64,000 nucleotides of DNA from Chitinophaga vietnamensis. GTDB taxonomy: Bacteria > Bacteroidota > Bacteroidia > Chitinophagales > Chitinophagaceae. The notes beneath the pieces were generated by a model that saw nothing but the letters and a program-made list of their open reading frames with translations, had not been told where the DNA came from and searched no databases. Shown piece after piece: positions 1 to 64,000 of the stretch (positions within the stretch are counted from its first letter, which is position 1; each line of letters opens with the position of its first letter). Both the position numbers and the translations under genes were made by a program. The stretch covers positions 682,001-746,000 of the forward strand of contig NZ_CABHMS010000001.1 of the NCBI RefSeq assembly GCF_902167635.1. The letters run 5' to 3'.

Positions 1-870
1 CTGAAGATGGGCCTCACGGCTGCACTCCGTTGCAGTGCCAACAGCGGGATCAACGCACCTGGCCCTATCGTTACCGGCACCGGCAAAGGTAGTTTGCAGG
101 ATACGGAAAAGTTCATCAAAGAGATAGAACAATACCAGGAAACGGCGCTCAACCCCACGCCTTTCATACAATCTACCTATAACTCCGTGAACGGCCTGAT
201 CGCTCTGCAACAGCAGTGCACCGGCTATAACAATACTTTTGTACATCGCGGTTTTTCCTTTGAAAACGCGTTGCTCGATAGCATGCTGTTGTTACAGGAA
301 GGCGCTGCTCATACGCTCACCGGCGCTTTTGAAGAGATCACCGCAGAACATTTCTATATCAAAAGCCGCATCGGTTTTTGGAAATCCGCACCCACCGACA
401 GCCGCGAGCTGTATCAGCAGCTCACACCCGGTACTATCTCCGGCGAAGGTGCTGCTTTCTTTGTACTAACGGCTACGCCTGCACGTGGTAGCATCGCTGC
501 CATCAATGGCTTCAGGATGCTCTATAAACCAACGCCTGAAAAGCTTTCCGCCGTATGGCAGCAATACGGCGAAGGTGTAGACCTTATCCTCACCGGCCGC
601 AATGGCGATAGTAACCACGAACACTATTATCAACAGCTGGATCAGATCTTGCCCGGCATTCCACAGTTGCCATTCAAACATCTCTGTGGCGAATACGACA
701 CCGCGGGCGCTTTTGGCCTGTGGCTGGGCGCCAGTATGCTGCAAAGTGGAAAGGCGCCACAGCAGTGGTTCCCGATGATCGCATCGTTGCCATCTGGTTT
801 CAACAGGATATTACTGTATAACCATTTTTACGGAGAGCAGCATGTGCTGATGGTGTTGGAGCGGGTTTAG
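1..870 (+). CDS. Beta-ketoacyl synthase-like protein, 5' end cut by the window
   Basis: The frame is open from the first base, so the gene starts upstream; an internal ATG at base 7 is probably not the start. The visible 289 residues look like a thiolase-fold ketosynthase: a PIVTGTGKG stretch, then a segment where the nucleophile elbow should be, then a C-terminal half ending EQHVLMVLERV. The usual Cys of the ACASG-type elbow is not recognisable; the matching stretch reads TFVHRGFSFENALL. That suggests a chain-length-factor or inactive partner subunit rather than a condensing enzyme. Such partners occur in aryl polyene/flexirubin clusters of Bacteroidota, but the deciding neighbours lie outside the window. 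It ends four bases into the end of the convergent YhcG-like gene. Fold fairly sure, pathway inferred. Confidence 0.6.
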   Translation: MKMGLTAALRCSANSGINAPGPIVTGTGKGSLQDTEKFIKEIEQYQETALNPTPFIQSTYNSVNGLIALQQQCTGYNNTFVHRGFSFENALLDSMLLLQEGAAHTLTGAFEEITAEHFYIKSRIGFWKSAPTDSRELYQQLTPGTISGEGAAFFVLTATPARGSIAAINGFRMLYKPTPEKLSAVWQQYGEGVDLILTGRNGDSNHEHYYQQLDQILPGIPQLPFKHLCGEYDTAGAFGLWLGASMLQSGKAPQQWFPMIASLPSGFNRILLYNHFYGEQHVLMVLERV

Positions 871-1982
871 AGATTGCATCTCCGTAGCTCTTCTGCCAGA
901 AAATGTTCCAGTTGTTTTTTAGTGGGCAATTGCACAGCATATCGCGAGACAAAAAGTTGTTGGTCCATGCCTGCCGGTATCGCAAACTCCACCAAAGATT
1001 CATTTTTATTAGTTACGAGCAGAATGCCTATTGGCGGGTTGTCGCCAGGCTCCATCATTTTAGCTTTGAAGAAGTTCAGATAGGTAGTGAGTTGTCCGGC
1101 ATCAGCAGTAGTGAAGTCCCCAACCTTCAGTTCGATCAATATATGACAACGTAGAATCCGGTGATAGAAAACGATATCGATAAAGTAGTATTCCGGTCCG
1201 ATCAATATTCTTTTCTGCCGGCCTTCCAGACAAAATCCATGACCCATTTCCAGCAGGAAGTCCTGCAGGTGGTTCAGTAACTGTTCTTGTACCAGGTTTT
1301 CTTCCCCCAATATTTTCTGAGGAATATCGAGAAACTCGAACGTATATACGTTTTTGATGAAATCTGATGGAACTACTGGAGATGCGGTACGTTGCTGGAT
1401 CAGCCTGGAGAGCTTTTCCGGGTCCTGGGCAAGTCCCATTCTTTCAAAATACAAAGAACCGATCTGGCGTTTCAATTCACGTACGCTCCAATTGGCCTTC
1501 ATGCATTCAAGCTCGTAAAAGGTACGTTGAAGTTGATCTTTGATGGTTAGCAGGCAGGTGATGTGTGTGAAAGATAAATTGTCGACTATTTTGTTAGCGG
1601 GCACTTGCAGCGGGTTTATTGATGCAATTTCTTGACTATTAGCGTTTTGGAATTCGTCAGTCAGTGACTGACGAATTTGAATGGCGCTGTTTTTTAACTT
1701 ATCTCGTACTAGTTCGTGTATTTGAGGATAGTATAAATAGAACTGCCTGAACAATTTCAGGTTAGTTTCGGACATTTTCAGATGAGATAATTTTTCTGTG
1801 ATCTTGATCATCAGATTATCCCGGTACTTTGCCCTATCCTGGCCGCTTTGCTCGTATTCAACGATGTAATAGCCAATAAGCCAGTTGCGTAAAGTGAGGG
1901 AGCGATTAACTGCTTTAGCCGCTGTTTGCTGGAAGCGCACATGCGTGGCTTCAATGGTGTTAACAAGCGTATTAAACTTCAT
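867..1982 (-). CDS. YhcG/DUF1016-type PDDEXK nuclease-domain protein
   Basis: A 371-residue protein with the layout of the YhcG family: an N-terminal DUF1016-type helical, probably DNA-binding domain (about 1-180) and a C-terminal PDDEXK nuclease-like domain (about 200-350). The nuclease signature is visible as D269, then E284-L-K286, with Q297 following in GQLTTYL. Length matches the family (about 340-380). Family members are found near restriction-modification and toxin-antitoxin loci and are thought to act on DNA, but no biochemical role is certain. Here it stands alone: the neighbours are a ketosynthase-like gene, convergent with a 4-bp overlap, and a carboxypeptidase. The ATG at 1982 gives the complete N-terminal domain. 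Confidence 0.85.
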   Translation of the reverse strand: MKFNTLVNTIEATHVRFQQTAAKAVNRSLTLRNWLIGYYIVEYEQSGQDRAKYRDNLMIKITEKLSHLKMSETNLKLFRQFYLYYPQIHELVRDKLKNSAIQIRQSLTDEFQNANSQEIASINPLQVPANKIVDNLSFTHITCLLTIKDQLQRTFYELECMKANWSVRELKRQIGSLYFERMGLAQDPEKLSRLIQQRTASPVVPSDFIKNVYTFEFLDIPQKILGEENLVQEQLLNHLQDFLLEMGHGFCLEGRQKRILIGPEYYFIDIVFYHRILRCHILIELKVGDFTTADAGQLTTYLNFFKAKMMEPGDNPPIGILLVTNKNESLVEFAIPAGMDQQLFVSRYAVQLPTKKQLEHFLAEELRRCNL

Positions 1983-2113
1983 AAGAAGATGATTAAGTTT
2001 TTCAATAAAAAGTCGGCTGAGGTGGGATTTACCAGAAGTGAGCTACAAATTTAAGCGCTTTTTATTATCAGCAATATTCATTTTGTTCAGTGTGAAAATT
2101 TTTAATGATCTGA

Positions 2114-2145
2114 ATAAAAAAAGCGGGGAAACACTGTCCCCGCTT
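2114..2145 (-). terminator. Rho-independent terminator of the M14 carboxypeptidase gene
   Basis: Nine-base arms (AAGCGGGGA / TCCCCGCTT) around a seven-base loop, followed on the minus strand by a run of seven T. It lies about 25 bp past the carboxypeptidase stop codon. The remaining spacer to the YhcG-like start at 1982 shows nothing else clear. Confidence 0.8.
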
Positions 2146-2170
2146 ATCTTTCAGTTGATCATTATCTTCT

Positions 2171-3895
2171 TTATCTCACCCTGTACACCGGGTATCTCAA
2201 ATACTCCGGTTCTGCGTAAGGCGAATTTTTATATACAAAACTTAACTGTGCCGGGCCGCTGTGTGCGAAGGCAGTATCGGCGGCTTTCTTTTTCTCCAGT
2301 GCATCTTGAAGTGCAGGATGTGTTTTCAGGTATTCGGCGCCGGTGTCTTCAAAAACGTAGGAGGAGTAGCCTTCTTTCTGACCCAGGATTGCATCGAAGA
2401 AATTCCAGGCGAAGAAGGAGTCGCCGGCAGTGGGTTCCAGCGTTTCCATCAGGTAGCGGTTGGCGGTTTGATTCATCGGTATGTAATAATCGCCACGGCG
2501 GAAATGAATGGAATCCTTGCTGCTGCTCACTTTCACGTTGGTATGTACGTAATGCTTCTCGAAAGGTTTATTGTAGGATTGATAATCTGTGATGTGATAA
2601 ACTTCTACCAGGATGGCCGTATCCCTTTGCAGTTGCTGCATTTGTACGTGGTTGTTTTTGAGGATGTCGATCACGGACCACCAGCCTTGCGGGATGATAT
2701 AGGCCACTGGTTTTTCCACAAAGTTGGCGGCGTTGGCGTGGTTATAGAATTTCACCTGCCGCGTGTAGGGCCGGCTACGGTCGTAGTAAAGGCGCGGCAG
2801 CCCGGAAATGGCGCTGGGCTTGTGTCCTGAGGCGAAGCCTTTGAAGGTGATGTTGCTGTATTGGTTCATATCAAATTCCCAGGACAGTGGAAATTGCTGC
2901 TGATGCAGTTCCATTGCTTTGGTTTGCGCACGCAGCTGGCGGATAGCGTCGCTGTGTTCGCCGGTGAATTTGATGAAGCACTGCATCAGGGCATAGGTGG
3001 CCTGCACACGTTGGGGGTAGGGCTTCAGCATATGTGTTTCGGGCACAAAACCGAAGGTGTGGAAAAGTGTCGTATAGCCGGTGGAGTAGCGGGGGCTGTC
3101 CTCAAACTCTACCCAGCCGCTATCAGGTGTTTCGCCGAAGTGATTCACATAAGGAACAAGGTCGTAGCCTTTTTCCTTCATGAGGGTGTAGAGGCCTGGT
3201 TCGAAAGTGTTGTGAAGGAATTCGCCCATAGGACCGCCGAGTTTGTCGTGTTGAGTAGTGAGCAATGTCATGATGTGCTGGTAATCGGCGCCGTTGCTCA
3301 CATGGTTATCCACAAATACATCGGGGTCGGCGAGTTGGTAGATCTGTTGGAAGGACCGGGCGTTACGGGAGTCGGATTTGATGAAATCGCGGTTCAGGTC
3401 GAGGTTCTGGGCGTTGCCGCGGGAGCCGAAGGCATCGGGGCCGTTCTGGTCTGCCCGGTAGAAAGTAGACCGGTTCAGCATACCGCCGATATTGTACACT
3501 GGTATTACGGCCAGCACTACATTGTCGGGGATGGAAGCTTTGCCTTGTGCAAGGTCGCGCAGGAGCATCATGCTGGCATCGATGCCATCGGGTTCCCCGG
3601 GATGGATGCCGTTGTTGATGAGGATAATGCGTTTGTTCTTTTTATGAAGACTGTTGAAGTCGAAATCGCGGGTGGGAGAGTACACTACGAGGTGCAGGGG
3701 CAGCCCGGCGTCGGTCGGTCCCATTTGCAACATCTTTATCTGGGGGAACTGTTTGGACAGTTGTTGATAGTATTGGATCACTTCCGGGTAGGTAGCGGTT
3801 TCCTGGCCTTTGGTTTTTTCGTAGCGGGTCACCAGGTTTTGTGCCTGGGCGGCCAGCGCGAGGCAGCAGGCTATGGCAGTCAATAGTTTTCTCAT
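2171..3895 (-). CDS. Secreted M14-family zinc carboxypeptidase
   Basis: 574 residues with a signal peptide (about 1-18, ending AAQAQ). The M14 zinc site is readable: H98-P-G-E101 gives two ligands and H198 (in DNHVSNG) the third. N168-R169 in DLNRD fits the substrate-carboxylate pocket and E286 in VPETHM the catalytic glutamate. The peptidase domain covers about residues 25-330; the remaining ~240 residues form a C-terminal extension of unknown role. The predicted role is removal of C-terminal residues from peptides in the periplasm or outside the cell. It is transcribed alone, downstream of rpsT on the same strand but separated from it by a terminator hairpin, and has its own terminator. Substrate preference cannot be read from the sequence. 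Confidence 0.88.
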   Translation of the reverse strand: MRKLLTAIACCLALAAQAQNLVTRYEKTKGQETATYPEVIQYYQQLSKQFPQIKMLQMGPTDAGLPLHLVVYSPTRDFDFNSLHKKNKRIILINNGIHPGEPDGIDASMMLLRDLAQGKASIPDNVVLAVIPVYNIGGMLNRSTFYRADQNGPDAFGSRGNAQNLDLNRDFIKSDSRNARSFQQIYQLADPDVFVDNHVSNGADYQHIMTLLTTQHDKLGGPMGEFLHNTFEPGLYTLMKEKGYDLVPYVNHFGETPDSGWVEFEDSPRYSTGYTTLFHTFGFVPETHMLKPYPQRVQATYALMQCFIKFTGEHSDAIRQLRAQTKAMELHQQQFPLSWEFDMNQYSNITFKGFASGHKPSAISGLPRLYYDRSRPYTRQVKFYNHANAANFVEKPVAYIIPQGWWSVIDILKNNHVQMQQLQRDTAILVEVYHITDYQSYNKPFEKHYVHTNVKVSSSKDSIHFRRGDYYIPMNQTANRYLMETLEPTAGDSFFAWNFFDAILGQKEGYSSYVFEDTGAEYLKTHPALQDALEKKKAADTAFAHSGPAQLSFVYKNSPYAEPEYLRYPVYRVR

Positions 3896-3926
3896 AAAAG
3901 TATTTAGAGATATGAAGCAGGAAGAA

Positions 3927-3960
3927 AAAACAAAAAGCCCTTCCCTTATGAGGAAGAGCT
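3927..3960 (-). terminator. Terminator after rpsT
   Basis: Minus-strand hairpin with nine-base arms (AGCTCTTCC / GGAAGGGCT, one G-U pair) and a seven-base loop, followed by a T-rich tract. It separates rpsT from the M14 peptidase gene downstream. Confidence 0.7.
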
Positions 3961-3982
3961 ATAAATATTGTTACTGAAGCAA

Positions 3983-4237
3983 TTAAGCTAAGGTGTTGAT
4001 TTTCTTAGCCAGCTTGCTCTTCAGATTTGCAGCTTTGTTTTTGTGAATAACGTTACGTTTAGCCAGCTTGTCGATCATAGAAGCTACTTCTGATAATTCT
4101 TTTTCCGCTGCCGCTTTGTCTGTCAACGCTTTCAAATCACGGATGGCATTACGGGTAGTTTTACCGTAGTAACGGTTACGCTCATTACGCTTTCTGCTCT
4201 GACGTACGTCTTTTTTCGTTGCTTTATGGTTTGCCAT
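3983..4237 (-). CDS. rpsT: 30S ribosomal protein S20
   Basis: An 84-residue, very basic protein with the S20 pattern: an N-terminal [20 protein letters not shown] segment, a long helical centre and a C-terminal [14 protein letters not shown] stretch. S20 binds 16S rRNA helix 44 and the 5' domain during small-subunit assembly. Length is typical (83-88). It is monocistronic, with a good Bacteroidota-type promoter about 25-55 bp upstream of the ATG and a hairpin terminator after the stop. It is divergent from sucA. Confidence 0.97.
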
Positions 4238-4262
4238 TTTTCAAATTTCAAGTTTCGGACGG

Positions 4263-4294
4263 CAAAGGTAAGGATATTCTTTTTACAAAACAAA
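4263..4294 (-). promoter_or_regulatory. Bacteroidota -33/-7 promoter of rpsT
   Basis: On the minus strand, TTTG (4294-4291), a 20-bp spacer, then TACCTTTG (4270-4263). This matches the TTTG / N19-20 / TAnnTTTG consensus described for Bacteroides. A second -7-like box, TATCTTTG (4331-4324), lies further upstream without an obvious -33 partner. The predicted leader is only about 20 nt. No equally clear promoter was seen for sucA on the other strand of this 257-bp divergent gap. Confidence 0.65.
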
Positions 4295-4494
4295 ATTAAT
4301 GTTCCTTTACCGGGGTGAGACTGCAAAGATAAGTCATTGACAGTTGCCGTGTACGCAGGTAATCATCTTATTATTTTATAATTTTTTCCATCCTCTGTAT
4401 CAAAAAACGAGCGATATTTGCAATCCCATTATATTATTATATTGGGCACCAACAGAAAAGTATTTGAACTGAAGATCAGCAAAACTCGTTGTAA

Positions 4495-7251
4495 ATGAAG
4501 GACTTCTCATTTGTCACCAATTCACATCCTGCTTACATAGAATCATTATATCAGGATTTCCGCAAAGATCCCAATTCCGTAGACCCAGAATGGGTAAAAT
4601 TTTTTGAAGGGTTCGATTTTGCAGTATCCAACGTCAACGGAAAGGCGGGAACCGCTGCTCCCGCGGCGGCAGGCGGCACTTCGCCGGTGACCAATGACCA
4701 ACTGGAGAAAGAGTTTGGCGTGTACCGCCTCATTCAGGCTTATCGTAAAAAAGCGCATCTGATCGCTAAAACCAACCCGATCCGTGAACGTAAAGACCGT
4801 AAAGCCGGCCTGGAAATTGCCAATTTCGGCCTTTCTGATGCCGATATGAACACGGAATTCTTTGCCGGCTCCTTCATCGGCGTAGGTAAAACCACCCTGA
4901 CTAACATCATCGCCTATCTGAACAAGATCTACGCTGGTTCTGTAGGTATCCAATACACTTACATCAACGACCGCACCAAGGCTAAATGGCTGGAAAAAGA
5001 ATATGAAGCCGCCATGATGCAGCCGCTGTCGCTCGAACAACGCCGCCGCATCCTGCAGAAGCTGAACCAGGGCGTGATCTTCGAGAAATTCCTGCATACA
5101 AAATACATCGGTCAGAAACGTTTCGGCCTGGAAGGCGGCGAATCCACCATTCCTGCGCTGGATGCGATGATCAATATTGCCGCTGAATATGGGGTACAGG
5201 AATCTGTGATCGGTATGGCACACCGCGGCCGCCTCAACGTGCTGGCTAATATCCTCGGTAAAACCTACGAGCAGATCTTCAACGAATTTGAAGGCCTCGC
5301 CGTACCGGATATGACCATGGGCAGCGGCGACGTGAAATATCACCTCGGCTTCCGTTCCCAGGTAGCTACGCCCTCCGGCAACCAGGTAAACCTGCAACTG
5401 ATGCCCAACCCTTCCCACCTGGAAGTGGTAGACCCGATCGTGATCGGTTTTGCACGCAGTAAAGCAGATGTGATCTATAACAGCGATTACGACAAGATAT
5501 TGCCCATCCTCATCCACGGTGATGCCGCTGTTGCCGGTCAGGGCATCGTGTATGAAGTGGCACAGATGAGCAAACTGAAAGGCTACTACACCGGTGGTAC
5601 CATTCACTTTGTGATCAATAACCAGATCGGTTTTACCACCGATTTCGATGATGCCCGTTCGTCGGATTACTGCACCAGCGTGGCTTCTATCGTACAAGCC
5701 CCGGTATTCCATGTGAATGGCGACGATGCGGAAGCAGTGGTGAAAGTATCACAGCTGGCAGCCCGCTACCGCCAGGAATTCAATGAAGATATCTACATCG
5801 ACATGGTGTGCTATCGCAAACATGGCCACAATGAAGGCGATGAGCCCAAGTTCACACAGCCAAGCCTCTATGCGCTGATCGACAAGCACCCTAATCCGCG
5901 TGAAGTATATACCCAGTACCTGCTCAACAACGGCGAATCTGATGCGCAGGCGCTGGCCAAAGAAATGGAGAAAAGTTTCTGGGACGACCTACAGGCACGC
6001 CTGGATGAGGTGAAACAACATCCGCTGCCTTATGCCAAACAAAAACCTGAAGAATGGTGGCAAGCCCTCCGCAAGGCTACCCCGCAGGATTTTGAGTCTT
6101 CCCCGGTAACCGCTATCAGTGAAGAAGATTTCAAACGACTCTTCGACGGTTTGATGAAATGGCCTGCCGACTTTGTGCCGCTGCGCAAAGTGAGCAAACT
6201 GTTGCAGGACAAGATCAAATTGTACCAGGATGAAGGCAAGGTAGACTGGGCCACCGGCGAGCTGTTGGCCTATGCCAGCCTGCTGATCGAAGGCAAAGAT
6301 GTAAGAATGAGCGGAGAAGACGTGAAACGCGGTACCTTCTCTCACCGTCATGCCGTATTGTTCGATGAGAATAACAACAGCACCTACGACCGTCTGAACC
6401 ACTTCCAGGAAAACCAGGGCAAATTCAGGATATACAACTCTTTGCTGAGTGAATATGGCGTGCTGGGCTTTGAATATGGTTATGCCATGGCTACGCCCAA
6501 CAGCCTTGTATTATGGGAAGCGCAGTATGGCGATTTCGTGAATGGCGCACAAACAGTGATCGATCAATATATCAGCAGTGCAGAACAGAAATGGACTACA
6601 CAGAACGGTCTTGTGATGCTGCTGCCACATGGTTATGAAGGTGGTGGACCGGACCACTCCAACGCGCGTCCGGAGCGCTTCCTGCAACAGTGTGCAGAAG
6701 AGAACATGGTGGTGACCAACATCACTACTGCGGCCAACTTCTTCCATGCCTTGCGCCGCCAGCTCACCTGGCCTTTCCGCAAGCCGCTGATCAACTTCTC
6801 GCCTAAAGCTAACCTGCGTCATACCGGCGCTTATTCTTCCATGGAAGAATTTACACAAGGCGGCTTTAAAGAAGTATTGGACGACCCGTTCATCGAAGAT
6901 GCCGGCGTAGTGAAGAAAGTACTGCTGTGCACCGGTAAAATGTACTTCGACCTGAGCGATAAACAGATCAAAGAAGAACGTAAAGATGTAGCGATCGTAA
7001 GGCTGGAACAGCTGTATCCGCTGCCTGTAAAACAACTGGAAGCCATTGCACAGAAATATAAAGGCGCTACTTTCTTCTGGGTGCAGGAGGAGCCGCTGAA
7101 TATGGGCGCTGCTTCTTATCTGCAAATGAACCTGAAACAGATCAATTATGGTGTGATCAGCCGCAATCCAAGCGCGTCCACCGCTACCGGTTATGCAAAA
7201 GTGCATGCCCGTGAGCAACAGCAGATCATCGACACAGCGTTCAACATTTAA
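4495..7251 (+). CDS. sucA: 2-oxoglutarate dehydrogenase E1 component
   Basis: 918 residues, the usual size for thiamine-diphosphate-dependent E1o. The N-terminus (FVTNSHPAYIESLYQDF) is the helical segment that holds E1o to the E2 core. A low-complexity Ala/Pro linker follows (about 50-65). The thiamine-diphosphate site is seen in HGDAAVAGQG and NNQIGFTT, with the transketolase-like central domain after about 570 and the C-terminal domain near WVQEEPLNMG. It decarboxylates 2-oxoglutarate and transfers the succinyl group to the E2 lipoyl arm in the TCA cycle. The start ATG at 4495 puts the conserved N-terminus at residue 5. It is followed 85 bp later by the E2 gene. The E3 gene is not in the window. 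Confidence 0.97.
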   Translation: MKDFSFVTNSHPAYIESLYQDFRKDPNSVDPEWVKFFEGFDFAVSNVNGKAGTAAPAAAGGTSPVTNDQLEKEFGVYRLIQAYRKKAHLIAKTNPIRERKDRKAGLEIANFGLSDADMNTEFFAGSFIGVGKTTLTNIIAYLNKIYAGSVGIQYTYINDRTKAKWLEKEYEAAMMQPLSLEQRRRILQKLNQGVIFEKFLHTKYIGQKRFGLEGGESTIPALDAMINIAAEYGVQESVIGMAHRGRLNVLANILGKTYEQIFNEFEGLAVPDMTMGSGDVKYHLGFRSQVATPSGNQVNLQLMPNPSHLEVVDPIVIGFARSKADVIYNSDYDKILPILIHGDAAVAGQGIVYEVAQMSKLKGYYTGGTIHFVINNQIGFTTDFDDARSSDYCTSVASIVQAPVFHVNGDDAEAVVKVSQLAARYRQEFNEDIYIDMVCYRKHGHNEGDEPKFTQPSLYALIDKHPNPREVYTQYLLNNGESDAQALAKEMEKSFWDDLQARLDEVKQHPLPYAKQKPEEWWQALRKATPQDFESSPVTAISEEDFKRLFDGLMKWPADFVPLRKVSKLLQDKIKLYQDEGKVDWATGELLAYASLLIEGKDVRMSGEDVKRGTFSHRHAVLFDENNNSTYDRLNHFQENQGKFRIYNSLLSEYGVLGFEYGYAMATPNSLVLWEAQYGDFVNGAQTVIDQYISSAEQKWTTQNGLVMLLPHGYEGGGPDHSNARPERFLQQCAEENMVVTNITTAANFFHALRRQLTWPFRKPLINFSPKANLRHTGAYSSMEEFTQGGFKEVLDDPFIEDAGVVKKVLLCTGKMYFDLSDKQIKEERKDVAIVRLEQLYPLPVKQLEAIAQKYKGATFFWVQEEPLNMGAASYLQMNLKQINYGVISRNPSASTATGYAKVHAREQQQIIDTAFNI

Positions 7252-7336
7252 TAAATTGCAAACTATAAACTGAAAATATTTGTTATTGTGATTCAGCACC
7301 GCTGAGCTGATAACAATCACCATCAACTGATTAAAT

Positions 7337-8899
7337 ATGGTTATCGAAATCAAAGTCCCTACGGTAGGAGAATCTATTAGCGAGGTAACAATTGCGAAGT
7401 GGTTGAAAAAAGATGGAGATTATGTGCAACAGGACGAAGTACTGTGCGAGATGGAATCTGAGAAAGCAACCTTTGAGCTGAATGCAGAAAAGGCCGGTGT
7501 GCTGAAGATCGCCGCCAATGCACAGGAAGGCGCCACTTTGAAGATCGGTGAAGTTGCTTGCACCATCGATACTGATGCTGCTGCTCCGGCACAACAGGCT
7601 GCTGCTCCTGCTGCATCCGCTGCCACGCCAGCACCAGCTCCGGCTGCGGCGCCTGCCGCTCCCGCTGTGAACAAGGGCGTGATTGAAATGAAGGTACCTA
7701 CAGTAGGTGAATCTATCAGCGAAGTGACCTTGGTAAAATGGACGAAGAAAGATGGTGACTATGTAGAACGTGATGAAGTGGTTTGTGAACTGGAATCTGA
7801 GAAAGCCACCTTCGAGCTGAATGCGGAAGAAGCTGGTGCACTCATTATCGTAGCTAAAGAAGGCGACACCCTGAAGATCGGTGATGTGGCCTGCAAAATA
7901 GATACCGCCGCACCAAGACCTGCCGGCAAAGCTGCACCCGCTGCCGCTCCCGCCGCACCCGCTGCCAAAGCGGCCCCGCAGGCACAACAGGCGCCGGTGA
8001 CCAGCATCCCCAATGATATCAAAACTACGCCGGTGGCTGCTGCCGTTATTGCGGACAAACAAGTAGACCCCGCTACCATCAAAGGTTCTGGCGCACATGG
8101 CAAGATCATGAAAGATGATGTATACGCTGCGTTGCAAAATCCTGGCGTAGCTATCGGCCATGAGCTGTTCAGCCGCGTTGAGCGCCGCGAGAAAATGAGC
8201 AACCTGCGCAAAACCGTTTCCCGCCGCCTGGTAGAAGCCAAGAACACCACCGCCATGCTCACTACCTTCAACGAGGTAGATATGACCGCTATCATGGAGC
8301 TGCGCGCGAAATACAAAGAAGTATTCAAGAAACAACACGACGTAAACCTCGGTTTCATGAGCTTCTTCACCAAAGCCTGCTGCTTTGGATTGCAGGAGTT
8401 CCCGGCTGTAAATGCTTACATCGACGGTGAGGAACTCGTGTACCACGACTATTGCGATATCTCTATCGCGGTATCCGCACCAAAAGGTTTAGTCGTGCCC
8501 GTTATACGCAATGCAGAAAGCCTGGATATGGCCGGCATCGAAAAGAAAGTGCTGGAACTGGCCACCAAAGCGCGCGACAACAAATTAAGCATGGATGAAA
8601 TGACTGGCGGCACCTTCACCATCACCAATGGTGGCGTGTTTGGCTCGCTCATGAGCACCCCGATCATCAACATCCCGCAATCTGCCATCCTGGGCATGCA
8701 CAAAATCCAGGAACGCCCCATGGCCATCAATGGCCAGGTGGTGATCCGCCCGATGATGTACATCGCCCTCAGCTACGACCACCGTATCATCGACGGACGC
8801 GAATCTGTGAGCTTCCTCGTACGTGTGAAAGAAATGCTGGAAAACCCCGAACAACTGCTGTTCGGTAAAGACCCGCTGAAAGCACTGCTGAAATTATAA
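7337..8899 (+). CDS. sucB: Dihydrolipoyl succinyltransferase (E2 of 2-oxoglutarate dehydrogenase), two lipoyl domains
   Basis: 520 residues. Two near-identical lipoyl domains are visible (about 1-80 and 114-190), each with the ESEKATFEL lipoylation site (K43 and K156), joined by Ala/Pro-rich linkers. An E3/E1-binding domain follows at about 225-265 ([19 protein letters not shown]), then the acyltransferase core with the C-terminal SYDHRIIDG catalytic motif. It moves the succinyl group from E1 to CoA. It lies 85 bp after sucA and is very probably cotranscribed with it. E. coli SucB has one lipoyl domain, so the duplication is notable; 2-oxoacid E2s with two or three domains are known. Pairing with an E1o gene makes the succinyl substrate secure. 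Confidence 0.95.
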
Positions 8900-8911
8900 T
8901 AAAAGCCAGAT

Positions 8912-8962
8912 GAAGATAAAAGCCCATGAAGCGCTGTAAGCACTTCATGGGCTTTTATCTTC
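8912..8962. terminator. Bidirectional terminator between sucB and the convergent lipoprotein gene
   Basis: A perfect 20-bp inverted repeat (GAAGATAAAAGCCCATGAAG and its complement) around an 11-base loop. Both flanks are A/T-rich, so it can work in both directions. The right arm covers the last two bases of the stop codon of the minus-strand lipoprotein gene. The stem shares the AAAAGCCC.TGAAG core with the terminators near 32.2 and 45.9 kb. Confidence 0.85.
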
Positions 8963-9770
8963 AATAGTATTCATATATCTTCCACAACTTCTTCATTCCT
9001 CCCGCTGTTACATACGCTTTTCTCACACGACCGCAGGCATCTTTTTCATAAACATAATCTGTAGCTGCTGTTGTAGTAGCATAAGCATATTTGAGATCGC
9101 GGTGAGCCGCCAGGACAGGGCTTAGCATGGATGGATCAGTTGTGAGCGGACCCAGTTTAATATCATAGAACCGGGCAGCCATAAAACTGTTGTACTCCGG
9201 GTTGCTTACATTGGAATAAATGTACTGATAGATATCTACCGTTACCATACCGGCGTAGTAAGTACCTGTGATCAGTTTAACGAGATTTTGTTGCGCATCC
9301 AGGAAATAAGAAGTGGTAACGCCTTTCGTATTACCTGATGATAAGGTGTACGTAGGAATAGGCTGAGGCCATTGAGGAGCATAGTTGAATGAGAAAGCGT
9401 AACCCGCTGCCACGAGGTCCGGAGACATATAGCTGGCGGCCCTTCCAAGCGAATCAAAATAGAGCGATATCTTATAACCGTACGGGCTGATATAGATCGT
9501 GTCCACGCGGTTTTTATTGTTATAATGAAGATGATAACGAGAGGTGAACTGCCCGTGAGTGGTATAATCATCTTCTATCACTGAATCTACTCTTGCCTGC
9601 TGGTCATAGATATACTGTCGTACATAACTGATACCGCCACTTACCGTATCATAGGCCGTAACTTTTTTCAGGGGCATTTTACAATTGTATTCTGGCGGGA
9701 CGCGCTTGCAGGCAAAGAAAGTGAAAGCTACCAACAGGCATACAGGAATTAAACAGGTACATTTTTTCAT
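8961..9770 (-). CDS. Putative lipoprotein of unknown function
   Basis: 269 residues. The N-terminus MKKCTCLIPVCLLVAFTFFAC is a lipoprotein signal with the acylated Cys at position 21. The body is rich in Tyr, Asp and Thr, with repeated short strands such as VRQYIYDQQARVDSVIEDDY and YHLHYNNKNRVDTIYI. This resembles the YD/RHS-like beta-strand repeats seen in many Bacteroidota lipoproteins annotated DUF4595 or similar; that assignment is a guess. It is monocistronic, convergent with sucB. No catalytic motif is visible. Confidence 0.75.
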   Translation of the reverse strand: MKKCTCLIPVCLLVAFTFFACKRVPPEYNCKMPLKKVTAYDTVSGGISYVRQYIYDQQARVDSVIEDDYTTHGQFTSRYHLHYNNKNRVDTIYISPYGYKISLYFDSLGRAASYMSPDLVAAGYAFSFNYAPQWPQPIPTYTLSSGNTKGVTTSYFLDAQQNLVKLITGTYYAGMVTVDIYQYIYSNVSNPEYNSFMAARFYDIKLGPLTTDPSMLSPVLAAHRDLKYAYATTTAATDYVYEKDACGRVRKAYVTAGGMKKLWKIYEYY

Positions 9771-9897
9771 AACTGGTATTTAGGGTGTTAAAAAAGCAAG
9801 GGAGATGTAGGGGACGCGGTTAAGAGGTGTGATCAACAAATATATGACCAGGGCCTGCGATGTGCCTGCATCGGCAATTTCAGCGTATCTTTGCGCC

Positions 9898-11058
9898 ATG
9901 ACCCGTTGGGAGAATTACCTGGTATCAGCAGAAAAGATCATTGTTGCGTATAAAGGCGAGCTGCCTTTGCATCATTTCCTGAAAGCATTTTTCAAGCAGC
10001 ATCCGCAGATGGGCAGCCGCGACCGCCGTCAGGTATCGCAGCTGGTATATCACTATTACCGCCTGGGTGGCTGGAACCGGCAGCTGCCGGTAAAAGAGCG
10101 TTTGCTGCTGGCTACCTTCTTTTGCGAGTCGCAGCCCGGCGAGCTGCTGGCGCAGCTGAAGCCGGAGTGGAATAGGCAGATACAGGCTTCCCTGGCAGAA
10201 AAGGCCGCCCTGGCCGGACAGCCGCCTGTGGAACCTGCTGCTGTTTTTCCACTGCTGGATGAATTGTCTGAAGAGATAGATACTAACGCTTTCGCCTATA
10301 CGTTTTTAACGCAGCCGCATTTTTTCATCCGCATACGGCCTGGCAAACAGGCGAAAGTATTGCCATTGCTGGATAAGGCTGGCATCTCTTATACCTTGCA
10401 GGAAAATAACAGCACGGTGGCTTTGCCCAATGGTACCAATATAGAAGCCTTGCTACCGGAGAAAAGCTGGTATGAAGTGCAGGATGCATCCAGTCAGCAA
10501 ACAGGCGCGCTTTTCCATCCCAAGGCGGGCGAACGCTGGTGGGATTGCTGTGCAGCAAGTGGCGGCAAGTCGATCCTGTTGAAAGATCAGCAGCCGGATG
10601 TGCAACTGCTGGTGACCGACGTGCGCCGTTCTATCCTCGAAAACCTGCAACAGCGCTTCGTTTCCGCTGGCGTAAAAAAATATGAGGCGCGCGTGGCCGA
10701 TCTTACTGCTCCCAACTTCGCCGCCACAATGGGCAAGCAATTGTTTGACGGCGTGATACTCGATGCGCCTTGTAGTGGTTCCGGCACCTGGGGCCGCACG
10801 CCGGAAAGCCTGTCTTTCTTCAAGCGGGAAGAGATACAACATTACCAGGACCTGCAAAAACGTATAGCCGCCAACGTGATCCCCTTTGTGAAGAAAGGCG
10901 GCTCGCTGATCTATATTACCTGTTCCGTTTTCCGGAAAGAGAATGAGGAACTTGTTAAGTTTATCGAAGACAACAGCACGCTGAGAAAGCAGGAGGGTGG
11001 CCTTATTCCGGGCTATGGCAAAGGCGCTGACACGATGTTTGCAGCGAGGTTGGCGTGA
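9898..11058 (+). CDS. RsmB-type rRNA (cytosine-C5) methyltransferase
   Basis: 386 residues from the ATG at 9898 (MTRWENYLVSAEKIIVAY). Upstream in-frame codons exist from 9829, but that extension has no family-like sequence, so the later start is preferred. The N-terminal ~130 residues form an NusB-like helical RNA-binding domain. The methyltransferase domain carries the SAM site (WDCCAASGGKSILL), the DAPCSGSGTW motif with the PC cysteine and the ITCSVF motif with the catalytic Cys of m5C enzymes. The expected role is m5C modification of 16S rRNA (position 967 in E. coli); the exact target is inferred from the family. It stands alone, 30 bp before a secreted peptidase-like gene. Confidence 0.88.
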   Translation: MTRWENYLVSAEKIIVAYKGELPLHHFLKAFFKQHPQMGSRDRRQVSQLVYHYYRLGGWNRQLPVKERLLLATFFCESQPGELLAQLKPEWNRQIQASLAEKAALAGQPPVEPAAVFPLLDELSEEIDTNAFAYTFLTQPHFFIRIRPGKQAKVLPLLDKAGISYTLQENNSTVALPNGTNIEALLPEKSWYEVQDASSQQTGALFHPKAGERWWDCCAASGGKSILLKDQQPDVQLLVTDVRRSILENLQQRFVSAGVKKYEARVADLTAPNFAATMGKQLFDGVILDAPCSGSGTWGRTPESLSFFKREEIQHYQDLQKRIAANVIPFVKKGGSLIYITCSVFRKENEELVKFIEDNSTLRKQEGGLIPGYGKGADTMFAARLA

Positions 11059-11088
11059 TTATGTTATTTTTAGAGGAAATACCTGCCC

Positions 11089-12471
11089 ATGAAAAGAACC
11101 GGTATACTGCTGCTGGTACTGTTACCCTTGCTGACTGCGGCCCAAACCCGCTTTAATGTCCGGTTCTCTGAACCCCTGGCCGTTTACCAGTTTGTTCAGA
11201 GCCTCTCGGCTCATGCGCCAGATAATGCCTTTAAAGATGCCTACCAGCGCTCCGCTTTCAATGATCCGGCTCATAATGGCCTGCTGGCGGTGTTTGACAC
11301 CCTGCGCACCTATTACAGTTACGACTATACGAATTATCCCTATGGGCAGAGAACGCAAGGCTCCACGGAGGGGCTGCTGAAGAAACATCTTATCAATGCT
11401 GCTACTATCAATGATTTCAAGCTACAGGCAGTAGGTATCATTCCCAATATTGATCTCATCACGCTCACGGATATACTGAATCAGTTCCAGCCGGTTTACC
11501 GGTCACTTATTTATCTACCTAATAAAACTGCTTTCGAAAAGCAACTGGATACGCTCCGGTATCTCGTCAAAACAGTGAATATTCCTGCTTATTTCGACGC
11601 TGGCGTGCAATTCTATCATGCTGCCTGGGATAGCAGCATTCCTTTCGAGTTTGCAGTATATCCACTGCCGGATGCCGGCGGCTTTACGGCTTCGGCCTTC
11701 CAGAACATCGCGGTGAGCGCGATGCAAACGCATCTGGAAGACTACAATGTATTGTTGTCTGTGATGATGCACGAAATTTTCCACATCCTGTACGATGAGG
11801 AATCGCCGGCTTTTAAAATACAGCTGGAGCGCTGGTTCAACGACCGGCCCACGAAGAGTAGCCGTTATGCCTGGCTGCTGCTCAACGAGGCGCTGGCCAC
11901 AGCCATGGGCAATGGTTACGTGTACCGGCAGCTCAATGGCCAGCTGGATAGCACCGACTGGTACAACCGTACTTATATTAATAAGATGGCGAAACGCATC
12001 TATCCGATGGTAAAAGATTACATTGATCGCAGGCAGGCTATTGACAAGGATTTTGCAGATGCCTACATCCGCATATATGACCGTGATTTCGACTGGCTCT
12101 ATGATGTGGATAATGTGCTGGCTTATCGTTATCTGTTGACAGATGATGCACAGGATTTCCAGGCCCTCGGGCGGTTGTTCCCCTATCGTTCGGTGTATGA
12201 ATTTAGCGATGAGATATCCGGATCATCGGTGGAGAAGATGAGCACGACGCCAATCACCAAGCTGGTGGCCATTTACAAGGATCATCAACGGAAACTTTCA
12301 TTGGTGAAGAGCACATTTGAAGAGCTGAAAGATTGGGCTCCTGATGCTACCACTGATTTTACGCGCGCCATATTACTGAAAGACAAAACCTGGCTGATCA
12401 TCTTTAATAATGTGAAAACCAATACCGCAGACAAGCTGGGGGTACTTAAACTAAAAAAGGATGGATATTAA
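11089..12471 (+). CDS. Secreted gluzincin-like metallopeptidase, family not recognised
   Basis: 460 residues with a signal peptide (about 1-19, ending LTAAQT). A zinc-peptidase site is visible: H228-E229-x-x-H232 in VMMHEIFHILYDE, and 35 residues later N266-E267-A in LLNEALATAMGNGY, the spacing and NExxA pattern of gluzincin third ligands. The rest is helical with no recognised domain. Protein hydrolysis in the periplasm is plausible from the motif alone. It follows the RsmB-like gene by 30 bp and may share its transcript. It is convergent with mnmA. The name is inferred from the motif, not from a family match. Confidence 0.7.
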   Translation: MKRTGILLLVLLPLLTAAQTRFNVRFSEPLAVYQFVQSLSAHAPDNAFKDAYQRSAFNDPAHNGLLAVFDTLRTYYSYDYTNYPYGQRTQGSTEGLLKKHLINAATINDFKLQAVGIIPNIDLITLTDILNQFQPVYRSLIYLPNKTAFEKQLDTLRYLVKTVNIPAYFDAGVQFYHAAWDSSIPFEFAVYPLPDAGGFTASAFQNIAVSAMQTHLEDYNVLLSVMMHEIFHILYDEESPAFKIQLERWFNDRPTKSSRYAWLLLNEALATAMGNGYVYRQLNGQLDSTDWYNRTYINKMAKRIYPMVKDYIDRRQAIDKDFADAYIRIYDRDFDWLYDVDNVLAYRYLLTDDAQDFQALGRLFPYRSVYEFSDEISGSSVEKMSTTPITKLVAIYKDHQRKLSLVKSTFEELKDWAPDATTDFTRAILLKDKTWLIIFNNVKTNTADKLGVLKLKKDGY

Positions 12472-12480
12472 TATCCATCC
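12459..12480. terminator. Short hairpin at the end of the gluzincin-like gene
   Basis: A perfect 22-bp palindrome (11-bp arms GGATGGATATT / AATATCCATCC, no loop) that includes the TAA stop codon, in the 38-bp gap before convergent mnmA. There is no long T tract, so terminator function is uncertain. Confidence 0.4.
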
Positions 12481-12509
12481 CTTCCTTGTATCAATCATTC
12501 AAAACCGAG

Positions 12510-13613
12510 CTAAATAATGGCTGCACGCTGGATGATGCCGCCGCCTACTACATCGTCGCCTTCGTAGAATACGGCTGATTGTCCGGGTGCGATACCTTTT
12601 ACATTTTCATAGAAATCCACTTTCACTTGTCCGTTTACATTGTACAGGTTGCTAAGTGCGCCTTTGTCTTTGTAACGGATCTTGGTGATGGCTTCCATGC
12701 CTTCAGGGATGGTATCATATTTCCCCATATTGATGCCGCTCACGAACATTTCGTTCTTTTGCAGTTCATCTTCGCTGCCGAGTACGACGGTATTGGTTTC
12801 CGGGATGATCTCGGTGACGAATACAGGGCGGCCAAGGGCGATTTCGAGGCCTTTACGCTGGCCGATGGTGTAGAAGGGGTATCCCTTGTGTTTACCTACG
12901 ATGGTGCCGTCTGCCAGTACGAAATTGCCGCCGTTGACCCTTTCTTCGAGGCCTTCCACTTTACGTTTCAGGAATCCGCGGTAGTCGTTATCCGGCACGA
13001 AGCATATTTCATAGCTTTCAGCTTTCTTGGCGAGTTCAGGATAGCCGAAGTCGAAGGCCATTTGCCTGATCTCTGTTTTGCGGTATTTACCCAGCGGGAG
13101 CAGGGTACGGGAGAGCACATCCTGCTGGATGCCCCAGAGCACATAGCTCTGGTCTTTCAGCTCATCGACACCTTTGCTGATCACATAACGGCCGTTGGTA
13201 TGCTGCCTGATCTGGCCATAGTGGCCGGTGGCAATAAATTCGCAGTCCATGGCATCGGCGCGTTTCATGAGGGCGCGCCATTTGATATGGGTGTTGCAGA
13301 GCACGCAGGGATTGGGCGTGCGGCCTGCAATGTATTCATCTACAAAATTATTGATCACAAAATCCCCGAATTCGTCGCGGATATCCAGCACAAAGTGCGG
13401 GAAACCGTGATGCACCGCGGCGGCGCGGGCATCGTTGAAAGAATCGAGGTTGCAGCAGCCGGTCTCTTTCTTGCTGGCGCCTGCTGATGCATAATCCCAG
13501 GTTTTCATGGTGATGCCCACCACTTCATAGCCCTGTTCGTGCAACATGAGCGCTGTAACGGTACTATCGATACCGCCGCTCATGGCTACCAGTACTTTTC
13601 CAAGCTTGCTCAT
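12510..13613 (-). CDS. mnmA: tRNA 2-thiouridine(34) synthase
   Basis: 367 residues, matching MnmA. The PP-loop is seen as SGGIDSTVTALML near residue 10. The catalytic cysteines lie in PCVLCNTHIKW (about 102-105) and YEICFVPDNDYRGF (about 205), and the C-terminal beta-barrel carries IAPGQSAVFYEGDDVVGGG. It activates U34 of Glu, Gln and Lys tRNAs with ATP and inserts sulfur delivered by a relay. The gene is single, convergent with the gluzincin-like gene and divergent from uxaB. On its strand TAATTTTG sits just upstream of the ATG as a possible -7 box, without a clear -33 element. Confidence 0.96.
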   Translation of the reverse strand: MSKLGKVLVAMSGGIDSTVTALMLHEQGYEVVGITMKTWDYASAGASKKETGCCNLDSFNDARAAAVHHGFPHFVLDIRDEFGDFVINNFVDEYIAGRTPNPCVLCNTHIKWRALMKRADAMDCEFIATGHYGQIRQHTNGRYVISKGVDELKDQSYVLWGIQQDVLSRTLLPLGKYRKTEIRQMAFDFGYPELAKKAESYEICFVPDNDYRGFLKRKVEGLEERVNGGNFVLADGTIVGKHKGYPFYTIGQRKGLEIALGRPVFVTEIIPETNTVVLGSEDELQKNEMFVSGINMGKYDTIPEGMEAITKIRYKDKGALSNLYNVNGQVKVDFYENVKGIAPGQSAVFYEGDDVVGGGIIQRAAII

Positions 13614-13803
13614 TTCAAAAAAAGTTTAAGGAGGCAAAATTACTTAAATTCCGGCCAACCGCCATCCACACATTATTGATTGTAACAATGTCAGTATCGA
13701 TTTTGATGATGGCAAAGGCACATTATTATAATTTAATTGCAAAATGTTAATCCGGAATTATATATTTATTGTGTCAAGACGTATTTAGCATAAATTACAT
13801 GTG

Positions 13804-15294
13804 ATGCTTCCGATTTTAAATAAAGAGCTAGTGCTCAACCGAAAAGATTCCGGCGTTCATGAAAAACAATTCCAGTTTCCGGAAAAAATATTGCAATTCG
13901 GCACCGGCGTACTGTTGCGTGGCCTCGTAGATTACCTGGTGGATAAAGCCAATAAAAAAGGGATCTATGAAGGACGGATCGTGATTGTAAAGTCCACCGA
14001 TGGCGATACCAGCGATTTCGACCGCCAGGACAGCCTCTACACCACGCACATCAAAGGTATTGCCCAAGGCGAGCTCGTTGATCAGGCGCTGATCAACGCT
14101 TCTATAAGTCGCGTTTTGCAATCGAATGCAGATTGGCAGAAGATTTTGGAAACCGTTCACCAGCCTGCATTACAGACAATCATCTCCAACACCACAGAGG
14201 TAGGCATCCAGTATGTCGAAGAAAAACTTTCTGCCGGCGTACCGTCTTCCTTCCCCGGTAAACTGCTCGCTATCCTCTGGGAGCGTTATCAATATTTCAA
14301 AGGCGGCAGCAACACCGGTTTTGTGATCGTACCTACGGAACTGGTGGTGAACAACGGCCAGCTATTGAAAGAGATCGTATTGCAACTGGCCGTGTACAAT
14401 GAGTTGCCAGCAGCCTTCATCGGCTGGGTGCAGGCAGATAACCACTTCTGCAATTCGCTGGTAGACCGCATTGTGCCGGGCAAGCCCCGCAACCTGGCGG
14501 AACAGGAAGCCAAAGCCGGCTATACCGACCAGTTGTGGATAGAAGTAGAGCCCTTCCTGTTGTGGGCCATCGAGGGGAATAGTTATATCCGTTCGGTGCT
14601 GTCGTTTCATGAGGCAGATGAGCGCATGCTCATCACGCCCAGCATCACGCCATACCGGGAACAGAAACTGCGCATCCTCAATGGCAGCCATACTATCACA
14701 GTGCCGCTGGCATTTCTTTCCGGCTTCAACACCGTGTATGAATGTATGGAAGATGAATACCTGCGCAACTTCTTTCAACAAGTAATATTACAAGAGATAT
14801 TACCTACCATCAAGGATATTTGTCCGCAGGCGGGCAGCTTCGCACAAGATGTGCTGGACCGCTTCGCCAATCCTTTCATTGCGCACAAACTGATCAGCAT
14901 CACTTTCCAGGAAAGCTCCAAAATGAATGCGCGCAATGTGCGCACATTTGTGCGGTATTATGAGCAACAGCAGTCGCTGCCTCCATACATGTGCCTGGGA
15001 TTCGCTGCCATGCTGCTTTTCCTGAAACCGGTGCGTGAAGAAGGCGGTAAATATTATGGTAGCAGACAAGGAGAAGAATACCTGATCACCGATGATAATG
15101 CCGCCATCTTTGCAGCATACTGGCGTGATCATAATAATATCGGAGAGATGGTACAACAGATATGCCGCGATGAGCGCCTCTGGGAAACCAGTCTGGACGC
15201 GCTTCCCGGCTTCTCTGCTACGGTGGCTGAACATTTACAGCAGCTGCAAAGCAAAGGCGTAAAACAATTTATTCACCAGGGATCAGCTTCTTAA
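13804..15294 (+). CDS. uxaB: Tagaturonate reductase (altronate oxidoreductase)
   Basis: About 496 residues; ATG at 13804, with a GTG directly before it as an alternative. It belongs to the mannitol/altronate dehydrogenase family: the N-terminal Rossmann part has LQFGTGVLLRGLVDYLVDKA, and the C-terminal helical domain has RILNGSHTITVPLAFLSG and NPFIAHKLISI. It reduces D-tagaturonate to D-altronate with NADH, the second step of galacturonate breakdown. UxaB rather than UxuB is chosen because altronate dehydratase (uxaA) is present nearby and mannonate dehydratase is not. It is the first gene of a tight operon (14 bp to uxaC). Confidence 0.92.
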   Translation: MLPILNKELVLNRKDSGVHEKQFQFPEKILQFGTGVLLRGLVDYLVDKANKKGIYEGRIVIVKSTDGDTSDFDRQDSLYTTHIKGIAQGELVDQALINASISRVLQSNADWQKILETVHQPALQTIISNTTEVGIQYVEEKLSAGVPSSFPGKLLAILWERYQYFKGGSNTGFVIVPTELVVNNGQLLKEIVLQLAVYNELPAAFIGWVQADNHFCNSLVDRIVPGKPRNLAEQEAKAGYTDQLWIEVEPFLLWAIEGNSYIRSVLSFHEADERMLITPSITPYREQKLRILNGSHTITVPLAFLSGFNTVYECMEDEYLRNFFQQVILQEILPTIKDICPQAGSFAQDVLDRFANPFIAHKLISITFQESSKMNARNVRTFVRYYEQQQSLPPYMCLGFAAMLLFLKPVREEGGKYYGSRQGEEYLITDDNAAIFAAYWRDHNNIGEMVQQICRDERLWETSLDALPGFSATVAEHLQQLQSKGVKQFIHQGSAS

Positions 15295-15308
15295 ATCATT
15301 CATTGTAT

Positions 15309-16703
15309 ATGAAGGCATTCTTATCTGAAGACTTTTTACTCCAAACGGAAACGGCTAAACGATTATATTTCGATTATGCACAGGAGATGCCTGTGATCGA
15401 TTACCACAACCATTTGCCGCCCGATGAAATTGCACAGAACAAAGCATTCAGGAACCTGACGGATATCTGGCTTCGTGGCGACCACTACAAGTGGCGTGCG
15501 ATGCGCGCCAATGGCGTACCTGAAAAATATATCACCGGCGACAGCGACGACTTCACCAAGTTCCGTCACTGGGCCGCTACAGCGCCTTACACCATGCGCA
15601 ACCCGCTGTATCATTGGTCGCACATGGAACTGCGCAATCCTTTTGGCGTAAAGGAGCTGCTGAATGAATCCACGGCAGAGAAGATCTATCAGCAATGCAA
15701 TGAGCAATTGCCTGCGCTCACTACACAAGCCCTGCTGAAACATTTCAAGGTAGATGTGTTGTGCACGACAGATGATCCGGTGGATTCGCTGGAACATCAT
15801 GCGGCCATTGCCGCGCATCCTTTCGGGCCGCGCGTGTTGCCTACTTTCCGGCCAGACCGGGCCATGGCGGTGGATAATCCGGCCGCTTTCAATGCCTTTG
15901 TGGATCAACTGGCGACCGTTACCAATAATGATATCAGCAGCTTCAAAGCGATGATGGAAGCGCTACACCAGCGCCATACCTATTTCCATGAAAAAGGCGG
16001 GCGGCTGAGTGATCACGGCATCAGCACCTTTGTATTTGCACCAGCTACGGAAAGCGAGTTGGAAAATATTTTTGTGAAAGCCCGCAAAGGCCAGCCGGTC
16101 AATGATCTGGAGAATGAACAGTTCAAGACTGCCGTGCTGCTGCAAGTATGTGGATGGAACCATGCACGCGGCTGGGCGCAGCAGTTCCATGCGGGCGCTA
16201 TCCGCAACAACAACAGCAGGCTGTTGCAGTTGCTGGGCGCCGATGCCGGCGTGGACTCCATCGGCGATTGGAGCAATGCTGCGCGTATGAGCGCATTCTT
16301 TAACGAGCTGGAAAGAAAAGATCGTCTTGCTAAAACCATCGTGTACAATCTTAACCCGGCAGATAATGAAGTGTTTGCCACCATGATGGGGAATTTCCAG
16401 GATGGTACTGTGGCCGGAAAGATGCAATACGGCTCCGGATGGTGGTTCCTGGATCAGAAAGACGGTATGGAGAAGCAGATGAACACGCTTAGCAATATGG
16501 GCTTGCTGAGCCGTTTTGTAGGCATGCTTACCGATTCAAGAAGTTTTCTTTCTTATTCGCGGCACGAATATTTCCGTCGTATTTTGTGTAACCTGTTAGG
16601 ACAAGATGTGGAGAACGGAGAGCTGCCGGATGATATCAAATGGCTGGGCAAGATGGTACAGGATATCTGTTACAATAACGCGAAAGCATATTTCGGATTT
16701 TAG
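15309..16703 (+). CDS. uxaC: Uronate isomerase
   Basis: 464 residues from the ATG at 15309; a TTG six bases earlier is less likely. It is an amidohydrolase-fold uronate isomerase: the HxH metal site is in MPVIDYHNHLPPDEIA, followed by the family stretch NLTDIWLRGDHYKWRAMRANG and the C-terminal GLLSRFVGMLTDSRSFLSY. It converts D-galacturonate to tagaturonate (and glucuronate to fructuronate). Length is typical (about 465-470). It sits between uxaB and kdgK with no gap to kdgK, whose ATG follows the TAG directly. Confidence 0.96.
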   Translation: MKAFLSEDFLLQTETAKRLYFDYAQEMPVIDYHNHLPPDEIAQNKAFRNLTDIWLRGDHYKWRAMRANGVPEKYITGDSDDFTKFRHWAATAPYTMRNPLYHWSHMELRNPFGVKELLNESTAEKIYQQCNEQLPALTTQALLKHFKVDVLCTTDDPVDSLEHHAAIAAHPFGPRVLPTFRPDRAMAVDNPAAFNAFVDQLATVTNNDISSFKAMMEALHQRHTYFHEKGGRLSDHGISTFVFAPATESELENIFVKARKGQPVNDLENEQFKTAVLLQVCGWNHARGWAQQFHAGAIRNNNSRLLQLLGADAGVDSIGDWSNAARMSAFFNELERKDRLAKTIVYNLNPADNEVFATMMGNFQDGTVAGKMQYGSGWWFLDQKDGMEKQMNTLSNMGLLSRFVGMLTDSRSFLSYSRHEYFRRILCNLLGQDVENGELPDDIKWLGKMVQDICYNNAKAYFGF

Positions 16704-17702
16704 ATGAAAGCAGTAAAAGTAATTACATTCGGAGAGATACTCCTGCGTTTGTCGCCACAGCTGGCGCAGCATACTGCCGCTGCGTATGTAGGCGGCGCAG
16801 AAGCCAATGTGGCGGCGAGTTTGGCGGGATGGGGCACCCCGGTAGCCTACCTGAGTAAAGTGCCTGATAATGGTTTTTCAAGAGATGTATTGCAGCAATT
16901 GTCCAATATTGGCATTGACACGGGCCGAATGTTATGGGGCGGCGATCGCATCGGGTTATATTACCTGGCGCAGGGCAGCGATCTTAAACATGCGGAAGTC
17001 GTGTATGACCGCAAATATTCTTCTTTCAGCGAGATTGAATCGGGAACAGTGAACTGGGACGAATTGCTGGGCGATGCCGAGTGGTTCCATTGGAGCGCTA
17101 TTACGCCGGCGTTGAGCCAACAAGCGGCAAACGTTTGCAGAGAAGTGCTGGAAGCGGCCGCCCGCAAGGGAATGATCATCTCCACAGATCTTAATTACCG
17201 CAGTAAATTATGGCAATACGGCAAGAAGCCTTTTGAAGTGATGCCTGAACTGGTGCAGTATTGCGATGTAGTGATGGGCAATATCTGGGCAGCGCATACC
17301 ATGCTGGATACCGCATTGGATACCGTGGCCATGGAAAACGCTACCAAAGCGGTTTTCCTGCAAACGGCGGAAAAGGTGGCAAAGGAAATAACGGCAACGT
17401 ATACACGCTGTCAGCGCGTAGCGTTCACTTTCCGTTTCTCCAGTGCTCCTTCGCATAATCAATACTATGCGTTTTACTATCATGCGGGGCATATCAGCAT
17501 TTCAAAAGAGTATGAAACAAATGCAGTAGTAGACCGTGTAGGCAGCGGCGATTGTTTTATGGCAGGCCTGATCCACACGCAATTGCAGGGGCAGAACGAT
17601 CAGCAGATCATTGATTTTGCAGCAGCGGCGGCCTATTCCAAATTCTTTGTGAAGGGAGATTTCAACACCACACCGATTAATGATATCATTAAACTTATAT
17701 AG
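16704..17702 (+). CDS. kdgK: 2-keto-3-deoxygluconate kinase
   Basis: 332 residues of the PfkB sugar kinase family. The N-terminal substrate-binding sheet shows VGGAEANVAASLAGWG, and the C-terminal PfkB signature is AVVDRVGSGDCFMAGLIH with the catalytic Asp in the GSGD motif. It phosphorylates KDG to KDPG, the common step of the uxa and kdu branches in this locus. The start abuts the uxaC stop and the eda ATG is two bases after its stop, so the three genes are almost certainly cotranscribed and translationally coupled. Confidence 0.92.
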   Translation: MKAVKVITFGEILLRLSPQLAQHTAAAYVGGAEANVAASLAGWGTPVAYLSKVPDNGFSRDVLQQLSNIGIDTGRMLWGGDRIGLYYLAQGSDLKHAEVVYDRKYSSFSEIESGTVNWDELLGDAEWFHWSAITPALSQQAANVCREVLEAAARKGMIISTDLNYRSKLWQYGKKPFEVMPELVQYCDVVMGNIWAAHTMLDTALDTVAMENATKAVFLQTAEKVAKEITATYTRCQRVAFTFRFSSAPSHNQYYAFYYHAGHISISKEYETNAVVDRVGSGDCFMAGLIHTQLQGQNDQQIIDFAAAAAYSKFFVKGDFNTTPINDIIKLI

Positions 17703-17704
17703 CC

Positions 17705-18370
17705 ATGAGTGCACCACAACCTGAAGTGATCATTGCGGCATTTGAGCAGAGCGGGATCATTCCTGTGTTTTACCATGATGATGCCGGCGTTTGCATCGCA
17801 GTGCTGCAAGCCTGTTACGATGCGGGTTTGCGCGTATTTGAATTTACCAGCAGGGGCGCTCATGCGCGTGCTAATTTCAAGGCGCTGCTGGACAAGCGGA
17901 ATGCGGCGATGCCGGGAATGCGCCTCGGTATTGGCACGATCAAGAACCAGGCAGATGCCGCCTACTATGCCGGTGCAGGAGCTGATTTCATCGTATGCCC
18001 GATTATCGATACAGAGATCACGGCCTGGTGTAAATCGCAGCAAATACTTTGCGTGCCTGGCTGTATGACGCCTACAGAGATTTCCGTAGCGGAGAAACAG
18101 GGGGCGCAGCTGGTGAAACTGTTTCCCGGAAACGTGCTGGGGCCAGGCTTTCTGAAGGCGATCAAGCCTTTGTTCCCGCAATTGAAATTTATGCCTACCG
18201 GCGGCGTAGAGCCCACGCCGCAGAGTATCAACAGCTGGTATGAAGCAGGTGTGGTTTGTGTAGGGATGGGTTCCAACCTGCTCACCAAAGCATTGATCGA
18301 TGCGAAAGACTGGGCGGCCCTGAAGGAAAAAATTATGCAAACGTTTGCAATTGTCCGGCGTAATAATTAA
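17705..18370 (+). CDS. eda: KDPG aldolase
   Basis: 221 residues, a class I TIM-barrel aldolase. The Schiff-base lysine is in GAQLVKLFPGN; IGTIKN, PGCMTP and PTGGVEPT phosphate-binding loops are present. It splits 2-keto-3-deoxy-6-phosphogluconate into pyruvate and glyceraldehyde-3-phosphate, ending the uronate pathway. Its final codons contain a perfect LacI-type palindrome (18336-18349), apparently an operator for exuT placed inside the coding sequence. Confidence 0.93.
   Translation: MSAPQPEVIIAAFEQSGIIPVFYHDDAGVCIAVLQACYDAGLRVFEFTSRGAHARANFKALLDKRNAAMPGMRLGIGTIKNQADAAYYAGAGADFIVCPIIDTEITAWCKSQQILCVPGCMTPTEISVAEKQGAQLVKLFPGNVLGPGFLKAIKPLFPQLKFMPTGGVEPTPQSINSWYEAGVVCVGMGSNLLTKALIDAKDWAALKEKIMQTFAIVRRNN
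18336..18349. promoter_or_regulatory. LacI-type operator upstream of exuT
   Basis: A perfect 14-bp palindrome, TGCAAACGTTTGCA, in the last codons of eda and 56 bp before the exuT ATG. Its TTTG (18344-18347) could be a -33 box, with TAATTTAA 20 bp downstream (18368-18375) as a weak -7. The same palindrome recurs at 23773, and with two terminal mismatches at 21642, all within one catabolic locus that also encodes a LacI-family regulator. The binding protein is inferred. Confidence 0.6.
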
Positions 18371-18404
18371 TTTAAGCCACTTATAAATTCCAAAATCAGC
18401 CGTA

Positions 18405-19694
18405 ATGAATTCCACAACTATTGGTAAGTATCGCTGGAGAATCTGTGCCTTGCTTTTCGTTGCCACCACCATTAACTACATAGACCGTCAGGTATTGGGT
18501 TTGCTGAAGGGTGATCTCTCTAAAGAGTTCAACTGGTCAGAAACGGATTACAGTAACCTCGTAATGACTTTTTCTGCGGCTTATTCTATTGGCCTGCTTT
18601 TTTTTGGCCGCCTGGTAGACAAGCTCGGTTCCAAGATCGGGTATACCGTTTCTATTGTGGTATGGAGCCTTTCCGCGATGGCGCATGCTTTGGTAAGAAC
18701 CACGCTGGGATTCGGCATCGTACGATCTGTATTGGGTATCAGTGAAGCGGGCAATTTCCCGGCGGCTATCAAAGCAACGGCGGAGTGGTTTCCGAAGAAA
18801 GAGCGCGCACTGGCCACTGGTATCTTTAACAGCGGCGCTAATATTGCAGCCGTAGTAGGGCCTTTGATGGTATATTGGCTGGCCCGCAACCATGGCTGGC
18901 GTCATGCCTTTTTCTGGACGGGCGCTATCGGCTTTGCCTGGCTGATACTCTGGATCATCTATTACGAAATCCCTGGCCGCCACAAGAAAGTAAGCAAGGA
19001 AGAATATGATTATATCCATTCCGATCAGGAAGTGGAAGCAGAGAAGCCCAAGCCGGTGAAATGGGCGAAGCTGCTGGGTATCCGTCAAACATGGGCATTT
19101 GTGTTCGGCAAGTTGCTCACCGACCCGGTATGGTGGTTCTTTCTTTTCTGGTTGCCTACTTACCTGGAATCTATCTTCCATGTGGATATGAAGTCGAACC
19201 TCGGTTTACCGATCATCGTCATCTATTCTATCACCAGCTTTGGCAGTATTGGCGGCGGATGGTTATCTTCCTATCTGATCAAAAGCGGCTGGCCTATTTT
19301 CAAGGCGCGTAAAATATCGATGCTCATTTTCGCTCTATGTGTGTTGCCAATCACATTGATACAATTCACCAATAACGTATGGATGGCCATCCTGATCATC
19401 AGTTTGGCTACAGCGGCGCACCAGGCCTGGTCTGCCACTATCTTCACCACTGCTTCCGATATGTTCCCGAAACGCGCCGTTAGCTCCGTAGTGGGTATCG
19501 GCGGCATGGCCGGCTCTATTGGCGGCACATTGTTCCCGATAGTAGTAGGTTCCATGTTACAGCATTACAAAATGATGGGCAACATCGGTATTGGTTACAA
19601 TATCCTTTTCGGTATTTGCAGCGTCGCATACCTGCTGGCATGGCTCGTGATGCACCTGTTCGCCCCGAAGATGGAACAAGTTAGATTGCCTTAG
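18405..19694 (+). CDS. exuT: MFS hexuronate transporter
   Basis: 429 residues, about 12 membrane segments, of the anion:cation symporter (ExuT/UhpC-like) branch of the major facilitator superfamily. The N-terminus RICALLFVATTINYIDRQVL and the helix 2-3 loop GRLVDKLGSKIGY are typical of ExuT. It imports galacturonate or glucuronate across the inner membrane by proton symport. It is last in the uxaB-uxaC-kdgK-eda run (34 bp gap), possibly with its own operator-controlled promoter. It ends at the edge of a long inverted repeat shared with convergent uxaA. The precise substrate is inferred from context. Confidence 0.88.
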   Translation: MNSTTIGKYRWRICALLFVATTINYIDRQVLGLLKGDLSKEFNWSETDYSNLVMTFSAAYSIGLLFFGRLVDKLGSKIGYTVSIVVWSLSAMAHALVRTTLGFGIVRSVLGISEAGNFPAAIKATAEWFPKKERALATGIFNSGANIAAVVGPLMVYWLARNHGWRHAFFWTGAIGFAWLILWIIYYEIPGRHKKVSKEEYDYIHSDQEVEAEKPKPVKWAKLLGIRQTWAFVFGKLLTDPVWWFFLFWLPTYLESIFHVDMKSNLGLPIIVIYSITSFGSIGGGWLSSYLIKSGWPIFKARKISMLIFALCVLPITLIQFTNNVWMAILIISLATAAHQAWSATIFTTASDMFPKRAVSSVVGIGGMAGSIGGTLFPIVVGSMLQHYKMMGNIGIGYNILFGICSVAYLLAWLVMHLFAPKMEQVRLP

Positions 19695-19817
19695 GATTTA
19701 CGAATTTATTGATTTACGGATTTATTGATTTAAATAAAAGCGGAGATGACAACATTGTTCATCTCCGCTTTTTTATTTAAATCAATAAATCCGTAAATCA
19801 ATAAATCCGTAAATCCT
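19693..19817. repeat. Long inverted repeat filling the exuT/uxaA convergent gap (IR-1)
   Basis: Arms of about 43 bp differing at one position. They are made of alternating words (GATTTACG, GATTTATT) and end in ATTTAAAT. A 10-bp GC-rich inner stem (GCGGAGATGA / TCATCTCCGC) surrounds the core CAACATTGT. The element reaches from the exuT stop codon to two bases before the uxaA stop codon, so it probably terminates both transcripts. The core CAACATTGTTCATC recurs in the element at 42004-42116. Confidence 0.9.
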
Positions 19818-19818
19818 C

Positions 19819-21465
19819 CTAAAGGCTTACGCCGCGCTTCCAGGGGATGAAATCATCCTGGTGCAGTTGTTCTGCTTTGGTATGCACTTCACCGCTGGCG
19901 GCTTTGATCACGTATTCGAGAATTTCTTCGCCCATTTCAGCGATAGAGCGTTGGCCGCTGATGATGGAGCCGGTGTCGATGTCGATGATATCGGGCATGC
20001 GGGTGGCAAGACGGGTATTGGTGGCGAGCTTTACGACGGGGGCGATCGGGTTGCCGGTAGGCGTGCCGAGGCCGGTGGTAAAGAGTACGATATTGGCGCC
20101 GGAGCCTACTTCTGCGGAGGTGGACTCTACGTCGTTGCCAGGTGTGCAGAGGAGGTTGAGACCTGGTTTGGTCACATACTCCGTATAGTCGAGCACGTCA
20201 GTAACGGGGGAGGTGCCGCCTTTTTTCGCTGCCCCGGCGGATTTGATGGCATCGGTGATGAGGCCGTCTTTGATATTGCCGGGAGAGGGGTTCATGTAGA
20301 AGCCTGAACCTACAGACTGGGCCTGGTTTTCATACGCACGCATGATGCGGATGAATTTATCGGATATTTCGTCGGTAGTGCAGCGGTTGATCAGTTCCTG
20401 TTCTACGCCGCATAGTTCCGGAAATTCAGAAAGGATGCTGGTGCCGCCCAATGCAACGAGGAGGTCGGAAGTATGACCTACAGCAGGGTTGGCGGAGATG
20501 CCGGAGAAACCGTCGGAGCCGCCGCATTCCAGTCCTATTACCAGTTTGGAGAGCGGTGCGGGTTGGCGGGACAGTTTGTTGGCTTCTACCAATGCGAGGA
20601 AAGTATCTTTGATGGCGGCTGATAGCATGGCAAATTCAGAAGGGCTCTTCTGTTGCTCGTATACCAGTACCGGTTTGCTGAAGGCAGGGTTGAGTTTTTT
20701 CACTGATTCCATGAGGATGGATACCTGCGCGTGCTGGCAACCAAGACTGAGCACTGTGGCGCCGGCAACGTTCGGGTGGTGGATATAACCTGCCAGCAGG
20801 GCGCAGAGCGCGTCGGAGTCCTGGCGTGTGCCACCGCAGCCGCCCTCATGTGTGAGGAACTTGATGCCGTCGATATTCGGGAATATTGTATTTCGTTTAT
20901 CCGTTTCCGTTACCTTGCCTGCTTCATATTGCCTGATGGCGTCGAGATCACCTTTTTTGTAGAGTGATACGAGGTCTTGCACCTGATCGTTATATACCTC
21001 TGCGGGCGCGAATCCCAGGCCTTTTTCGAAGGCGGTTTTGATCACGCTTACGTTTCTGTTTTCGCAGAAAACGAGGGGGATCACCAGCCAGTAGTTCCGG
21101 GTGCCAACTTGTCCGTCTTCACGATGATAACCCATGAAGGTGCGGTTGGCCCATCTGCTCACATCAGGCGCCTGCCATTGCTCGCTGTCATCTTTTTCAT
21201 GGAAGGCGTTGGCGTCGTGCACTACATTTTCAGTGGTCATGCCTTCGCCGCTTCTGATGGTCCTGGTGGCTTTACCTACCAGTACGCCGTACATGAGGAT
21301 GGCGTCGCCGCTGTTGATATCGTTGATCAGGAATTTATGTTTAGCAGGAATATTTTGCTTTAATTCGATCTGGTGGCCGTTAAAGGAGATATTGGTTCCG
21401 GCTGGCAGGTCCTGAAGGGCTACCAACACATTATCGTCTGGATGAATTTGTAAATAAGCGTTCAT
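19819..21465 (-). CDS. uxaA: Altronate dehydratase
   Basis: 548 residues with both parts of the UxaA/GarD family: an N-terminal SAF-like domain (about 1-95, with PDDNVLVALQDL) and the large C-terminal domain with FLTHEGGCGGTRQDS, LGCQHAQVS and GLECGGSDGFSGISANPA. It dehydrates D-altronate to KDG, using an iron or manganese centre in this family. It is convergent with exuT and divergent from the heparinase-fold lyase gene, so the operator at 21642 could control both sides. Confidence 0.94.
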   Translation of the reverse strand: MNAYLQIHPDDNVLVALQDLPAGTNISFNGHQIELKQNIPAKHKFLINDINSGDAILMYGVLVGKATRTIRSGEGMTTENVVHDANAFHEKDDSEQWQAPDVSRWANRTFMGYHREDGQVGTRNYWLVIPLVFCENRNVSVIKTAFEKGLGFAPAEVYNDQVQDLVSLYKKGDLDAIRQYEAGKVTETDKRNTIFPNIDGIKFLTHEGGCGGTRQDSDALCALLAGYIHHPNVAGATVLSLGCQHAQVSILMESVKKLNPAFSKPVLVYEQQKSPSEFAMLSAAIKDTFLALVEANKLSRQPAPLSKLVIGLECGGSDGFSGISANPAVGHTSDLLVALGGTSILSEFPELCGVEQELINRCTTDEISDKFIRIMRAYENQAQSVGSGFYMNPSPGNIKDGLITDAIKSAGAAKKGGTSPVTDVLDYTEYVTKPGLNLLCTPGNDVESTSAEVGSGANIVLFTTGLGTPTGNPIAPVVKLATNTRLATRMPDIIDIDTGSIISGQRSIAEMGEEILEYVIKAASGEVHTKAEQLHQDDFIPWKRGVSL

Positions 21466-21641
21466 AAAAGCTAAAGTAGTAAATAACGGTTCCTGCTGGT
21501 AATACTAAAATATTAATCCATGATAAGATTTTGACTATTTGCTCAAACCGCTGAAATCGCGTTGTATGGCAAGTTACGAATGAATCAGCATTAGTTAATA
21601 CCGTATTACCAGCCCTTTGAGCGAAGAAGAAATATTTTTTA

Positions 21642-21680
21642 TGCAAACGTTTGAATTATTGTGACATTTAAATACTTTTG
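21642..21680 (+). promoter_or_regulatory. Promoter of the polysaccharide lyase gene with an overlapping LacI-type operator
   Basis: TTTG (21650-21653), a 19-bp spacer and TACTTTTG (21673-21680) match the Bacteroidota -33/-7 consensus exactly. The -33 box lies inside TGCAAACGTTTGAA (21642-21655), a LacI-type palindrome with two mismatches at its end, so a bound repressor would block the promoter. The expected start is near 21687, about 70 nt before the ATG at 21757. Confidence 0.7.
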
Positions 21681-21709
21681 AATGCATGCATTAGCAGCAG
21701 TGAACAATA

Positions 21710-21733
21710 CGCCCCGGGATAATTGTCGGGGCG
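21710..21733 (+). repeat. REP-like hairpin in the leader of the lyase gene
   Basis: Seven-base arms CGCCCCG / CGGGGCG around a ten-base loop, between the predicted transcription start and the ATG at 21757. The CGCCCC/GGGGCG stem and the following GGGGCGACA equal those of the hairpin array at 23979-24530. It may be a single copy of the same element, or a leader structure affecting translation. Confidence 0.55.
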
Positions 21734-21756
21734 ACAAATTAAAACCTTGCATCAGA

Positions 21757-23721
21757 ATGAAGCTGAAGCGTATCGTATTCCACGTTTGCCTGCTGGCCGG
21801 AATGGCCGGCACTGCGGCATTGCGGGCACAGGGACCTGCACCGCGCAACTACCTGTACCAGGAATGGCAGCATGCCGGCGGCGAAGCGGCCTTCAGCCAG
21901 GTGGATCACTGGAAACAATCTCAATACCATCACATCCTGCAACAGGTGGATGCCCTGCCGGCAGCGGTCCGCGCAACCCTCGCGCATGATGCCGACCAGG
22001 CCATGTCGTTTACCTGGCCGGCTCTCACCGCCGCGCTGTACCTGCAATTCCGCGACAATGGTAACCGCACCAACTACGAAAATGCACAGTTCGAACGACG
22101 TAAAGTGCTCAGTACATTAGTGGCAGGAGAGCTTGCCACCCGCAATGGCCGCTATATCCCGCAGATCGTGAATGGTCTCTGGGCCATACTGGAAGAGAGC
22201 TCCTGGGTGCTGCCCGCGCATGTGGGCGCGCAGAAAGCAGGCACCGACCTGCCCGATCCTAATGAACAGATCGTTGACCTCTTCGCCGGCGAAACAGCCG
22301 CCACTGTGGCCTGGACGCAATTCCTCCTGCATGATGCGCTCGACAAATATTCTCCCATCATCAACAAACGCATCAACTATGAACTGCAACGCCGCATCGT
22401 TGAGCCGTTCCTGCAACGTAACGACTTCTGGTGGATGGGCTTCCAGGGCAATCATACCGTCAATAACTGGAATGTATGGATCAATACCAATGTGCTCGAA
22501 ACAGCTTTGCTGTCTGTAACGGACACGGATACACGAAATAAGGTGATTGAGAAAACAATCCGCAGCGCAGATAATTTCGTGAACGCCTATCCTGAAGATG
22601 GCGGCTGCGATGAAGGCCCTTCCTATTGGGGACATGCCGGCGGCAAACTGATAGAGCTATTATCCTGGCTGCACAGCGCCTCGCAGCAAAGGCTCGACTG
22701 GAGCCACCAGCCGCTGATCCATGAGATCGGCGCCTATATCTACAAGATGCATGTAGATGCTAACCGCTTTGTGAATTTCGCAGATGCTTCTGCCATCAAC
22801 ATCCCGCCGCCACATACGGTGTACCTTTACGGGCAACTCTTCCAGGATGCTTTGCTGAAAAGGTTTGCAGCCTATCTCTATCATCTCGATAATCCTGATA
22901 CTAATAAAATAAAAGCAGGTTCATTACCTTTCTTTGTATACGACGTGCTGCTGCGCGATTCCCTGTTGCAGACTACCCCCGCCGCACCTTATACAACCAT
23001 GAACTGGCTGCCGGGCTTACAGGTATTGTCTTTGCGCTCACAGCCAGGTATGGCGAAAGGCTTGTTCTTTGCCGCACAGGGCGGGCACAATGCTGAAAGT
23101 CATAACCATAACGATGTCGGCAATTTTGTGTTGTATATGGATGGAAAGCCCGCCATCATTGATGTGGGCGTAGGCACCTATACCAAACAAACCTTCAGTG
23201 CCGACCGTTACAAGTTATGGTATATGCAGTCGCAATGGCATAACTGCCCTACCATCAACGGCGTGCAACAAAAGGATGGCAGGCAGTTTCAGGCGAAAGA
23301 CGTACATTTCTCTTCCAACAAACAAGGCCAGGTGTTGCAGATGGACATCGCTGCGGCCTACCCGGAAACCGCCATGGTGGCACGTTGGCAACGTACCTTC
23401 ACTTTCACGCCAGCGAATGCATCTTTGCAACTGGATGAAGACTATGCGCTCAAAAGCTGGAATACGCCTTACCTGCTGCATTTCATGACATGCCTGCCGG
23501 CGGATACCAGTACCCCCGGCAAGATCATATTGAAAGGAGAAGGTACACAACTTACTATGACTTACGCCCCCGCTTTGTTTACCGTGATCACTGAACAGCA
23601 GTCTATCAATGATGCGCGTTTGTCGCCCGTATGGGGCAGCAGTGTAACGCGTATCAGTTTGCGTGCACGGCAACAGCAGCTGACAGGCAAACATACCATC
23701 ACATTTACACAAGGCCGCTAA
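21757..23721 (+). CDS. Heparinase II/III-family polysaccharide lyase
   Basis: 654 residues from the ATG at 21757, which gives a clean signal peptide (MKLKRIVFHVCLLAGMAG..LRAQ); the frame is open upstream but without signal-like sequence. An N-terminal alpha/alpha toroid (about 60-370, with GNHTVNNWNVWINTNVLE and DGGCDEGPSYWGHAGG) is followed by the heparinase II/III beta-sandwich, whose Zn/His site is in GGHNAESHNHNDVGNFVLY. Such enzymes cleave uronate-containing polysaccharides (heparin, alginate, ulvan, other glucuronans) by beta-elimination. The unsaturated-uronide enzymes downstream fit that. The exact PL family and substrate cannot be told from the sequence alone. It lies 80-120 bp downstream of a promoter with a LacI-type operator. 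Confidence 0.85.
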   Translation: MKLKRIVFHVCLLAGMAGTAALRAQGPAPRNYLYQEWQHAGGEAAFSQVDHWKQSQYHHILQQVDALPAAVRATLAHDADQAMSFTWPALTAALYLQFRDNGNRTNYENAQFERRKVLSTLVAGELATRNGRYIPQIVNGLWAILEESSWVLPAHVGAQKAGTDLPDPNEQIVDLFAGETAATVAWTQFLLHDALDKYSPIINKRINYELQRRIVEPFLQRNDFWWMGFQGNHTVNNWNVWINTNVLETALLSVTDTDTRNKVIEKTIRSADNFVNAYPEDGGCDEGPSYWGHAGGKLIELLSWLHSASQQRLDWSHQPLIHEIGAYIYKMHVDANRFVNFADASAINIPPPHTVYLYGQLFQDALLKRFAAYLYHLDNPDTNKIKAGSLPFFVYDVLLRDSLLQTTPAAPYTTMNWLPGLQVLSLRSQPGMAKGLFFAAQGGHNAESHNHNDVGNFVLYMDGKPAIIDVGVGTYTKQTFSADRYKLWYMQSQWHNCPTINGVQQKDGRQFQAKDVHFSSNKQGQVLQMDIAAAYPETAMVARWQRTFTFTPANASLQLDEDYALKSWNTPYLLHFMTCLPADTSTPGKIILKGEGTQLTMTYAPALFTVITEQQSINDARLSPVWGSSVTRISLRARQQQLTGKHTITFTQGR

Positions 23722-23772
23722 AACAAGATGGTAGCGGGTTGTAGCGGAAATTGAAAAATAGCGTTTGAATAT

Positions 23773-23786
23773 TGCAAACGTTTGCA
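23773..23786 (+). promoter_or_regulatory. LacI-type operator and probable promoter of the kdu operon
   Basis: A perfect 14-bp TGCAAACGTTTGCA palindrome 52 bp after the lyase stop codon. TTTG at 23764-23767, a 20-bp spacer and TAAATTGG (23788-23795, one mismatch to TAnnTTTG) frame it as a promoter with the operator in its spacer. No better promoter was seen closer to kduI, so the kdu transcript may carry an 800-nt leader containing the hairpin array. Confidence 0.55.
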
Positions 23787-23857
23787 TTAAATTGGGGTTT
23801 GAAGCGGTATGGTGGATGATTAGATACGTGTTACCGGGCTATCGCTACCGGGCTATC

Positions 23858-23923
23858 GCTCCTACGGAGCTGAATGATGGTTGACGACAACGGAGGCTAC
23901 CGAGCTATCACCCCTACGGGGTG
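23858..23923 (+). repeat. Two divergent hairpins preceding the main array
   Basis: GCTCC-TAC-GGAGC (23858-23870) and CACCCC-TAC-GGGGTG (23909-23923). Both have the three-base loop of the array units but different stem bases that still pair (CGCCCC/GGGGCG in the array). They are flanked by repeats of ACCGGGCTATCGCT. They look like older members of the same hairpin family; the matched changes on both stem sides point to selection on, or copying of, the folded form. Confidence 0.6.
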
Positions 23924-23978
23924 TATTGTAGCGGATGAATATGATCCACGAATGTATCATTGTATCGGATGAAAAAAC

Positions 23979-24570
23979 GATCTACCAATATATCGCCCCT
24001 ATGGGGGCGGATTGCGGTATATGAAAAACGATCTACCAATATATCGCCCCTACGGGGCGGATTGTGGTGGATAAAAAATGATCTACCAATATATCGCCCC
24101 TATGGGGGCGGATTGTGGTGGATAAAAAATGATCTACCAATATATCGCCCCTATGGGGGCGGATTGTGGTGGATAAAAAATGATCTACCAATATATCGCC
24201 CCTATGGGGGCGGATTGTGGTATATGAAAAATGATCTACCAATATATCGCCCCTACGGGGCGGATTGCGGTAGATGAAAAATGATCTACCAATATATCGC
24301 CCCTATGGGGGCGGATTGTAGCAAAAAAAATGATCTACCAATATATCGCCCCAGCGGGGCGGATTGTGGTATATGAAAAACGATCTACCAATATATCGCC
24401 CCTATGGGGCGGATTGCGGTGGATGAAAAATGATCTACCAATATATCGCCCCTATGGGGGCAGATTGTAGCAAAAAAAATGGTCTACCAATATATCGCCC
24501 CAGCGGGGCGACATATTGGTAGAGAAATAGCTATCAAGAGCATCACGCCCCGTAGGGGCGTAATATTGGT
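23979..24570. repeat. Tandem array of eleven ~50-bp hairpin (REP-like) units
   Basis: Units begin at 23979, 24030, 24080, 24131, 24182, 24233, 24283, 24332, 24382, 24432 and 24481 (49-51 bp each). Each reads GATCTACCAATATATCGCCCC, loop, GGGGCG, then a variable GATTGTGGT.GATAAAAAA tail. Loops are TATG, TAC, TAT or AGC, while the six-base stem never changes. The last unit extends to a near-perfect 39-bp palindrome, with CTACCAATAT.TCGCCCC mirrored by GGGGCGACATATTGGTAG. A degenerate unit (ACGCCCC-GTA-GGGGCGT) follows at 24544-24560. The array fills most of the 892-bp gap between the lyase and kduI. The gap is not coding. Confidence 0.95.
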
Positions 24571-24613
24571 AGAAAAAAAATTCAATAATTACTAAAACAT
24601 CTAACAGCAATAT

Positions 24614-25456
24614 ATGAGCACATATTATGAATCGAGGTATGCGAATAGCCCCGCGGAAGTGAAACAAATGAATACAGAACAGCTGAGAACTGCTTTTCTG
24701 ATAGAGAAAATATTTTCCAGTGATACCATATCCTGGGTACATACTCATTACGACCGCTATCTCGCAGGTGGCGCAATGCCTGTAAGTGGGCCACTGAAGC
24801 TGGAAACCATCGATCTGTTGAAAGCCGGCTACTTTCTTGAAAGAAGGGAACTAGGTATGATCAATGTTGGCGGCGATGGCATTGTAGAGGTAGATGGAGA
24901 AAAATTCGAGCTTGCTTTTAAGGAAGCATTGTATATCGGTAAAGGAAAAAAAGAAGTCATCTTCCATAGCAGGGATAAAAGCTCTCCGGCGAAATTCTAC
25001 CTGAATTCCACTCCGGCGCATCATACTTACCCCACCAGGAAAGTATCGAAGAAAGAAGCGGAGATCGTTACGCTCGGTGCCCTGGAAACGTCCAATCACC
25101 GTACGATCAACAAGCTGCTGGTTAATTCCGTACTGGAAACCTGCCAGCTGCAAATGGGTATGACGGAACTGCAACCTGGCAGCGTGTGGAATACGATGCC
25201 GGCGCATACACACGACAGAAGAATGGAAGTATATTTTTATTTCGAAGTGCCGGAAGGGCAATCGGTTTGCCACTTTATGGGCCAGCCGCAGGAAACCAGG
25301 CATATCTGGATGCAGAATGAACAGGCTGTTATATCTCCGCCCTGGTCCGTGCATGCCGGCGCAGGCACCAGCAACTATACATTCATTTGGGGTATGGCCG
25401 GCGAAAACCTGGACTATGGCGACATGGACCATTGCAAGATCACTGATTTACGTTAA
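24614..25456 (+). CDS. kduI: 5-keto-4-deoxyuronate isomerase
   Basis: 280 residues, the usual KduI size, cupin fold. The zinc site is seen in [17 protein letters not shown], with further His at [20 protein letters not shown]. It isomerises 5-keto-4-deoxyuronate, which forms spontaneously from unsaturated uronates released by GH88/GH105 enzymes, to 3-deoxy-D-glycero-2,5-hexodiulosonate. It is the first gene of a six-gene run (kduI, GH105, kduD, lacI, GH88, DUF2264), with gaps of 6 to 36 bp. Its ATG is about 45 bp after the hairpin array. Confidence 0.96.
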
Positions 25457-25477
25457 TGAACTGATAACATCCGCATC

Positions 25478-27682
25478 ATGAAAAACATTATCGCAGGAAG
25501 TTTGATCGGATTGGCGCTTTTACATACGCCCTCCGCTTATGCCTTGCCGAAAGACTCGCTGAGCGAGACTTTCAGCGCACCCAGCGTGCGCGCGCAGATG
25601 GAAAAAGTAGCCAGCTGGCAATGGCGCAATATCGATAACAAAGGCTGGGCCTATCCACAAACCAACTGGACCAACGGCGCCATGTACACCGGCATGGTGG
25701 CGCTTAGTCGACTGACAGATAACCCTTATTTCATCAACCGCCTGGTGCAGGTAGGAAAAGATAATAACTGGAACACAGGACCAGACCGGTTTTTCGCTGA
25801 TGAGTATTGCATCGGTCAGCTATACGCACAACTTTACAGCGTGTATAAAGATCCTGTGATGGTGGCGCGTTTCAAAGCACTGGCCGACAGTATCGTAGCG
25901 GCGCCGCACACGGAATCGCTCGACTGGAAAAACGGTATTCATCACCGTGAGTGGGCCTGGTGTGATGCCCTGTTCATGGGCCCTCCCGCGCTAGCTTACC
26001 TCTCCACTGCCACTGGTGATCCTCGCTATCTCGAAACAGCGGATAAGCTCTGGTGGAAAACCACCGATTTTCTTTTTGATAAAGAAGAGAATTTGTATTT
26101 CCGGGATGCAAGCTATTTCCCCAAGCGGGAGAAGAATGGCGCTAAAGTGTTCTGGAGCCGTGGCAATGGCTGGGTGATGGGCGGCCTCGCCCGTACGCTG
26201 GAAAACATGCCGGCCACTTATCCCAACAGGAGCCGCTTTGTGGAGTTGTTCAAGAAGATGGCCTATCGCATCGCTTCCCTGCAAACCGCCGATGGCACCT
26301 GGCATGCAAGCCTGCTCGATCCTGCTACTTACGAAGGCAAAGAAACTAGCGGTACTGGTTTCTACGTATATGCGTTGATGTGGGGTGTGAACAATGGCAT
26401 CCTGCCGGAAAAAGATTTTATGCCGGCGATCTACAAAGGATGGGCTGCACTCACCAGTTGCGTGCATCCCAATGGTAAACTGGGATTTGTACAGGCCATC
26501 GGCGCAGCGCCCGGAAGCGCCACCGCAGATGATACGGAGGTATACGGCGTAGGCGCGTTCCTGTTAGCCGGCGCAGAACTGATCAAATATGATCTGCATA
26601 AAAATGCAGTCGCAGATATTGAGATCGTCAACAACACGGGCCTTAACCGTCCGGATGAAATGGTGGAGATACCTTATCAGCAATTTACTGCTCATCTCTC
26701 CAAAAATGTAAAAAAGAATTTTCGTATAGTGAATAGCGTTAGCGGGCAACCTATCGTTTATCAACTCTTATACGAAGGCAACAAAGAGCCGCAGAAAGTG
26801 CTGCTGGCGCTGAATCTGGCGCCTGGCGCTACGGTGCATGCCGCCGTGCTCGAAGGTGATCCTGGCGCTGTTACCGCCAGAGCTTATGGCCGTTTTGTAC
26901 CGGAACGTAAAGATGATTATGCCTGGGAGAACGACCGCATCGCTTTCCGTATGTATGGCCCCGCCCTGGAGAAGACGCCGCAAGAAATGGCCCACGGTAT
27001 TGACGTATGGGCGAAACGTACGCCGGAGATGGTGATCAATACCTGGTATAAATTGGATAACTATCATCACGATAATGGCCAGGGGCTTGATTTCTATAGT
27101 GTTGGTATGACCCTCGGCGCAGGCGATAACGCCCCCGTTGGAAAAGATACCATCTACTATCCTAAAAATTTCCGTCAATGGAAAACGTTGGACAATGGCC
27201 CGCTGCGTACCGCCTTCGCGCTCACCTATGATAGCTGGGATGCTGGCGGTGTAGCCGTTACCGTTACTAAAACCATTTCGCTTGATGCGGGTTCGCAGCT
27301 CAACAAAGTACAAGTGCAATATCATTTCAAAGGCGCTTCGTTGCCCGTGATCACCGGTATCGTAAAACGCAAGGAAGCCGGCAAAGTATTGCTGGATGAG
27401 ACCTCCGGCGTGATGGGCTATTGGGAACCCACGCATGGAGAAGATGGTACGCTGGGCCTGGGATGCGTATTTACGGCGCCAGTTACCGGTATGAAAACTG
27501 ACCAGGTACATGTGTTCACGCCCGGTACTGTTAATAACAATCAGCCTTATGTGTACTACACTGGCGCAGCCTGGAGCAAGGGCGGATACATTGCCGGCGC
27601 AGATGACTGGTTCAATTACCTGGAAACGTTTGCACAACGCGTAAAACAGCCGGTGACCGTAAAAATGACCGGCAAGCAATAA
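25478..27682 (+). CDS. GH105 unsaturated uronyl hydrolase fused to a DUF4861-like domain
   Basis: 734 residues with a signal peptide (about 1-22, ending SAYA). The N-terminal part (about 30-370) is a YteR-like (alpha/alpha)6 barrel with the catalytic Asp in HHREWAWCDALFMGPPALAYL and the family motif FWSRGNGWVMGGLARTL. The C-terminal part (about 380-730) is a beta-rich domain of DUF4861 type. The GH105 part hydrates the double bond of unsaturated rhamnogalacturonyl or glucuronyl oligosaccharides and releases the sugar that KduI uses. GH105-DUF4861 pairing as one chain occurs in Bacteroidota; the role of DUF4861 is not settled. A near-match to the LacI palindrome (TGGAAACGTTTGCA, 27621-27634) lies in its 3' end, before kduD. 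Confidence 0.88.
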   Translation: MKNIIAGSLIGLALLHTPSAYALPKDSLSETFSAPSVRAQMEKVASWQWRNIDNKGWAYPQTNWTNGAMYTGMVALSRLTDNPYFINRLVQVGKDNNWNTGPDRFFADEYCIGQLYAQLYSVYKDPVMVARFKALADSIVAAPHTESLDWKNGIHHREWAWCDALFMGPPALAYLSTATGDPRYLETADKLWWKTTDFLFDKEENLYFRDASYFPKREKNGAKVFWSRGNGWVMGGLARTLENMPATYPNRSRFVELFKKMAYRIASLQTADGTWHASLLDPATYEGKETSGTGFYVYALMWGVNNGILPEKDFMPAIYKGWAALTSCVHPNGKLGFVQAIGAAPGSATADDTEVYGVGAFLLAGAELIKYDLHKNAVADIEIVNNTGLNRPDEMVEIPYQQFTAHLSKNVKKNFRIVNSVSGQPIVYQLLYEGNKEPQKVLLALNLAPGATVHAAVLEGDPGAVTARAYGRFVPERKDDYAWENDRIAFRMYGPALEKTPQEMAHGIDVWAKRTPEMVINTWYKLDNYHHDNGQGLDFYSVGMTLGAGDNAPVGKDTIYYPKNFRQWKTLDNGPLRTAFALTYDSWDAGGVAVTVTKTISLDAGSQLNKVQVQYHFKGASLPVITGIVKRKEAGKVLLDETSGVMGYWEPTHGEDGTLGLGCVFTAPVTGMKTDQVHVFTPGTVNNNQPYVYYTGAAWSKGGYIAGADDWFNYLETFAQRVKQPVTVKMTGKQ

Positions 27683-27712
27683 CAGTGCGGAAAAAATTAA
27701 TTATTATTAGAG

Positions 27713-28474
27713 ATGAATATATTTGAACTGAATGGCAAAACGGCCCTGGTGACCGGTTGCAAGAGAGGTATTGGTAAGGCGATGGCGGTAGCGTTAGCAG
27801 CTGCCGGCGCTGATATCATCGGTGTATCTGCATCACTGGAATTAACCGGTAGCGATGTGGAGAAAGAAGTGACCGCGCTGGGCAGGCGTTTCAAAGCCTA
27901 CCAGTGCGACTTTGCAGACCGCAAGGCTTTGTATGCTTTCATTGCAAAGGTAGGGAAAGATGCACCCGCGATCGATATACTGGTGAACAATGCAGGCACC
28001 ATTATGCGGAAGCCTGCCGCCGAACATCCCGATGAATACTGGGACCAGGTGATAGATACCAACCTCAATGCGCAATTTATCCTGACCCGTGAAATCGGTA
28101 AGGGCATGCTTGCCAGGGGCAAGGGAAAGATTATCTTTACAGCATCACTGCTGACTTTCCAGGGCGGGATCAATGTGCCGGGCTATGCAGCCAGCAAAGG
28201 CGCTGTGGGTTCATTGGTGAAGGCTTTCGCCAACGAGTGGGCGTCAAAAGGGGTGAATGTGAATGCCATTGCCCCGGGATATATTGCTACCGACAACACC
28301 GCCGCGCTGAGGGCGGATCAGCAACGCAGCACCTCCATCCTGGAACGTATACCAGCCGGGCGTTGGGGCGAGCCGGAAGATTTCGCTGGCCCTGTGATAT
28401 TTCTGGCCTCCCGGGCTTCCGACTATGTACACGGTACCATCCTCACCGTAGATGGCGGCTGGATGGGAAGATAG
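27713..28474 (+). CDS. kduD: 2-deoxy-D-gluconate 3-dehydrogenase / KDG 5-dehydrogenase
   Basis: 253 residues, a classical short-chain dehydrogenase. The NAD site is TGCKRGIGKAMAVAL, the NNAG motif is ILVNNAGTIMRKPA, catalytic Ser is in FTASLLTFQGG, and YAASKGAVGSL supplies Tyr and Lys. The C-terminus SRASDYVHGTILTVDGGWMGR is typical of KduD. It reduces 3-deoxy-2,5-hexodiulosonate to KDG, the substrate of KdgK encoded 11 kb upstream. It lies 30 bp after the GH105 gene and 36 bp before lacI. Confidence 0.93.
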   Translation: MNIFELNGKTALVTGCKRGIGKAMAVALAAAGADIIGVSASLELTGSDVEKEVTALGRRFKAYQCDFADRKALYAFIAKVGKDAPAIDILVNNAGTIMRKPAAEHPDEYWDQVIDTNLNAQFILTREIGKGMLARGKGKIIFTASLLTFQGGINVPGYAASKGAVGSLVKAFANEWASKGVNVNAIAPGYIATDNTAALRADQQRSTSILERIPAGRWGEPEDFAGPVIFLASRASDYVHGTILTVDGGWMGR

Positions 28475-28510
28475 CAGCATTCAATCATTGCAGGAAAATG
28501 TAATTGGCAA

Positions 28511-29575
28511 ATGAGCAAACGTACCGAAAAAACAATCGTTGATATCGCAGCAGAACTGCAATTATCTGTATCCACCGTTTCCCGCGCACTGAACGACCAT
28601 CCGGCCATCAGCGCACGTACGAAAGACCGCGTGAAGAAGACGGCCCGCAAAATGGGATACCGCCCCAATGCACTGGCCGCCGGGCTGCGCAACAACAAAA
28701 GCAAAACTATCGGCCTCATTGTGCCGCGTATCTCCATGTTTTTTCCTGCTGCCATCAGCACCATCATCCAGAATAAATTACAGGAGTTTGGATATAACCT
28801 GATCATCTGCCAGTCGAACGATTCTTATGAACAGGAAGTGGCCCTCGTTAATACGCTGTATTCCGCCAGGGTAGACGGTTTGGTGGTATCTACCACTTTG
28901 TACACCACCGATTTTTCGCATTTCGATGTGTTCAAAGACAATAATATTCCGCTGGTATTTTTTGACCGTGTTCCGAAAGATTATAACGTGAAGGTGATCA
29001 AGGGAGATGATTACCTGGGAGGATATACGGCTACTTCGCATCTCATCTCGAAGGGATGTAAAGATATTGTGCATATCTCCGGGCCGCTCACCTGTAACCT
29101 TTACAGCGAGCGGGTGGCGGGCTATAAGAACGCCTTGCAGGAACATAAGCTACCGTTTAAGAAACAACGTATCTTTTACCAGGAGTTGTCGCGCGATAAT
29201 GCCTGGGCGGCCTGTGAAAGAATATTTGCGCAAAAGCCATATCCCGATGGCATCTTCGCGTCTAATGATACCACCGCCATTGCGATTATGGAGTACTGCC
29301 GCAAGATCAATCTGCGCGTGCCGGAAGATCTCAAGATCGTTGGGTATTCCAATGATCCGCGTACCGAGATCGTAACGCCGCCAATCACTTCTGTGGATCA
29401 ATATCCGGGTATGATGGGCGAGCGGGTAACTGCTGCATTGATGGACCTGATCAATAACCGGCAAACCGGCGCCTCCCGCTATTCACAAGAGATCATTCCT
29501 ATTCAGCTCATTGCCCGGGAATCCACTGCCGGCGCTACAAAAGGCAGCAAGAAAAAGAAAACCGCATTGACCTAA
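28511..29575 (+). CDS. LacI-family transcriptional regulator of the uronate locus
   Basis: 354 residues. The N-terminal LacI helix-turn-helix (about 8-30) reads VDIAAELQLSVSTVSRALND, followed by the hinge helix near RPNALAAGLRNNKSKTIG. A periplasmic-binding-protein-like sensor domain follows (about 65-340), and a basic C-terminal tail (KGSKKKKTA) is unusual. Family regulators bind 14-20-bp palindromes with a central CG; the locus contains TGCAAACGTTTGCA sites at 18336 and 23773 and a variant at 21642. It is inferred to repress the polyuronate genes, with an intermediate such as KDG or an unsaturated uronide as inducer. It sits inside the operon it would control. Confidence 0.9.
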   Translation: MSKRTEKTIVDIAAELQLSVSTVSRALNDHPAISARTKDRVKKTARKMGYRPNALAAGLRNNKSKTIGLIVPRISMFFPAAISTIIQNKLQEFGYNLIICQSNDSYEQEVALVNTLYSARVDGLVVSTTLYTTDFSHFDVFKDNNIPLVFFDRVPKDYNVKVIKGDDYLGGYTATSHLISKGCKDIVHISGPLTCNLYSERVAGYKNALQEHKLPFKKQRIFYQELSRDNAWAACERIFAQKPYPDGIFASNDTTAIAIMEYCRKINLRVPEDLKIVGYSNDPRTEIVTPPITSVDQYPGMMGERVTAALMDLINNRQTGASRYSQEIIPIQLIARESTAGATKGSKKKKTALT

Positions 29576-29591
29576 CTCAGACGCATATACG

Positions 29592-30788
29592 ATGATGAAA
29601 AAGAACTTTTTTATAGCCATTATTTTGTCGGCCATATGTATGCAAACGTATGCACAGTCCGGCATTGCCAATAAGGAACTGTTGAAAAAAGCAGACGCCA
29701 CTTTGCAATTCGCTGCACGCCAGTACAAACACATGATGCAGCATGTACCCGACAGCGTACTGCCACGTACCACCAATACCAAAGACGGCAGCCTGCTCAC
29801 TTCCAATACTTCATGGTGGACCTCCGGCTTCTATCCGGGTACCAACTGGTATCTCTTCGAATACACCAAAGACCCGGCCTTCAAGGCAGAAGCCCTGAAG
29901 CGCATGGCGCTGGTAGAAAAAGAAAAGAATAACAAAGGAACGCACGACCTGGGTTTTATGATGTATTGCCCATTCGGCAATGCTTACCGCATCACCAAAG
30001 ACCCGGCCTATAAAGCAGTACTGCTCACCAGCGCAAAATCATTGTCTACCCGTTTTAATCCAACAGTGGGCTGCATCAAATCATGGGATCATGGCAGCTG
30101 GAAATTTCCGGTGATCATCGACAATATGATGAACCTGGAACTGCTCACCTGGGCCACCAAAGTGAGCGGCGACGCGCAATTCGAGCATATTGCCAGAACG
30201 CATGCCAATACCACCATCCAACATCATTTCCGTCCGGACTACAGTTCTTACCACGTCGTAGATTATGATCCGGCTACCGGCGCAGTATTGCAGAAGAAAA
30301 CACACCAGGGCGCTGCGGATAGCTCTGCATGGTCGCGCGGGCAAGCCTGGGGCCTCTATGGCTACACTATGATGTACCGGGAAACAAAAGACAAAGCCTA
30401 CCTCGATCAGGCTCATCATATTGCTGATTATATACTTAGTAATCCTAACATGCCGGAAGACCTGATCCCTTATTGGGATTATAATGCGCCCGGCATCCCG
30501 AATGCCCCGCGCGACGCATCTGCCGGCGCTGTAGCGGCATCCGCATTGCTGGAACTGAGCCGCTATGTGAATAAAGCAGATGGCAAACGCTACTGGAACG
30601 CCGCAGAAAAAATGCTGGCCAGCCTGTGCAGCCCTGCTTACCTTGCTAAAGAAGGAGAGAACAACGACTTTATATTGATGCACAGCGTAGGTTCCCTGCC
30701 GCACAATTCTGAAGTAGATGTGCCGCTCACCTATGCAGATTATTATTTTGTAGAGGCCTTGTTGCGCTATAAACAATGGGCTAAATAA
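29592..30788 (+). CDS. GH88 unsaturated glucuronyl hydrolase
   Basis: 398 residues with a signal peptide (about 1-22, ending QTYAQ); a second ATG follows directly. The (alpha/alpha)6 barrel shows the GH88 signatures DLGFMMYCPFGNAYRITKD and DNMMNLELLTWA, each with an Asp that matches the two catalytic Asp of known unsaturated glucuronyl hydrolases, and SAWSRGQAWGLYGY. It releases 4-deoxy-5-ketouronate from unsaturated oligosaccharides made by the lyase. Together with the GH105 enzyme it suggests two different linkages or sugars in the substrate. A one-mismatch operator-like palindrome (29641-29654) falls in its signal-peptide codons. Confidence 0.9.
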   Translation: MMKKNFFIAIILSAICMQTYAQSGIANKELLKKADATLQFAARQYKHMMQHVPDSVLPRTTNTKDGSLLTSNTSWWTSGFYPGTNWYLFEYTKDPAFKAEALKRMALVEKEKNNKGTHDLGFMMYCPFGNAYRITKDPAYKAVLLTSAKSLSTRFNPTVGCIKSWDHGSWKFPVIIDNMMNLELLTWATKVSGDAQFEHIARTHANTTIQHHFRPDYSSYHVVDYDPATGAVLQKKTHQGAADSSAWSRGQAWGLYGYTMMYRETKDKAYLDQAHHIADYILSNPNMPEDLIPYWDYNAPGIPNAPRDASAGAVAASALLELSRYVNKADGKRYWNAAEKMLASLCSPAYLAKEGENNDFILMHSVGSLPHNSEVDVPLTYADYYFVEALLRYKQWAK

Positions 30789-30794
30789 TTGAAG

Positions 30795-32054
30795 ATGGAC
30801 AGACGTCATTTCCTGAAAGCAGTACCACTGGCCGGCGCGGCCACTGCCTTGCATACCGACAAAGGGCTATTTCATGATATCGCGGCGCCTGCTGCTCCCA
30901 AAGGGTCTGACCGTGATTACCTGGCGAACCTGTTACTACGTATATGCCATCCCGTTATTGACCATTTGAGCAAGGAACAGCTGCGCTGGCAGATGCCTAA
31001 AGCCACTTCGCCGGGTTATGGCAAGCCGGTGGATAAAGTCACTTACCTGGAAGCCTTTGGCCGCACGCTGGCCGGCCTGGCGCCCTGGCTGGAAATAGGG
31101 CCCGACAATACGGTAGAGGGAAGCCAACGCATTCAAATGATCGACGCTACACGCCTGGCACTGGCCAATGCCGTGAATCCGGCCTCAGCGGACTATATGA
31201 ACTTCACCGGTAAGTACGATGCACAACCCCTGGTGGACGGCGCTTTCCTGGCGCATGGACTGCTGCGTGCGCCAACACAGCTGTGGGAGCCCGCCAGCGG
31301 CCATACCAAGCTACAGGTGATCGATGCATTGAAAAGCCTGCGCAGCATCAAAGCCTTCAACAATAACTGGCTGCTGTTTGCCGCCATGATAGAAACCGCC
31401 CTGCTGCAATTCGGCGCGGAATGGGACCGTCAGCCGGTAGACCTGGCCATCAACAAAATGATGGAATGGTACAAAGGCGACGGCATGTACGGCGATGGCG
31501 CACAATTTCATTTCGACTACTACAATTCCTTTGTGATCCATCCGATGCTCACCGATATCCTGAAGGTGCTGGCAGAGAAAGGTGTGGGCAGCAAAGAACA
31601 ATATGCCTTGCAGCTAAAACGTATGCAGCGCTATGGCGAGATACTGGAACGCCAGATATCGCCCGAAGGCGCTTTCCCCGTGGTAGGGCGCTCTATGGCT
31701 TACCGCAGCGGCGCTTTCCAGGCGCTCGCGCAACTGGCGCTGGAACGGCAATTGCCGCCTTCACTATCGCCGGGACAAGTAAGAAGCGCACTAACGGCTA
31801 TGGCTAAACGCATTTTTGATACTCCCGGCACTTTTGATGCCAATGGCTGGTTACAGATCGGCTTCTGCGGCCATCAACCGCAGATCGGTGACGGATATAT
31901 TTCTACCGGCAGCCTTTACCTCTGTACCACCGGTTTCCTGCCGCTGGGACTTCACACAGGAGATCCTTTCTGGACCTCCCCATCAGAGGACTGGACGGCT
32001 AAGAAGGTGTACGGCGGCAGCGGGGTGAAAGCGGATCATGCGATTGATATTTAA
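30795..32054 (+). CDS. DUF2264 family protein, probable uronic-acid glycosidase with Tat-like signal
   Basis: 419 residues from the ATG at 30795; a TTG six bases earlier is less likely. The N-terminus MDRRHFLKAVPLAGAATAL has a twin-arginine-type motif (RRHFLK). The body matches DUF2264: DRDYLANLLLRICHPVIDHL, GRTLAGLAPWLE, WLLFAAMIETALLQFG, GMYGDGAQFHFDYYNSFVIHP and GRSMAYRSGAFQALAQLAL. Some members of this group have been assigned to GH154 as beta-glucuronidases; whether this one is active is inferred. It is last in the kdu operon, six bases after GH88. Its stop codon is the first base-pair of a 254-bp inverted repeat. Confidence 0.82.
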   Translation: MDRRHFLKAVPLAGAATALHTDKGLFHDIAAPAAPKGSDRDYLANLLLRICHPVIDHLSKEQLRWQMPKATSPGYGKPVDKVTYLEAFGRTLAGLAPWLEIGPDNTVEGSQRIQMIDATRLALANAVNPASADYMNFTGKYDAQPLVDGAFLAHGLLRAPTQLWEPASGHTKLQVIDALKSLRSIKAFNNNWLLFAAMIETALLQFGAEWDRQPVDLAINKMMEWYKGDGMYGDGAQFHFDYYNSFVIHPMLTDILKVLAEKGVGSKEQYALQLKRMQRYGEILERQISPEGAFPVVGRSMAYRSGAFQALAQLALERQLPPSLSPGQVRSALTAMAKRIFDTPGTFDANGWLQIGFCGHQPQIGDGYISTGSLYLCTTGFLPLGLHTGDPFWTSPSEDWTAKKVYGGSGVKADHAIDI

Positions 32055-32307
32055 GCGACTGTTGTCTGGCTCAGGATTATAATGATTGAAAGGATTACCA
32101 GGATTTTTTTTTATCAGGATTAATAAAGATTAAAGGAGATTGATGGGAAGATCAACGAGGTTCCAGCCCTTGAAGCGCTCAAAGCGCTTCAAGGGCTATT
32201 ATCGCGAATATCTTTCCATCAATCTCCTTTAATCTTTATTAATCCTGATAAAAAAAATCCTGGTAATCCTTTCAATCATTATAATCCTGAGCCAGACAAC
32301 AGTCGCT
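32054..32307. repeat. Very long inverted repeat filling a convergent gap (IR-2)
   Basis: Outer arms of about 92 bp that match except for one base of length difference in a T/A run (nine versus eight). Then an unpaired stretch of about 19 bases on each side, then a perfect 15-bp inner stem (AGCCCTTGAAGCGCT) with a CAA loop. The arms contain GGATTA-type words at irregular 10-17-base steps. The element begins at the last base of the DUF2264 stop codon and reaches into the stop codon of the convergent GNAT gene. The inner stem matches the terminator family at 8912 and 45881. Confidence 0.95.
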
Positions 32308-32824
32308 ATTTCTTAAATAGCGGAATACTATTTTCCCCGTCAGGCGTCAGCCATTTTTCGTAGACGAGCCTCACCGGTTCATAGTCTTTGCTGGCGAGGA
32401 ATTGCTGCATGCGTATGTTGTTGGCGAGCGTGTATCTTACGATGCGGCGTACGCCTTTATCGATATATATTTTTTCCAGCGCCTCATTCATGCTGCGGTA
32501 GATACCTTGTCTGCGAAAAGCCGGATCTACATAGCCGTCAGACACATAGAGGGTATCGCCGGTATAGTCTTCGATGCGGCTTTCATCGCAGGGTTCTACG
32601 TAGGCGAAGATGAATCCTGCCGCTTGTTGATCAACGTAGGCAACGATGCAGGCGCCGTCATATTCTTCCTGCATCTCTATCACATGCTGCATATAATCGG
32701 TGGCAATCTCTTGCCAGTTGGCGGTTTTATGGAAAAATGCCTTTTCCGATTCATGCAGGGCTTTCATCATGCCTGCGATCATTTCGTAGTGATCCTTTAT
32801 TCGTACAGGCGTTAACGTTATCAT
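32306..32824 (-). CDS. GNAT-family N-acetyltransferase
   Basis: 172 residues. The acetyl-CoA loop is seen in YVDPAFRRQGIYRSMNEAL (about 110-128), preceded by the strands QQAAGFIFAYVEP and DTLYVSDGYV. Length and layout fit a single GNAT domain. The acceptor is unknown. Its ATG lies 11 bp after the stop of the large NRPS gene on the same strand, so they are probably cotranscribed. Acetylation of the NRPS product for self-protection or modification is one possible role (inference). Its stop codon lies within the long inverted repeat. Confidence 0.88.
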   Translation of the reverse strand: MITLTPVRIKDHYEMIAGMMKALHESEKAFFHKTANWQEIATDYMQHVIEMQEEYDGACIVAYVDQQAAGFIFAYVEPCDESRIEDYTGDTLYVSDGYVDPAFRRQGIYRSMNEALEKIYIDKGVRRIVRYTLANNIRMQQFLASKDYEPVRLVYEKWLTPDGENSIPLFKK

Positions 32825-32835
32825 GGAAAATGATT

Positions 32836-35800
32836 TTATTCAGGCCTTATAGGGCTGCCGGTCCAGTCGGTGCCGCTTTGTAATTTTTCTCCTTTCATTA
32901 CCAGCGACAATGGCGCGAGGTTTACATCGTCGCCGATCTCGCTGTCGTAGAGGATGATGGAACGTGCGCCTACGCTGCTTCTGCGGCCGATCTTGATGGG
33001 GCCGATCTTCATCACGCGGTCTTCGAAGAGGTGCGTTTGCGGGCCGCTGTCTTCATTGAGTGCGGTATCGCTGCCTATTTCCACCATATCAAATTCGGTG
33101 ATATCGGTGGTGAAGAGCCATACGCGGCGGCCGGTTTTAACGCCGAGGAAGCGCAGCAGTACCGGGAGCCAGGGCGTGCCTTTCAGGTATTCGAGCAGGA
33201 ATGGCACGGAGAGCGCTTCGTAAGTAGACGTGATGCCTTCGCTGCGCCATACCTGCGAGGTCCACATCGGGTTCTGTTGCGGCTTGTAACGGCCGGTGAA
33301 TACCCATTTCAGGAGTACGGTGAATATGAATGCGGGCAGGCCCAGGAAGAAAAGATAATAGAACGGGAATTGCAGTACTATCATCCACCAGGGCTTGTCG
33401 GTAACGAGGTCATGGCCATAGGCGATGAACAGGACGCTACAGATGATCACCACTGTTTCAGGGATGAGGATACGGATAAACTCCGCGATGCCGCGCGCCA
33501 GCTTCCTTTGCGGCGATGGATTGGTGGTGAGTTCCGGCGGGAAGAAGCGGCTTTCCTGTCTTCTCGGTAATGCGATGGCCGGAGATCCGAACCAGTCGCG
33601 CGCATTGCTGCTGGCCAGCTGCTCTTTCGATGGCGGTGTGGATAACACGCCGATCAGCATATTTTCCGGCAGCACATAACCTTGTGGTATCAGTGCGCTG
33701 TTGCCTACGAAGCTGGTATTGTGGATAATTGTTTTTTCGAGCGTGAGCTGCTGTGCGCGCACATCAGATTCGCCGAGTGTTACAGCGTCGGCTACGAATG
33801 CGCCGTCGCCGATTTCCAGCAGGGGATGGGTAACGCTGCTGGCGGTAGATACTTCTGTATTCTTGCCGATCTTGGCGCCCAGTGCGCGGAACAGGGAAGA
33901 TATATATATCGTGGCGAAGATCGGATGTATCACAATGAGTGATAATGACATCATCTGATCGGCGAACCATTTGCGCACATAGAACATGCTGTAAACGGGA
34001 TACACACCGGGTTTGATGCCCCATTGCAGCAGGCGGGTAAGCACGACAGTCTGTAAGGAGAAAAGGATAATATAACTCAATGCCAGTGATGGCGTGATGA
34101 CCATATAGTTGAAGTTATAATCCGGTGCAGCGTTATCCAGCTGATTGAGCGTGATGATGGTAGGCAGTAATGGCAGCAGTACGGTGAAAGGAAATACCAG
34201 CAGGAACATCGAGAAGATGACGCTGTATTTCATACGGGTAGCCTTTGAAACTGGCAGTGGTTGCGGCAGTTCGCTGATTGCTTTTTTCACTTTCAGTTGC
34301 GCGGGGCTGCCATACCATACTTCACCAGAGGCGATGGTGCTGCCGGCGGGCAGGTAGCTGAGGTCCTGTAATTCGCCCCAGTCTTCAATTACGGTATCGC
34401 CGGCGATGACGGCGCTACTACCGATATAAGCATGATCGCCGAGATGTACGGCGCGTAATTTCAGGAGGCCGTCTTCCACCCAGGCATTGTTGATCACGGC
34501 TTGTGAGCTGATGCTTACATCGCTGCCGATGGTCACCAGGTCTTCCGCGCCGATGGTCACTGCGCCGAGTTGCGCGTCCGGGGCTATTTTCACGCCGAGC
34601 ATACGCAGGAAGGCAGGGTATAACGGCGTGCCGTTGAGGAACTGTGAAGGCATGAGCCTTTGCATGGTTTTCACCAGCCACCAGCGGAAATAGTAAGCGC
34701 CCCATAGCGGGTAGTCGCCGGCTTTCATTTTGCCGATCACCAGCCATTTGGTGGTGATGATGAGAGCGGAGAACACAGGCGGGAGGAGGCAGAACATCCC
34801 TAGAGCGGTAAAGATCGCGTAGGATAATTTGCCGGTAGCCTGTTCGATATAATAATACCCGAGATAGGGGAGAAATATCTGCATGGCGAAGAGGCCGAAG
34901 ATCACAAGTACTGCGATGGTTTGGGCGGTCCAGCAGCCGAGATGGCGCCACCAGGGCACTTCATTGAACTGGCGTTCTTTTTTCTTGCCGGGTTGTTTTT
35001 GTGCGGCCCAGGTATCTACGAGGGCTTGCAGCGGGCGATGGATATAGATATCTTTCAGCGATGCCTGTGGCACGTTGCCTTCGCGGCGCAGCCTGGATAC
35101 AAAGGCGGCGGCGAGCAGGGAGTGGCCGCCGAGATCGGTGAAGAAATCTTCCTGCAGGTCGATCTTGCGGTCGGGGAATACTTTGGCCAGTACGGCGTTT
35201 ACCCTGTCGGCCAGTGGCGCATTCGGATCGATGGCTTCGTGCGAGGCTTCCTGTGCAAAGGCGGCTGGCAGCGGCAATGCTTTGCGGTTGATCTTTCCGC
35301 TGGGCAGGCGCGGCATATCGTCCAGCGTAACGATCACGCCGGGGACCATGTAGGCAGGTAGTGTTTTGGCAAGTTCCGTGCGCATGGTTTGCTCGGTGAT
35401 CTCCTTGTTATCTTCCTTCACTACATATCCTACCAGTTGATCCTGGTCGTTATTATCTTTCTTCACGGCTACCGCTGCTGCGGCGATGCCGGGAATATCG
35501 TGCAGTTTATTTTCTATCTCTCCCAGTTCAATGCGGTATCCGCGTAATTTGATCTGGTCGTCGAGCCTGCCCTGGAAGTCGATGTTGCCATCCGGTAATA
35601 TGATGGCGGCGTCGCCGGTGCGGTATACGCGGTTGCCGGGCAAGGCATCGAGGGAGGCGGGTTTGTCCACAAATTTTTCCCGGGTGAGTTCGGGGCGATC
35701 GATATAGCCGAGGCCTACGCCGGGGCCGGTGATCACGAGTTCGCCGCGGTCGCCCATCGGGAGGAGATTGAGTTGTTCATCCACTACGGCCATGTTATAG

Positions 35801-36768
35801 TTGGGCAGCGGGTGACCGATGGTGATGGTATCGCCGGGTTTCAGTGCGGCGAAGGTGGCGCTCACGGTTGTTTCCGTAGGTCCGTAACTGTTATAGAACT
35901 GCCGGGGCGGCGTGGCCCAGCGGGCGAGCACCTGTGGCGTACAGGCTTCGCCGCCGGCGTTGATGAGACGCAGGGAAGGGATGTTATCTTCCATTACGGC
36001 CAGCAGGCTGGGTACGGCATGCAGTACGGTGATCTTTTCGCGTTTCAGCACATCGCCGAGTTCGTCGATGGCTTTGGCGGTGGTAGCGTCGGCCACCCAC
36101 AGGGTAGCGCCTACAAAGTAGCTGATCCAGGTTTCTTCGCACCACATATCGAAGGATACGGAGAAGCCCTGGTATACTTTATCGGTAGGGCGGATATTGA
36201 GCACGGTTTGTTCCGCTCTAACGAGATGACATATTTGTTGATGGGTGATGGGGATACCTTTGGGTTTGCCGGTGCTGCCGGAGGTGTAGAGCACGTAGGC
36301 AAAATTTTCGGGCTGCGGTCCTGCGGAGAGGGTGAAATGCTCCTGCGCTTCGGGTACCGGCGGTACGGCGAGGATGGCGGCTTGCAGCTGCAATGGTTCC
36401 TGGCTGAAGCAGGCGGCTGCTTTCACTTCGGCGAGTACGCCTTCCACACGTTCTGCGGGCATTTCACGGTCGAGCGGCACATAGGCTGCGCCGGCCTTTA
36501 CGATGCCGAGAATGGCGGCATGCAATTCGGGGCCGCGGGGCCACCATACGCCTACTACGCTGCCGGGGCCGATGCCTTTTGATTGCAACATGGCAGCTAC
36601 TGCATCGCTCCAGTGATTGAGCTGAGCGTAGGTAAACGACTGGTGCTGGAATATCAGCGCCGTATGCTGTGCATGCTGCTGTACCGAATGGGCAAAAAGA
36701 TCTGCCAGGGTTTCGTGTTGAATCAAATCCGGCCGTTGGGGTCCCAGGACTGTACTATAACCATTCAT
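32836..36768 (-). CDS. Pls/PosA-type membrane-bound non-ribosomal peptide synthetase
   Basis: 1310 residues. Adenylation domain about 20-500: A3 TSGSTGKPKG (162-171), the amino-group-binding Asp D207 in FSVSFDMW, YNSYGPTETT, YRTGD and the A10 lysine K492. Carrier domain about 515-590 with the phosphopantetheine Ser S550 in DLGGHSLL. No condensation or thioesterase domain follows. Instead there are six membrane segments in three pairs (first pair about 612-640 and 650-678), each pair followed by a left-handed beta-helix block (for example GAVTIGAEDLVTIGSDVSI). This is the layout of epsilon-poly-lysine synthetase, which joins one amino acid into a homopolymer. The amino acid used here cannot be read off. 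It is divergent from susC and followed by GNAT. Confidence 0.9.
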   Translation of the reverse strand: MNGYSTVLGPQRPDLIQHETLADLFAHSVQQHAQHTALIFQHQSFTYAQLNHWSDAVAAMLQSKGIGPGSVVGVWWPRGPELHAAILGIVKAGAAYVPLDREMPAERVEGVLAEVKAAACFSQEPLQLQAAILAVPPVPEAQEHFTLSAGPQPENFAYVLYTSGSTGKPKGIPITHQQICHLVRAEQTVLNIRPTDKVYQGFSVSFDMWCEETWISYFVGATLWVADATTAKAIDELGDVLKREKITVLHAVPSLLAVMEDNIPSLRLINAGGEACTPQVLARWATPPRQFYNSYGPTETTVSATFAALKPGDTITIGHPLPNYNMAVVDEQLNLLPMGDRGELVITGPGVGLGYIDRPELTREKFVDKPASLDALPGNRVYRTGDAAIILPDGNIDFQGRLDDQIKLRGYRIELGEIENKLHDIPGIAAAAVAVKKDNNDQDQLVGYVVKEDNKEITEQTMRTELAKTLPAYMVPGVIVTLDDMPRLPSGKINRKALPLPAAFAQEASHEAIDPNAPLADRVNAVLAKVFPDRKIDLQEDFFTDLGGHSLLAAAFVSRLRREGNVPQASLKDIYIHRPLQALVDTWAAQKQPGKKKERQFNEVPWWRHLGCWTAQTIAVLVIFGLFAMQIFLPYLGYYYIEQATGKLSYAIFTALGMFCLLPPVFSALIITTKWLVIGKMKAGDYPLWGAYYFRWWLVKTMQRLMPSQFLNGTPLYPAFLRMLGVKIAPDAQLGAVTIGAEDLVTIGSDVSISSQAVINNAWVEDGLLKLRAVHLGDHAYIGSSAVIAGDTVIEDWGELQDLSYLPAGSTIASGEVWYGSPAQLKVKKAISELPQPLPVSKATRMKYSVIFSMFLLVFPFTVLLPLLPTIITLNQLDNAAPDYNFNYMVITPSLALSYIILFSLQTVVLTRLLQWGIKPGVYPVYSMFYVRKWFADQMMSLSLIVIHPIFATIYISSLFRALGAKIGKNTEVSTASSVTHPLLEIGDGAFVADAVTLGESDVRAQQLTLEKTIIHNTSFVGNSALIPQGYVLPENMLIGVLSTPPSKEQLASSNARDWFGSPAIALPRRQESRFFPPELTTNPSPQRKLARGIAEFIRILIPETVVIICSVLFIAYGHDLVTDKPWWMIVLQFPFYYLFFLGLPAFIFTVLLKWVFTGRYKPQQNPMWTSQVWRSEGITSTYEALSVPFLLEYLKGTPWLPVLLRFLGVKTGRRVWLFTTDITEFDMVEIGSDTALNEDSGPQTHLFEDRVMKIGPIKIGRRSSVGARSIILYDSEIGDDVNLAPLSLVMKGEKLQSGTDWTGSPIRPE

Positions 36769-37291
36769 ATTTTGCTGCCAGAAAATTGGTGAAATTAAAT
36801 TTGATCGTGATTGTTTTGTTGCGCATTATGCGGCGCTCGTGTGTTGCTCGTGGTAATAAAATCTTACCCGTAAGATAAGCACAAATTCCTGAAACCGCGT
36901 CAATGCTGATGTTCGCAAACATATTCACGAAAAAGTATATAAATTAAAGGTTGCGGGCAAATTTACGTTTTATAGTAGATGAAACGCTTATAATCGCCTT
37001 AAAAAATCTTTATCATAGCGCATTACAGCCTGTAGAACAACAACAGAAACGTCAAAAAGGTTGACGGATAACGTTGACGGATATACGTTGAGAAACCGCC
37101 GGAAAGGATTAATACATAACTAATTCATAATGAAGGAATGTTTTCCGATATTATCGTGAAAAAATATTTATCTGGAAGATTGCTATTAAATCGGAAAAAA
37201 TTTCTATAAATTTAGCTCACCTATTCGCAGTAGCAGAACGAGCTGTCGAACTGATTATATAGTTTAGTCACAACCAAAATCTGAATCTAAC
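36769..37291. other. 523-bp divergent regulatory gap between the NRPS and susC
   Basis: AT-rich and without a plausible gene. A 16-bp dyad, ATCTTACCCGTAAGAT (36861-36876), lies about 95 bp before the NRPS start and could be an operator. TATGTTTG on the minus strand (36923-36916) fits a -7 box for the NRPS, without a clear -33. A direct repeat of TTGACGGATA (37061 and 37075), continued by a third CGTTGA, lies about 220 bp before susC. No sigma/anti-sigma gene is next to this susC. Confidence 0.45.
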
Positions 37292-40200
37292 ATGAGGAAA
37301 TTTCTACTCGTGCTGGCCAGCATGCTATTATTGCTAGCATCTTCCCTGTCGGCGCAAAATCGTACCCTTACAGGCCGTGTCACAGACGAATCGGGCAATC
37401 CGCTGCAAGGCGTGACCGTTAGTTTGCCTGGCGGCAAAACAGGTACGGTCACCAACGGCAAAGGTGAATTTACCCTGGCCGCTCCTGCCAACGCTAAAAC
37501 ATTGCGCGTATCTTTTGTAGGTTTTGAAGCGAAGAACATCACGCTCACATCAGATAATAACCTGGGTAGCGTAACACTTGTACCTGATAGCAAATCTATT
37601 TCCGAAGTAGTAGTAGTAGGTTATGGCACCCAACGTAAAAGAGAGGTGACCGGCAATATCGCTTCCGTAAAGGGTACCGCAGTGGCAGAACTTCCGGTAC
37701 AGAGCTTTGAAGCCGGCCTTGGTGGCCGCGCTGCGGGCGTACAGATCACCGTGCCGAATGGTGTGGTGAATAACCCGCCGGTATTCCGCATCAGGGGTAC
37801 GAACTCTTTGTCGCTGAGCGCTTACCCGCTCATCGTGATCGATGGTATACCCACCTTCACCGGTGATGTAGGCTCTACCAACGCGCCTTTGAACCCGCTC
37901 GCCAGTATCAACCCATCAGATATCGAATCGATCGATATCGCGAAAGATGCCGCCGCTACTGCCATCTACGGTAGCCGTGCAGCCAACGGCGTAGTGCTCA
38001 TCACCACCAAAAAGGGAAAGGCAGGCCGCGTACGCCTCAACTATGATGGCTGGGTAGGCTTTACACAACCCACCCGCTTACCCAAGTTGCTCAACGCGAA
38101 TGAATACCTGACGATCAAAAATGAAGCACTGAAAAACAAGGGCAGAACAGACCAGTATGTGCCCAACTATGATGCAAACGGCAACATGATCGATACCCGC
38201 TGGTATGATATCGTTTACCGCAAAAACGCTGTAGCACAGAGCCACAGCGTAAATGCTTCCGGCGGAACAGAAAATACCAACTACTATTTTTCTGCGGGCT
38301 ATACCAAACAACAAGGTATCCTTCAGCGCAATGATTTCATCCGCAAAAACCTGTTGTTCAACATTGATCAGCGGATGGGTAAGATCTTTTCACTGGGCGC
38401 CAAACTTGCGTATTCCAATGAACAGAGCCTGATATCCGGTTCTTCCGGATCACTGGAAGGAGAGGCCTTCAACTCCGGCGGTTTGGCCAGGCTGGCCTTT
38501 CTCACGGCGCCCATCACTTCTCCCTATAATAATGACGGCACCTATAATATCAACGGCGCCAACATCGGCGGTGGCAAGAACACTTTACAAACAGGTATCT
38601 ATAATCCTAAAGTGCTGCTGGACCTGGATCACTCCAATACAGAAGCGAATCATATCCAGGGTAACGTGTATGCGCAGCTGAAACCGTTCGAGTGGATGAC
38701 CCTCCGCACTATGTATGGCGCAGATTATATCCTGCTGAACAACGATATCTACCTGAACAATATCCAGGGTGATGGCCGTGCTTCCAAAGGCGATGCTTCC
38801 AGCATCTACACACAAACCAAAAGATGGGTATGGACCAATACCCTGCAACTGGACCACTCTTTTGGCGATCATAACTTCAACCTGCTGCTGGGTTCCGAAC
38901 AACAGCGCGACCAGCGCGAAAGGTATGGCCTGGAAAGACAATACCAGTCTGATAAATATTTCAACAACACCGAAGGCGGATGGCTCATTGATCTGTCGAG
39001 AGCTTTACTGCGCAGAGAAAACTACCTGCTTTCTGCATTCAGCCGCCTGAACTATAATTATAAAGAAAAATACTTCCTCGGCGCAAACCTCCGCCAGGAC
39101 CAGTATTCCGCCTTCGGTACCAATAATAAGAAAGGGGTGTTCTACGGTTTCTCCGCAGGATGGGAGATCGCGAAAGAAAGCTTCTTTGAAAATAGCAACC
39201 TGAGCAAACTCTTTAGCAGCCTGAAATTGAGAGGCAGCTATGGTAAAGTGGGCAACTTCGCCGGCCTTGGTGATTTCGACTTTATGTCTTTGTACAAACC
39301 AACACTCTATGGCGGCAACGGCGCGCTGTTCTACAACCAGGCGGGCAACCCCGATCTCGGATGGGAAGTGAGCAAGAAAACAGATGTGGGCCTTTCCTTC
39401 GGTATGTTTAAAAACCGTTTGAATGTAGAAGCAGCTTACTATTACAACAACATCGACGGGTTGATCCTGTTCCTCGCTTCACCGCCCTCCTCCGGCGTAC
39501 CATCTACCATCCCGGCCAACGTAGGTTCTATGTACAACAAAGGCGTGGAAGTGACCATCAACGCCACACCGGTGGCCAAGAAAGACTTTACCTGGAACAC
39601 GTCTTTCAATCTCACCTACAATAAAAATATGATCACGGCATTAACCGGCGATCTCACTTCTATTCCATTTTCTACCAGCTCACTGGAACAGACTTCTGTG
39701 AACCAGGTAGGCTATCCGGCCAGCATGATCCTCGCAGTGCCTTCCGGCGGCGTAGATCCTGCCACTGGTTTCCGCATCCTGTATAATCCTGCCGGCCAGG
39801 CCGAGATCTATAACTCACTGAAAGGCGCTTACTTCTATCTCGATGGTAAAGACGCGCCTTCACTTGGTACCAAAACAGCACAGCCTTATAAAAATACCAA
39901 TCCGAAATTCTTCGGTGGTTTTGACAATACATTCCGTTACAAAAATTTTGAGCTGAATGTATTGCTCACCTATCAAACCGGCTTCTATGTGTATTATGGC
40001 AGTAACGCAGGTTTGAGGGATCAGCGCTACTGGAACAACAGCACCGATGTATTGAGAAGATGGCAGAAGCCCGGCGACCAGACCGATATCCCGATGGTGG
40101 TATATGGAGACAACGTTTCTAACGGTTCCGCCTATGCGATATCCGCTAACGTTTTCAAAGGCGATTTCCTGAAGCTGCGCACAGTAGGTATCACTTATTC

Positions 40201-40405
40201 ATTGCCGGAACAGCTCACCAAAGCGGCGCATCTCACAGGCGCCAAAGTATACGTGAGAGGCCAGAACCTCGCGGTATGGACCAAGTATCCAGGCCCCGAT
40301 CCGGAAGTGTCTTCCAACGGTAATAATGCATCAGGACAAGGTATCGACCGCAACACACTTGCCAACGGACGCACAGTAACAGTAGGTGTTAATGTTAATT
40401 TCTAA
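37292..40405 (+). CDS. SusC/RagA-family TonB-dependent outer-membrane transporter
   Basis: 1037 residues. Signal peptide about 1-22 (MRKFLLVLASMLLLLASS..SAQ). A carboxypeptidase-D-regulatory-like domain follows (about 25-105, TLTGRVTDESGNPLQGVTVS), then the TonB-box region SEVVVVGYGTQRKREVTG, the plug domain (to about 250) and the beta-barrel ending in GRTVTVGVNVNF with the terminal Phe. There is no N-terminal extension for an anti-sigma partner. It forms the pore of a SusCD complex with the SusD homologue six bases downstream. No glycan enzyme or sensor is adjacent, so the imported ligand is unknown. Confidence 0.96.
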   Translation: MRKFLLVLASMLLLLASSLSAQNRTLTGRVTDESGNPLQGVTVSLPGGKTGTVTNGKGEFTLAAPANAKTLRVSFVGFEAKNITLTSDNNLGSVTLVPDSKSISEVVVVGYGTQRKREVTGNIASVKGTAVAELPVQSFEAGLGGRAAGVQITVPNGVVNNPPVFRIRGTNSLSLSAYPLIVIDGIPTFTGDVGSTNAPLNPLASINPSDIESIDIAKDAAATAIYGSRAANGVVLITTKKGKAGRVRLNYDGWVGFTQPTRLPKLLNANEYLTIKNEALKNKGRTDQYVPNYDANGNMIDTRWYDIVYRKNAVAQSHSVNASGGTENTNYYFSAGYTKQQGILQRNDFIRKNLLFNIDQRMGKIFSLGAKLAYSNEQSLISGSSGSLEGEAFNSGGLARLAFLTAPITSPYNNDGTYNINGANIGGGKNTLQTGIYNPKVLLDLDHSNTEANHIQGNVYAQLKPFEWMTLRTMYGADYILLNNDIYLNNIQGDGRASKGDASSIYTQTKRWVWTNTLQLDHSFGDHNFNLLLGSEQQRDQRERYGLERQYQSDKYFNNTEGGWLIDLSRALLRRENYLLSAFSRLNYNYKEKYFLGANLRQDQYSAFGTNNKKGVFYGFSAGWEIAKESFFENSNLSKLFSSLKLRGSYGKVGNFAGLGDFDFMSLYKPTLYGGNGALFYNQAGNPDLGWEVSKKTDVGLSFGMFKNRLNVEAAYYYNNIDGLILFLASPPSSGVPSTIPANVGSMYNKGVEVTINATPVAKKDFTWNTSFNLTYNKNMITALTGDLTSIPFSTSSLEQTSVNQVGYPASMILAVPSGGVDPATGFRILYNPAGQAEIYNSLKGAYFYLDGKDAPSLGTKTAQPYKNTNPKFFGGFDNTFRYKNFELNVLLTYQTGFYVYYGSNAGLRDQRYWNNSTDVLRRWQKPGDQTDIPMVVYGDNVSNGSAYAISANVFKGDFLKLRTVGITYSLPEQLTKAAHLTGAKVYVRGQNLAVWTKYPGPDPEVSSNGNNASGQGIDRNTLANGRTVTVGVNVNF

Positions 40406-40410
40406 ACCGA

Positions 40411-41889
40411 ATGAAGATGAAAAAAATCAGTGTATATATTTTATTGTTGACGATAGCAGGACTGGGTGCGTGCCAGAAAGACAAGCTCAATCCGGTGCCT
40501 ACCACCGATATGCCCGATTTCCTTGCATTTCAGAACAGCGAGCGTATTGCCAGTCAGGTGAATGGTTTGTATGCCGTGATGAAAAACGGCAAGTTCCTGG
40601 GCGGAAAATTCCAGATTGCGAATGAGGTGAGAGGAGAAGATTACCAGAACGAACTATCTAACAGCGTTACGCTGAACCTCACCTGGCGCATGTTTGTGGG
40701 CAATGAAACACAGGAAGTGAAAGAGATATGGTCGCAGGGATACCTGGCGATTAACAATGCCAATGTGTTCCTGGACGGCATGGCCGCTGCAGGCACAAAG
40801 GTAGTGGGCGATTCCTTATCCAAAGTGTATATCGGCGAAGCGAAATTTGTGAGGGCCTTGTCTTATTTCTCCCTGTTGCAGTTATATGCGCGTCCGCATT
40901 GGGATGGCGCCGGCAGCAAACCCGGTCTGGTCCTGTATCTCGACGGGCACACCAAATTAGGTAACTATGCGCGCGCCCGCAGCACGGTGAATGAAATTTA
41001 TGCGCAGGTGATCAAAGACCTTGACTCCGCAGAGATGTTGCTGCCTAAAAAGAAAGCCGGTACTACAGATGCTGTGACCCGCGCCAACGCATGGTCGGCC
41101 ATTGCGCTCAAAGCAAGGGCGTACCTCTACATGGAGCAATACGACAAGGTAGTGGCCGAGGCCTCCAAGATCGTATCTGCAACAGCGCCTTTTGTATCGC
41201 CTGGCAACCATGGCCTGGAGCCAGACATCACGAAAGTATTTGCCACGCCTTATACTACTGCCGAATCTATTTTCTCTTTGCCTTTCACCAGTACGGTAGG
41301 TGATTTCCCCGGCACGCAAACACAGCTGGGCTTTTATTTCTCGCCTAATACCGCTGGCGGGAATGGCGAGTATTCGCTCATCTCAACCGGTATCATCTCG
41401 GATTCCAGCTGGAAACCACAGACCGATGCCCGCAGGAAATTTTTGCTGGCAGTACCACAATCCGGTGGCAAGCCGCCAAAATATTATCTGAATAAATATC
41501 CGACTCCCAGCCCTTATACCGACTGGGCGCCGATCCTGCGTTATGCAGAAGTGTTGCTGAACCTGGCGGAGGCTAGAGTTCGTATATCCGGCACCGTTGA
41601 TGCCGGCGCTGTGGCATTGTTGAGTGCAGTAAGGCACCGTTCCGATCCCAGCGTCACTTACACCACCGCCGACTTCGCCGACGCAGCTACATTACTCGCA
41701 GCCATTCAGAAAGAGAAACATATCGAGTTACTGGGAGAAGGATTCAGAAGTATGGAGATCACGCGCCAGGGCGCTACTTTCCCTGCCAGAGGCGGCGTGG
41801 GCGCGGTGGCGCCATCTGCGAAAGCCTATATCTGGCCTATCTCTTCAGATGAACTTGTTTATAATAAATTATGTGTGGATAACCAGTAG
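40411..41889 (+). CDS. SusD/RagB-family outer-membrane nutrient-binding lipoprotein
   Basis: 492 residues, ATG at 40411 with a second ATG two codons on. The lipoprotein signal ends in TIAGLGAC, followed by the SusD body: TPR-like helices in WSQGYLAINNANVFLDGM, YIGEAKFVRALSYFSLLQLY and AWSAIALKARAYLYMEQYDK, and the C-terminal RYAEVLLNLAEARVR and EKHIELLGEGFRSMEITRQG. It acts as the lid of the SusC pore at the cell surface. It is cotranscribed with susC and followed by a hairpin terminator. The ligand is not known. Confidence 0.96.
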   Translation: MKMKKISVYILLLTIAGLGACQKDKLNPVPTTDMPDFLAFQNSERIASQVNGLYAVMKNGKFLGGKFQIANEVRGEDYQNELSNSVTLNLTWRMFVGNETQEVKEIWSQGYLAINNANVFLDGMAAAGTKVVGDSLSKVYIGEAKFVRALSYFSLLQLYARPHWDGAGSKPGLVLYLDGHTKLGNYARARSTVNEIYAQVIKDLDSAEMLLPKKKAGTTDAVTRANAWSAIALKARAYLYMEQYDKVVAEASKIVSATAPFVSPGNHGLEPDITKVFATPYTTAESIFSLPFTSTVGDFPGTQTQLGFYFSPNTAGGNGEYSLISTGIISDSSWKPQTDARRKFLLAVPQSGGKPPKYYLNKYPTPSPYTDWAPILRYAEVLLNLAEARVRISGTVDAGAVALLSAVRHRSDPSVTYTTADFADAATLLAAIQKEKHIELLGEGFRSMEITRQGATFPARGGVGAVAPSAKAYIWPISSDELVYNKLCVDNQ

Positions 41890-41968
41890 TTGTCCATGTC
41901 AAACGTTTTCCTCTTTGGTTAAAACGGCAGGCATTTTTTAGTGCTGGTCTTCTTTCATAAGCAATAAT

Positions 41969-41996
41969 AGGGCTACCTTATCAGGTGGCCCTTTTT
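41969..41996 (+). terminator. Terminator of the susCD operon
   Basis: Nine-base arms AGGGCTACC / GGTGGCCCT (one G-U pair), a six-base loop and a run of five T. It lies about 80 bp after the susD stop and just before the inverted repeat at 42004. Confidence 0.85.
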
Positions 41997-42003
41997 AATG
42001 TGC

Positions 42004-42116
42004 ATTTACGGATTTTTTGATTTACGGATTTATTGATTTAATTGGAAGGAAGATGGCAACATTGTTCATCCGCTCCAGTTAAATCAATAAATCCGTAAAT
42101 CAAAAAATCCATAAAT
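42004..42116. repeat. Inverted repeat between convergent susD and oxygenase genes (IR-3)
   Basis: Arms of about 37 bp with one mismatch, made of TTTACGGAT and TTTATTGAT words. They surround a less perfect inner region with the core GCAACATTGTTCATCC. Arms and core match the element at 19693-19817, so the two are copies of one dispersed family that have diverged. The element ends two bases before the stop codon of the minus-strand oxygenase gene. Confidence 0.85.
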
Positions 42117-42118
42117 CC

Positions 42119-42829
42119 TTAAGCTGCGTCGTGGAAGATGATGCCCAGCGTGTAGCGTTGGCCGGTGTGTACGGAGCTGACGCCGTGTTTCATGGCTACG
42201 CGGTAGTAGCCGTGGGAGCCTTTGACGGGCCTGAAGTTGGTGGTGAACAGGAGCATATCGCCCTGGCGGGGTTGGAGCACGATAGCCCTGGACTGCGCTC
42301 TGGGGCGCTGTTCCGTGAGTACGAACTCGCCGCCGGTATAGTCTTTACCGGGTTCGTTGAGGAAGAGGACGAGTTGTATCGGGAAGAAGAGATCGCCGTA
42401 GAGGTCCTGGTGGAGCGTGTTGTGACCGCCTTCGCCGTATTGCAGGATGAGGACGGTGGGCTTTGTTTGTCCTTTGCTGTGGCAGAGGGCTTGCAGTGCC
42501 TGGAATTCCGCAGGGTAAGTGCCGGGAATGTTGAGCGCTTTCATCCAGGCATTGGCGACGGGAGCCAGGTGAGGGTATACGGTTTCGCGTATCTGTTGTA
42601 TGACTAACGGTAACGGATATGTGAAATATTTATATTCCCCGAGGCCGAAGCGGTAGCGTTCCATGGTAATGGTTTTGCGGTACAGCTCCGGCTGTGGATA
42701 TTGATGGATCAGCGTTTGACAGGCGGCTGCATCCAGTACGCCGGGTAGCAGTGCATAGCCGTGCTGGTGCAGGTGATCCCTGGCCGAATCCCAGTTCAGC
42801 GCTTGTATGCGGGTGATGATGTTATGCAT
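42119..42829 (-). CDS. 2OG-Fe(II) oxygenase of the DNA-repair-associated (Oxygenase-NA-like) type
   Basis: 236 residues, double-stranded beta-helix fold. The iron site is seen as H140-Q-D142 in LHQDLYGDLFFP with a distal His (H215 or H221), and R225 in GQRYTLGI can bind the carboxylate of 2-oxoglutarate. The sequence fits the Pfam group named Oxygenase-NA, thought to remove methyl damage from nucleic acids; that function is less proven than for AlkB. Its ATG is four bases after the stop of an Ada-like gene on the same strand, which strongly supports a role in alkylation repair. Confidence 0.8.
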   Translation of the reverse strand: MHNIITRIQALNWDSARDHLHQHGYALLPGVLDAAACQTLIHQYPQPELYRKTITMERYRFGLGEYKYFTYPLPLVIQQIRETVYPHLAPVANAWMKALNIPGTYPAEFQALQALCHSKGQTKPTVLILQYGEGGHNTLHQDLYGDLFFPIQLVLFLNEPGKDYTGGEFVLTEQRPRAQSRAIVLQPRQGDMLLFTTNFRPVKGSHGYYRVAMKHGVSSVHTGQRYTLGIIFHDAA

Positions 42830-42832
42830 GAT

Positions 42833-43669
42833 CTAGTCTTTGTGCGGGTCTGTTAATGCGGCTTCCCAGCCTATCATGGCGGTTTTGCGGGTAGCGCCCC
42901 AGTGGTATTGTCCGAGTTGTCCGTTGGCATTGATGACGCGGTGGCAGGGGATGAGGAAGGCCACGGGGTTTTGTCCTACGGCGGTACCTACGGCCCTGGC
43001 GGCATCCGGGTGTTGTATCCGTTGTGCCAGCTGGCTGTAAGTGGTGAGGTTGCCCATGGGTATTTTGAGCAGCGCTTCCCATACCTTGAGCTGGAAGGCG
43101 GTGCCTTTCAGATGGAGTTTGATCTCCGGTAACTTGTTCCAGTCCTGCGTGAAGATGTACAATGCATTTTGCTGGATGATGTCGGTCATTTGTTGCAGTT
43201 GTGCCTGCGGGAATTGCGCAACGAGGTTATTGAGTGCTGCGTTGCGGTCGTCGGCGAAGGCGAGGTAGCAGATACCTTTGGTGGTGGAGGCTACGAGGAT
43301 ATTGCCGAAGGGGCTTTCCGCGAAGCTGTAGTTGATGGTGAGCGTTTTGCCGCCGTTCTTGTATTCGCCGGGCGTCATGCTTTCGATATTAATGAAGAGG
43401 TCGTGCAGCCTGCCGGTGCCGCTGAGGCCTGATTCGAAGGCCGCATCGAGGAGGGTGGCTTTTTCTTCTTTCAATATATTTTTAGCATGTTCGAGCGTAA
43501 GGTATTGCAGGAATTTCTTCGGCGTAACGCCGGCCCAGTCAGCGAATACGCGCTGAAAATGGAATGGGCTCATATGTGCTGCGGTGGCCACTTCCCGGAG
43601 GTCGGGCTGTTCTTTGAAATGATCTCTGATGTAGTTAATGGCCGTTGCAATTTTATCGTAATTGTTCAT
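42833..43669 (-). CDS. Ada-like AraC regulator fused to O6-methylguanine-DNA methyltransferase
   Basis: 278 residues. N-terminal AraC-type helix-turn-helix pair (about 5-100, HFKEQPDLREVATAAHMSPFHFQRVF). Ribonuclease-like domain about 110-180, then the methyltransferase domain with the acceptor Cys C242 in IPCHRVINANGQLG. The N-terminal zinc/phosphotriester domain of E. coli Ada is absent, so this is the short Ada form; the signal for activation is therefore unclear. It repairs O6-alkylguanine by self-methylation and may regulate its own operon. It is followed four bases later by the 2OG-Fe(II) oxygenase gene and is divergent from a cytochrome c gene. Confidence 0.9.
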   Translation of the reverse strand: MNNYDKIATAINYIRDHFKEQPDLREVATAAHMSPFHFQRVFADWAGVTPKKFLQYLTLEHAKNILKEEKATLLDAAFESGLSGTGRLHDLFINIESMTPGEYKNGGKTLTINYSFAESPFGNILVASTTKGICYLAFADDRNAALNNLVAQFPQAQLQQMTDIIQQNALYIFTQDWNKLPEIKLHLKGTAFQLKVWEALLKIPMGNLTTYSQLAQRIQHPDAARAVGTAVGQNPVAFLIPCHRVINANGQLGQYHWGATRKTAMIGWEAALTDPHKD

Positions 43670-43723
43670 GGCTTATTGTTTCTACAAAAGTAGTTCGGTC
43701 AAAGCTAGTGGAAAACCCGGAAA

Positions 43724-43807
43724 TTGCGGATTATTTAGGGATTTACGGATTTTTTGATGTGAGAATTTAGGGAAAATCAAAAAATCCGTAAATCAAAAAA
43801 TCCGCAA
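43724..43807. repeat. Imperfect inverted repeat in a divergent gap (IR-4)
   Basis: A perfect 20-bp arm ATTTACGGATTTTTTGAT(xx) and outer GCGGATT arms interrupted by an unmatched ATTTAGGG. It is built from the same TTTACGGATTTTTTGAT words as the elements at 19693 and 42004. Unlike those, it lies between two divergent start codons (ada-like and cytochrome c genes), where a terminator role makes little sense. Confidence 0.75.
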
Positions 43808-43845
43808 ATAATTTGTAGATTTCATACTAAATAAAACCCATGGTC

Positions 43846-44280
43846 ATGAAAATCAAGAAGAATTTTCTCATAGTGGCTGCTGCGCTGTTATCGGCCGGCA
43901 CCCTGTGTTCCCTGTCACTGCCTCAAGAAAAAGAGGGTCCTAAAAATCTGAAGGTATTGCCTAAAAGTATCAGCCATGAAGAGTTGATCGTGGTGATGAG
44001 AAACTTTAATGCATCATTAGGCGTAAAATGTAATTTCTGTCATGCACAGGACAAAAACGATCCCAAACATCTGGACTTCGCCAGTGATGAGAATCCACAC
44101 AAGGGCGTAGCGAGGGATATGATGCGGATGACCAAACGTATCAACAAGAAATTCTTCAAGAGCAGCGATAACATGACCATCACCTGCTATTCCTGCCACC
44201 ATGGAAACGAAGAGCCGAAGAGCAAGCCGGATGAAGTAGCTGCACCCCCTGCGGCGCCACAAAGCCCGTCTTCAAAATAA
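43846..44280 (+). CDS. Exported di-heme cytochrome c (photosynthetic-reaction-centre-cytochrome-like)
   Basis: 144 residues from the ATG at 43846; an in-frame ATG six bases earlier is possible. An N-terminal hydrophobic segment (KNFLIVAAALLSAGTLCSLS) serves as signal or anchor. Two CxxCH haem sites are present: C62-N-F-C65-H66 and C114-Y-S-C117-H118. The spacing and NLKVLPKSISHEELIVVMRNF resemble the c-type cytochrome family related to the reaction-centre cytochrome subunit, common in non-photosynthetic Bacteroidota. The tail is Pro/Ala-rich. Electron transfer in the periplasm is expected; the partner is unknown. It stands alone between two inverted repeats. Confidence 0.85.
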   Translation: MKIKKNFLIVAAALLSAGTLCSLSLPQEKEGPKNLKVLPKSISHEELIVVMRNFNASLGVKCNFCHAQDKNDPKHLDFASDENPHKGVARDMMRMTKRINKKFFKSSDNMTITCYSCHHGNEEPKSKPDEVAAPPAAPQSPSSK

Positions 44281-44282
44281 AA

Positions 44283-44369
44283 CTATTTGATTATTTGGGT
44301 ATTTTGATATTTAGCTTCGGAAAGACTTTCTCCGAAGCTAAATATCAAAATACCCAAATAATCAAATAA
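44283..44369. repeat. Perfect inverted repeat with 39-bp arms (IR-5)
   Basis: Arms 44283-44321 and 44331-44369 match at every position, with a nine-base loop (AAGACTTTC). The word pattern (ATTTGATTATTTGGGTATTTTGATATTTAG) relates it to the element at 59517. It starts two bases after the cytochrome stop codon. A possible small minus-strand gene ends inside its right arm. Confidence 0.95.
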
Positions 44370-44527
44370 TCAAATAGCTTTCGTATCTTTGGTACCGTCT
44401 TTTGAGTTAAAAGCATATAAAAACCAATTACTGCTCCTCCCTCAATGGTCATGAATGCCAGTAGTGAAGCGGCATTCACATTAATTAACGGACCAGATAA
44501 ACTTTCAAATTTTTTGTAATAGCTCAT
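44345..44527 (-). CDS. Possible small membrane protein
   Basis: 60 residues with one hydrophobic segment (about 19-41, [21 protein letters not shown]) and a short charged start MSYYKKFES. No family recognised. The last 11 residues are encoded in the arm of the inverted repeat, so the natural C-terminus may have been changed by that insertion. Low coding evidence; it could be chance. Confidence 0.3.
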
Positions 44528-44615
44528 CCGGTCACCCCGCGATATATACAGATACCGGTTCCCTTCTCATGTGAATGAATACAACATCTGTATCCGGGTT
44601 AAACAGACATCATAC

Positions 44616-45875
44616 ATGCAATTTGAGCAATTAGGGCTGATAGCCCCCATTTTGAGCGCGATCAAGGACGAAGGTTACACGACGCCGACCCCCATCCAGT
44701 TACAATCCATTCCCATCGTATTAGCCGGTAAAGACCTGCTGGGATGCGCCCAGACAGGCACCGGTAAAACCGCCGCCTTTGCGATCCCTATCCTGCAAAC
44801 GTTATACAATACACGTTCTGCCACGCAGGGATATAAACATATCCGTGCGCTGATACTCACGCCTACACGTGAACTGGCCAGCCAGATCGGCGACAGCTTT
44901 ACCGCCTACGGTAAAAATACCGGCCTTAAACATGATGTGATATTCGGCGGCGTGCCGCAACACCGGCAAACCATTGCCTTGCGTAACGGTACCGATATCC
45001 TCATCGCCACACCCGGCCGCCTGCTGGACCTCATGAGCCAGGGCTACATCTACCTCAGCCACCTCGAAGTATTTGTGCTGGATGAGGCAGACCGTATGCT
45101 GGACATGGGTTTTATCAACGATATTAAAAAAGTGATCCGTGAGCTGCCGCAGGAAAGACAAACACTTTTCTTCTCAGCTACCATGCCGCCCAGCATCTCA
45201 CAACTGGCCAATTCCCTGTTGTATCAACCGGAGAAGGTGACCGTTACGCCGGTATCTTCCACCGCAGAGCGCATTGAACAAGCGGTATACTTTGTGAGAA
45301 AGAAAGACAAACAGGCTTTGCTGGAACTCTTGCTGAAAGATAAACAGTTCCGACGCACGATCGTGTTCACCAAAACGAAACATGGCGCGGACCGTATTGC
45401 CAAGAACCTGCGCAAACGCAATATCACAGCGGATGCGCTGCATGGCGACAAATCGCAGGCTTCCCGCGAACATGCGCTGGCCAGCTTCAAGAGCGGCCGC
45501 CTGCGCGTGCTGGTAGCTACGGATATCGCTGCCCGCGGCATCGACGTGGACTCGCTGGAACATGTGATCAATTACGACCTGCCTAACATTGCAGAAACCT
45601 ATGTGCACCGCATTGGACGTACCGGCCGTGCCGGCGCTTCCGGTATTGCATTATCATTCTGCGATACAGAAGAACGGCCGTTCCTCAATAGCATCAATAA
45701 ACTGATCAAGCAAAAAATACCGGCCGTGCCGCATCCTTTCGAAGAGCCCGCGCTCAACGAAGCGAGGAACGCGAACCCCGACAGCCCGCGCCCCGAGCCG
45801 CGCAGGCCCAAGCCTAACAAAAATAAGAACAGGCGTGGCCGCGTAGATAAAAGAGATACCAAAATAGATTTCTAA
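44616..45875 (+). CDS. DEAD-box RNA helicase (RhlE-like)
   Basis: 419 residues from the ATG at 44616; the upstream extension lacks helicase sequence. The Q motif lies near TPIQLQSIP, Walker A is AQTGTGKT, motif II is DEAD ([12 protein letters not shown]), motif III is SAT, and the C-terminal lobe has [21 protein letters not shown] and [10 protein letters not shown]. The tail is Pro/Arg/Lys-rich ([18 protein letters not shown]), as in RhlE proteins. Expected role: ATP-dependent RNA unwinding in ribosome assembly or cold adaptation. It has its own terminator. Confidence 0.95.
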
Positions 45876-45880
45876 CTTAT

Positions 45881-45913
45881 AAAAGCCCTTGAAGCCATTC
45901 AAGGGCTTTTTTA
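45881..45913 (+). terminator. Terminator of the DEAD-box helicase gene
   Basis: Perfect 13-bp arms AAAAGCCCTTGAA / TTCAAGGGCTTTT with a four-base loop and a T-rich tail. It has the same stem core as the hairpins at 8912 and in the middle of the 32054 repeat. Confidence 0.9.
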
Positions 45914-45983
45914 TTTCAGAGCTGTACAACAGTAATAATCGATGTAAATTGCAGGCGCTTTTAAAAAGAAACAGTAGAAGAAG

Positions 45984-46394
45984 ATGGACGAACACAGATC
46001 GCATTGCCCGGTGAACCTGGGACTGGAAGTGCTGGGCGACAAGTGGAGCCTGTTGATCATCAGGGATATCATGTTTGAAGGCAAGCGCCATTTCCGCGAG
46101 TTGCTGCAATCAGAAGAAAAAATAGCTTCCAATATACTTACCGACCGTTTACAGATGCTGGAAAGGGAAGGCATCATCAAGAAAAGTAAAGATCCCGCAC
46201 ACAAACAAAAATACATTTACAGTTTAACTGCCATTGGTATTGACCTGCTGCCCTTGATCGTGGAGATCAGCGCGTGGAGCATCCGGCACCGCCCGGTGGA
46301 TACTGCCAGCAATAAACATATGGTGACTTTGGCAAAAGGAGGCAAGGAACTGCTGAAGGAAGTACGGAAACATCTGGTGAAGCAACATCCGTAA
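45984..46394 (+). CDS. HxlR-family transcriptional regulator
   Basis: 136 residues, a winged helix-turn-helix of the HxlR type: HCPVNLGLEVLGDKWSLLII with the N-terminal Cys that some members use as a redox sensor, FRELLQSEEKIASNILTDRL as recognition part and KYIYSLTAIGIDLLPLI as wing and dimer helix. It usually controls a neighbouring gene in response to aldehydes, quinones or oxidants. Here no clear target is adjacent; the next genes are a small protein and a VOC protein on the same strand. A GC-rich hairpin without T tract (46446-46462) follows. Confidence 0.9.
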   Translation: MDEHRSHCPVNLGLEVLGDKWSLLIIRDIMFEGKRHFRELLQSEEKIASNILTDRLQMLEREGIIKKSKDPAHKQKYIYSLTAIGIDLLPLIVEISAWSIRHRPVDTASNKHMVTLAKGGKELLKEVRKHLVKQHP

Positions 46395-46529
46395 GCAGGC
46401 GTCCTGCAAGGCTTTCCTGCTCCGCGAATGCGGGGCGGGCTATCGCGGCATGCAACATGCCGTGGTATCTATCTGCCACATGTATAATAAATATTGCTAA
46501 TTTGAATAGGGATGATTACATTCGCGGGT

Positions 46530-46925
46530 ATGTTTGGACTATTCAAGAAAACGCCTGTTGCGCCGCCGTCCTTCGATGCGCTGGCTGCCTATCCGCATAA
46601 AGACTGCTACTTTCACCGTACCGCACAATGGTATTGGGTGACCAACAAAGAGATCACTATCATTGATCCGCATCAGCCGCGCATGGTGACGCTGGATCAG
46701 CTGCCGCAGATGGTGTTCCTCAGCGCGGGCGGTAGTAAAACGGTGGAGGAATTTATTCGCTTCACAGTATCGAAATATCGCCGTGGCGCGCCACCACAGC
46801 TGGATGCAACTATCATCGCGGAACTGGATTCCCTGATTCGTGAAAAGCTGATCGCGCTGAGCGATGCGCCGCAATCACCGCATGCAGATCATGATATGCC
46901 CCTGAAACTTACCCTGCAATATTGA
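46530..46925 (+). CDS. Hypothetical protein
   Basis: 131 residues from the ATG at 46530 (MFGLFKKTP); an ATG 18 bases earlier is possible. No signal peptide or membrane segment. The middle (MVFLSAGGSKTVEEFIRFTV) and the C-terminal helix-rich part (IIAELDSLIREKLIALSD) weakly recall the winged-helix layout of PqqD-like peptide-binding proteins, but this is a guess from pattern only. It is followed closely by the VOC gene. Confidence 0.6.
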   Translation: MFGLFKKTPVAPPSFDALAAYPHKDCYFHRTAQWYWVTNKEITIIDPHQPRMVTLDQLPQMVFLSAGGSKTVEEFIRFTVSKYRRGAPPQLDATIIAELDSLIREKLIALSDAPQSPHADHDMPLKLTLQY

Positions 46926-46990
46926 CGGTTTTTTCCAATTTCATGAACAAGGCGGAGGATACTTTTGTATCATCTGTTAACAATAAAAAT

Positions 46991-47377
46991 ATGCTGAAAA
47001 TGGAAATCCCGAAAGGTCATCAGGCCGTAATGCCTTACCTGATATTGGAAGGCGCGGAACGCTTTATCCGCTTCGCGCAGCAGGTATTTAATGCAATGCT
47101 CACGTACACCGCCAACCGCGACGACACGCAGTTGCTCAAACATGCGGAAGTAGCGATCAATGGCAGCACCATCATGTGCTGTGATGCCACGGAAGAATGG
47201 AAGCCACAACCAGGCAGTTTCTTTGTGTATGTAGAAGATGCGGACAGCACTTACCAAACAGCATTGAACAATGGCGCAAGGTCGGTGATGGAGCTGAGCA
47301 ACCAGAGCTATGGCCGCACTTGCGGAGTAAGTGACCCTTGCGGCAATACATGGTGGATCACTTCGATACAGGCTTGA
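46991..47377 (+). CDS. VOC-superfamily (glyoxalase/bleomycin-resistance fold) protein
   Basis: 128 residues from the ATG at 46991 (MLKMEIPKG); in-frame sequence upstream overlaps the previous gene and is not conserved-looking. Paired beta-alpha-beta-beta-beta units are visible: VMPYLILEGAERFIRFAQQVF, then KHAEVAINGSTIMCCDA, VYVEDADSTYQTALNNGAR and the final GRTCGVSDPCGNTWWIT. It resembles the YdeM/PhnB-like VOC group. The substrate is unknown. The last 20 bases overlap the end of a convergent membrane-protein gene. Confidence 0.82.
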   Translation: MLKMEIPKGHQAVMPYLILEGAERFIRFAQQVFNAMLTYTANRDDTQLLKHAEVAINGSTIMCCDATEEWKPQPGSFFVYVEDADSTYQTALNNGARSVMELSNQSYGRTCGVSDPCGNTWWITSIQA

Positions 47378-47942
47378 AATGGGTGATGGCGGTAGCCACT
47401 TTATCTTTGACCATATCTAATGTTTGAAAGTAGTTCAGAGACGCATACACATTGCTGCCGTTTTTTAGCGCCAGCACCAGGAAACTCTTATAGTATCTAT
47501 ATTTGATGCGCTCTACGATAAACGTACCGCTAATGTCCGTCCATGGATAATATTGCGCGTCCAATGAAATGCCTTCTGGCGCAATCACGATCTCTTTGGC
47601 TAATTTTTTATTAAAATACGGGCGGAGCATCCTTTCAATGATGATGCCCGCCAGGGAGAAGGGAAGGATCAATAGATAATAGTAGCTGTTTTTCAAACTT
47701 TCGGCTAGCACATTTGCCATCATCAATGAGCAGAAGACGATGAGGAAGGTAGTAGAGATACTCCAGGAACGGGGCTGCTTCATCACGTAGCGGTCTTCGT
47801 TGAAGTGAAGTTGGAAAGTATGATTATGACTATCATCTGTTGTCGTGATTTTGCATGGCACTCCTGCCAGGAGCGCTAGTGGGTGTTCTTCTGCAAACAC
47901 CTGATCATAGCCGGGTATAGGGGATGTGGGCAGCATAGGCAT
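47358..47942 (-). CDS. Membrane protein of unknown function, first of a tandem pair
   Basis: 194 residues. Two hydrophobic segments at about 63-105 (TFLIVFCSLMMANVLAES, YYYLLILPFSLAGIIIE) separate an N-terminal beta-rich part from a C-terminal part (SLDAQYYPWTDISGTFIVER, LALKNGSNVYASL) that looks like a bacterial PH-like domain. It is a clear paralogue of the gene 24 bp upstream, sharing the ends YYPW..I.GTFIVE and ATAITHFKPV. No family recognised. Its 3' end overlaps the VOC gene by 20 bp. Confidence 0.7.
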   Translation of the reverse strand: MPMLPTSPIPGYDQVFAEEHPLALLAGVPCKITTTDDSHNHTFQLHFNEDRYVMKQPRSWSISTTFLIVFCSLMMANVLAESLKNSYYYLLILPFSLAGIIIERMLRPYFNKKLAKEIVIAPEGISLDAQYYPWTDISGTFIVERIKYRYYKSFLVLALKNGSNVYASLNYFQTLDMVKDKVATAITHFKPVSK

Positions 47943-47966
47943 TGTGATTGCGTAAGGTGGATGGTT

Positions 47967-48542
47967 TTAGATAACAGGCTTGAAATGTGTGATGGCAGTG
48001 GCAATTTTATTCTTCGCCATATCTACTGTATTAAGATTTTGCATGGATACATATACGCTGCTGCCGTTTTTCAATGCCAATACAAGGAAACTTTCGTAAT
48101 ATCTGTATTTGAAGTGCTCCACGATAAAAGTGCCTGCGATCCCTTCCCAGGGATAATATTGCCTGTCCAGGTAAATGCCCGATTGATTGACCAGTATCTT
48201 TTTTTTGTAGGTTTTAAACAAGCGGGAACGGACCTGTTCTTCCACGAAGTTGAAAAGGATAGCAAAGGGTATTATTAATAGATAGAAATATTTGTTATGG
48301 GCAGCAGAAGCAAGTACATGGCTGATCATCAGAGATGCAAAAACGACGCTGCATGCGTGGGCAACATGCCATGAAACTGAAGTCAATATCACAAATTGAT
48401 CACCGTTATATTGAATATGGAACGTGTGATTGTGCTTGTCGTCTGTGGAAGTAATGGTGGATTGCAAATGGAGCCTGGCAGACCGTGGCGCCTCTATGGC
48501 GTATACTTGTTCGTAGCCAGGTGCAGTAAGTATGGGGAGCAT
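47967..48542 (-). CDS. Membrane protein of unknown function, second of a tandem pair
   Basis: 191 residues, the paralogue of the downstream gene: the N-terminus TAPGYEQVYAIE, the stretch STDDKHNHTFHIQYN (compare TTDDSHNHTFQLHFN), two hydrophobic segments (about 62-100) and the same PH-like C-terminal region with ATAITHFKPV. The two genes probably arose by local duplication and are cotranscribed. Function unknown. Confidence 0.7.
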   Translation of the reverse strand: MLPILTAPGYEQVYAIEAPRSARLHLQSTITSTDDKHNHTFHIQYNGDQFVILTSVSWHVAHACSVVFASLMISHVLASAAHNKYFYLLIIPFAILFNFVEEQVRSRLFKTYKKKILVNQSGIYLDRQYYPWEGIAGTFIVEHFKYRYYESFLVLALKNGSSVYVSMQNLNTVDMAKNKIATAITHFKPVI

Positions 48543-48590
48543 AGTATCGGGTATTACAATGAATTTAATGAAATTAATTAACTTGCCAAA

Positions 48591-49004
48591 ATGACCAGAC
48601 GTTTCCGGAGAATCGTTGTTATTCTCAGTATTGCATTGTTCCTGTTATCCCTTTTTCAACCATCATTTTATACGAATGGAGCTGCAGCCTGGGGGCTGAG
48701 CCCTTTTTTAACTGGCTGGCTGGGCGTATTTGTATGTGGCGCTGGCATTTCCTGGTTGGCCAATCCCGCATTGCTGGCGGCATGGATCATTTTTTTCCGG
48801 AAGAAGACAGCGGGATTGATCTGCGGCGGACTGGCAGCCATTTTCGCGGCGAGTTTCCTTTTGTTTCCAACCATTATGGTAGATGAGGCGGGGAATATGA
48901 GACCGATAGAAGGCTATGGCGCTGGCTATTGGCTATGGCTGGGCAGTTGCGCGGTGATGTTCGCCGCCGGTTTATACGACTGGATTATTACTAAAAAACA
49001 GTAA
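48591..49004 (+). CDS. Small integral membrane protein, hypothetical
   Basis: 137 residues with four predicted membrane segments (about 8-25, 37-58, 60-92 as two short helices, 110-130), basic at both ends. ATG at 48591. No family recognised. Followed 27 bp later by another four-helix protein on the same strand; the two may be cotranscribed. Confidence 0.65.
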   Translation: MTRRFRRIVVILSIALFLLSLFQPSFYTNGAAAWGLSPFLTGWLGVFVCGAGISWLANPALLAAWIIFFRKKTAGLICGGLAAIFAASFLLFPTIMVDEAGNMRPIEGYGAGYWLWLGSCAVMFAAGLYDWIITKKQ

Positions 49005-49031
49005 CTTCCGGATACCTAAACTGCTTACCTT

Positions 49032-49424
49032 ATGAACTGGAGTTTAATTTTTAAACTTTCACTCTTCGGTCTTGCGATGGCATTGGGCACTGTTTATTTT
49101 ATCCCTTCCAATGTAGAGCCGTTTTGCTGGATTGTCATCTTTGTGATCTGCGCTTACTTCATCGCCAAAAACTGCACCTCAAAATTCTTCCTGCATGGCT
49201 TTATGGTGAGTATCTTCAATTGCGTATGGATAACGGGTGCGCATATACTCTTATCCGGTACATACCTGGCGGGGCATCCCAAAGAAGCGGAGATGATGAC
49301 GCATATGCCGGCGCCTGACAGTCCCCGTTTAATGATGCTGATGATGGGGCCTGTGGTAGGTATTATTTCAGGCCTGGTGCTGGGGTTGTTTGCCTACGTG
49401 GCCGCTAAAGTGGTGAAAAGATAA
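49032..49424 (+). CDS. Small integral membrane protein, hypothetical
   Basis: 130 residues, four membrane segments (about 7-24, 30-45, 52-75, 100-127). A conserved-looking loop, HPKEAEMMTHMPAP.SPRLMMLMMGP, lies between helices 3 and 4 and recurs, as far as I recall, in small Bacteroidota membrane proteins; function unknown. Its 3' end overlaps the convergent membrane-protein gene by at least 16 bp. Confidence 0.65.
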   Translation: MNWSLIFKLSLFGLAMALGTVYFIPSNVEPFCWIVIFVICAYFIAKNCTSKFFLHGFMVSIFNCVWITGAHILLSGTYLAGHPKEAEMMTHMPAPDSPRLMMLMMGPVVGIISGLVLGLFAYVAAKVVKR

Positions 49425-49775
49425 ATGCGTCCGCTGGTGAATGTAGTAATAGAACAGGCTTCCTGCGAAGTAGGCCGCTACATCCCATATATCAGCCGTG
49501 TATCGTGTTGAATAATGCGGCATCAGCCACTCAAAAACGAAGGAGGTATAGGCTGCTATCAGCAAGAGCCAGGATAGCGGATAGCGATAGGCCGGATCCT
49601 GCACAATATAGCTGCGCGTGAAGGTGAGCATGCCATGCGCCATGGCCGGCACTGCGATGAAATCGGTAAGATGATCATTCAGCAATGGTACCGGGCATTG
49701 CAGCTGCCTGCATAGATGTATGATGCCCCAAAGCAGGCCATAGCTGCAAAATAGCGGATCGAACAAGCGTTTCAT
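49368..49775 (-). CDS. Small integral membrane protein (possible magnesium-citrate-transporter-like annotation)
   Basis: 135 residues from the ATG at 49775 (MKRLFDPLFCSYGLLWGII). About four membrane segments; the stretch LLNDHLTDFIAVPAMAHGMLT and FEWLMPHYSTRYTADIWDV A resemble a Bacteroidota family often labelled magnesium citrate secondary transporter, an annotation with weak support. Its ATG follows the stop of a 59-residue membrane protein by one base. The C-terminal 57 bp overlap the end of the opposite gene. Confidence 0.6.
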   Translation of the reverse strand: MKRLFDPLFCSYGLLWGIIHLCRQLQCPVPLLNDHLTDFIAVPAMAHGMLTFTRSYIVQDPAYRYPLSWLLLIAAYTSFVFEWLMPHYSTRYTADIWDVAAYFAGSLFYYYIHQRTHLSFHHFSGHVGKQPQHQA

Positions 49776-49776
49776 T

Positions 49777-49956
49777 TTACAAAACAAAAGCTACCGCTGT
49801 GATGAGCGCCAGCGTGGTGAGTAATAACATCACGGCAAAGAGGTAGAAGCCACTGTTTTTTAAAGCCCTTTTGACCAGGCCATCTTCCGGTTTCACCGGG
49901 AACAAGGCGCTGCGCAAGCTGCTGAACAAACCCTTTTTGTCTTCTTCCTGTTCCAT
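49777..49956 (-). CDS. Small single-pass membrane protein, 59 residues
   Basis: MEQEEDKKGLFSSLRSALFP begins the protein, followed by one C-terminal membrane helix (about 37-59, FYLFAVMLLLTTLALITAVAFVL). Stop and the next ATG are one base apart, so translation is coupled to the downstream membrane protein. Two dyads lie directly upstream of its start. Function unknown; the tail-anchor shape suggests an accessory or regulatory role, which is inference. Confidence 0.55.
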   Translation of the reverse strand: MEQEEDKKGLFSSLRSALFPVKPEDGLVKRALKNSGFYLFAVMLLLTTLALITAVAFVL

Positions 49957-49963
49957 AATATTC

Positions 49964-50006
49964 TATTTAGTACAAATGTACTAATTGTAGGCCAAATGGC
50001 CTAATT
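49964..50006. promoter_or_regulatory. Two adjacent operator-like dyads
   Basis: TTAGTACAAATGTACTAA (arms TTAGTACA / TGTACTAA) and, six bases on, TAGGCCAAATGGCCTA (arms TAGGCCA / TGGCCTA), both with an AA centre. The first holds TACA-N2-TGTA, the core known for BlaI/MecI- and CopY-type repressors. They lie 10-50 bp before the 59-residue membrane protein gene on the minus strand. No such repressor gene is in the window. Confidence 0.5.
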
Positions 50007-50077
50007 TTTTATTTCCGGGGAGGCATGTCCCCGCGGGAGCGGGTGGATCGTCATCTATACAAACAAAAAAAAATATC

Positions 50078-50410
50078 ATGAAAGAGTTTGTATTGATCTT
50101 CAGAAGCAGCCATGATCCGCATGCGCAGCCATCGCCCGCGCAGTTACAGGAAAGGATGAACTGGATGGCCGGCATAGCGGCGAGGAACCAGCTGGCCGAC
50201 AAAGGCAAGCGCCTTTCTGCTGCCGATGCCAGCACCATAAAACCAGGAAATGTAGTAGCAGCAGGCCCTTACACCGCGAACGGCGAGTTCGTTGCAGGAT
50301 ACATGATCATAAAGGCAGAGGATATGGAAGCTGCGATCAGCATTGCGCAAAGCAATCCCATATTGCAATTGGGTGGTAATATTGAAGTGAGGGCGGTGCT
50401 TGCGCCGTGA
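50078..50410 (+). CDS. YCII-related domain protein
   Basis: 110 residues, ferredoxin-like alpha/beta fold of the YCII/DGPF group: MKEFVLIFRSSHD at the start, GPYTANGEFVAGYMIIKAEDMEAAISIAQSNP with the Asp/Glu-rich middle, and EVRAVLAP at the end. Family members are small enzymes or sigma-factor-linked proteins of mostly unknown role. ATG at 50078. A 135-bp gap separates it from the flavin monooxygenase. Confidence 0.85.
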   Translation: MKEFVLIFRSSHDPHAQPSPAQLQERMNWMAGIAARNQLADKGKRLSAADASTIKPGNVVAAGPYTANGEFVAGYMIIKAEDMEAAISIAQSNPILQLGGNIEVRAVLAP

Positions 50411-50545
50411 GGGAAAAGCAGGTTATGCACCTTACTCTTCGCCGGTAAAAAAACTGCTTATACCGATTTTTTCAGGTCGCTGGCCCCTTCCGGGATTGTC
50501 TGCACAACAGGCGCCATCTAGTTTTGCATCACAATCTACACAACT

Positions 50546-51721
50546 ATGAAAACAAAAAGCATTTTAATATCAGGGGCCAGCGTAGCAGGGCCGGCACTCG
50601 CTTACTGGCTGAACAGATACGGCTTTGAGGTCACTATCCTCGAACGTGCACCGGGTATACGTCCTGGTGGATATGCGGTCGACTTCCGCGGCGCCGCCAT
50701 AGAAGTGCTGGAGAAAATGAACTTGCTGGAAAAAATGCGCTGCCACGCCACACTTACCGGCGCTATCAATATAGTGGATAAACATAACAGACGGATCGCC
50801 CGTATGCCTGACGGCTTCACCAGCGGCGAACTGGAAATACTGCGCGGTGACCTGGCCAACGTGCTGTACGATGCTTCCCGTCATGATGTGGAATATATCT
50901 TCAATGATAATATTACTTTCCTCCGTGAACACATCGATGGAGTGGAGGTCACTTTTGAAAAACATGCGCCACGCAGCTTTGACCTGGTGATTGGAGCCGA
51001 TGGTCTGCATTCCAATGTGCGGAAGATCGCCTTCGGTAATGAGGCGCAATTCAGACGTCACCTGGGTCTGTACTTCGCCATTTTCAGCGTACCCAATTTC
51101 CTGAAACTGGGTATGGACGGCGTGTTCTATGGTACGCCCGGCAAGCGCGCCGGCGTTTTTGGTGCCTGCGATGGCGCTGAAGCCAGGGCCACACTTTATT
51201 TTGCATCGGCCGCTCTGCAGTACAACCGGCATGACATTGACGAACAAAAACTATTGGTACGTGAGCGTTTCGCACAGGAAGCATGGGTGGTGCCTGAACT
51301 GCTGGAATACATGGATGCCTCACCTGATTTTTATTTCGATACGATGAGCCAGATCAAAATGGAGCGTTGGCATAATGGCCGCATAGCATTGGTAGGCGAT
51401 GCAGCGCATTGTGCGTCGCCAATGTCGGGCCTGGGTACCAGCATGGCTATTGTAGGCGCTTACATACTCGCCGGCGAGTTGAAGAAAGCAGCAGGAGATT
51501 ATACATTGGCCTTCCGGCACTATGAAGCACAGATGCGCCCCTTCGTAGAAAAAGGTCAGCAACTGGCCGAAGGTGGCCCCACCTGGTTTGTACCCACCAC
51601 ACCTTTCAAGCATTGGCTCAGCTTACAACTGTGGAAAATATTACCTTATTCACCCTGGAAAAATATGATGATAGAAATGCCAGCGAAGATATCTAGAATG
51701 ATAAAGCCAGTGGTATATTGA
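50546..51721 (+). CDS. FAD-dependent monooxygenase (PHBH fold)
   Basis: 391 residues. The FAD-binding Rossmann motif is SGASVAGPALAYWLNRYGFEVTILER, shortened here to its core GASVAGPALA, with the acidic Glu of strand 2. DLVIGADGLHSNVR is the DG motif and ALVGDAAHCASPMSGLGTSMA is the second FAD motif (GD). This is a single-component aromatic hydroxylase-type flavoprotein, related to the group containing Tet(X) and antibiotic-tailoring oxygenases, but not clearly Tet(X) itself. The substrate is unknown. It is followed 36 bp later by a class A beta-lactamase gene. Confidence 0.9.
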   Translation: MKTKSILISGASVAGPALAYWLNRYGFEVTILERAPGIRPGGYAVDFRGAAIEVLEKMNLLEKMRCHATLTGAINIVDKHNRRIARMPDGFTSGELEILRGDLANVLYDASRHDVEYIFNDNITFLREHIDGVEVTFEKHAPRSFDLVIGADGLHSNVRKIAFGNEAQFRRHLGLYFAIFSVPNFLKLGMDGVFYGTPGKRAGVFGACDGAEARATLYFASAALQYNRHDIDEQKLLVRERFAQEAWVVPELLEYMDASPDFYFDTMSQIKMERWHNGRIALVGDAAHCASPMSGLGTSMAIVGAYILAGELKKAAGDYTLAFRHYEAQMRPFVEKGQQLAEGGPTWFVPTTPFKHWLSLQLWKILPYSPWKNMMIEMPAKISRMIKPVVY

Positions 51722-51757
51722 TCTATCTGAAAAGAAATCATCTACCTTCGTTTGCGT

Positions 51758-52633
51758 ATGAAAAAAATATGTCTCTTCCCACTCGTCATATCTTCCATCA
51801 CCACCTTCGCGCAACAATCGCTGCAAGCACGTTTGCAGGAAGTGGCAGCTACCATCAAAGGAAAAACAGGCGTATATGCTGAAGTGCTGGAAACCGGCGA
51901 TACTGCTTCATTACACGCTACTACACACTACCCGATGCAGAGCGTATATAAGTTCCCGATTGCGCTGGCCATCCTGCAAGAGGTGGATAAAGGCCGCTTG
52001 CGGCTCGATCAGCCGGTGCAGATACGGAAATCAGTACTGACCTTGCATGGACACAGTCCTATCCGGGATTCCTTTCCCGAGGGCACTACCATGCCGCTCC
52101 GCGAAGTGCTGCGTTACAATACCTGTGAAAGCGACGGTACCGCCTGCGATGTATTGCTAGGCCTGCTCGGCGGCACGCGCAATGCCGAAAAAGCAATACA
52201 TGCATTGGGCGTTCGCGATATCGCAATTGCCACTACAGAAAAAGTGCAGATGGAAGATGAACTGGTGCAATACCGCAACTGGTGCACACCGGCCGCCATG
52301 GCGCAATTGCTACGCATCTTCTATACTAAAAATATATTATCGCCCGCCAGCAAGGCCTTGCTCATCAAGGATATGACAGAAACGCCCGTAGGGCTCAAAC
52401 GCCTGAAAGGCGAGCTGCCACCCGGCACTACTGTGGTGCATAAAACGGGTACTTCTAATACCGTACAAGGACTTACCCGCGCCACGAATGATGTGGGCAT
52501 CATCACCCTGCCCAATGGAAAACATCTGGCCATCGCGGTGTTTGTGTCGGATGCCTATGGCAGCACGGCCGAGCGGGAAGGTATCATTGCGCAGATGGCG
52601 AGGCTGTGTTTCGATGCGTTTACATCGCGCTGA
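51758..52633 (+). CDS. Class A beta-lactamase, subclass A2-like
   Basis: 291 residues from the ATG at 51758, signal peptide about 1-19 (ending TTFAQ). The active site is complete: S62-V-Y-K65 (SxxK), S125-D126-G127 in place of the usual SDN, a Glu-containing omega loop before QYRNWCTP, and K229-T-G231. The SDG variant, the YRNW.TP stretch and the length fit the Bacteroidota A2 subclass (CfxA, CblA, PER relatives). It should hydrolyse penicillins and probably cephalosporins in the periplasm; the spectrum is not predictable. Its last 14 bp overlap the convergent GH36 gene. Confidence 0.92.
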   Translation: MKKICLFPLVISSITTFAQQSLQARLQEVAATIKGKTGVYAEVLETGDTASLHATTHYPMQSVYKFPIALAILQEVDKGRLRLDQPVQIRKSVLTLHGHSPIRDSFPEGTTMPLREVLRYNTCESDGTACDVLLGLLGGTRNAEKAIHALGVRDIAIATTEKVQMEDELVQYRNWCTPAAMAQLLRIFYTKNILSPASKALLIKDMTETPVGLKRLKGELPPGTTVVHKTGTSNTVQGLTRATNDVGIITLPNGKHLAIAVFVSDAYGSTAEREGIIAQMARLCFDAFTSR

Positions 52634-54803
52634 TACGTAGCACCACACTGCTTCTGCGCGCGCTCACTTCCGGATTGAAACCCACTTTCATCAGGAAATC
52701 GCCGGAATAAGTGGGTGCGTTGTTGATGGGAGAAATAGTACCGGGATAAAGATTGATCTCTTCGATACGATATTGTTTGGCCGGATCAAGACCTTGCATT
52801 TTGATGGGAAGGCCGATGGTGGTGGAGAAGGTAGTGGCCACGAAATAATTGAATACGATGGCCTGTGTTTTATCGCTGCTTACATAGGCCATGGATGCGG
52901 TTTTCTCCTTGTATGGATCTTGCAGGCGGTATTGTTCTCCATGCCATACGATGTCTTTTATACTATTATAAGTTTGTACGGCTTGCTGGCAGAACTGAAG
53001 GTCCTGTGGCGTGAGTTCATTTACACGGATATCAAATCCGAGTTTGCCCATCATGGCTACATCCGTTTTGAATTTAATGGGTTGTTTGCCCATATCGGTC
53101 ACGTGGTTGTCCAGGGCGATGGAGGGGAAGTAGTAAGAATATTCCCACTGTATGAAGATGCGGTCGAAAGCATTGGTATTATCGCTGGGCCAGCATTCTG
53201 TGAAATACTTGAGCGCGCCGTAATCCACGCGGGAACCACCGCCGGCACAGAGCATCATGGGTACCTGCGGATGCCTGGCACGTATCTTTTCCAGGATGTG
53301 ATAGAAGCCTTGTACGTATTCGATATAAAAATGATCCTGGTTTTTCAGGTAAGGAGAATGCGCGTTATAGATGAGCGAATTACAATCCCATTTGATAAAT
53401 GCCAGCGCTGGTATATCGTTGAAAAGCCCGTCTACCGTGCGGTAGATGAAATCCTGCACAGCGGGGTTCGCAAGATCGAGTACCAGTTGATTGCGCATAT
53501 AGTATTCTTTTCTGCCGGGTTCGCGGATCACCCAGTCGGGATGTTTTTCATACAGTTCGCTGCGCGGGTTCACCATTTCGGGTTCTATCCAGATACCGAA
53601 TTTAACGTCTGTGGCGCTGGCTTCCTTTGATAGCGCTGTGAAGCCATTCTTCAATTTTTGTTTGTTGGGCTGCCAGTCGCCCAGGCCGCCTTTGTCGTTG
53701 TTACGCGGATATTTGTTGCCAAACCAGCCATCATCGAGCAGGAACACATCTACGCCGAGCTTTTTGGTATCGTGCAGGAGTGCGTTGAGTTTGGCCTCAT
53801 CGAAATCAAAGTAGGTAGTTTCCCAGTTGTTAAGCAGGGTAGATCTTTCTCCCTGGCCATTGAGCAGCTGGTAGTTCCTGGCCCATTGCTGGAGGTGACG
53901 GCTCGCTGCGCCTTTCCCTTGGGCAGAATAGGTGAAGATGAATTTAGGCGTAACGAAAGCCTGACCAGGCGCCAGCGTATAGTTGGAAGCATAGTTGTTG
54001 ATGCCCGCGGTGATGCGCAGATAGTTTTCATCGAAGGTTTCAAAATCGATGCGGAAATTACCGCTCCATGCCAGGGTGCCTGCGATCACTTCGCCTGTTT
54101 CTTCGGTTGCCGGATGGTTGAGCGATACCATGAATGAAGAAGATTGCAGCAGGTTGGCGCGTGCGCCCAGTTTGGAATCCAGCGTGAGGATACCGGGCGG
54201 CAAGGCTGCTTCATAAGCGTTCATCTCCCGTCCCCAGCCGCTGTGGTGGCTCTTGAGATAAAATGCTTGCGCCCCCAGCGTGAGATTGGCGGAAGCATAT
54301 TTATTCAGTACTACATTCCCTTTTTCATGGTGCTGGATCACTGTCCATGCCTCGATCACATCTTCCCTGGAATAGGACTGATAGTACAGGGTTACCTGTA
54401 GATGATATACGGGGTCTTCCAGTCGTATAGCCGTTAACGTTTGGTTGTCATCGATCCTGTTCACCGTATGTGATACGTAATGCAATGCGGTGGATTTATC
54501 GCCATTGCTGTGTGTAAGGGCCAGTGCGGGTTCCAGCAGGTGAAGCGATCCGGCGGCAGTATAGGCTTCGTGTTTGTTGAGGAGGTCGTCGTTGCCGGGT
54601 TTGAATTTGTCAAGCCCGTGTATGTACGCATATTCGGCGTTGCTGCCGAGCTTCGGCCCGAAATAGGCGAGCAGCAGGGAGCTGTCTGCGTCGGTTTGTA
54701 AAGACAGCGCCGTATGGCTGGTTGTTATATTGATCGTTGTTTGTGCGGTAGTGGCAAAGGTGATTGTAACCAGACATATTGTTAGCAGAGAAATGAGTTT
54801 CAT
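52620..54803 (-). CDS. GH36 alpha-galactosidase
   Basis: 727 residues with a signal peptide (about 1-20, ending TTAQT). N-terminal beta-supersandwich (about 25-320), then the (beta/alpha)8 barrel: DVFLLDDGWFGNKYPRNND, KFGIWIEPEMVNPRS, the nucleophile Asp in AFIKWDCNSLI and the acid/base Asp in ECWPSDNTNAFDRI. The C-terminal beta domain ends in SARRSSVVLRISAM. It removes terminal alpha-1,6-galactose from raffinose-type sugars or galactomannan in the periplasm. It stands alone, with no susCD beside it. Confidence 0.94.
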   Translation of the reverse strand: MKLISLLTICLVTITFATTAQTTINITTSHTALSLQTDADSSLLLAYFGPKLGSNAEYAYIHGLDKFKPGNDDLLNKHEAYTAAGSLHLLEPALALTHSNGDKSTALHYVSHTVNRIDDNQTLTAIRLEDPVYHLQVTLYYQSYSREDVIEAWTVIQHHEKGNVVLNKYASANLTLGAQAFYLKSHHSGWGREMNAYEAALPPGILTLDSKLGARANLLQSSSFMVSLNHPATEETGEVIAGTLAWSGNFRIDFETFDENYLRITAGINNYASNYTLAPGQAFVTPKFIFTYSAQGKGAASRHLQQWARNYQLLNGQGERSTLLNNWETTYFDFDEAKLNALLHDTKKLGVDVFLLDDGWFGNKYPRNNDKGGLGDWQPNKQKLKNGFTALSKEASATDVKFGIWIEPEMVNPRSELYEKHPDWVIREPGRKEYYMRNQLVLDLANPAVQDFIYRTVDGLFNDIPALAFIKWDCNSLIYNAHSPYLKNQDHFYIEYVQGFYHILEKIRARHPQVPMMLCAGGGSRVDYGALKYFTECWPSDNTNAFDRIFIQWEYSYYFPSIALDNHVTDMGKQPIKFKTDVAMMGKLGFDIRVNELTPQDLQFCQQAVQTYNSIKDIVWHGEQYRLQDPYKEKTASMAYVSSDKTQAIVFNYFVATTFSTTIGLPIKMQGLDPAKQYRIEEINLYPGTISPINNAPTYSGDFLMKVGFNPEVSARRSSVVLRISAM

Positions 54804-54906
54804 AACGCAGGCAGCAGTTTAGTTTTATGAACAACTTGAGGGTTGTTTAGGATGACAAAAGTTCAATTATTTTTTGTTAAGTTCGTATATCATCCATCGA
54901 ATAACC

Positions 54907-55590
54907 ATGAGAAAAACTTTATTCGCCCTCTGTATGCTGTTATCCTCTGCTGCTTTCTCCCAGAAATCCGAGGCGCGGAAAGCGCTTGCTAAATACAAGA
55001 TCGACCCACATGTGCTGGATCAGCTCTCGGGGCGGCATACAGATGGTTACGCCTTCGACCTCAAAACCACCACAGTAGCCGATGGCACGCAGAAGGTAGA
55101 AATAGCGCGGCATGATCCCGCGAAAGCTAAAGAAGCGCAGTGGGCCCTTGTGAGCGTAAATGGCGGTCATCCTTCCGGCGATGACCAGAGCGCTTTCAGG
55201 AAAGCGCACGGCCAGCACATTCCGCCACAACGCCCGGATAGCAATACTTACAAGGTAGTGAAAGATGATGGCCACGAACTGGTGATCAGTTATCAATATG
55301 ATCCGGCATCGCTGGTATCGGATAATGCATTTCTGAAACAAAGCCAGGTAAAGTTGTTCTTCAATGTACAAACGGGGCGTCTGGTACGCTCGGAATCGGC
55401 CATCACCAAGCCTTTCAAGATCAAGCTGTTTTCCGGGGAACGTATGAACTCCGCTGCCAGTTATGTGTATATGGATAAGGAGCAGGTGTACCTGCCGGTA
55501 CACGAGGAGATCGCGATCACTTTAAGTTTGTTGGGCAGATCGATCACGATGCTGACGAAGAATGATTATTCCGGTTACCGGAAACCCTGA
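54907..55590 (+). CDS. Secreted protein of unknown function
   Basis: 227 residues from the ATG at 54907, which opens with a good signal peptide (MRKTLFALCMLLSSAAFSQK); an ATG 33 bases upstream is less likely. The mature part is mixed alpha/beta with no metal or catalytic motif seen. NVQTGRLVRSESAITKPFKI and AASYVYMDKEQVYLPVHEEI look like edge strands of a lipocalin- or outer-membrane-associated beta fold. No family recognised. It is convergent with the histidine kinase, seven bases between the stops. Confidence 0.65.
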   Translation: MRKTLFALCMLLSSAAFSQKSEARKALAKYKIDPHVLDQLSGRHTDGYAFDLKTTTVADGTQKVEIARHDPAKAKEAQWALVSVNGGHPSGDDQSAFRKAHGQHIPPQRPDSNTYKVVKDDGHELVISYQYDPASLVSDNAFLKQSQVKLFFNVQTGRLVRSESAITKPFKIKLFSGERMNSAASYVYMDKEQVYLPVHEEIAITLSLLGRSITMLTKNDYSGYRKP

Positions 55591-55597
55591 TGCCGCC

Positions 55598-57070
55598 TTA
55601 CGCTACGGCAGGCAATTGAAAATGAAACGTGCTCCCTGTGCCAGGCGCACTTTTCAGATGAATGCTCACCTGATGCAGGTCCAGTATCTTCTTTACGATG
55701 GCCAGCCCGAGGCCCATGCCATCGCTGCGTTCGCCGGAGGCGGGCAATTGTTTGTAACGTTCAAAGATGTGCGGCTGATCATCCGGATGGATGCCAATGC
55801 CATTGTCGGATACGGCTATTTCCACACCGTTGGCTTTCTGTTGCAGGGTGACGATGATGCGGCCGCCCGGCGGTGTAAATTTCAGTGCATTGTCCAGCAG
55901 GTTGCGGATCACACGTTCTACCAGTGCAATGTCTGCAAACACAGGCGGGAGGCTGGCTGGCGCCTGTATCTCCAAAGTGATCCGTTCCTGTTTCGCCAGG
56001 ATCTGATACTGCATCATCACATCCGATACCAGTTCATTCAGCAGGAATACTTCTTTCACAGGCTTTACCTGGTTGGCTTCCAGCTTGGCGTATTCAAATA
56101 GCTGGCCGATAAGATTGGATAATTTATTGGAGGTGGAATAGATGATATCCAGGTATTTTTTGCGGGTGGCTTCGGCCAGGTCATTGCCTTTGATGATGAG
56201 GGTTTCGATATAGCCCTGCATAATGGCCAAAGGGTTCCGCAAGTCGTGGGAAACGTTGGCGATCAGCTCTTGTCTCAGTTTATCCGTTGCCGTTATCTTT
56301 TCAATATTATCTACGATCACATCTGCCATTTCATTGAAAGTGGAAGTAAGCAGGCCGATATCGCCGCCTGCATGCCCCGTGATACGCGCGCTGAGGTCGC
56401 CCTCTTTGAAACGCCTTACTACTGCGGCGATCCGCGAGATGCTGCCAGTGATCAGGAAGAAGGTGATCAGCCCTACCAGGCAGGCCACGCCCAGTGTTAC
56501 AAAAAAGAGGGTAGAGCCAAGGCTGAACAGGAAATTATTGGTCAGGGCTGCAATGGCTTCATCCTGTTTTTCGCTGGCGAGGATCGCATATACGTAGCCG
56601 GATAGCCGCTTGTTTTCATATACCGGCGCCGCAGAAAAAATACTCTGGCGTGCAGGGTTCTTGGGATTATCGCCGGAGATATAATTCTTGCCGCCTTCAC
56701 TGATAAATTTTTTCACCGGCGCAAGATCTACGGTGTATCGTTTCACGGTTTTATCCGGCACTACAAAATCTGTGATCTTGCCGCTGGTATCCAGCAAATA
56801 TACTTCCACGCTGGGGTTGATCACCATGATGGAGTGGATGATATCATGTGTAACGAGCGTATCAGGTTTGCCATTTTTAATAGGTGGTGCAAATTCCACG
56901 AGATGCTGCGCTGTAGAACCATACAGCTGCTGATTGGCTTCATTGAAATATTTACGGGAAACATTGGAAGCGATAAATACATACACAATCCCCAGGATGA
57001 TGAGCAGTGCGGTGAAAGCGGCTGCTATCTTCCAGAACATCCTGTTGCCACTGAGCGTTTTTACAGTCAT
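55598..57070 (-). CDS. Sensor histidine kinase
   Basis: 490 residues. Membrane segments at about 12-34 and 181-207 enclose a periplasmic sensor domain of about 145 residues. HAMP domain about 205-255, HisKA with the phospho-acceptor H275 in ANVSHDLRNPLA, and HATPase with the N box RNLLDNALKF, G1 VSDNGIGI and G2 GMGLGLAIV. It autophosphorylates and passes the phosphate to the response regulator encoded 11 bp upstream. The signal is unknown. The gene order regulator-then-kinase is usual for OmpR-type pairs. Confidence 0.94.
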   Translation of the reverse strand: MTVKTLSGNRMFWKIAAAFTALLIILGIVYVFIASNVSRKYFNEANQQLYGSTAQHLVEFAPPIKNGKPDTLVTHDIIHSIMVINPSVEVYLLDTSGKITDFVVPDKTVKRYTVDLAPVKKFISEGGKNYISGDNPKNPARQSIFSAAPVYENKRLSGYVYAILASEKQDEAIAALTNNFLFSLGSTLFFVTLGVACLVGLITFFLITGSISRIAAVVRRFKEGDLSARITGHAGGDIGLLTSTFNEMADVIVDNIEKITATDKLRQELIANVSHDLRNPLAIMQGYIETLIIKGNDLAEATRKKYLDIIYSTSNKLSNLIGQLFEYAKLEANQVKPVKEVFLLNELVSDVMMQYQILAKQERITLEIQAPASLPPVFADIALVERVIRNLLDNALKFTPPGGRIIVTLQQKANGVEIAVSDNGIGIHPDDQPHIFERYKQLPASGERSDGMGLGLAIVKKILDLHQVSIHLKSAPGTGSTFHFQLPAVA

Positions 57071-57081
57071 GACATCATCAT

Positions 57082-57783
57082 TTAAAGTTCTTCATTAAAC
57101 CGGTAGCCGATGCCCCAGGTGGTGAGAATGAACAGTGGACGGGAAATATCTTTCTCGATCTTTGAACGGAGCCGGTTGATGTGCGAATTGACAGTATGTT
57201 CATACCCTTCAAAATCATAGCCCCATACGAGATTCAGCAATTGTTTGCGGCTATAGCTTTTGCCGGGGTTGGAGGCCAGCAGGGCGAGGAGGTCAAATTC
57301 ACGGGGAGATAGATCTACGCGTTGATCTTCGATGCTTACCTTTCTTTTATCCATATCGATAGAGAGATGACCGAAGCGGATGTGCAGGGGATCGTGTTCA
57401 CTGGCGGCTGTTTGCGCCTCTTCATGCCGGCGGAAGATCACTTTCACCCTTGCGATGAATTCCCGTACACTGAAGGGTTTGGTGAGATAATCATCTGCGC
57501 CGGTCTCCAATCCCATTACCTTGTCGATCTCTTCCGATCTGGCGGTGAGCATCATCACCGGTGTGTGCCTGTCGGTCATGCGCAGGCGCCGGCACACTTC
57601 CATGCCGTTCATGCCGGGCAGCATCAGGTCGAGGATGATGAGATCGAAACGTTGTTTGGTAGCGATTTCCAGCGCTTTGTCGCCCTGGCGCTCGCAGGTA
57701 AGCTCGCAGGGAAAATCACCCAGGTGGATCATCAGTAGTTCAAGGATGTCCGGGTCATCTTCTATTATCAGCACTTTCTTCAT
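57082..57783 (-). CDS. OmpR-family response regulator
   Basis: 233 residues from the ATG at 57783 (MKKVLIIEDD); the frame stays open upstream for 62 codons, but that part overlaps the divergent spondin gene and is not receiver-like. Receiver domain about 1-120 with the phospho-acceptor D52 in IILDLMLPGMNG and the acidic D9/D10 pair. Winged-helix DNA-binding domain about 135-230 (LSPREFDLLALLASNPGK, YEHTVNSHINRLRSKIE). It pairs with the kinase encoded next. Its closest divergent neighbour is the spondin-domain lipoprotein gene, a candidate target. Confidence 0.94.
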   Translation of the reverse strand: MKKVLIIEDDPDILELLMIHLGDFPCELTCERQGDKALEIATKQRFDLIILDLMLPGMNGMEVCRRLRMTDRHTPVMMLTARSEEIDKVMGLETGADDYLTKPFSVREFIARVKVIFRRHEEAQTAASEHDPLHIRFGHLSIDMDKRKVSIEDQRVDLSPREFDLLALLASNPGKSYSRKQLLNLVWGYDFEGYEHTVNSHINRLRSKIEKDISRPLFILTTWGIGYRFNEEL

Positions 57784-57901
57784 GAAACAAAAATCTGGTT
57801 TTTTCAAATGCAAAGCACGCCGTGATACTTTTGTTATAATTCTGCAACCGTTTTGGGATAAGAAAGTAATTGTTTTGTAGCTGTTAAACAAAACTATTGT
57901 T

Positions 57902-59182
57902 ATGAAAGCAGTTAACCTTTCTATCGCTGCGGCTATGGCAGGTATCCTTACGGCAGCTTCTTCCTGCAAGGATGATAATACGATGATGCCACCGGATATG
58001 CCTTATACATTCAAGGTGGATAATGTGCAACAGGTGCAACCCTTTGTGGAAACAGGCACTTTCAAAGGCGAGGGTACGCCGCCGGTGATCAGGCCCGGAC
58101 AAAGTGTGAGCGTTACTTTCTCGGCAGGCAAAGGGCAGGCGGTGAGCTTTGCCACCATGTACGGCTGGAGCAATGATCTTTTCTTTGCGCCCGCTAATCC
58201 GGGTATTGCATTGTATGATGCGAGCGGCAATCCTGTGGAAGGTGATGTGTCTTCACAGATCAGGTTATGGGATAATGGCAGCAAGATCAACCAGATGCCT
58301 GGCGCTTCCAATCCCCATAACAGCGCGGATCAGAACGGGGTGGTAATGGAAGTGAATGGCACCGATGCACAGGGATTTTCTTATCTCCCTGCCAGCAAGC
58401 TGGTAAATGCATCGCTGAAGTATAATCAAAACTCCACGTTTACGCTTACCATCACCAATGTTTCCGGCGGTACTGCCAATGAAACGCCGATCAGTCCGGG
58501 TGTATGGGTGATCTCTAATTTCCTGGGCGGCGCGCTCCTGAATAAAACACCTTTATACACGGCCGGACAGCCCACTGCCAACGGTTTGCAGCCGCTCGCC
58601 GAAAAAGGCGACAACAGCGTGCTGGCCGCTTACCTGAACGCACATACGCAGGTAGCCACTGGCTTGTCGCCGGTAGTAGTAGTGGTATACAATGGCAACA
58701 ATAAACCCATCTTCACACAAGGAGCTGTTGATCCCGGTAATGGTCTTGCCGATCTGTCGCAGGAAGGCAATCAAACAAACCTGGTTGGCAACCTGAAAAA
58801 GGCCGCAGGCGTGAAGTACGTATATGTGCTTTCGCCATCCGACAAACCCGTTACGCCCGGTAATAACGCCCAGGTGCAGATACAGGCCGCTGCCGGCGAC
58901 AAGATCGCTTTTGCCACCATGTTTGGCAGCAGTAATAACTGGTTCTTTGCCTTTGACGATATGGGCGTACCGGCCAGCAGTAGCGGCGACCTTACCGGCA
59001 ATGTGAAACTATGGAACGATGGTACGGAAATAGACGAGTATCCCGGCGCAGGCAATCATCAGCCACAATTCAATCCGGGGGCTAAAAACCCCACCAGCAA
59101 GCCTGTTGCGGAAGTGGACCGGACCATGTATGCTACTTTGCCGGGAGTGAAGGATGTGATCAGGGTGACCTTGAGTAAATAA
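57902..59182 (+). CDS. Spondin-domain lipoprotein with two tandem domains
   Basis: 426 residues. Lipoprotein signal ending in LTAASSC (acylated Cys about 22). Two spondin_N-like domains are visible as internal repeats: about 35-205 (TFKVDNVQQVQPFVETGTFK, GKGQAVSFATMYGWSNDLFF, LYDASG, IRLWDNGSKINQMPGAS) and about 220-425 (PVVVVVYNGNN, AAGDKIAFATMFGSSNNWFF, VKLWNDGTEIDEYPGAGN). Spondin folds bind partner proteins or membranes in animals; in Bacteroidota they are secreted or surface proteins of unknown role. It is divergent from a two-component system (118 bp between starts) and is followed by a strong hairpin. TACTTTTG at 57826-57833 may be its -7 box. Confidence 0.85.
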   Translation: MKAVNLSIAAAMAGILTAASSCKDDNTMMPPDMPYTFKVDNVQQVQPFVETGTFKGEGTPPVIRPGQSVSVTFSAGKGQAVSFATMYGWSNDLFFAPANPGIALYDASGNPVEGDVSSQIRLWDNGSKINQMPGASNPHNSADQNGVVMEVNGTDAQGFSYLPASKLVNASLKYNQNSTFTLTITNVSGGTANETPISPGVWVISNFLGGALLNKTPLYTAGQPTANGLQPLAEKGDNSVLAAYLNAHTQVATGLSPVVVVVYNGNNKPIFTQGAVDPGNGLADLSQEGNQTNLVGNLKKAAGVKYVYVLSPSDKPVTPGNNAQVQIQAAAGDKIAFATMFGSSNNWFFAFDDMGVPASSSGDLTGNVKLWNDGTEIDEYPGAGNHQPQFNPGAKNPTSKPVAEVDRTMYATLPGVKDVIRVTLSK

Positions 59183-59185
59183 CAC

Positions 59186-59218
59186 AACAAAGCAGCGCAT
59201 AGCCTGCGCTGCTTTGTT
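59186..59218. terminator. Hairpin terminator after the spondin gene
   Basis: Perfect 14-bp arms AACAAAGCAGCGCA / TGCGCTGCTTTGTT around a five-base loop, four bases after the spondin stop codon. It also lies 13 bp past the stop of the convergent lanthipeptide-like gene and may end both transcripts. Confidence 0.85.
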
Positions 59219-59230
59219 ACATTAGTTTGC

Positions 59231-59392
59231 TTAACAGAAATAGCCATTCCTGCGGGCATCTTCATCACAACCGATAAAGGTGTGATAAGAAACTTTACCT
59301 CCTGAATGTGGCTTTTGTTCATTCAGCGAGCCGAGAGTGGTTTTGTCGAGTGTCAGTTTTTTCTTCGTCAAGGAGATTTTTTTCTTTTTCAT
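59231..59392 (-). CDS. Class I lanthipeptide-like precursor peptide (pinensin-type leader)
   Basis: 53 residues. The leader starts MKKKKISLTKKKLTLDKTTL and continues GSLNEQKP; the KKKISL start and the LxLDKTTLxxLN box are the hallmark of Bacteroidota class I lanthipeptide precursors, first known from pinensin of Chitinophaga pinensis. A HSGG stretch ends the likely leader. The core KVSYHTFIGCDEDARRNGYF ends in a final Cys, giving Ser/Thr plus two Cys for lanthionine rings. No LanB, LanC, protease or transporter gene is in the window, so any processing enzymes would lie elsewhere. It is convergent with the spondin gene and ~200 bp after GH2, with an inverted repeat between. Confidence 0.75.
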   Translation of the reverse strand: MKKKKISLTKKKLTLDKTTLGSLNEQKPHSGGKVSYHTFIGCDEDARRNGYFC

Positions 59393-59516
59393 GTTTCATA
59401 ACATTTAATGGTAAAGCAATGGACTATCAGAAAGAATGATCTCTTTCTGAAAAACTTGAAATAATGTAATACTTGTGGAAAACGTCGGGTTATGGGTTAC
59501 AGGTTAATGGGTTATT

Positions 59517-59594
59517 TAGTTATTTGGATATTTTATTATTTGGCTATTTGAAGATAACCGAAAATAGCCAAATAATAAAATATCCAAATAATTA
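59517..59594. repeat. Inverted repeat overlapping the GH2 stop codon (IR-6)
   Basis: Arms of about 32 bp with one mismatch, composed of TTATTTGGATATTTTATTATTT-like words related to the element at 44283, with a ~14-base central region. The right arm ends in the TAA stop codon of the minus-strand GH2 gene. On that strand it would be the first structure transcribed after GH2 and before the lanthipeptide-like gene. Confidence 0.9.
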
Positions 59595-62486
59595 ATTTTT
59601 TACTGCTGAGCCATACAATGTAATTTCTTTGATAGCCGCTTTGCTGCTTTCGGGTTGTATGCCACTCACCGTAATGCGCACCAGTTTCGCTGTGGTGGCC
59701 GGTATGACGACTGCTTTATAATCCTGTCCGGATACTTTTTCTGTGCTTTTTACTTCTTTCCAGTTAATGCCGTCATTTGATACGGCGATGTTGTAGGTAT
59801 ACCAGTCGCTGTCTTTTCCCCATATGATACGGCTGCCATTGAGCAGGCAGGCCGCTTTCAGGTCAATGGTGATCACCTGCGGGAAACTGGCGCTGCTGGC
59901 CGTCCAGCCGGTATTGGCATTGCCATCTGTGATGGTGGTAACGGTTGTTCCACCCGCTGTAACGATTTTATTTTGGAGAGATATTTCATGTAACGATGTG
60001 CTGTTGGTATTATCCGGATAGTAGTTTTTCTCCCGCAATTCGTATTCGCTTGTCCATGCAGCGTGGTTGCCATCATTTACAGTTGCCGTGGTGGCGGGCG
60101 TGGTACGGAACGTTTTTGTGGCAGATCTCAGGCCGGCGGAAGTGGCGCTGATACTGATGTTACCGGCTTTGTTGCCATGGCGGATGATGCCATAAGCGAT
60201 GCCGCCTTCAGTAGCCTGCCGCGCAATGCCTGCTGCCGGTATGTTACCACCTATCAGCGCGCCACTACCGGTAACGCTTATACGAATATCGTACGATTGC
60301 CCGGCGGTTGTATTGGATACCAGCGTGCCGTTACGGTCGCATACTTTTACATAGAAGGGCGTCATCTCCCAGCCGTTGGCCTGTGCCGGCTGCGGTGTTG
60401 CAGGGATCACGATCTCAAGGTGGTCTGGCGCCAATGGTGTACGCACTGTATGTTCCGCTACCTGCCGGCCGTCAACAAAGCCGATAGCTTTGAGGGCGCC
60501 CGCTTCATATTTGCCGGTGTGAAACAGGTAGTAAGGATAGCCTCCTTTGGCAGCTATATGCGGGGCAGTGACGGCATTTTGCGTACGGGTGCTTTGCCCG
60601 ACAAGATGCCCGTTACGGAAGAGTTGTACGGTGTCGCAATTGGAGCATACCAGCAGGTTGCTGTCTTCTGCGAGGTTGTTAAAGCTGGCAACGAACACCG
60701 TTGGTCCGTATGCCGGGTTACGTGGGTCTTGCATTGCCTGCAGCTGGTAGTAGCTGAATTTTTCATAGCGGTCGAGGTCCACCACGCCGCTGAAAGCGGT
60801 AACGGAATCGGAGCCGCGGGTATAGTCGTTATAGCTCCACACGAAATAGCCGCCTATCCTGGGGTTGGCATCGAGGCCGCCATGATCCCAGTAGCCGCCG
60901 GCATCTTCAGCGGTTTCACCATTGAGGGCATTCTGACGGAGGATACACTGGTTGATCATTCCTTTGGCGGTGTACATTCTGCTGGCACGCAGGCTGTGCT
61001 CTTTCGCGGCATCGGCCATCCAGGAATCGCCCCATTCACGGGTGAGGAAAGGGCGCGAAGGCATGGGGTCGGTGCCATCTTCATTCACTACCTTATAAGA
61101 TACATTGTAATAGCTGCGGCTGCGGGCATTGAAATCATCGGCTACAAACAGTTGGTTGCCGGGCATTTCCTCGTGTGCGATGGCTACGGCCTGTTGCATC
61201 CACCAGGCCGGTGTGGGCGATTCGTTGAGCGATGTTTCCCAAAGGAATACCGAAGGGTGGTTCCGGTCGCGGCGGATCATCTCCCGGATGTTCTGATAAG
61301 TATTGGCTACAAAAAGGGTGTCTTTGCTGAAGAACTGCCATCCTGGTTCGCATTCAATCACCAGCAGGCCGATGGAATCGCAGGCATCGAGGAAGGCGGG
61401 CGACTGCGGATAATGCGCGGCCCGCACCGCATTGAAGCCACCGCGTTTCAACTGGGCGGCGTCCAGGTACTGGAGGCGGTCCGCGGCCGCATCACCGATG
61501 TATTCATAAGCCTGATGCCTGTTGGCGCCCCGCAGGTAAAGCTTTTGACCGTTGAGATAAAACCCGTCTGCACGAAAATCCAGATGGCGTATACCCGTTC
61601 GCGTTAGTAGCGTATCGCATATCTTTCCATCCCGGTAAACAATAGATTGGAGCTTATATAAGTACGGATGATCGGGATGCCATAAAGATGGATGGGAGAC
61701 TGTAAACTGCTGTTGGAAAGTAGTATCTGCAGATGCCGGTAAAACCGCTTCGCTGGTGGCTGATGCCACTACATTGCCCTGTTCATCTGTCAACCTGGAT
61801 ATCAATCTTGTATTCGTATAATCGTCGCCGTTATTAACCAGGTGTGTACGCACCTGCACCGCAGCAGCCTGCGCACTCACGTCGGGATAGCTGACGAATA
61901 CGCCGCCACCTGCTACTTTATTGGCTTCCAGCGGATGGGAGATATGCAGCGGATCGGTGATCAGCAATTGCACATTGCGGTAGATGCCACCGAAATAATT
62001 GAAGTCCAGCTTGCCTTGCGGCTTGCCGGGAGGCGTTTGCGGATCGTCCAGGTTGGATACGCGCACTGCCAGGATGTTCTGCTGATCCCAGCGCAGGTGC
62101 TGCGTGATATCCACCACAAACCCGATGTAAGCGCCGGCATGTGTGGCGATCTCCCGGCCGTTGAGATATACGGTGCAATTCTTTTGCACGCCATCAAAGC
62201 AAATGCTGATGCGCTTGCCGCGGCATTCCGCCGGCAGGCGGAAGTAACGGCGGTACCAGCCGGCACCCTGGTATACCTTGTTGCCGCCATTGTGTTTCCT
62301 TTCAATGCGCATTACATGCGGTATGCTCACGGCGCTCCATTGATGGTCATTGAGGTCCGGGCTTGCCCCATCCGGCACATCGCCGCGATGGAAGGCCCAG
62401 TGTGTGTTAAAGTCAAGCACCCTGCGCGATTGCGCGCTGGCATGCAGGGTGGCGCAGAGGAAGAAGATGGAAAATAAATATCTCAC
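59592..62486 (-). CDS. GH2-family glycoside hydrolase with C-terminal discoidin-type module
   Basis: 964 residues, GTG start at 62486 that gives a good signal peptide (MRYLFSIFFLCATLHASAQ). Sugar-binding jelly roll (about 25-190), immunoglobulin-like domain, and the (beta/alpha)8 barrel with the acid/base Glu in LWETSLNESPTP and the nucleophile Glu in FLTREWGDSW. A DUF4982-like Ig domain and, at about 830-960, an F5/8 type C (discoidin) module follow (DGNANTGWTASSASFPQVITI). Likely a beta-galactosidase or beta-glucuronidase acting on complex glycans. It lies 60 bp after a susD gene on the same strand, so it belongs to a utilization locus continuing beyond the window. Confidence 0.92.
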   Translation of the reverse strand: MRYLFSIFFLCATLHASAQSRRVLDFNTHWAFHRGDVPDGASPDLNDHQWSAVSIPHVMRIERKHNGGNKVYQGAGWYRRYFRLPAECRGKRISICFDGVQKNCTVYLNGREIATHAGAYIGFVVDITQHLRWDQQNILAVRVSNLDDPQTPPGKPQGKLDFNYFGGIYRNVQLLITDPLHISHPLEANKVAGGGVFVSYPDVSAQAAAVQVRTHLVNNGDDYTNTRLISRLTDEQGNVVASATSEAVLPASADTTFQQQFTVSHPSLWHPDHPYLYKLQSIVYRDGKICDTLLTRTGIRHLDFRADGFYLNGQKLYLRGANRHQAYEYIGDAAADRLQYLDAAQLKRGGFNAVRAAHYPQSPAFLDACDSIGLLVIECEPGWQFFSKDTLFVANTYQNIREMIRRDRNHPSVFLWETSLNESPTPAWWMQQAVAIAHEEMPGNQLFVADDFNARSRSYYNVSYKVVNEDGTDPMPSRPFLTREWGDSWMADAAKEHSLRASRMYTAKGMINQCILRQNALNGETAEDAGGYWDHGGLDANPRIGGYFVWSYNDYTRGSDSVTAFSGVVDLDRYEKFSYYQLQAMQDPRNPAYGPTVFVASFNNLAEDSNLLVCSNCDTVQLFRNGHLVGQSTRTQNAVTAPHIAAKGGYPYYLFHTGKYEAGALKAIGFVDGRQVAEHTVRTPLAPDHLEIVIPATPQPAQANGWEMTPFYVKVCDRNGTLVSNTTAGQSYDIRISVTGSGALIGGNIPAAGIARQATEGGIAYGIIRHGNKAGNISISATSAGLRSATKTFRTTPATTATVNDGNHAAWTSEYELREKNYYPDNTNSTSLHEISLQNKIVTAGGTTVTTITDGNANTGWTASSASFPQVITIDLKAACLLNGSRIIWGKDSDWYTYNIAVSNDGINWKEVKSTEKVSGQDYKAVVIPATTAKLVRITVSGIQPESSKAAIKEITLYGSAVKN

Positions 62487-62502
62487 GGTAAGTAATATAA
62501 CA

Positions 62503-62529
62503 ATTACGCCCCCGATGTGGGGGCGTAAT
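62503..62529. repeat. REP-like hairpin between susD and GH2
   Basis: Perfect 11-bp arms ATTACGCCCCC / GGGGGCGTAAT around a five-base loop, followed by GTTGGTAA. Stem and 3' flank match the degenerate last unit of the array at 24544 (ACGCCCC..GGGGCGTAATATTGGTAG). It fills most of the 59-bp spacer between the two genes and could lower GH2 transcription or protect the upstream mRNA. Confidence 0.75.
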
Positions 62530-62545
62530 GTTGGTAATTTTATGA

Positions 62546-64000
62546 TTAATAACCCGGGTTCTGTGTCAGATTTTTGTTCAGGTCCCTTTCTTTTTGTGGA
62601 ACGGGCCAGAGGTAATCGCGGCCGGCATTAAATAATCTCATTTCCACTTTCACATGGTCGCCGCTGAGTTTGAGCTGACCATTGTTAGGGTCAACGGTGC
62701 CGAGGCGGGTGCCATATACTTCACCCTGACGAACGGCGGGGCCTATCTGCCAGCGTTGTATATCGAACCAGCGGAGGCCTTCCAGCGCCAGCTCCACGCG
62801 GCGTTCACGGCGTACGAGGGTACGTAGCTTGTCCTGGGTATTGTAAACAGATCTGTCTACAAGGGGCATGCCTGCACGTTTGCGGATTGCATCCAGCGCA
62901 TCATAAACGGTGCCATCGATCACGCCGGATTCTATCTGTGCTTCCGCATAGGTGAGCAATATTTCGGCATAGCGGATCACGATCATATTCAAGCCAGTAT
63001 TCCACATGTCGGAGAAATCAGAGAGATGGGATGTGAATTTCCTTTCGATATAACCGGTAGGTGAGTTATTATTACCGTTGTAATAGTCCGGGCTGCTGGC
63101 CTCGATGGAATTGTAATACTGTCCTTCGTATAACGCGCCCGGATATACGATGCTGGCGCCAAGGCGCGGGTCCCTGTTCTTGTATGGATCATCAGGGTTA
63201 TAGCCGGAGGCAGGATCATCGATGGTTTTACCATTGGCCATCTCATAGGCATCTACGAGCGACTGGGTAGGGCTAAGTGAAGCCCAGCCGCCAAAGCCGG
63301 AAGAGGGCATGATGCCTACGTCGCCGTTGGGCAGGTCATTGGCTTTGTATTGCACATCAAGGATCACTTCACTGTTATTTTTATTGGCGATGCGGAACAG
63401 ATCGGTGTAGTTGGGATAGAGTGTATATCCGAGGCTCATGATCTTTTTACAATCGGCGATACAGTCGGCGTATTTTTTATCATACAGTTCTATCCTGGCT
63501 TTGAGCGAGAGTGCGGCGCCCTGTGTGATGCGGCCTACGTCGTTGCCGCTGTAGCTTTGGGGTAGATCCGGTGCAATGGCGGTCAGCTCATCGAGGATGA
63601 ATTTTCGCACATCCGCGGCGGCTGTCCTGGTAACGGCATTGGCCTCTGCGGGAGTGAGCGTTTTGATCACCAGGGGCACATCGCCATACAGTTGCGACAT
63701 GATGAAATACTGATAAGCCCTGAGGAAGCGCGCTTCGCCTTTGAAGCGTTTCTTCAGCTGATCATCCATCTTGGTAGGGTCTACGTTTTCAAGGAACCAG
63801 TTACAACGCTGGATGGTGGTGTAATCCCAGCGGTTGAGCACATTGGGATCGGCAGGAGTGGCAGAGCCATTGCCGAGATGCTGGAGATTATCCCAGAACC
63901 ATTGGCTGAAGGTGTTGTCGCTCACTGCATCCATATAAAAGATGTTGTAATCGTTCTCCCATCCGGAATAGCAACCATTGAGCGCGGCGCTGGCATCTTT
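62546..64000 (-). CDS. SusD/RagB-family lipoprotein, 5' end cut by the window
   Basis: 484 codons are visible; the frame stays open to the window end (DASAALNGCYSGWENDYNIF), so signal peptide and lipobox are outside. The SusD pattern is clear: RWDYTTIQRCNWFLENVD, KGEARFLRAYQYFIMSQLYGDVPLV, KARIELYDKKYADCI, RYAEILLTYAEAQIESG and RRVELALEGLRWFDIQRW. It binds the ligand of a susC expected upstream, off the window. GH2 follows after 60 bp with a hairpin in the spacer. With GH2 as the only visible enzyme, a beta-galactoside- or beta-glucuronide-containing glycan is the best guess. Confidence 0.95.
   Translation of the reverse strand, partial: KDASAALNGCYSGWENDYNIFYMDAVSDNTFSQWFWDNLQHLGNGSATPADPNVLNRWDYTTIQRCNWFLENVDPTKMDDQLKKRFKGEARFLRAYQYFIMSQLYGDVPLVIKTLTPAEANAVTRTAAADVRKFILDELTAIAPDLPQSYSGNDVGRITQGAALSLKARIELYDKKYADCIADCKKIMSLGYTLYPNYTDLFRIANKNNSEVILDVQYKANDLPNGDVGIMPSSGFGGWASLSPTQSLVDAYEMANGKTIDDPASGYNPDDPYKNRDPRLGASIVYPGALYEGQYYNSIEASSPDYYNGNNNSPTGYIERKFTSHLSDFSDMWNTGLNMIVIRYAEILLTYAEAQIESGVIDGTVYDALDAIRKRAGMPLVDRSVYNTQDKLRTLVRRERRVELALEGLRWFDIQRWQIGPAVRQGEVYGTRLGTVDPNNGQLKLSGDHVKVEMRLFNAGRDYLWPVPQKERDLNKNLTQNPGY

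Follow-up and report, generated by a model that had tools for sequence, protein, structure and literature searches.

Tandem-armed palindromes dispersed between genes of Chitinophaga vietnamensis

Two long palindromes in a 64,000-nucleotide stretch of the Chitinophaga vietnamensis genome (hereafter the window) raise the question of how hairpins with common arms and a common core come to lie in separate gaps between genes. Both are present where the preliminary description placed them, at 19693-19817 (element 1; arms of 47 nt, 98% complementary, with 31 nt between) and at 42004-42116 (element 2; arms of 43 nt, 95% complementary, with 27 nt between), and the remaining palindromes of the window are collected with them in Table 1. 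The same description had the elements ending within two bases of a stop codon, which holds for both ends of element 1 and for the right end of element 2 and not for the left end of element 2, 114 bp away. In both elements an 8-nt unit, composed of ATTT and four variable letters, is repeated in tandem along each arm. The 14-mer CAACATTGTTCATC occurs exactly in both and elsewhere in the window has no match with fewer than two mismatches, and the arm 22-mer GATTTACGGATTTATTGATTTA has 11 matches in the window (at most three mismatches) as against 0 in 100 shuffles. No Rfam family matches the window at gathering score. Among named proteins, the closest to the product of gene 18405-19694, which adjoins element 1, come from Chitinophaga sp. 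Ak27 (86%) and C. fulva (85%).

Table 1. Palindromes and an adjoining hairpin in the window, with positions counted from its first letter.
Feature	Position	Strand	Description
Element 1, left arm	19693..19739	+	A-type array, 8-nt units; starts inside stop codon of + gene 18405-19694
Element 1, core	19740..19770	.	Stem GCGGAGATGA..TCATCTCCGC, loop CAACATTGT
Element 1, right arm	19771..19817	-	End 1 bp off stop of - gene 19819-21465
C-type palindrome	32054..32307	.	9-nt units; outer arms 58 nt, 100%; occupies convergent gap stop to stop
Terminator-like hairpin	41969..41992	+	Between + gene 40411-41889 and element 2; same region in G099, G041, G029
Element 2, left arm	42004..42046	+	114 bp past stop of + gene 40411-41889
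Element 2, core	42047..42073	.	Contains CAACATTGTTCATC, as in element 1
Element 2, right arm	42074..42116	-	2 bp off stop of - gene 42119-42829
Third A-type copy	43733..43810	.	Imperfect, weaker; divergent gap
E-type palindrome	44284..44368	.	TATTTG 8-nt units; arms 38 nt, 100%; begins 3 bp past stop of 43840-44280
E-type palindrome	59516..59595	.	Arms 34 nt, 97%; extends to end of - gene 59592-62486

Counts across the genome bear out the proposal that elements 1 and 2 are copies within a dispersed family, and further copies in the same genome are plentiful: in 6.3 Mb the arm 22-mer has 363 matches (170 forward, 193 reverse; at most two mismatches) and its reversed control 0, while the 19-nt core has 22 matches (at most three mismatches; 12 in one orientation and 10 in the other), again with a control of 0. 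Two of the 22 core matches are contig ends (the start of C2 and the end of C4; L168, L170), and these copies may be the two sides of a single palindrome at which the assembly broke. A de novo palindrome search was run on an 864-kb sample made up of the window, C1:1-400000 and C2:1-400000, and it returned 77 palindromes whose arms measure 22 nt or more; no called gene contains the centre of any of them. At arms of at least 26 nt and an identity of at least 0.88 (F family included), 66 palindromes were found in the sample as against 0 in each of five shuffles; palindromes of such length are not chance. For the 50 palindromes whose arms reach 30 nt or more, F included, the strongest period is 8 in 32, 9 in 8, 7 in 4 and another in 6, and the arms can be assigned to unit families A (GATTTACG, period 8), B (AATTACG, period 7), C (AGGATTACC, period 9) and E (TATTTGNN, period 8). 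Family F (CTACCAATAT..CGCCCC..GGGGCG) forms direct series, at window positions 23940-24590 and at L173 880-1400 and 1905-2240, and is different in kind from A-E. Composite arms, in which two unit families follow one another serially and are mirrored, occur at C1:349072 and C1:375840. The positional results below rest on a set of 54 elements from the 864-kb sample (identity at least 0.85; F family and arms below 26 nt excluded), in which the median arm length is 42 nt.

The 54 elements lie in 29 tandem, 20 convergent and 5 divergent gaps, genes having been called by a codon-usage script, so that gap types carry some error. Relative to the gaps of at least 60 bp that are available in the 864 kb, an element is held by 19 of the 50 convergent ones, 29 of the 235 tandem ones and 5 of the 91 divergent ones (Fisher, convergent versus tandem, 9e-5; convergent versus divergent, 2e-6). 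Placement is thus not random with respect to gene orientation, and the bias to convergent gaps that had been supposed from two copies is real; confinement to terminator positions is not, since 5 of the 54 are in divergent gaps. Most element ends that face a stop codon (57 of 69) are within 30 bp of it, although the 23 of these 57 that overlap an ORF end are weaker evidence because the arms contain stop codons and so terminate any ORF running into them; 8 of the 39 ends that face a start are within 30 bp of it. Proximity within 5 bp of a stop is seen in 26 of the 54 elements, as against a mean of 12.0 and a maximum of 18 when elements were placed at random in the same gaps (200 rounds). In 14 of the 20 element-bearing convergent gaps both ends are within 29 bp of stops. 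The leftover spacer in these gaps has a median of 14 bp (n=20), and convergent gaps that hold no element have a median length of 46 bp (n=73), a comparison that gives p=0.54 overall and p=4e-5 once element-free convergent gaps of 20 bp or less are removed; the difference emerges only after dropping the short gaps, and insertion into very short convergent gaps is therefore possible.

Five gaps of the window could be compared with those of relatives. At 19693, where both neighbours are conserved by eye, the gap of 124 bp is entirely element, and the same gap measures 84 bp in Ak27, 141 bp in CF118 and 144 bp in C. rhizophila, with plain terminators by eye; in C. fulva it measures 214 bp and holds a different inverted repeat (arms of 37 nt) around a terminator. 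The 251-bp gap at 32054 is entirely C-type, and in C. fulva it is ~92 bp with a plain terminator. In G041 and G029 (L318, L319) this gap has, directly past the stop, half an A-like array that lacks an opposite arm and precedes a terminator and extra DNA; the half array may be a remnant or an early stage. In Ak27 the conserved right gene is preceded by a palindrome built from 7-nt units (AAAGCAT; arm of 36 nt, 94%), and the left gene has no match. The divergent gap at 43733 spans 163 bp including the 78-bp element, and in relatives it is element-free at 219-376 bp. At 44284 the 121-bp gap contains an 85-bp element that runs from 3 bp past the stop to just before GTATCTTTG, within which relatives share CGTATCTTT or GTATCTTT; the gaps of the relatives are 138-172 bp long and hold a terminator by eye. 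At 42004 the left gene alone is common to the genomes, and its terminator is kept in C. vietnamensis, G041, C. fulva and G029. Beyond that terminator lie the A-type palindrome here and an A-like palindrome in G041, with an arm of 29 nt at 93% and 73 nt between the arms. In C. fulva this place holds an inverted array of 8-nt-like units that is visible by eye and was missed by the script, and in G029 it holds nothing. Little native spacer is thus left in four of the five gaps (19693, 32054, 43733 and 44284), which suggests that native spacer was lost and not split. Since syntenic DNA is only ~66-78% identical, the basis for this reading is gap length and the absence of terminators, and not alignment.

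How the arms stay alike can be approached by comparing them within and between copies. Arms were anchored at the core stem at 14 of the 22 core loci, six without a readable anchor pair and two duplicate arm pairs being left out. Across these 14 loci arm identity has a median of 93% (mean 84%) within a copy and 79% (mean 70%) between copies, and 53 of the 97 left-arm letters that depart from the majority (55%) are mirrored in the copy's own right arm as against 17% in other copies; no re-pairing in 5000 attained the observed mean, and the own partner is the best or tied match at only 9 of the 14 loci. A version of the comparison with end gaps (14 copies) gave medians of 0.89 within and 0.82 between, the own partner again being best in 9 of 14. 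Arms are perfect in 22 of the 54 elements, and the mismatched pairs of the whole set comprise 30 G/T, 26 A/C and 26 others among 2423 pairs; on the sense strand of the 29 tandem-gap elements there are 18 G.U, 16 A.C and 15 others. Selection on an RNA stem is expected to tolerate G.U above A.C, and the mismatches do not look as though they follow such a preference. The agreement of arms within a copy, together with the differences between copies, suggests that one arm has repeatedly been copied onto the other.

The arms also have a fixed polarity. The GATTT-like strand lies mainly in the left (5') arm in all 43 palindromes with at least two such motifs, and G exceeds C in the 5' arm of 37 of 38 tandem-armed palindromes here and of all 17 from the sampled relatives and other genera (54 of 55 in total). 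Among other palindromes G prevails by 14 to 10 (of 29) in relatives and by 14 to 1 (of 16) here, and with this last skew the excess of G extends beyond clear arrays. T exceeds A in 29 of 31 period-8 arms and in 0 of 3 period-7 arms. Within one family, polarity is common to the copies by descent. RNA stems are reported to favour G-C over C-G and U-A over A-U, a preference tied there to intrastrand template switching (PMC8794818). The direction of polarity here is the same, and by analogy a template-switch origin may be considered.

A role at transcript ends was suggested for the palindromes from the outset. Folding gives element 1 energies of -76.8 and -81.4 kcal/mol for the two strands (z -18.4 and -19.2), within a range of z from -7.6 to -19.2 over the seven folds made, and on the + strand a T-run comes after its GC-rich core hairpin. 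A T-rich 8-mer (at least six T) borders an outer edge in 24 of the 54 elements, both edges in 4 and neither in 30, and a T5 or A5 run is found inside 9 of the 54. A scan with the terminator consensus listed neither 19693-19817 nor 44284-44368 among its candidates, and at 32054-32307 it listed short hairpins along the right border; shuffled sequences give equal totals (21 vs 19.8 and 3 vs 4.5), so that the scan decides nothing. The palindromes at 19693, 32054 and 44284 may end transcription, and the proposal of a portable bidirectional terminator is plausible.

Outside C. vietnamensis, 10 of the 59 relatives from the same genus carry the arm motif, with 2 to 85 matches each, as does 1 of 39 other genomes of the order, with a single match. 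The B motif has 924 matches in G053 and 468 in G041; G047 was excluded from the B counts, its control of 679 nearly equalling the count of 714. C. fulva has a family of its own, with 39 matches of TGATTGCTGATTGCCCTGAT (at most three mismatches; control 0) and variants that are mirrored. Class C, with 208 matches in its own genome, at most four in each of 394 other genomes of the phylum, none same-genus, and a control of 0, appears close to private to C. vietnamensis. Tandem-armed palindromes were encountered in the sampled stretches of G041, G011, G030 and G057, and contig ends are no explanation of the elements, as G030, G041 and G057 are single-contig assemblies. In eight other relatives without SbcD the sampled stretches were free of palindromes with arms of 26 nt or more, and eight additional 20-kb stretches contained one palindrome, of a different kind. 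In G043 (C3:541432-541544) some 17 perfect 7-nt units (GAATTAC) run in one direction only, as in an array that lacks its mirror arm or has grown by slippage. Spirosoma, Mucilaginibacter and Larkinella (L105, L106, L125, L150) have other long palindromes, CACAGAG and TTTGTCATGCTGACGAAG being among their motifs, and these are possibly additional dispersed families. Exact matches of the arm 22-mer in viral contigs numbered 0. A literature search over titles and abstract openings, with subscription journals and preprints outside its scope, yielded no mention of tandem-armed palindromes in Chitinophaga.

Several explanations other than copying have to be weighed against these data. The elements could be miniature mobile elements, MITE- or REP-like, whose finished hairpins were moved by a transposase encoded elsewhere, the spacer being deleted later because the old terminator had become redundant. 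Cores common to the copies and present in both orientations (12 and 10) speak for such movement, and so does the bias to positions after genes, which is also reported for REPs: dispersed extragenic sequences, mainly between tandem and convergent genes and often downstream of coding regions, forming 20-40-bp palindromes that carry GTAG or CGTC as a tag on one end (PMC3733652). No constant tag was visible by eye at the element ends inspected. REP sequences flank RAYT genes. The single Y1_Tnp gene of C. vietnamensis has the F repeat on both sides, so that the genome likely does hold a REP/RAYT pair; however, the pair consists of F and Y1_Tnp, and the 3.3-kb locus contains no A-E array. Moreover, family A is found without Y1_Tnp in G011, G030 and G053, and family B also in G027, G034, G037 and G057, although the distribution alone is not clean, 7 of the 10 A-bearing congeners having the gene. 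The RAYT was on these grounds rejected as the mover of A-E, and identity with REPs or REPINs was rejected on the RAYT flank and on size. Y1_Tnp is the transposase family that was searched, and no target-site duplication was seen by eye in the inspected flanks of copies; with spacer apparently lost and not split, the classical miniature insertion that the preliminary description had entertained finds no support, and we regard movement by a transposase as unlikely. Ordinary selection on an RNA hairpin, acting as terminator or 3'-end protector, would instead keep the pairing through compensatory changes, with shared motifs left over from old duplications. The positions after stop codons and in convergent gaps agree with it, as do the very stable folds. 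However, perfect pairing in 22 of 54 elements over arms of median 42 nt, A.C as common as G.U, and 5 elements in divergent gaps speak against it, and a terminator has no need of unit arrays; this account we consider decidedly unlikely.

The palindromes might finally be replication debris that most bacteria clear by means of SbcCD and that accumulates in this lineage because SbcD was lost. In Escherichia coli SbcCD removes DNA hairpins (PMC3733652). Of 60 Chitinophaga genomes, 17 score above the cut-off of the SbcD model TIGR00619 (the copy in G009 has an internal stop), and the model detects no SbcD in C. vietnamensis or in any of the 10 other A-bearing congeners, and A or B reaches at least 10 matches in 16 of 43 SbcD-less and 1 of 17 SbcD-bearing genomes (Fisher 0.024). 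However, SbcD changes only twice, with two independent pairs, on a tree of 30 of the 60 genomes built from one short protein, so that ancestry explains the association equally and nothing independent remains. Overall palindrome density is 1.67 per 100 kb in SbcD-less and 1.29 in SbcD-bearing samples (for arms of at least 35 nt, 1.33 vs 0.57), 8 of 12 sampled SbcD-less relatives lack palindromes with arms of at least 26 nt, tandem-armed palindromes are present in SbcD-bearing Spirosoma, Larkinella and Cytophagales genomes, and the cores common to copies would be left unexplained. Loss of SbcD as a cause, an association confounded by ancestry, was accordingly retained as a weak rival and is very improbable.

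Taken as a whole, the results point to a class of dispersed, non-coding, tandem-armed palindromes in which degenerate arms of 7-9-nt units surround a short core, and which arose by copying and overwriting with no dedicated transposase, an account to which we give about an even chance. A copy would reach a new gap by replicative copying from another copy, through template switching or gene conversion at short homology, and would overwrite spacer that lacks coding or promoter function, so that the survivors extend between two stop codons, or from a stop codon to a promoter. During replication, fold-back template switching would keep the arms of one copy alike while their units vary by mutation and slippage, and where the native terminator has been lost the hairpin could serve as a bidirectional 3'-end or terminator structure, which would aid its persistence. 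No dedicated transposase is assumed in any of these steps. The account draws on the 363 arm and 22 core matches, the mirrored variants, the mismatches with no excess of G.U over A.C, the stop-adjacent ends, the composite arms, the little spacer left in four gaps and the reported capacity of template switching to make and mend perfect stems (PMC8794818). It is weakened in that no event has been observed and no relative is close enough for a before-and-after comparison, and by the overall spacer test (p=0.54), by an own partner that is best at only 9 of 14 loci, by the terminator kept at 42004 and by the 30 of 54 elements with no T-rich edge. A bolder version, which we put forward tentatively and with more doubt than belief, would make the elements selfish hairpins that have no transposase: units accrete outward on both arms through fold-back template switching, and the hairpins spread, consume dispensable spacer until they meet stop codons or promoters, and take over termination. 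The fixed polarity would then be the trace of directional copying, and different units, arising in different lineages, would strike the same gap repeatedly. On the most likely account, that of copying and overwriting, the elements are dispersed hairpins with no known transposase that are kept mirror-symmetric at the level of DNA and are tolerated, or used, as 3'-end structures. If this is right, part of the spacer DNA of these bacteria would be shaped by copying and not by insertion sequences or selection, and one soil genus would offer dozens to hundreds of natural replicates per genome for the origin, pairing and spread of hairpins. It would also be relevant to the evolution of perfect stems that do not pass through weak intermediates, and to the turnover of terminators beside flanking genes that stay in place.

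Known systems match these elements in part. Intergenic arrays of short units are formed by the heptamer repeats of bacteria, among them the TAACTGA repeats of Beggiatoaceae and the heptamers of Xanthomonas and Nostoc (PMC4679880 and, reportedly, PMC4692102). The bacterial heptamers so described are, however, direct repeats with one inverted case, whereas the arrays here come in mirrored pairs, one on either side of a core. Perfect stems can be made and mended by template switching (PMC8794818 and, reportedly, PMC7202029), and such template-switch or quasipalindrome stems arise by copying one arm from the other, as is proposed for the present elements, although the stems reported there are single loci and those here also form dispersed families. 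Bidirectional intrinsic terminators are alike in placing a strong hairpin that reads the same on both strands in convergent gaps, but the elements have much longer, AT-rich arms and related copies at many loci, 30 of the 54 have no T-rich outer edge, and 19693-19817 and 44284-44368 are absent from the candidates of the consensus scan. REPs and REPINs, as described above, are like the A-E elements dispersed extragenic palindromes after genes; however, the arms here are ~26-100 nt of 7-9-nt units in place of palindromes of 20-40 bp, and A-E are not at the Y1_Tnp gene and occur in relatives that lack it. The elements thus resemble REPs in place and terminators in shape.
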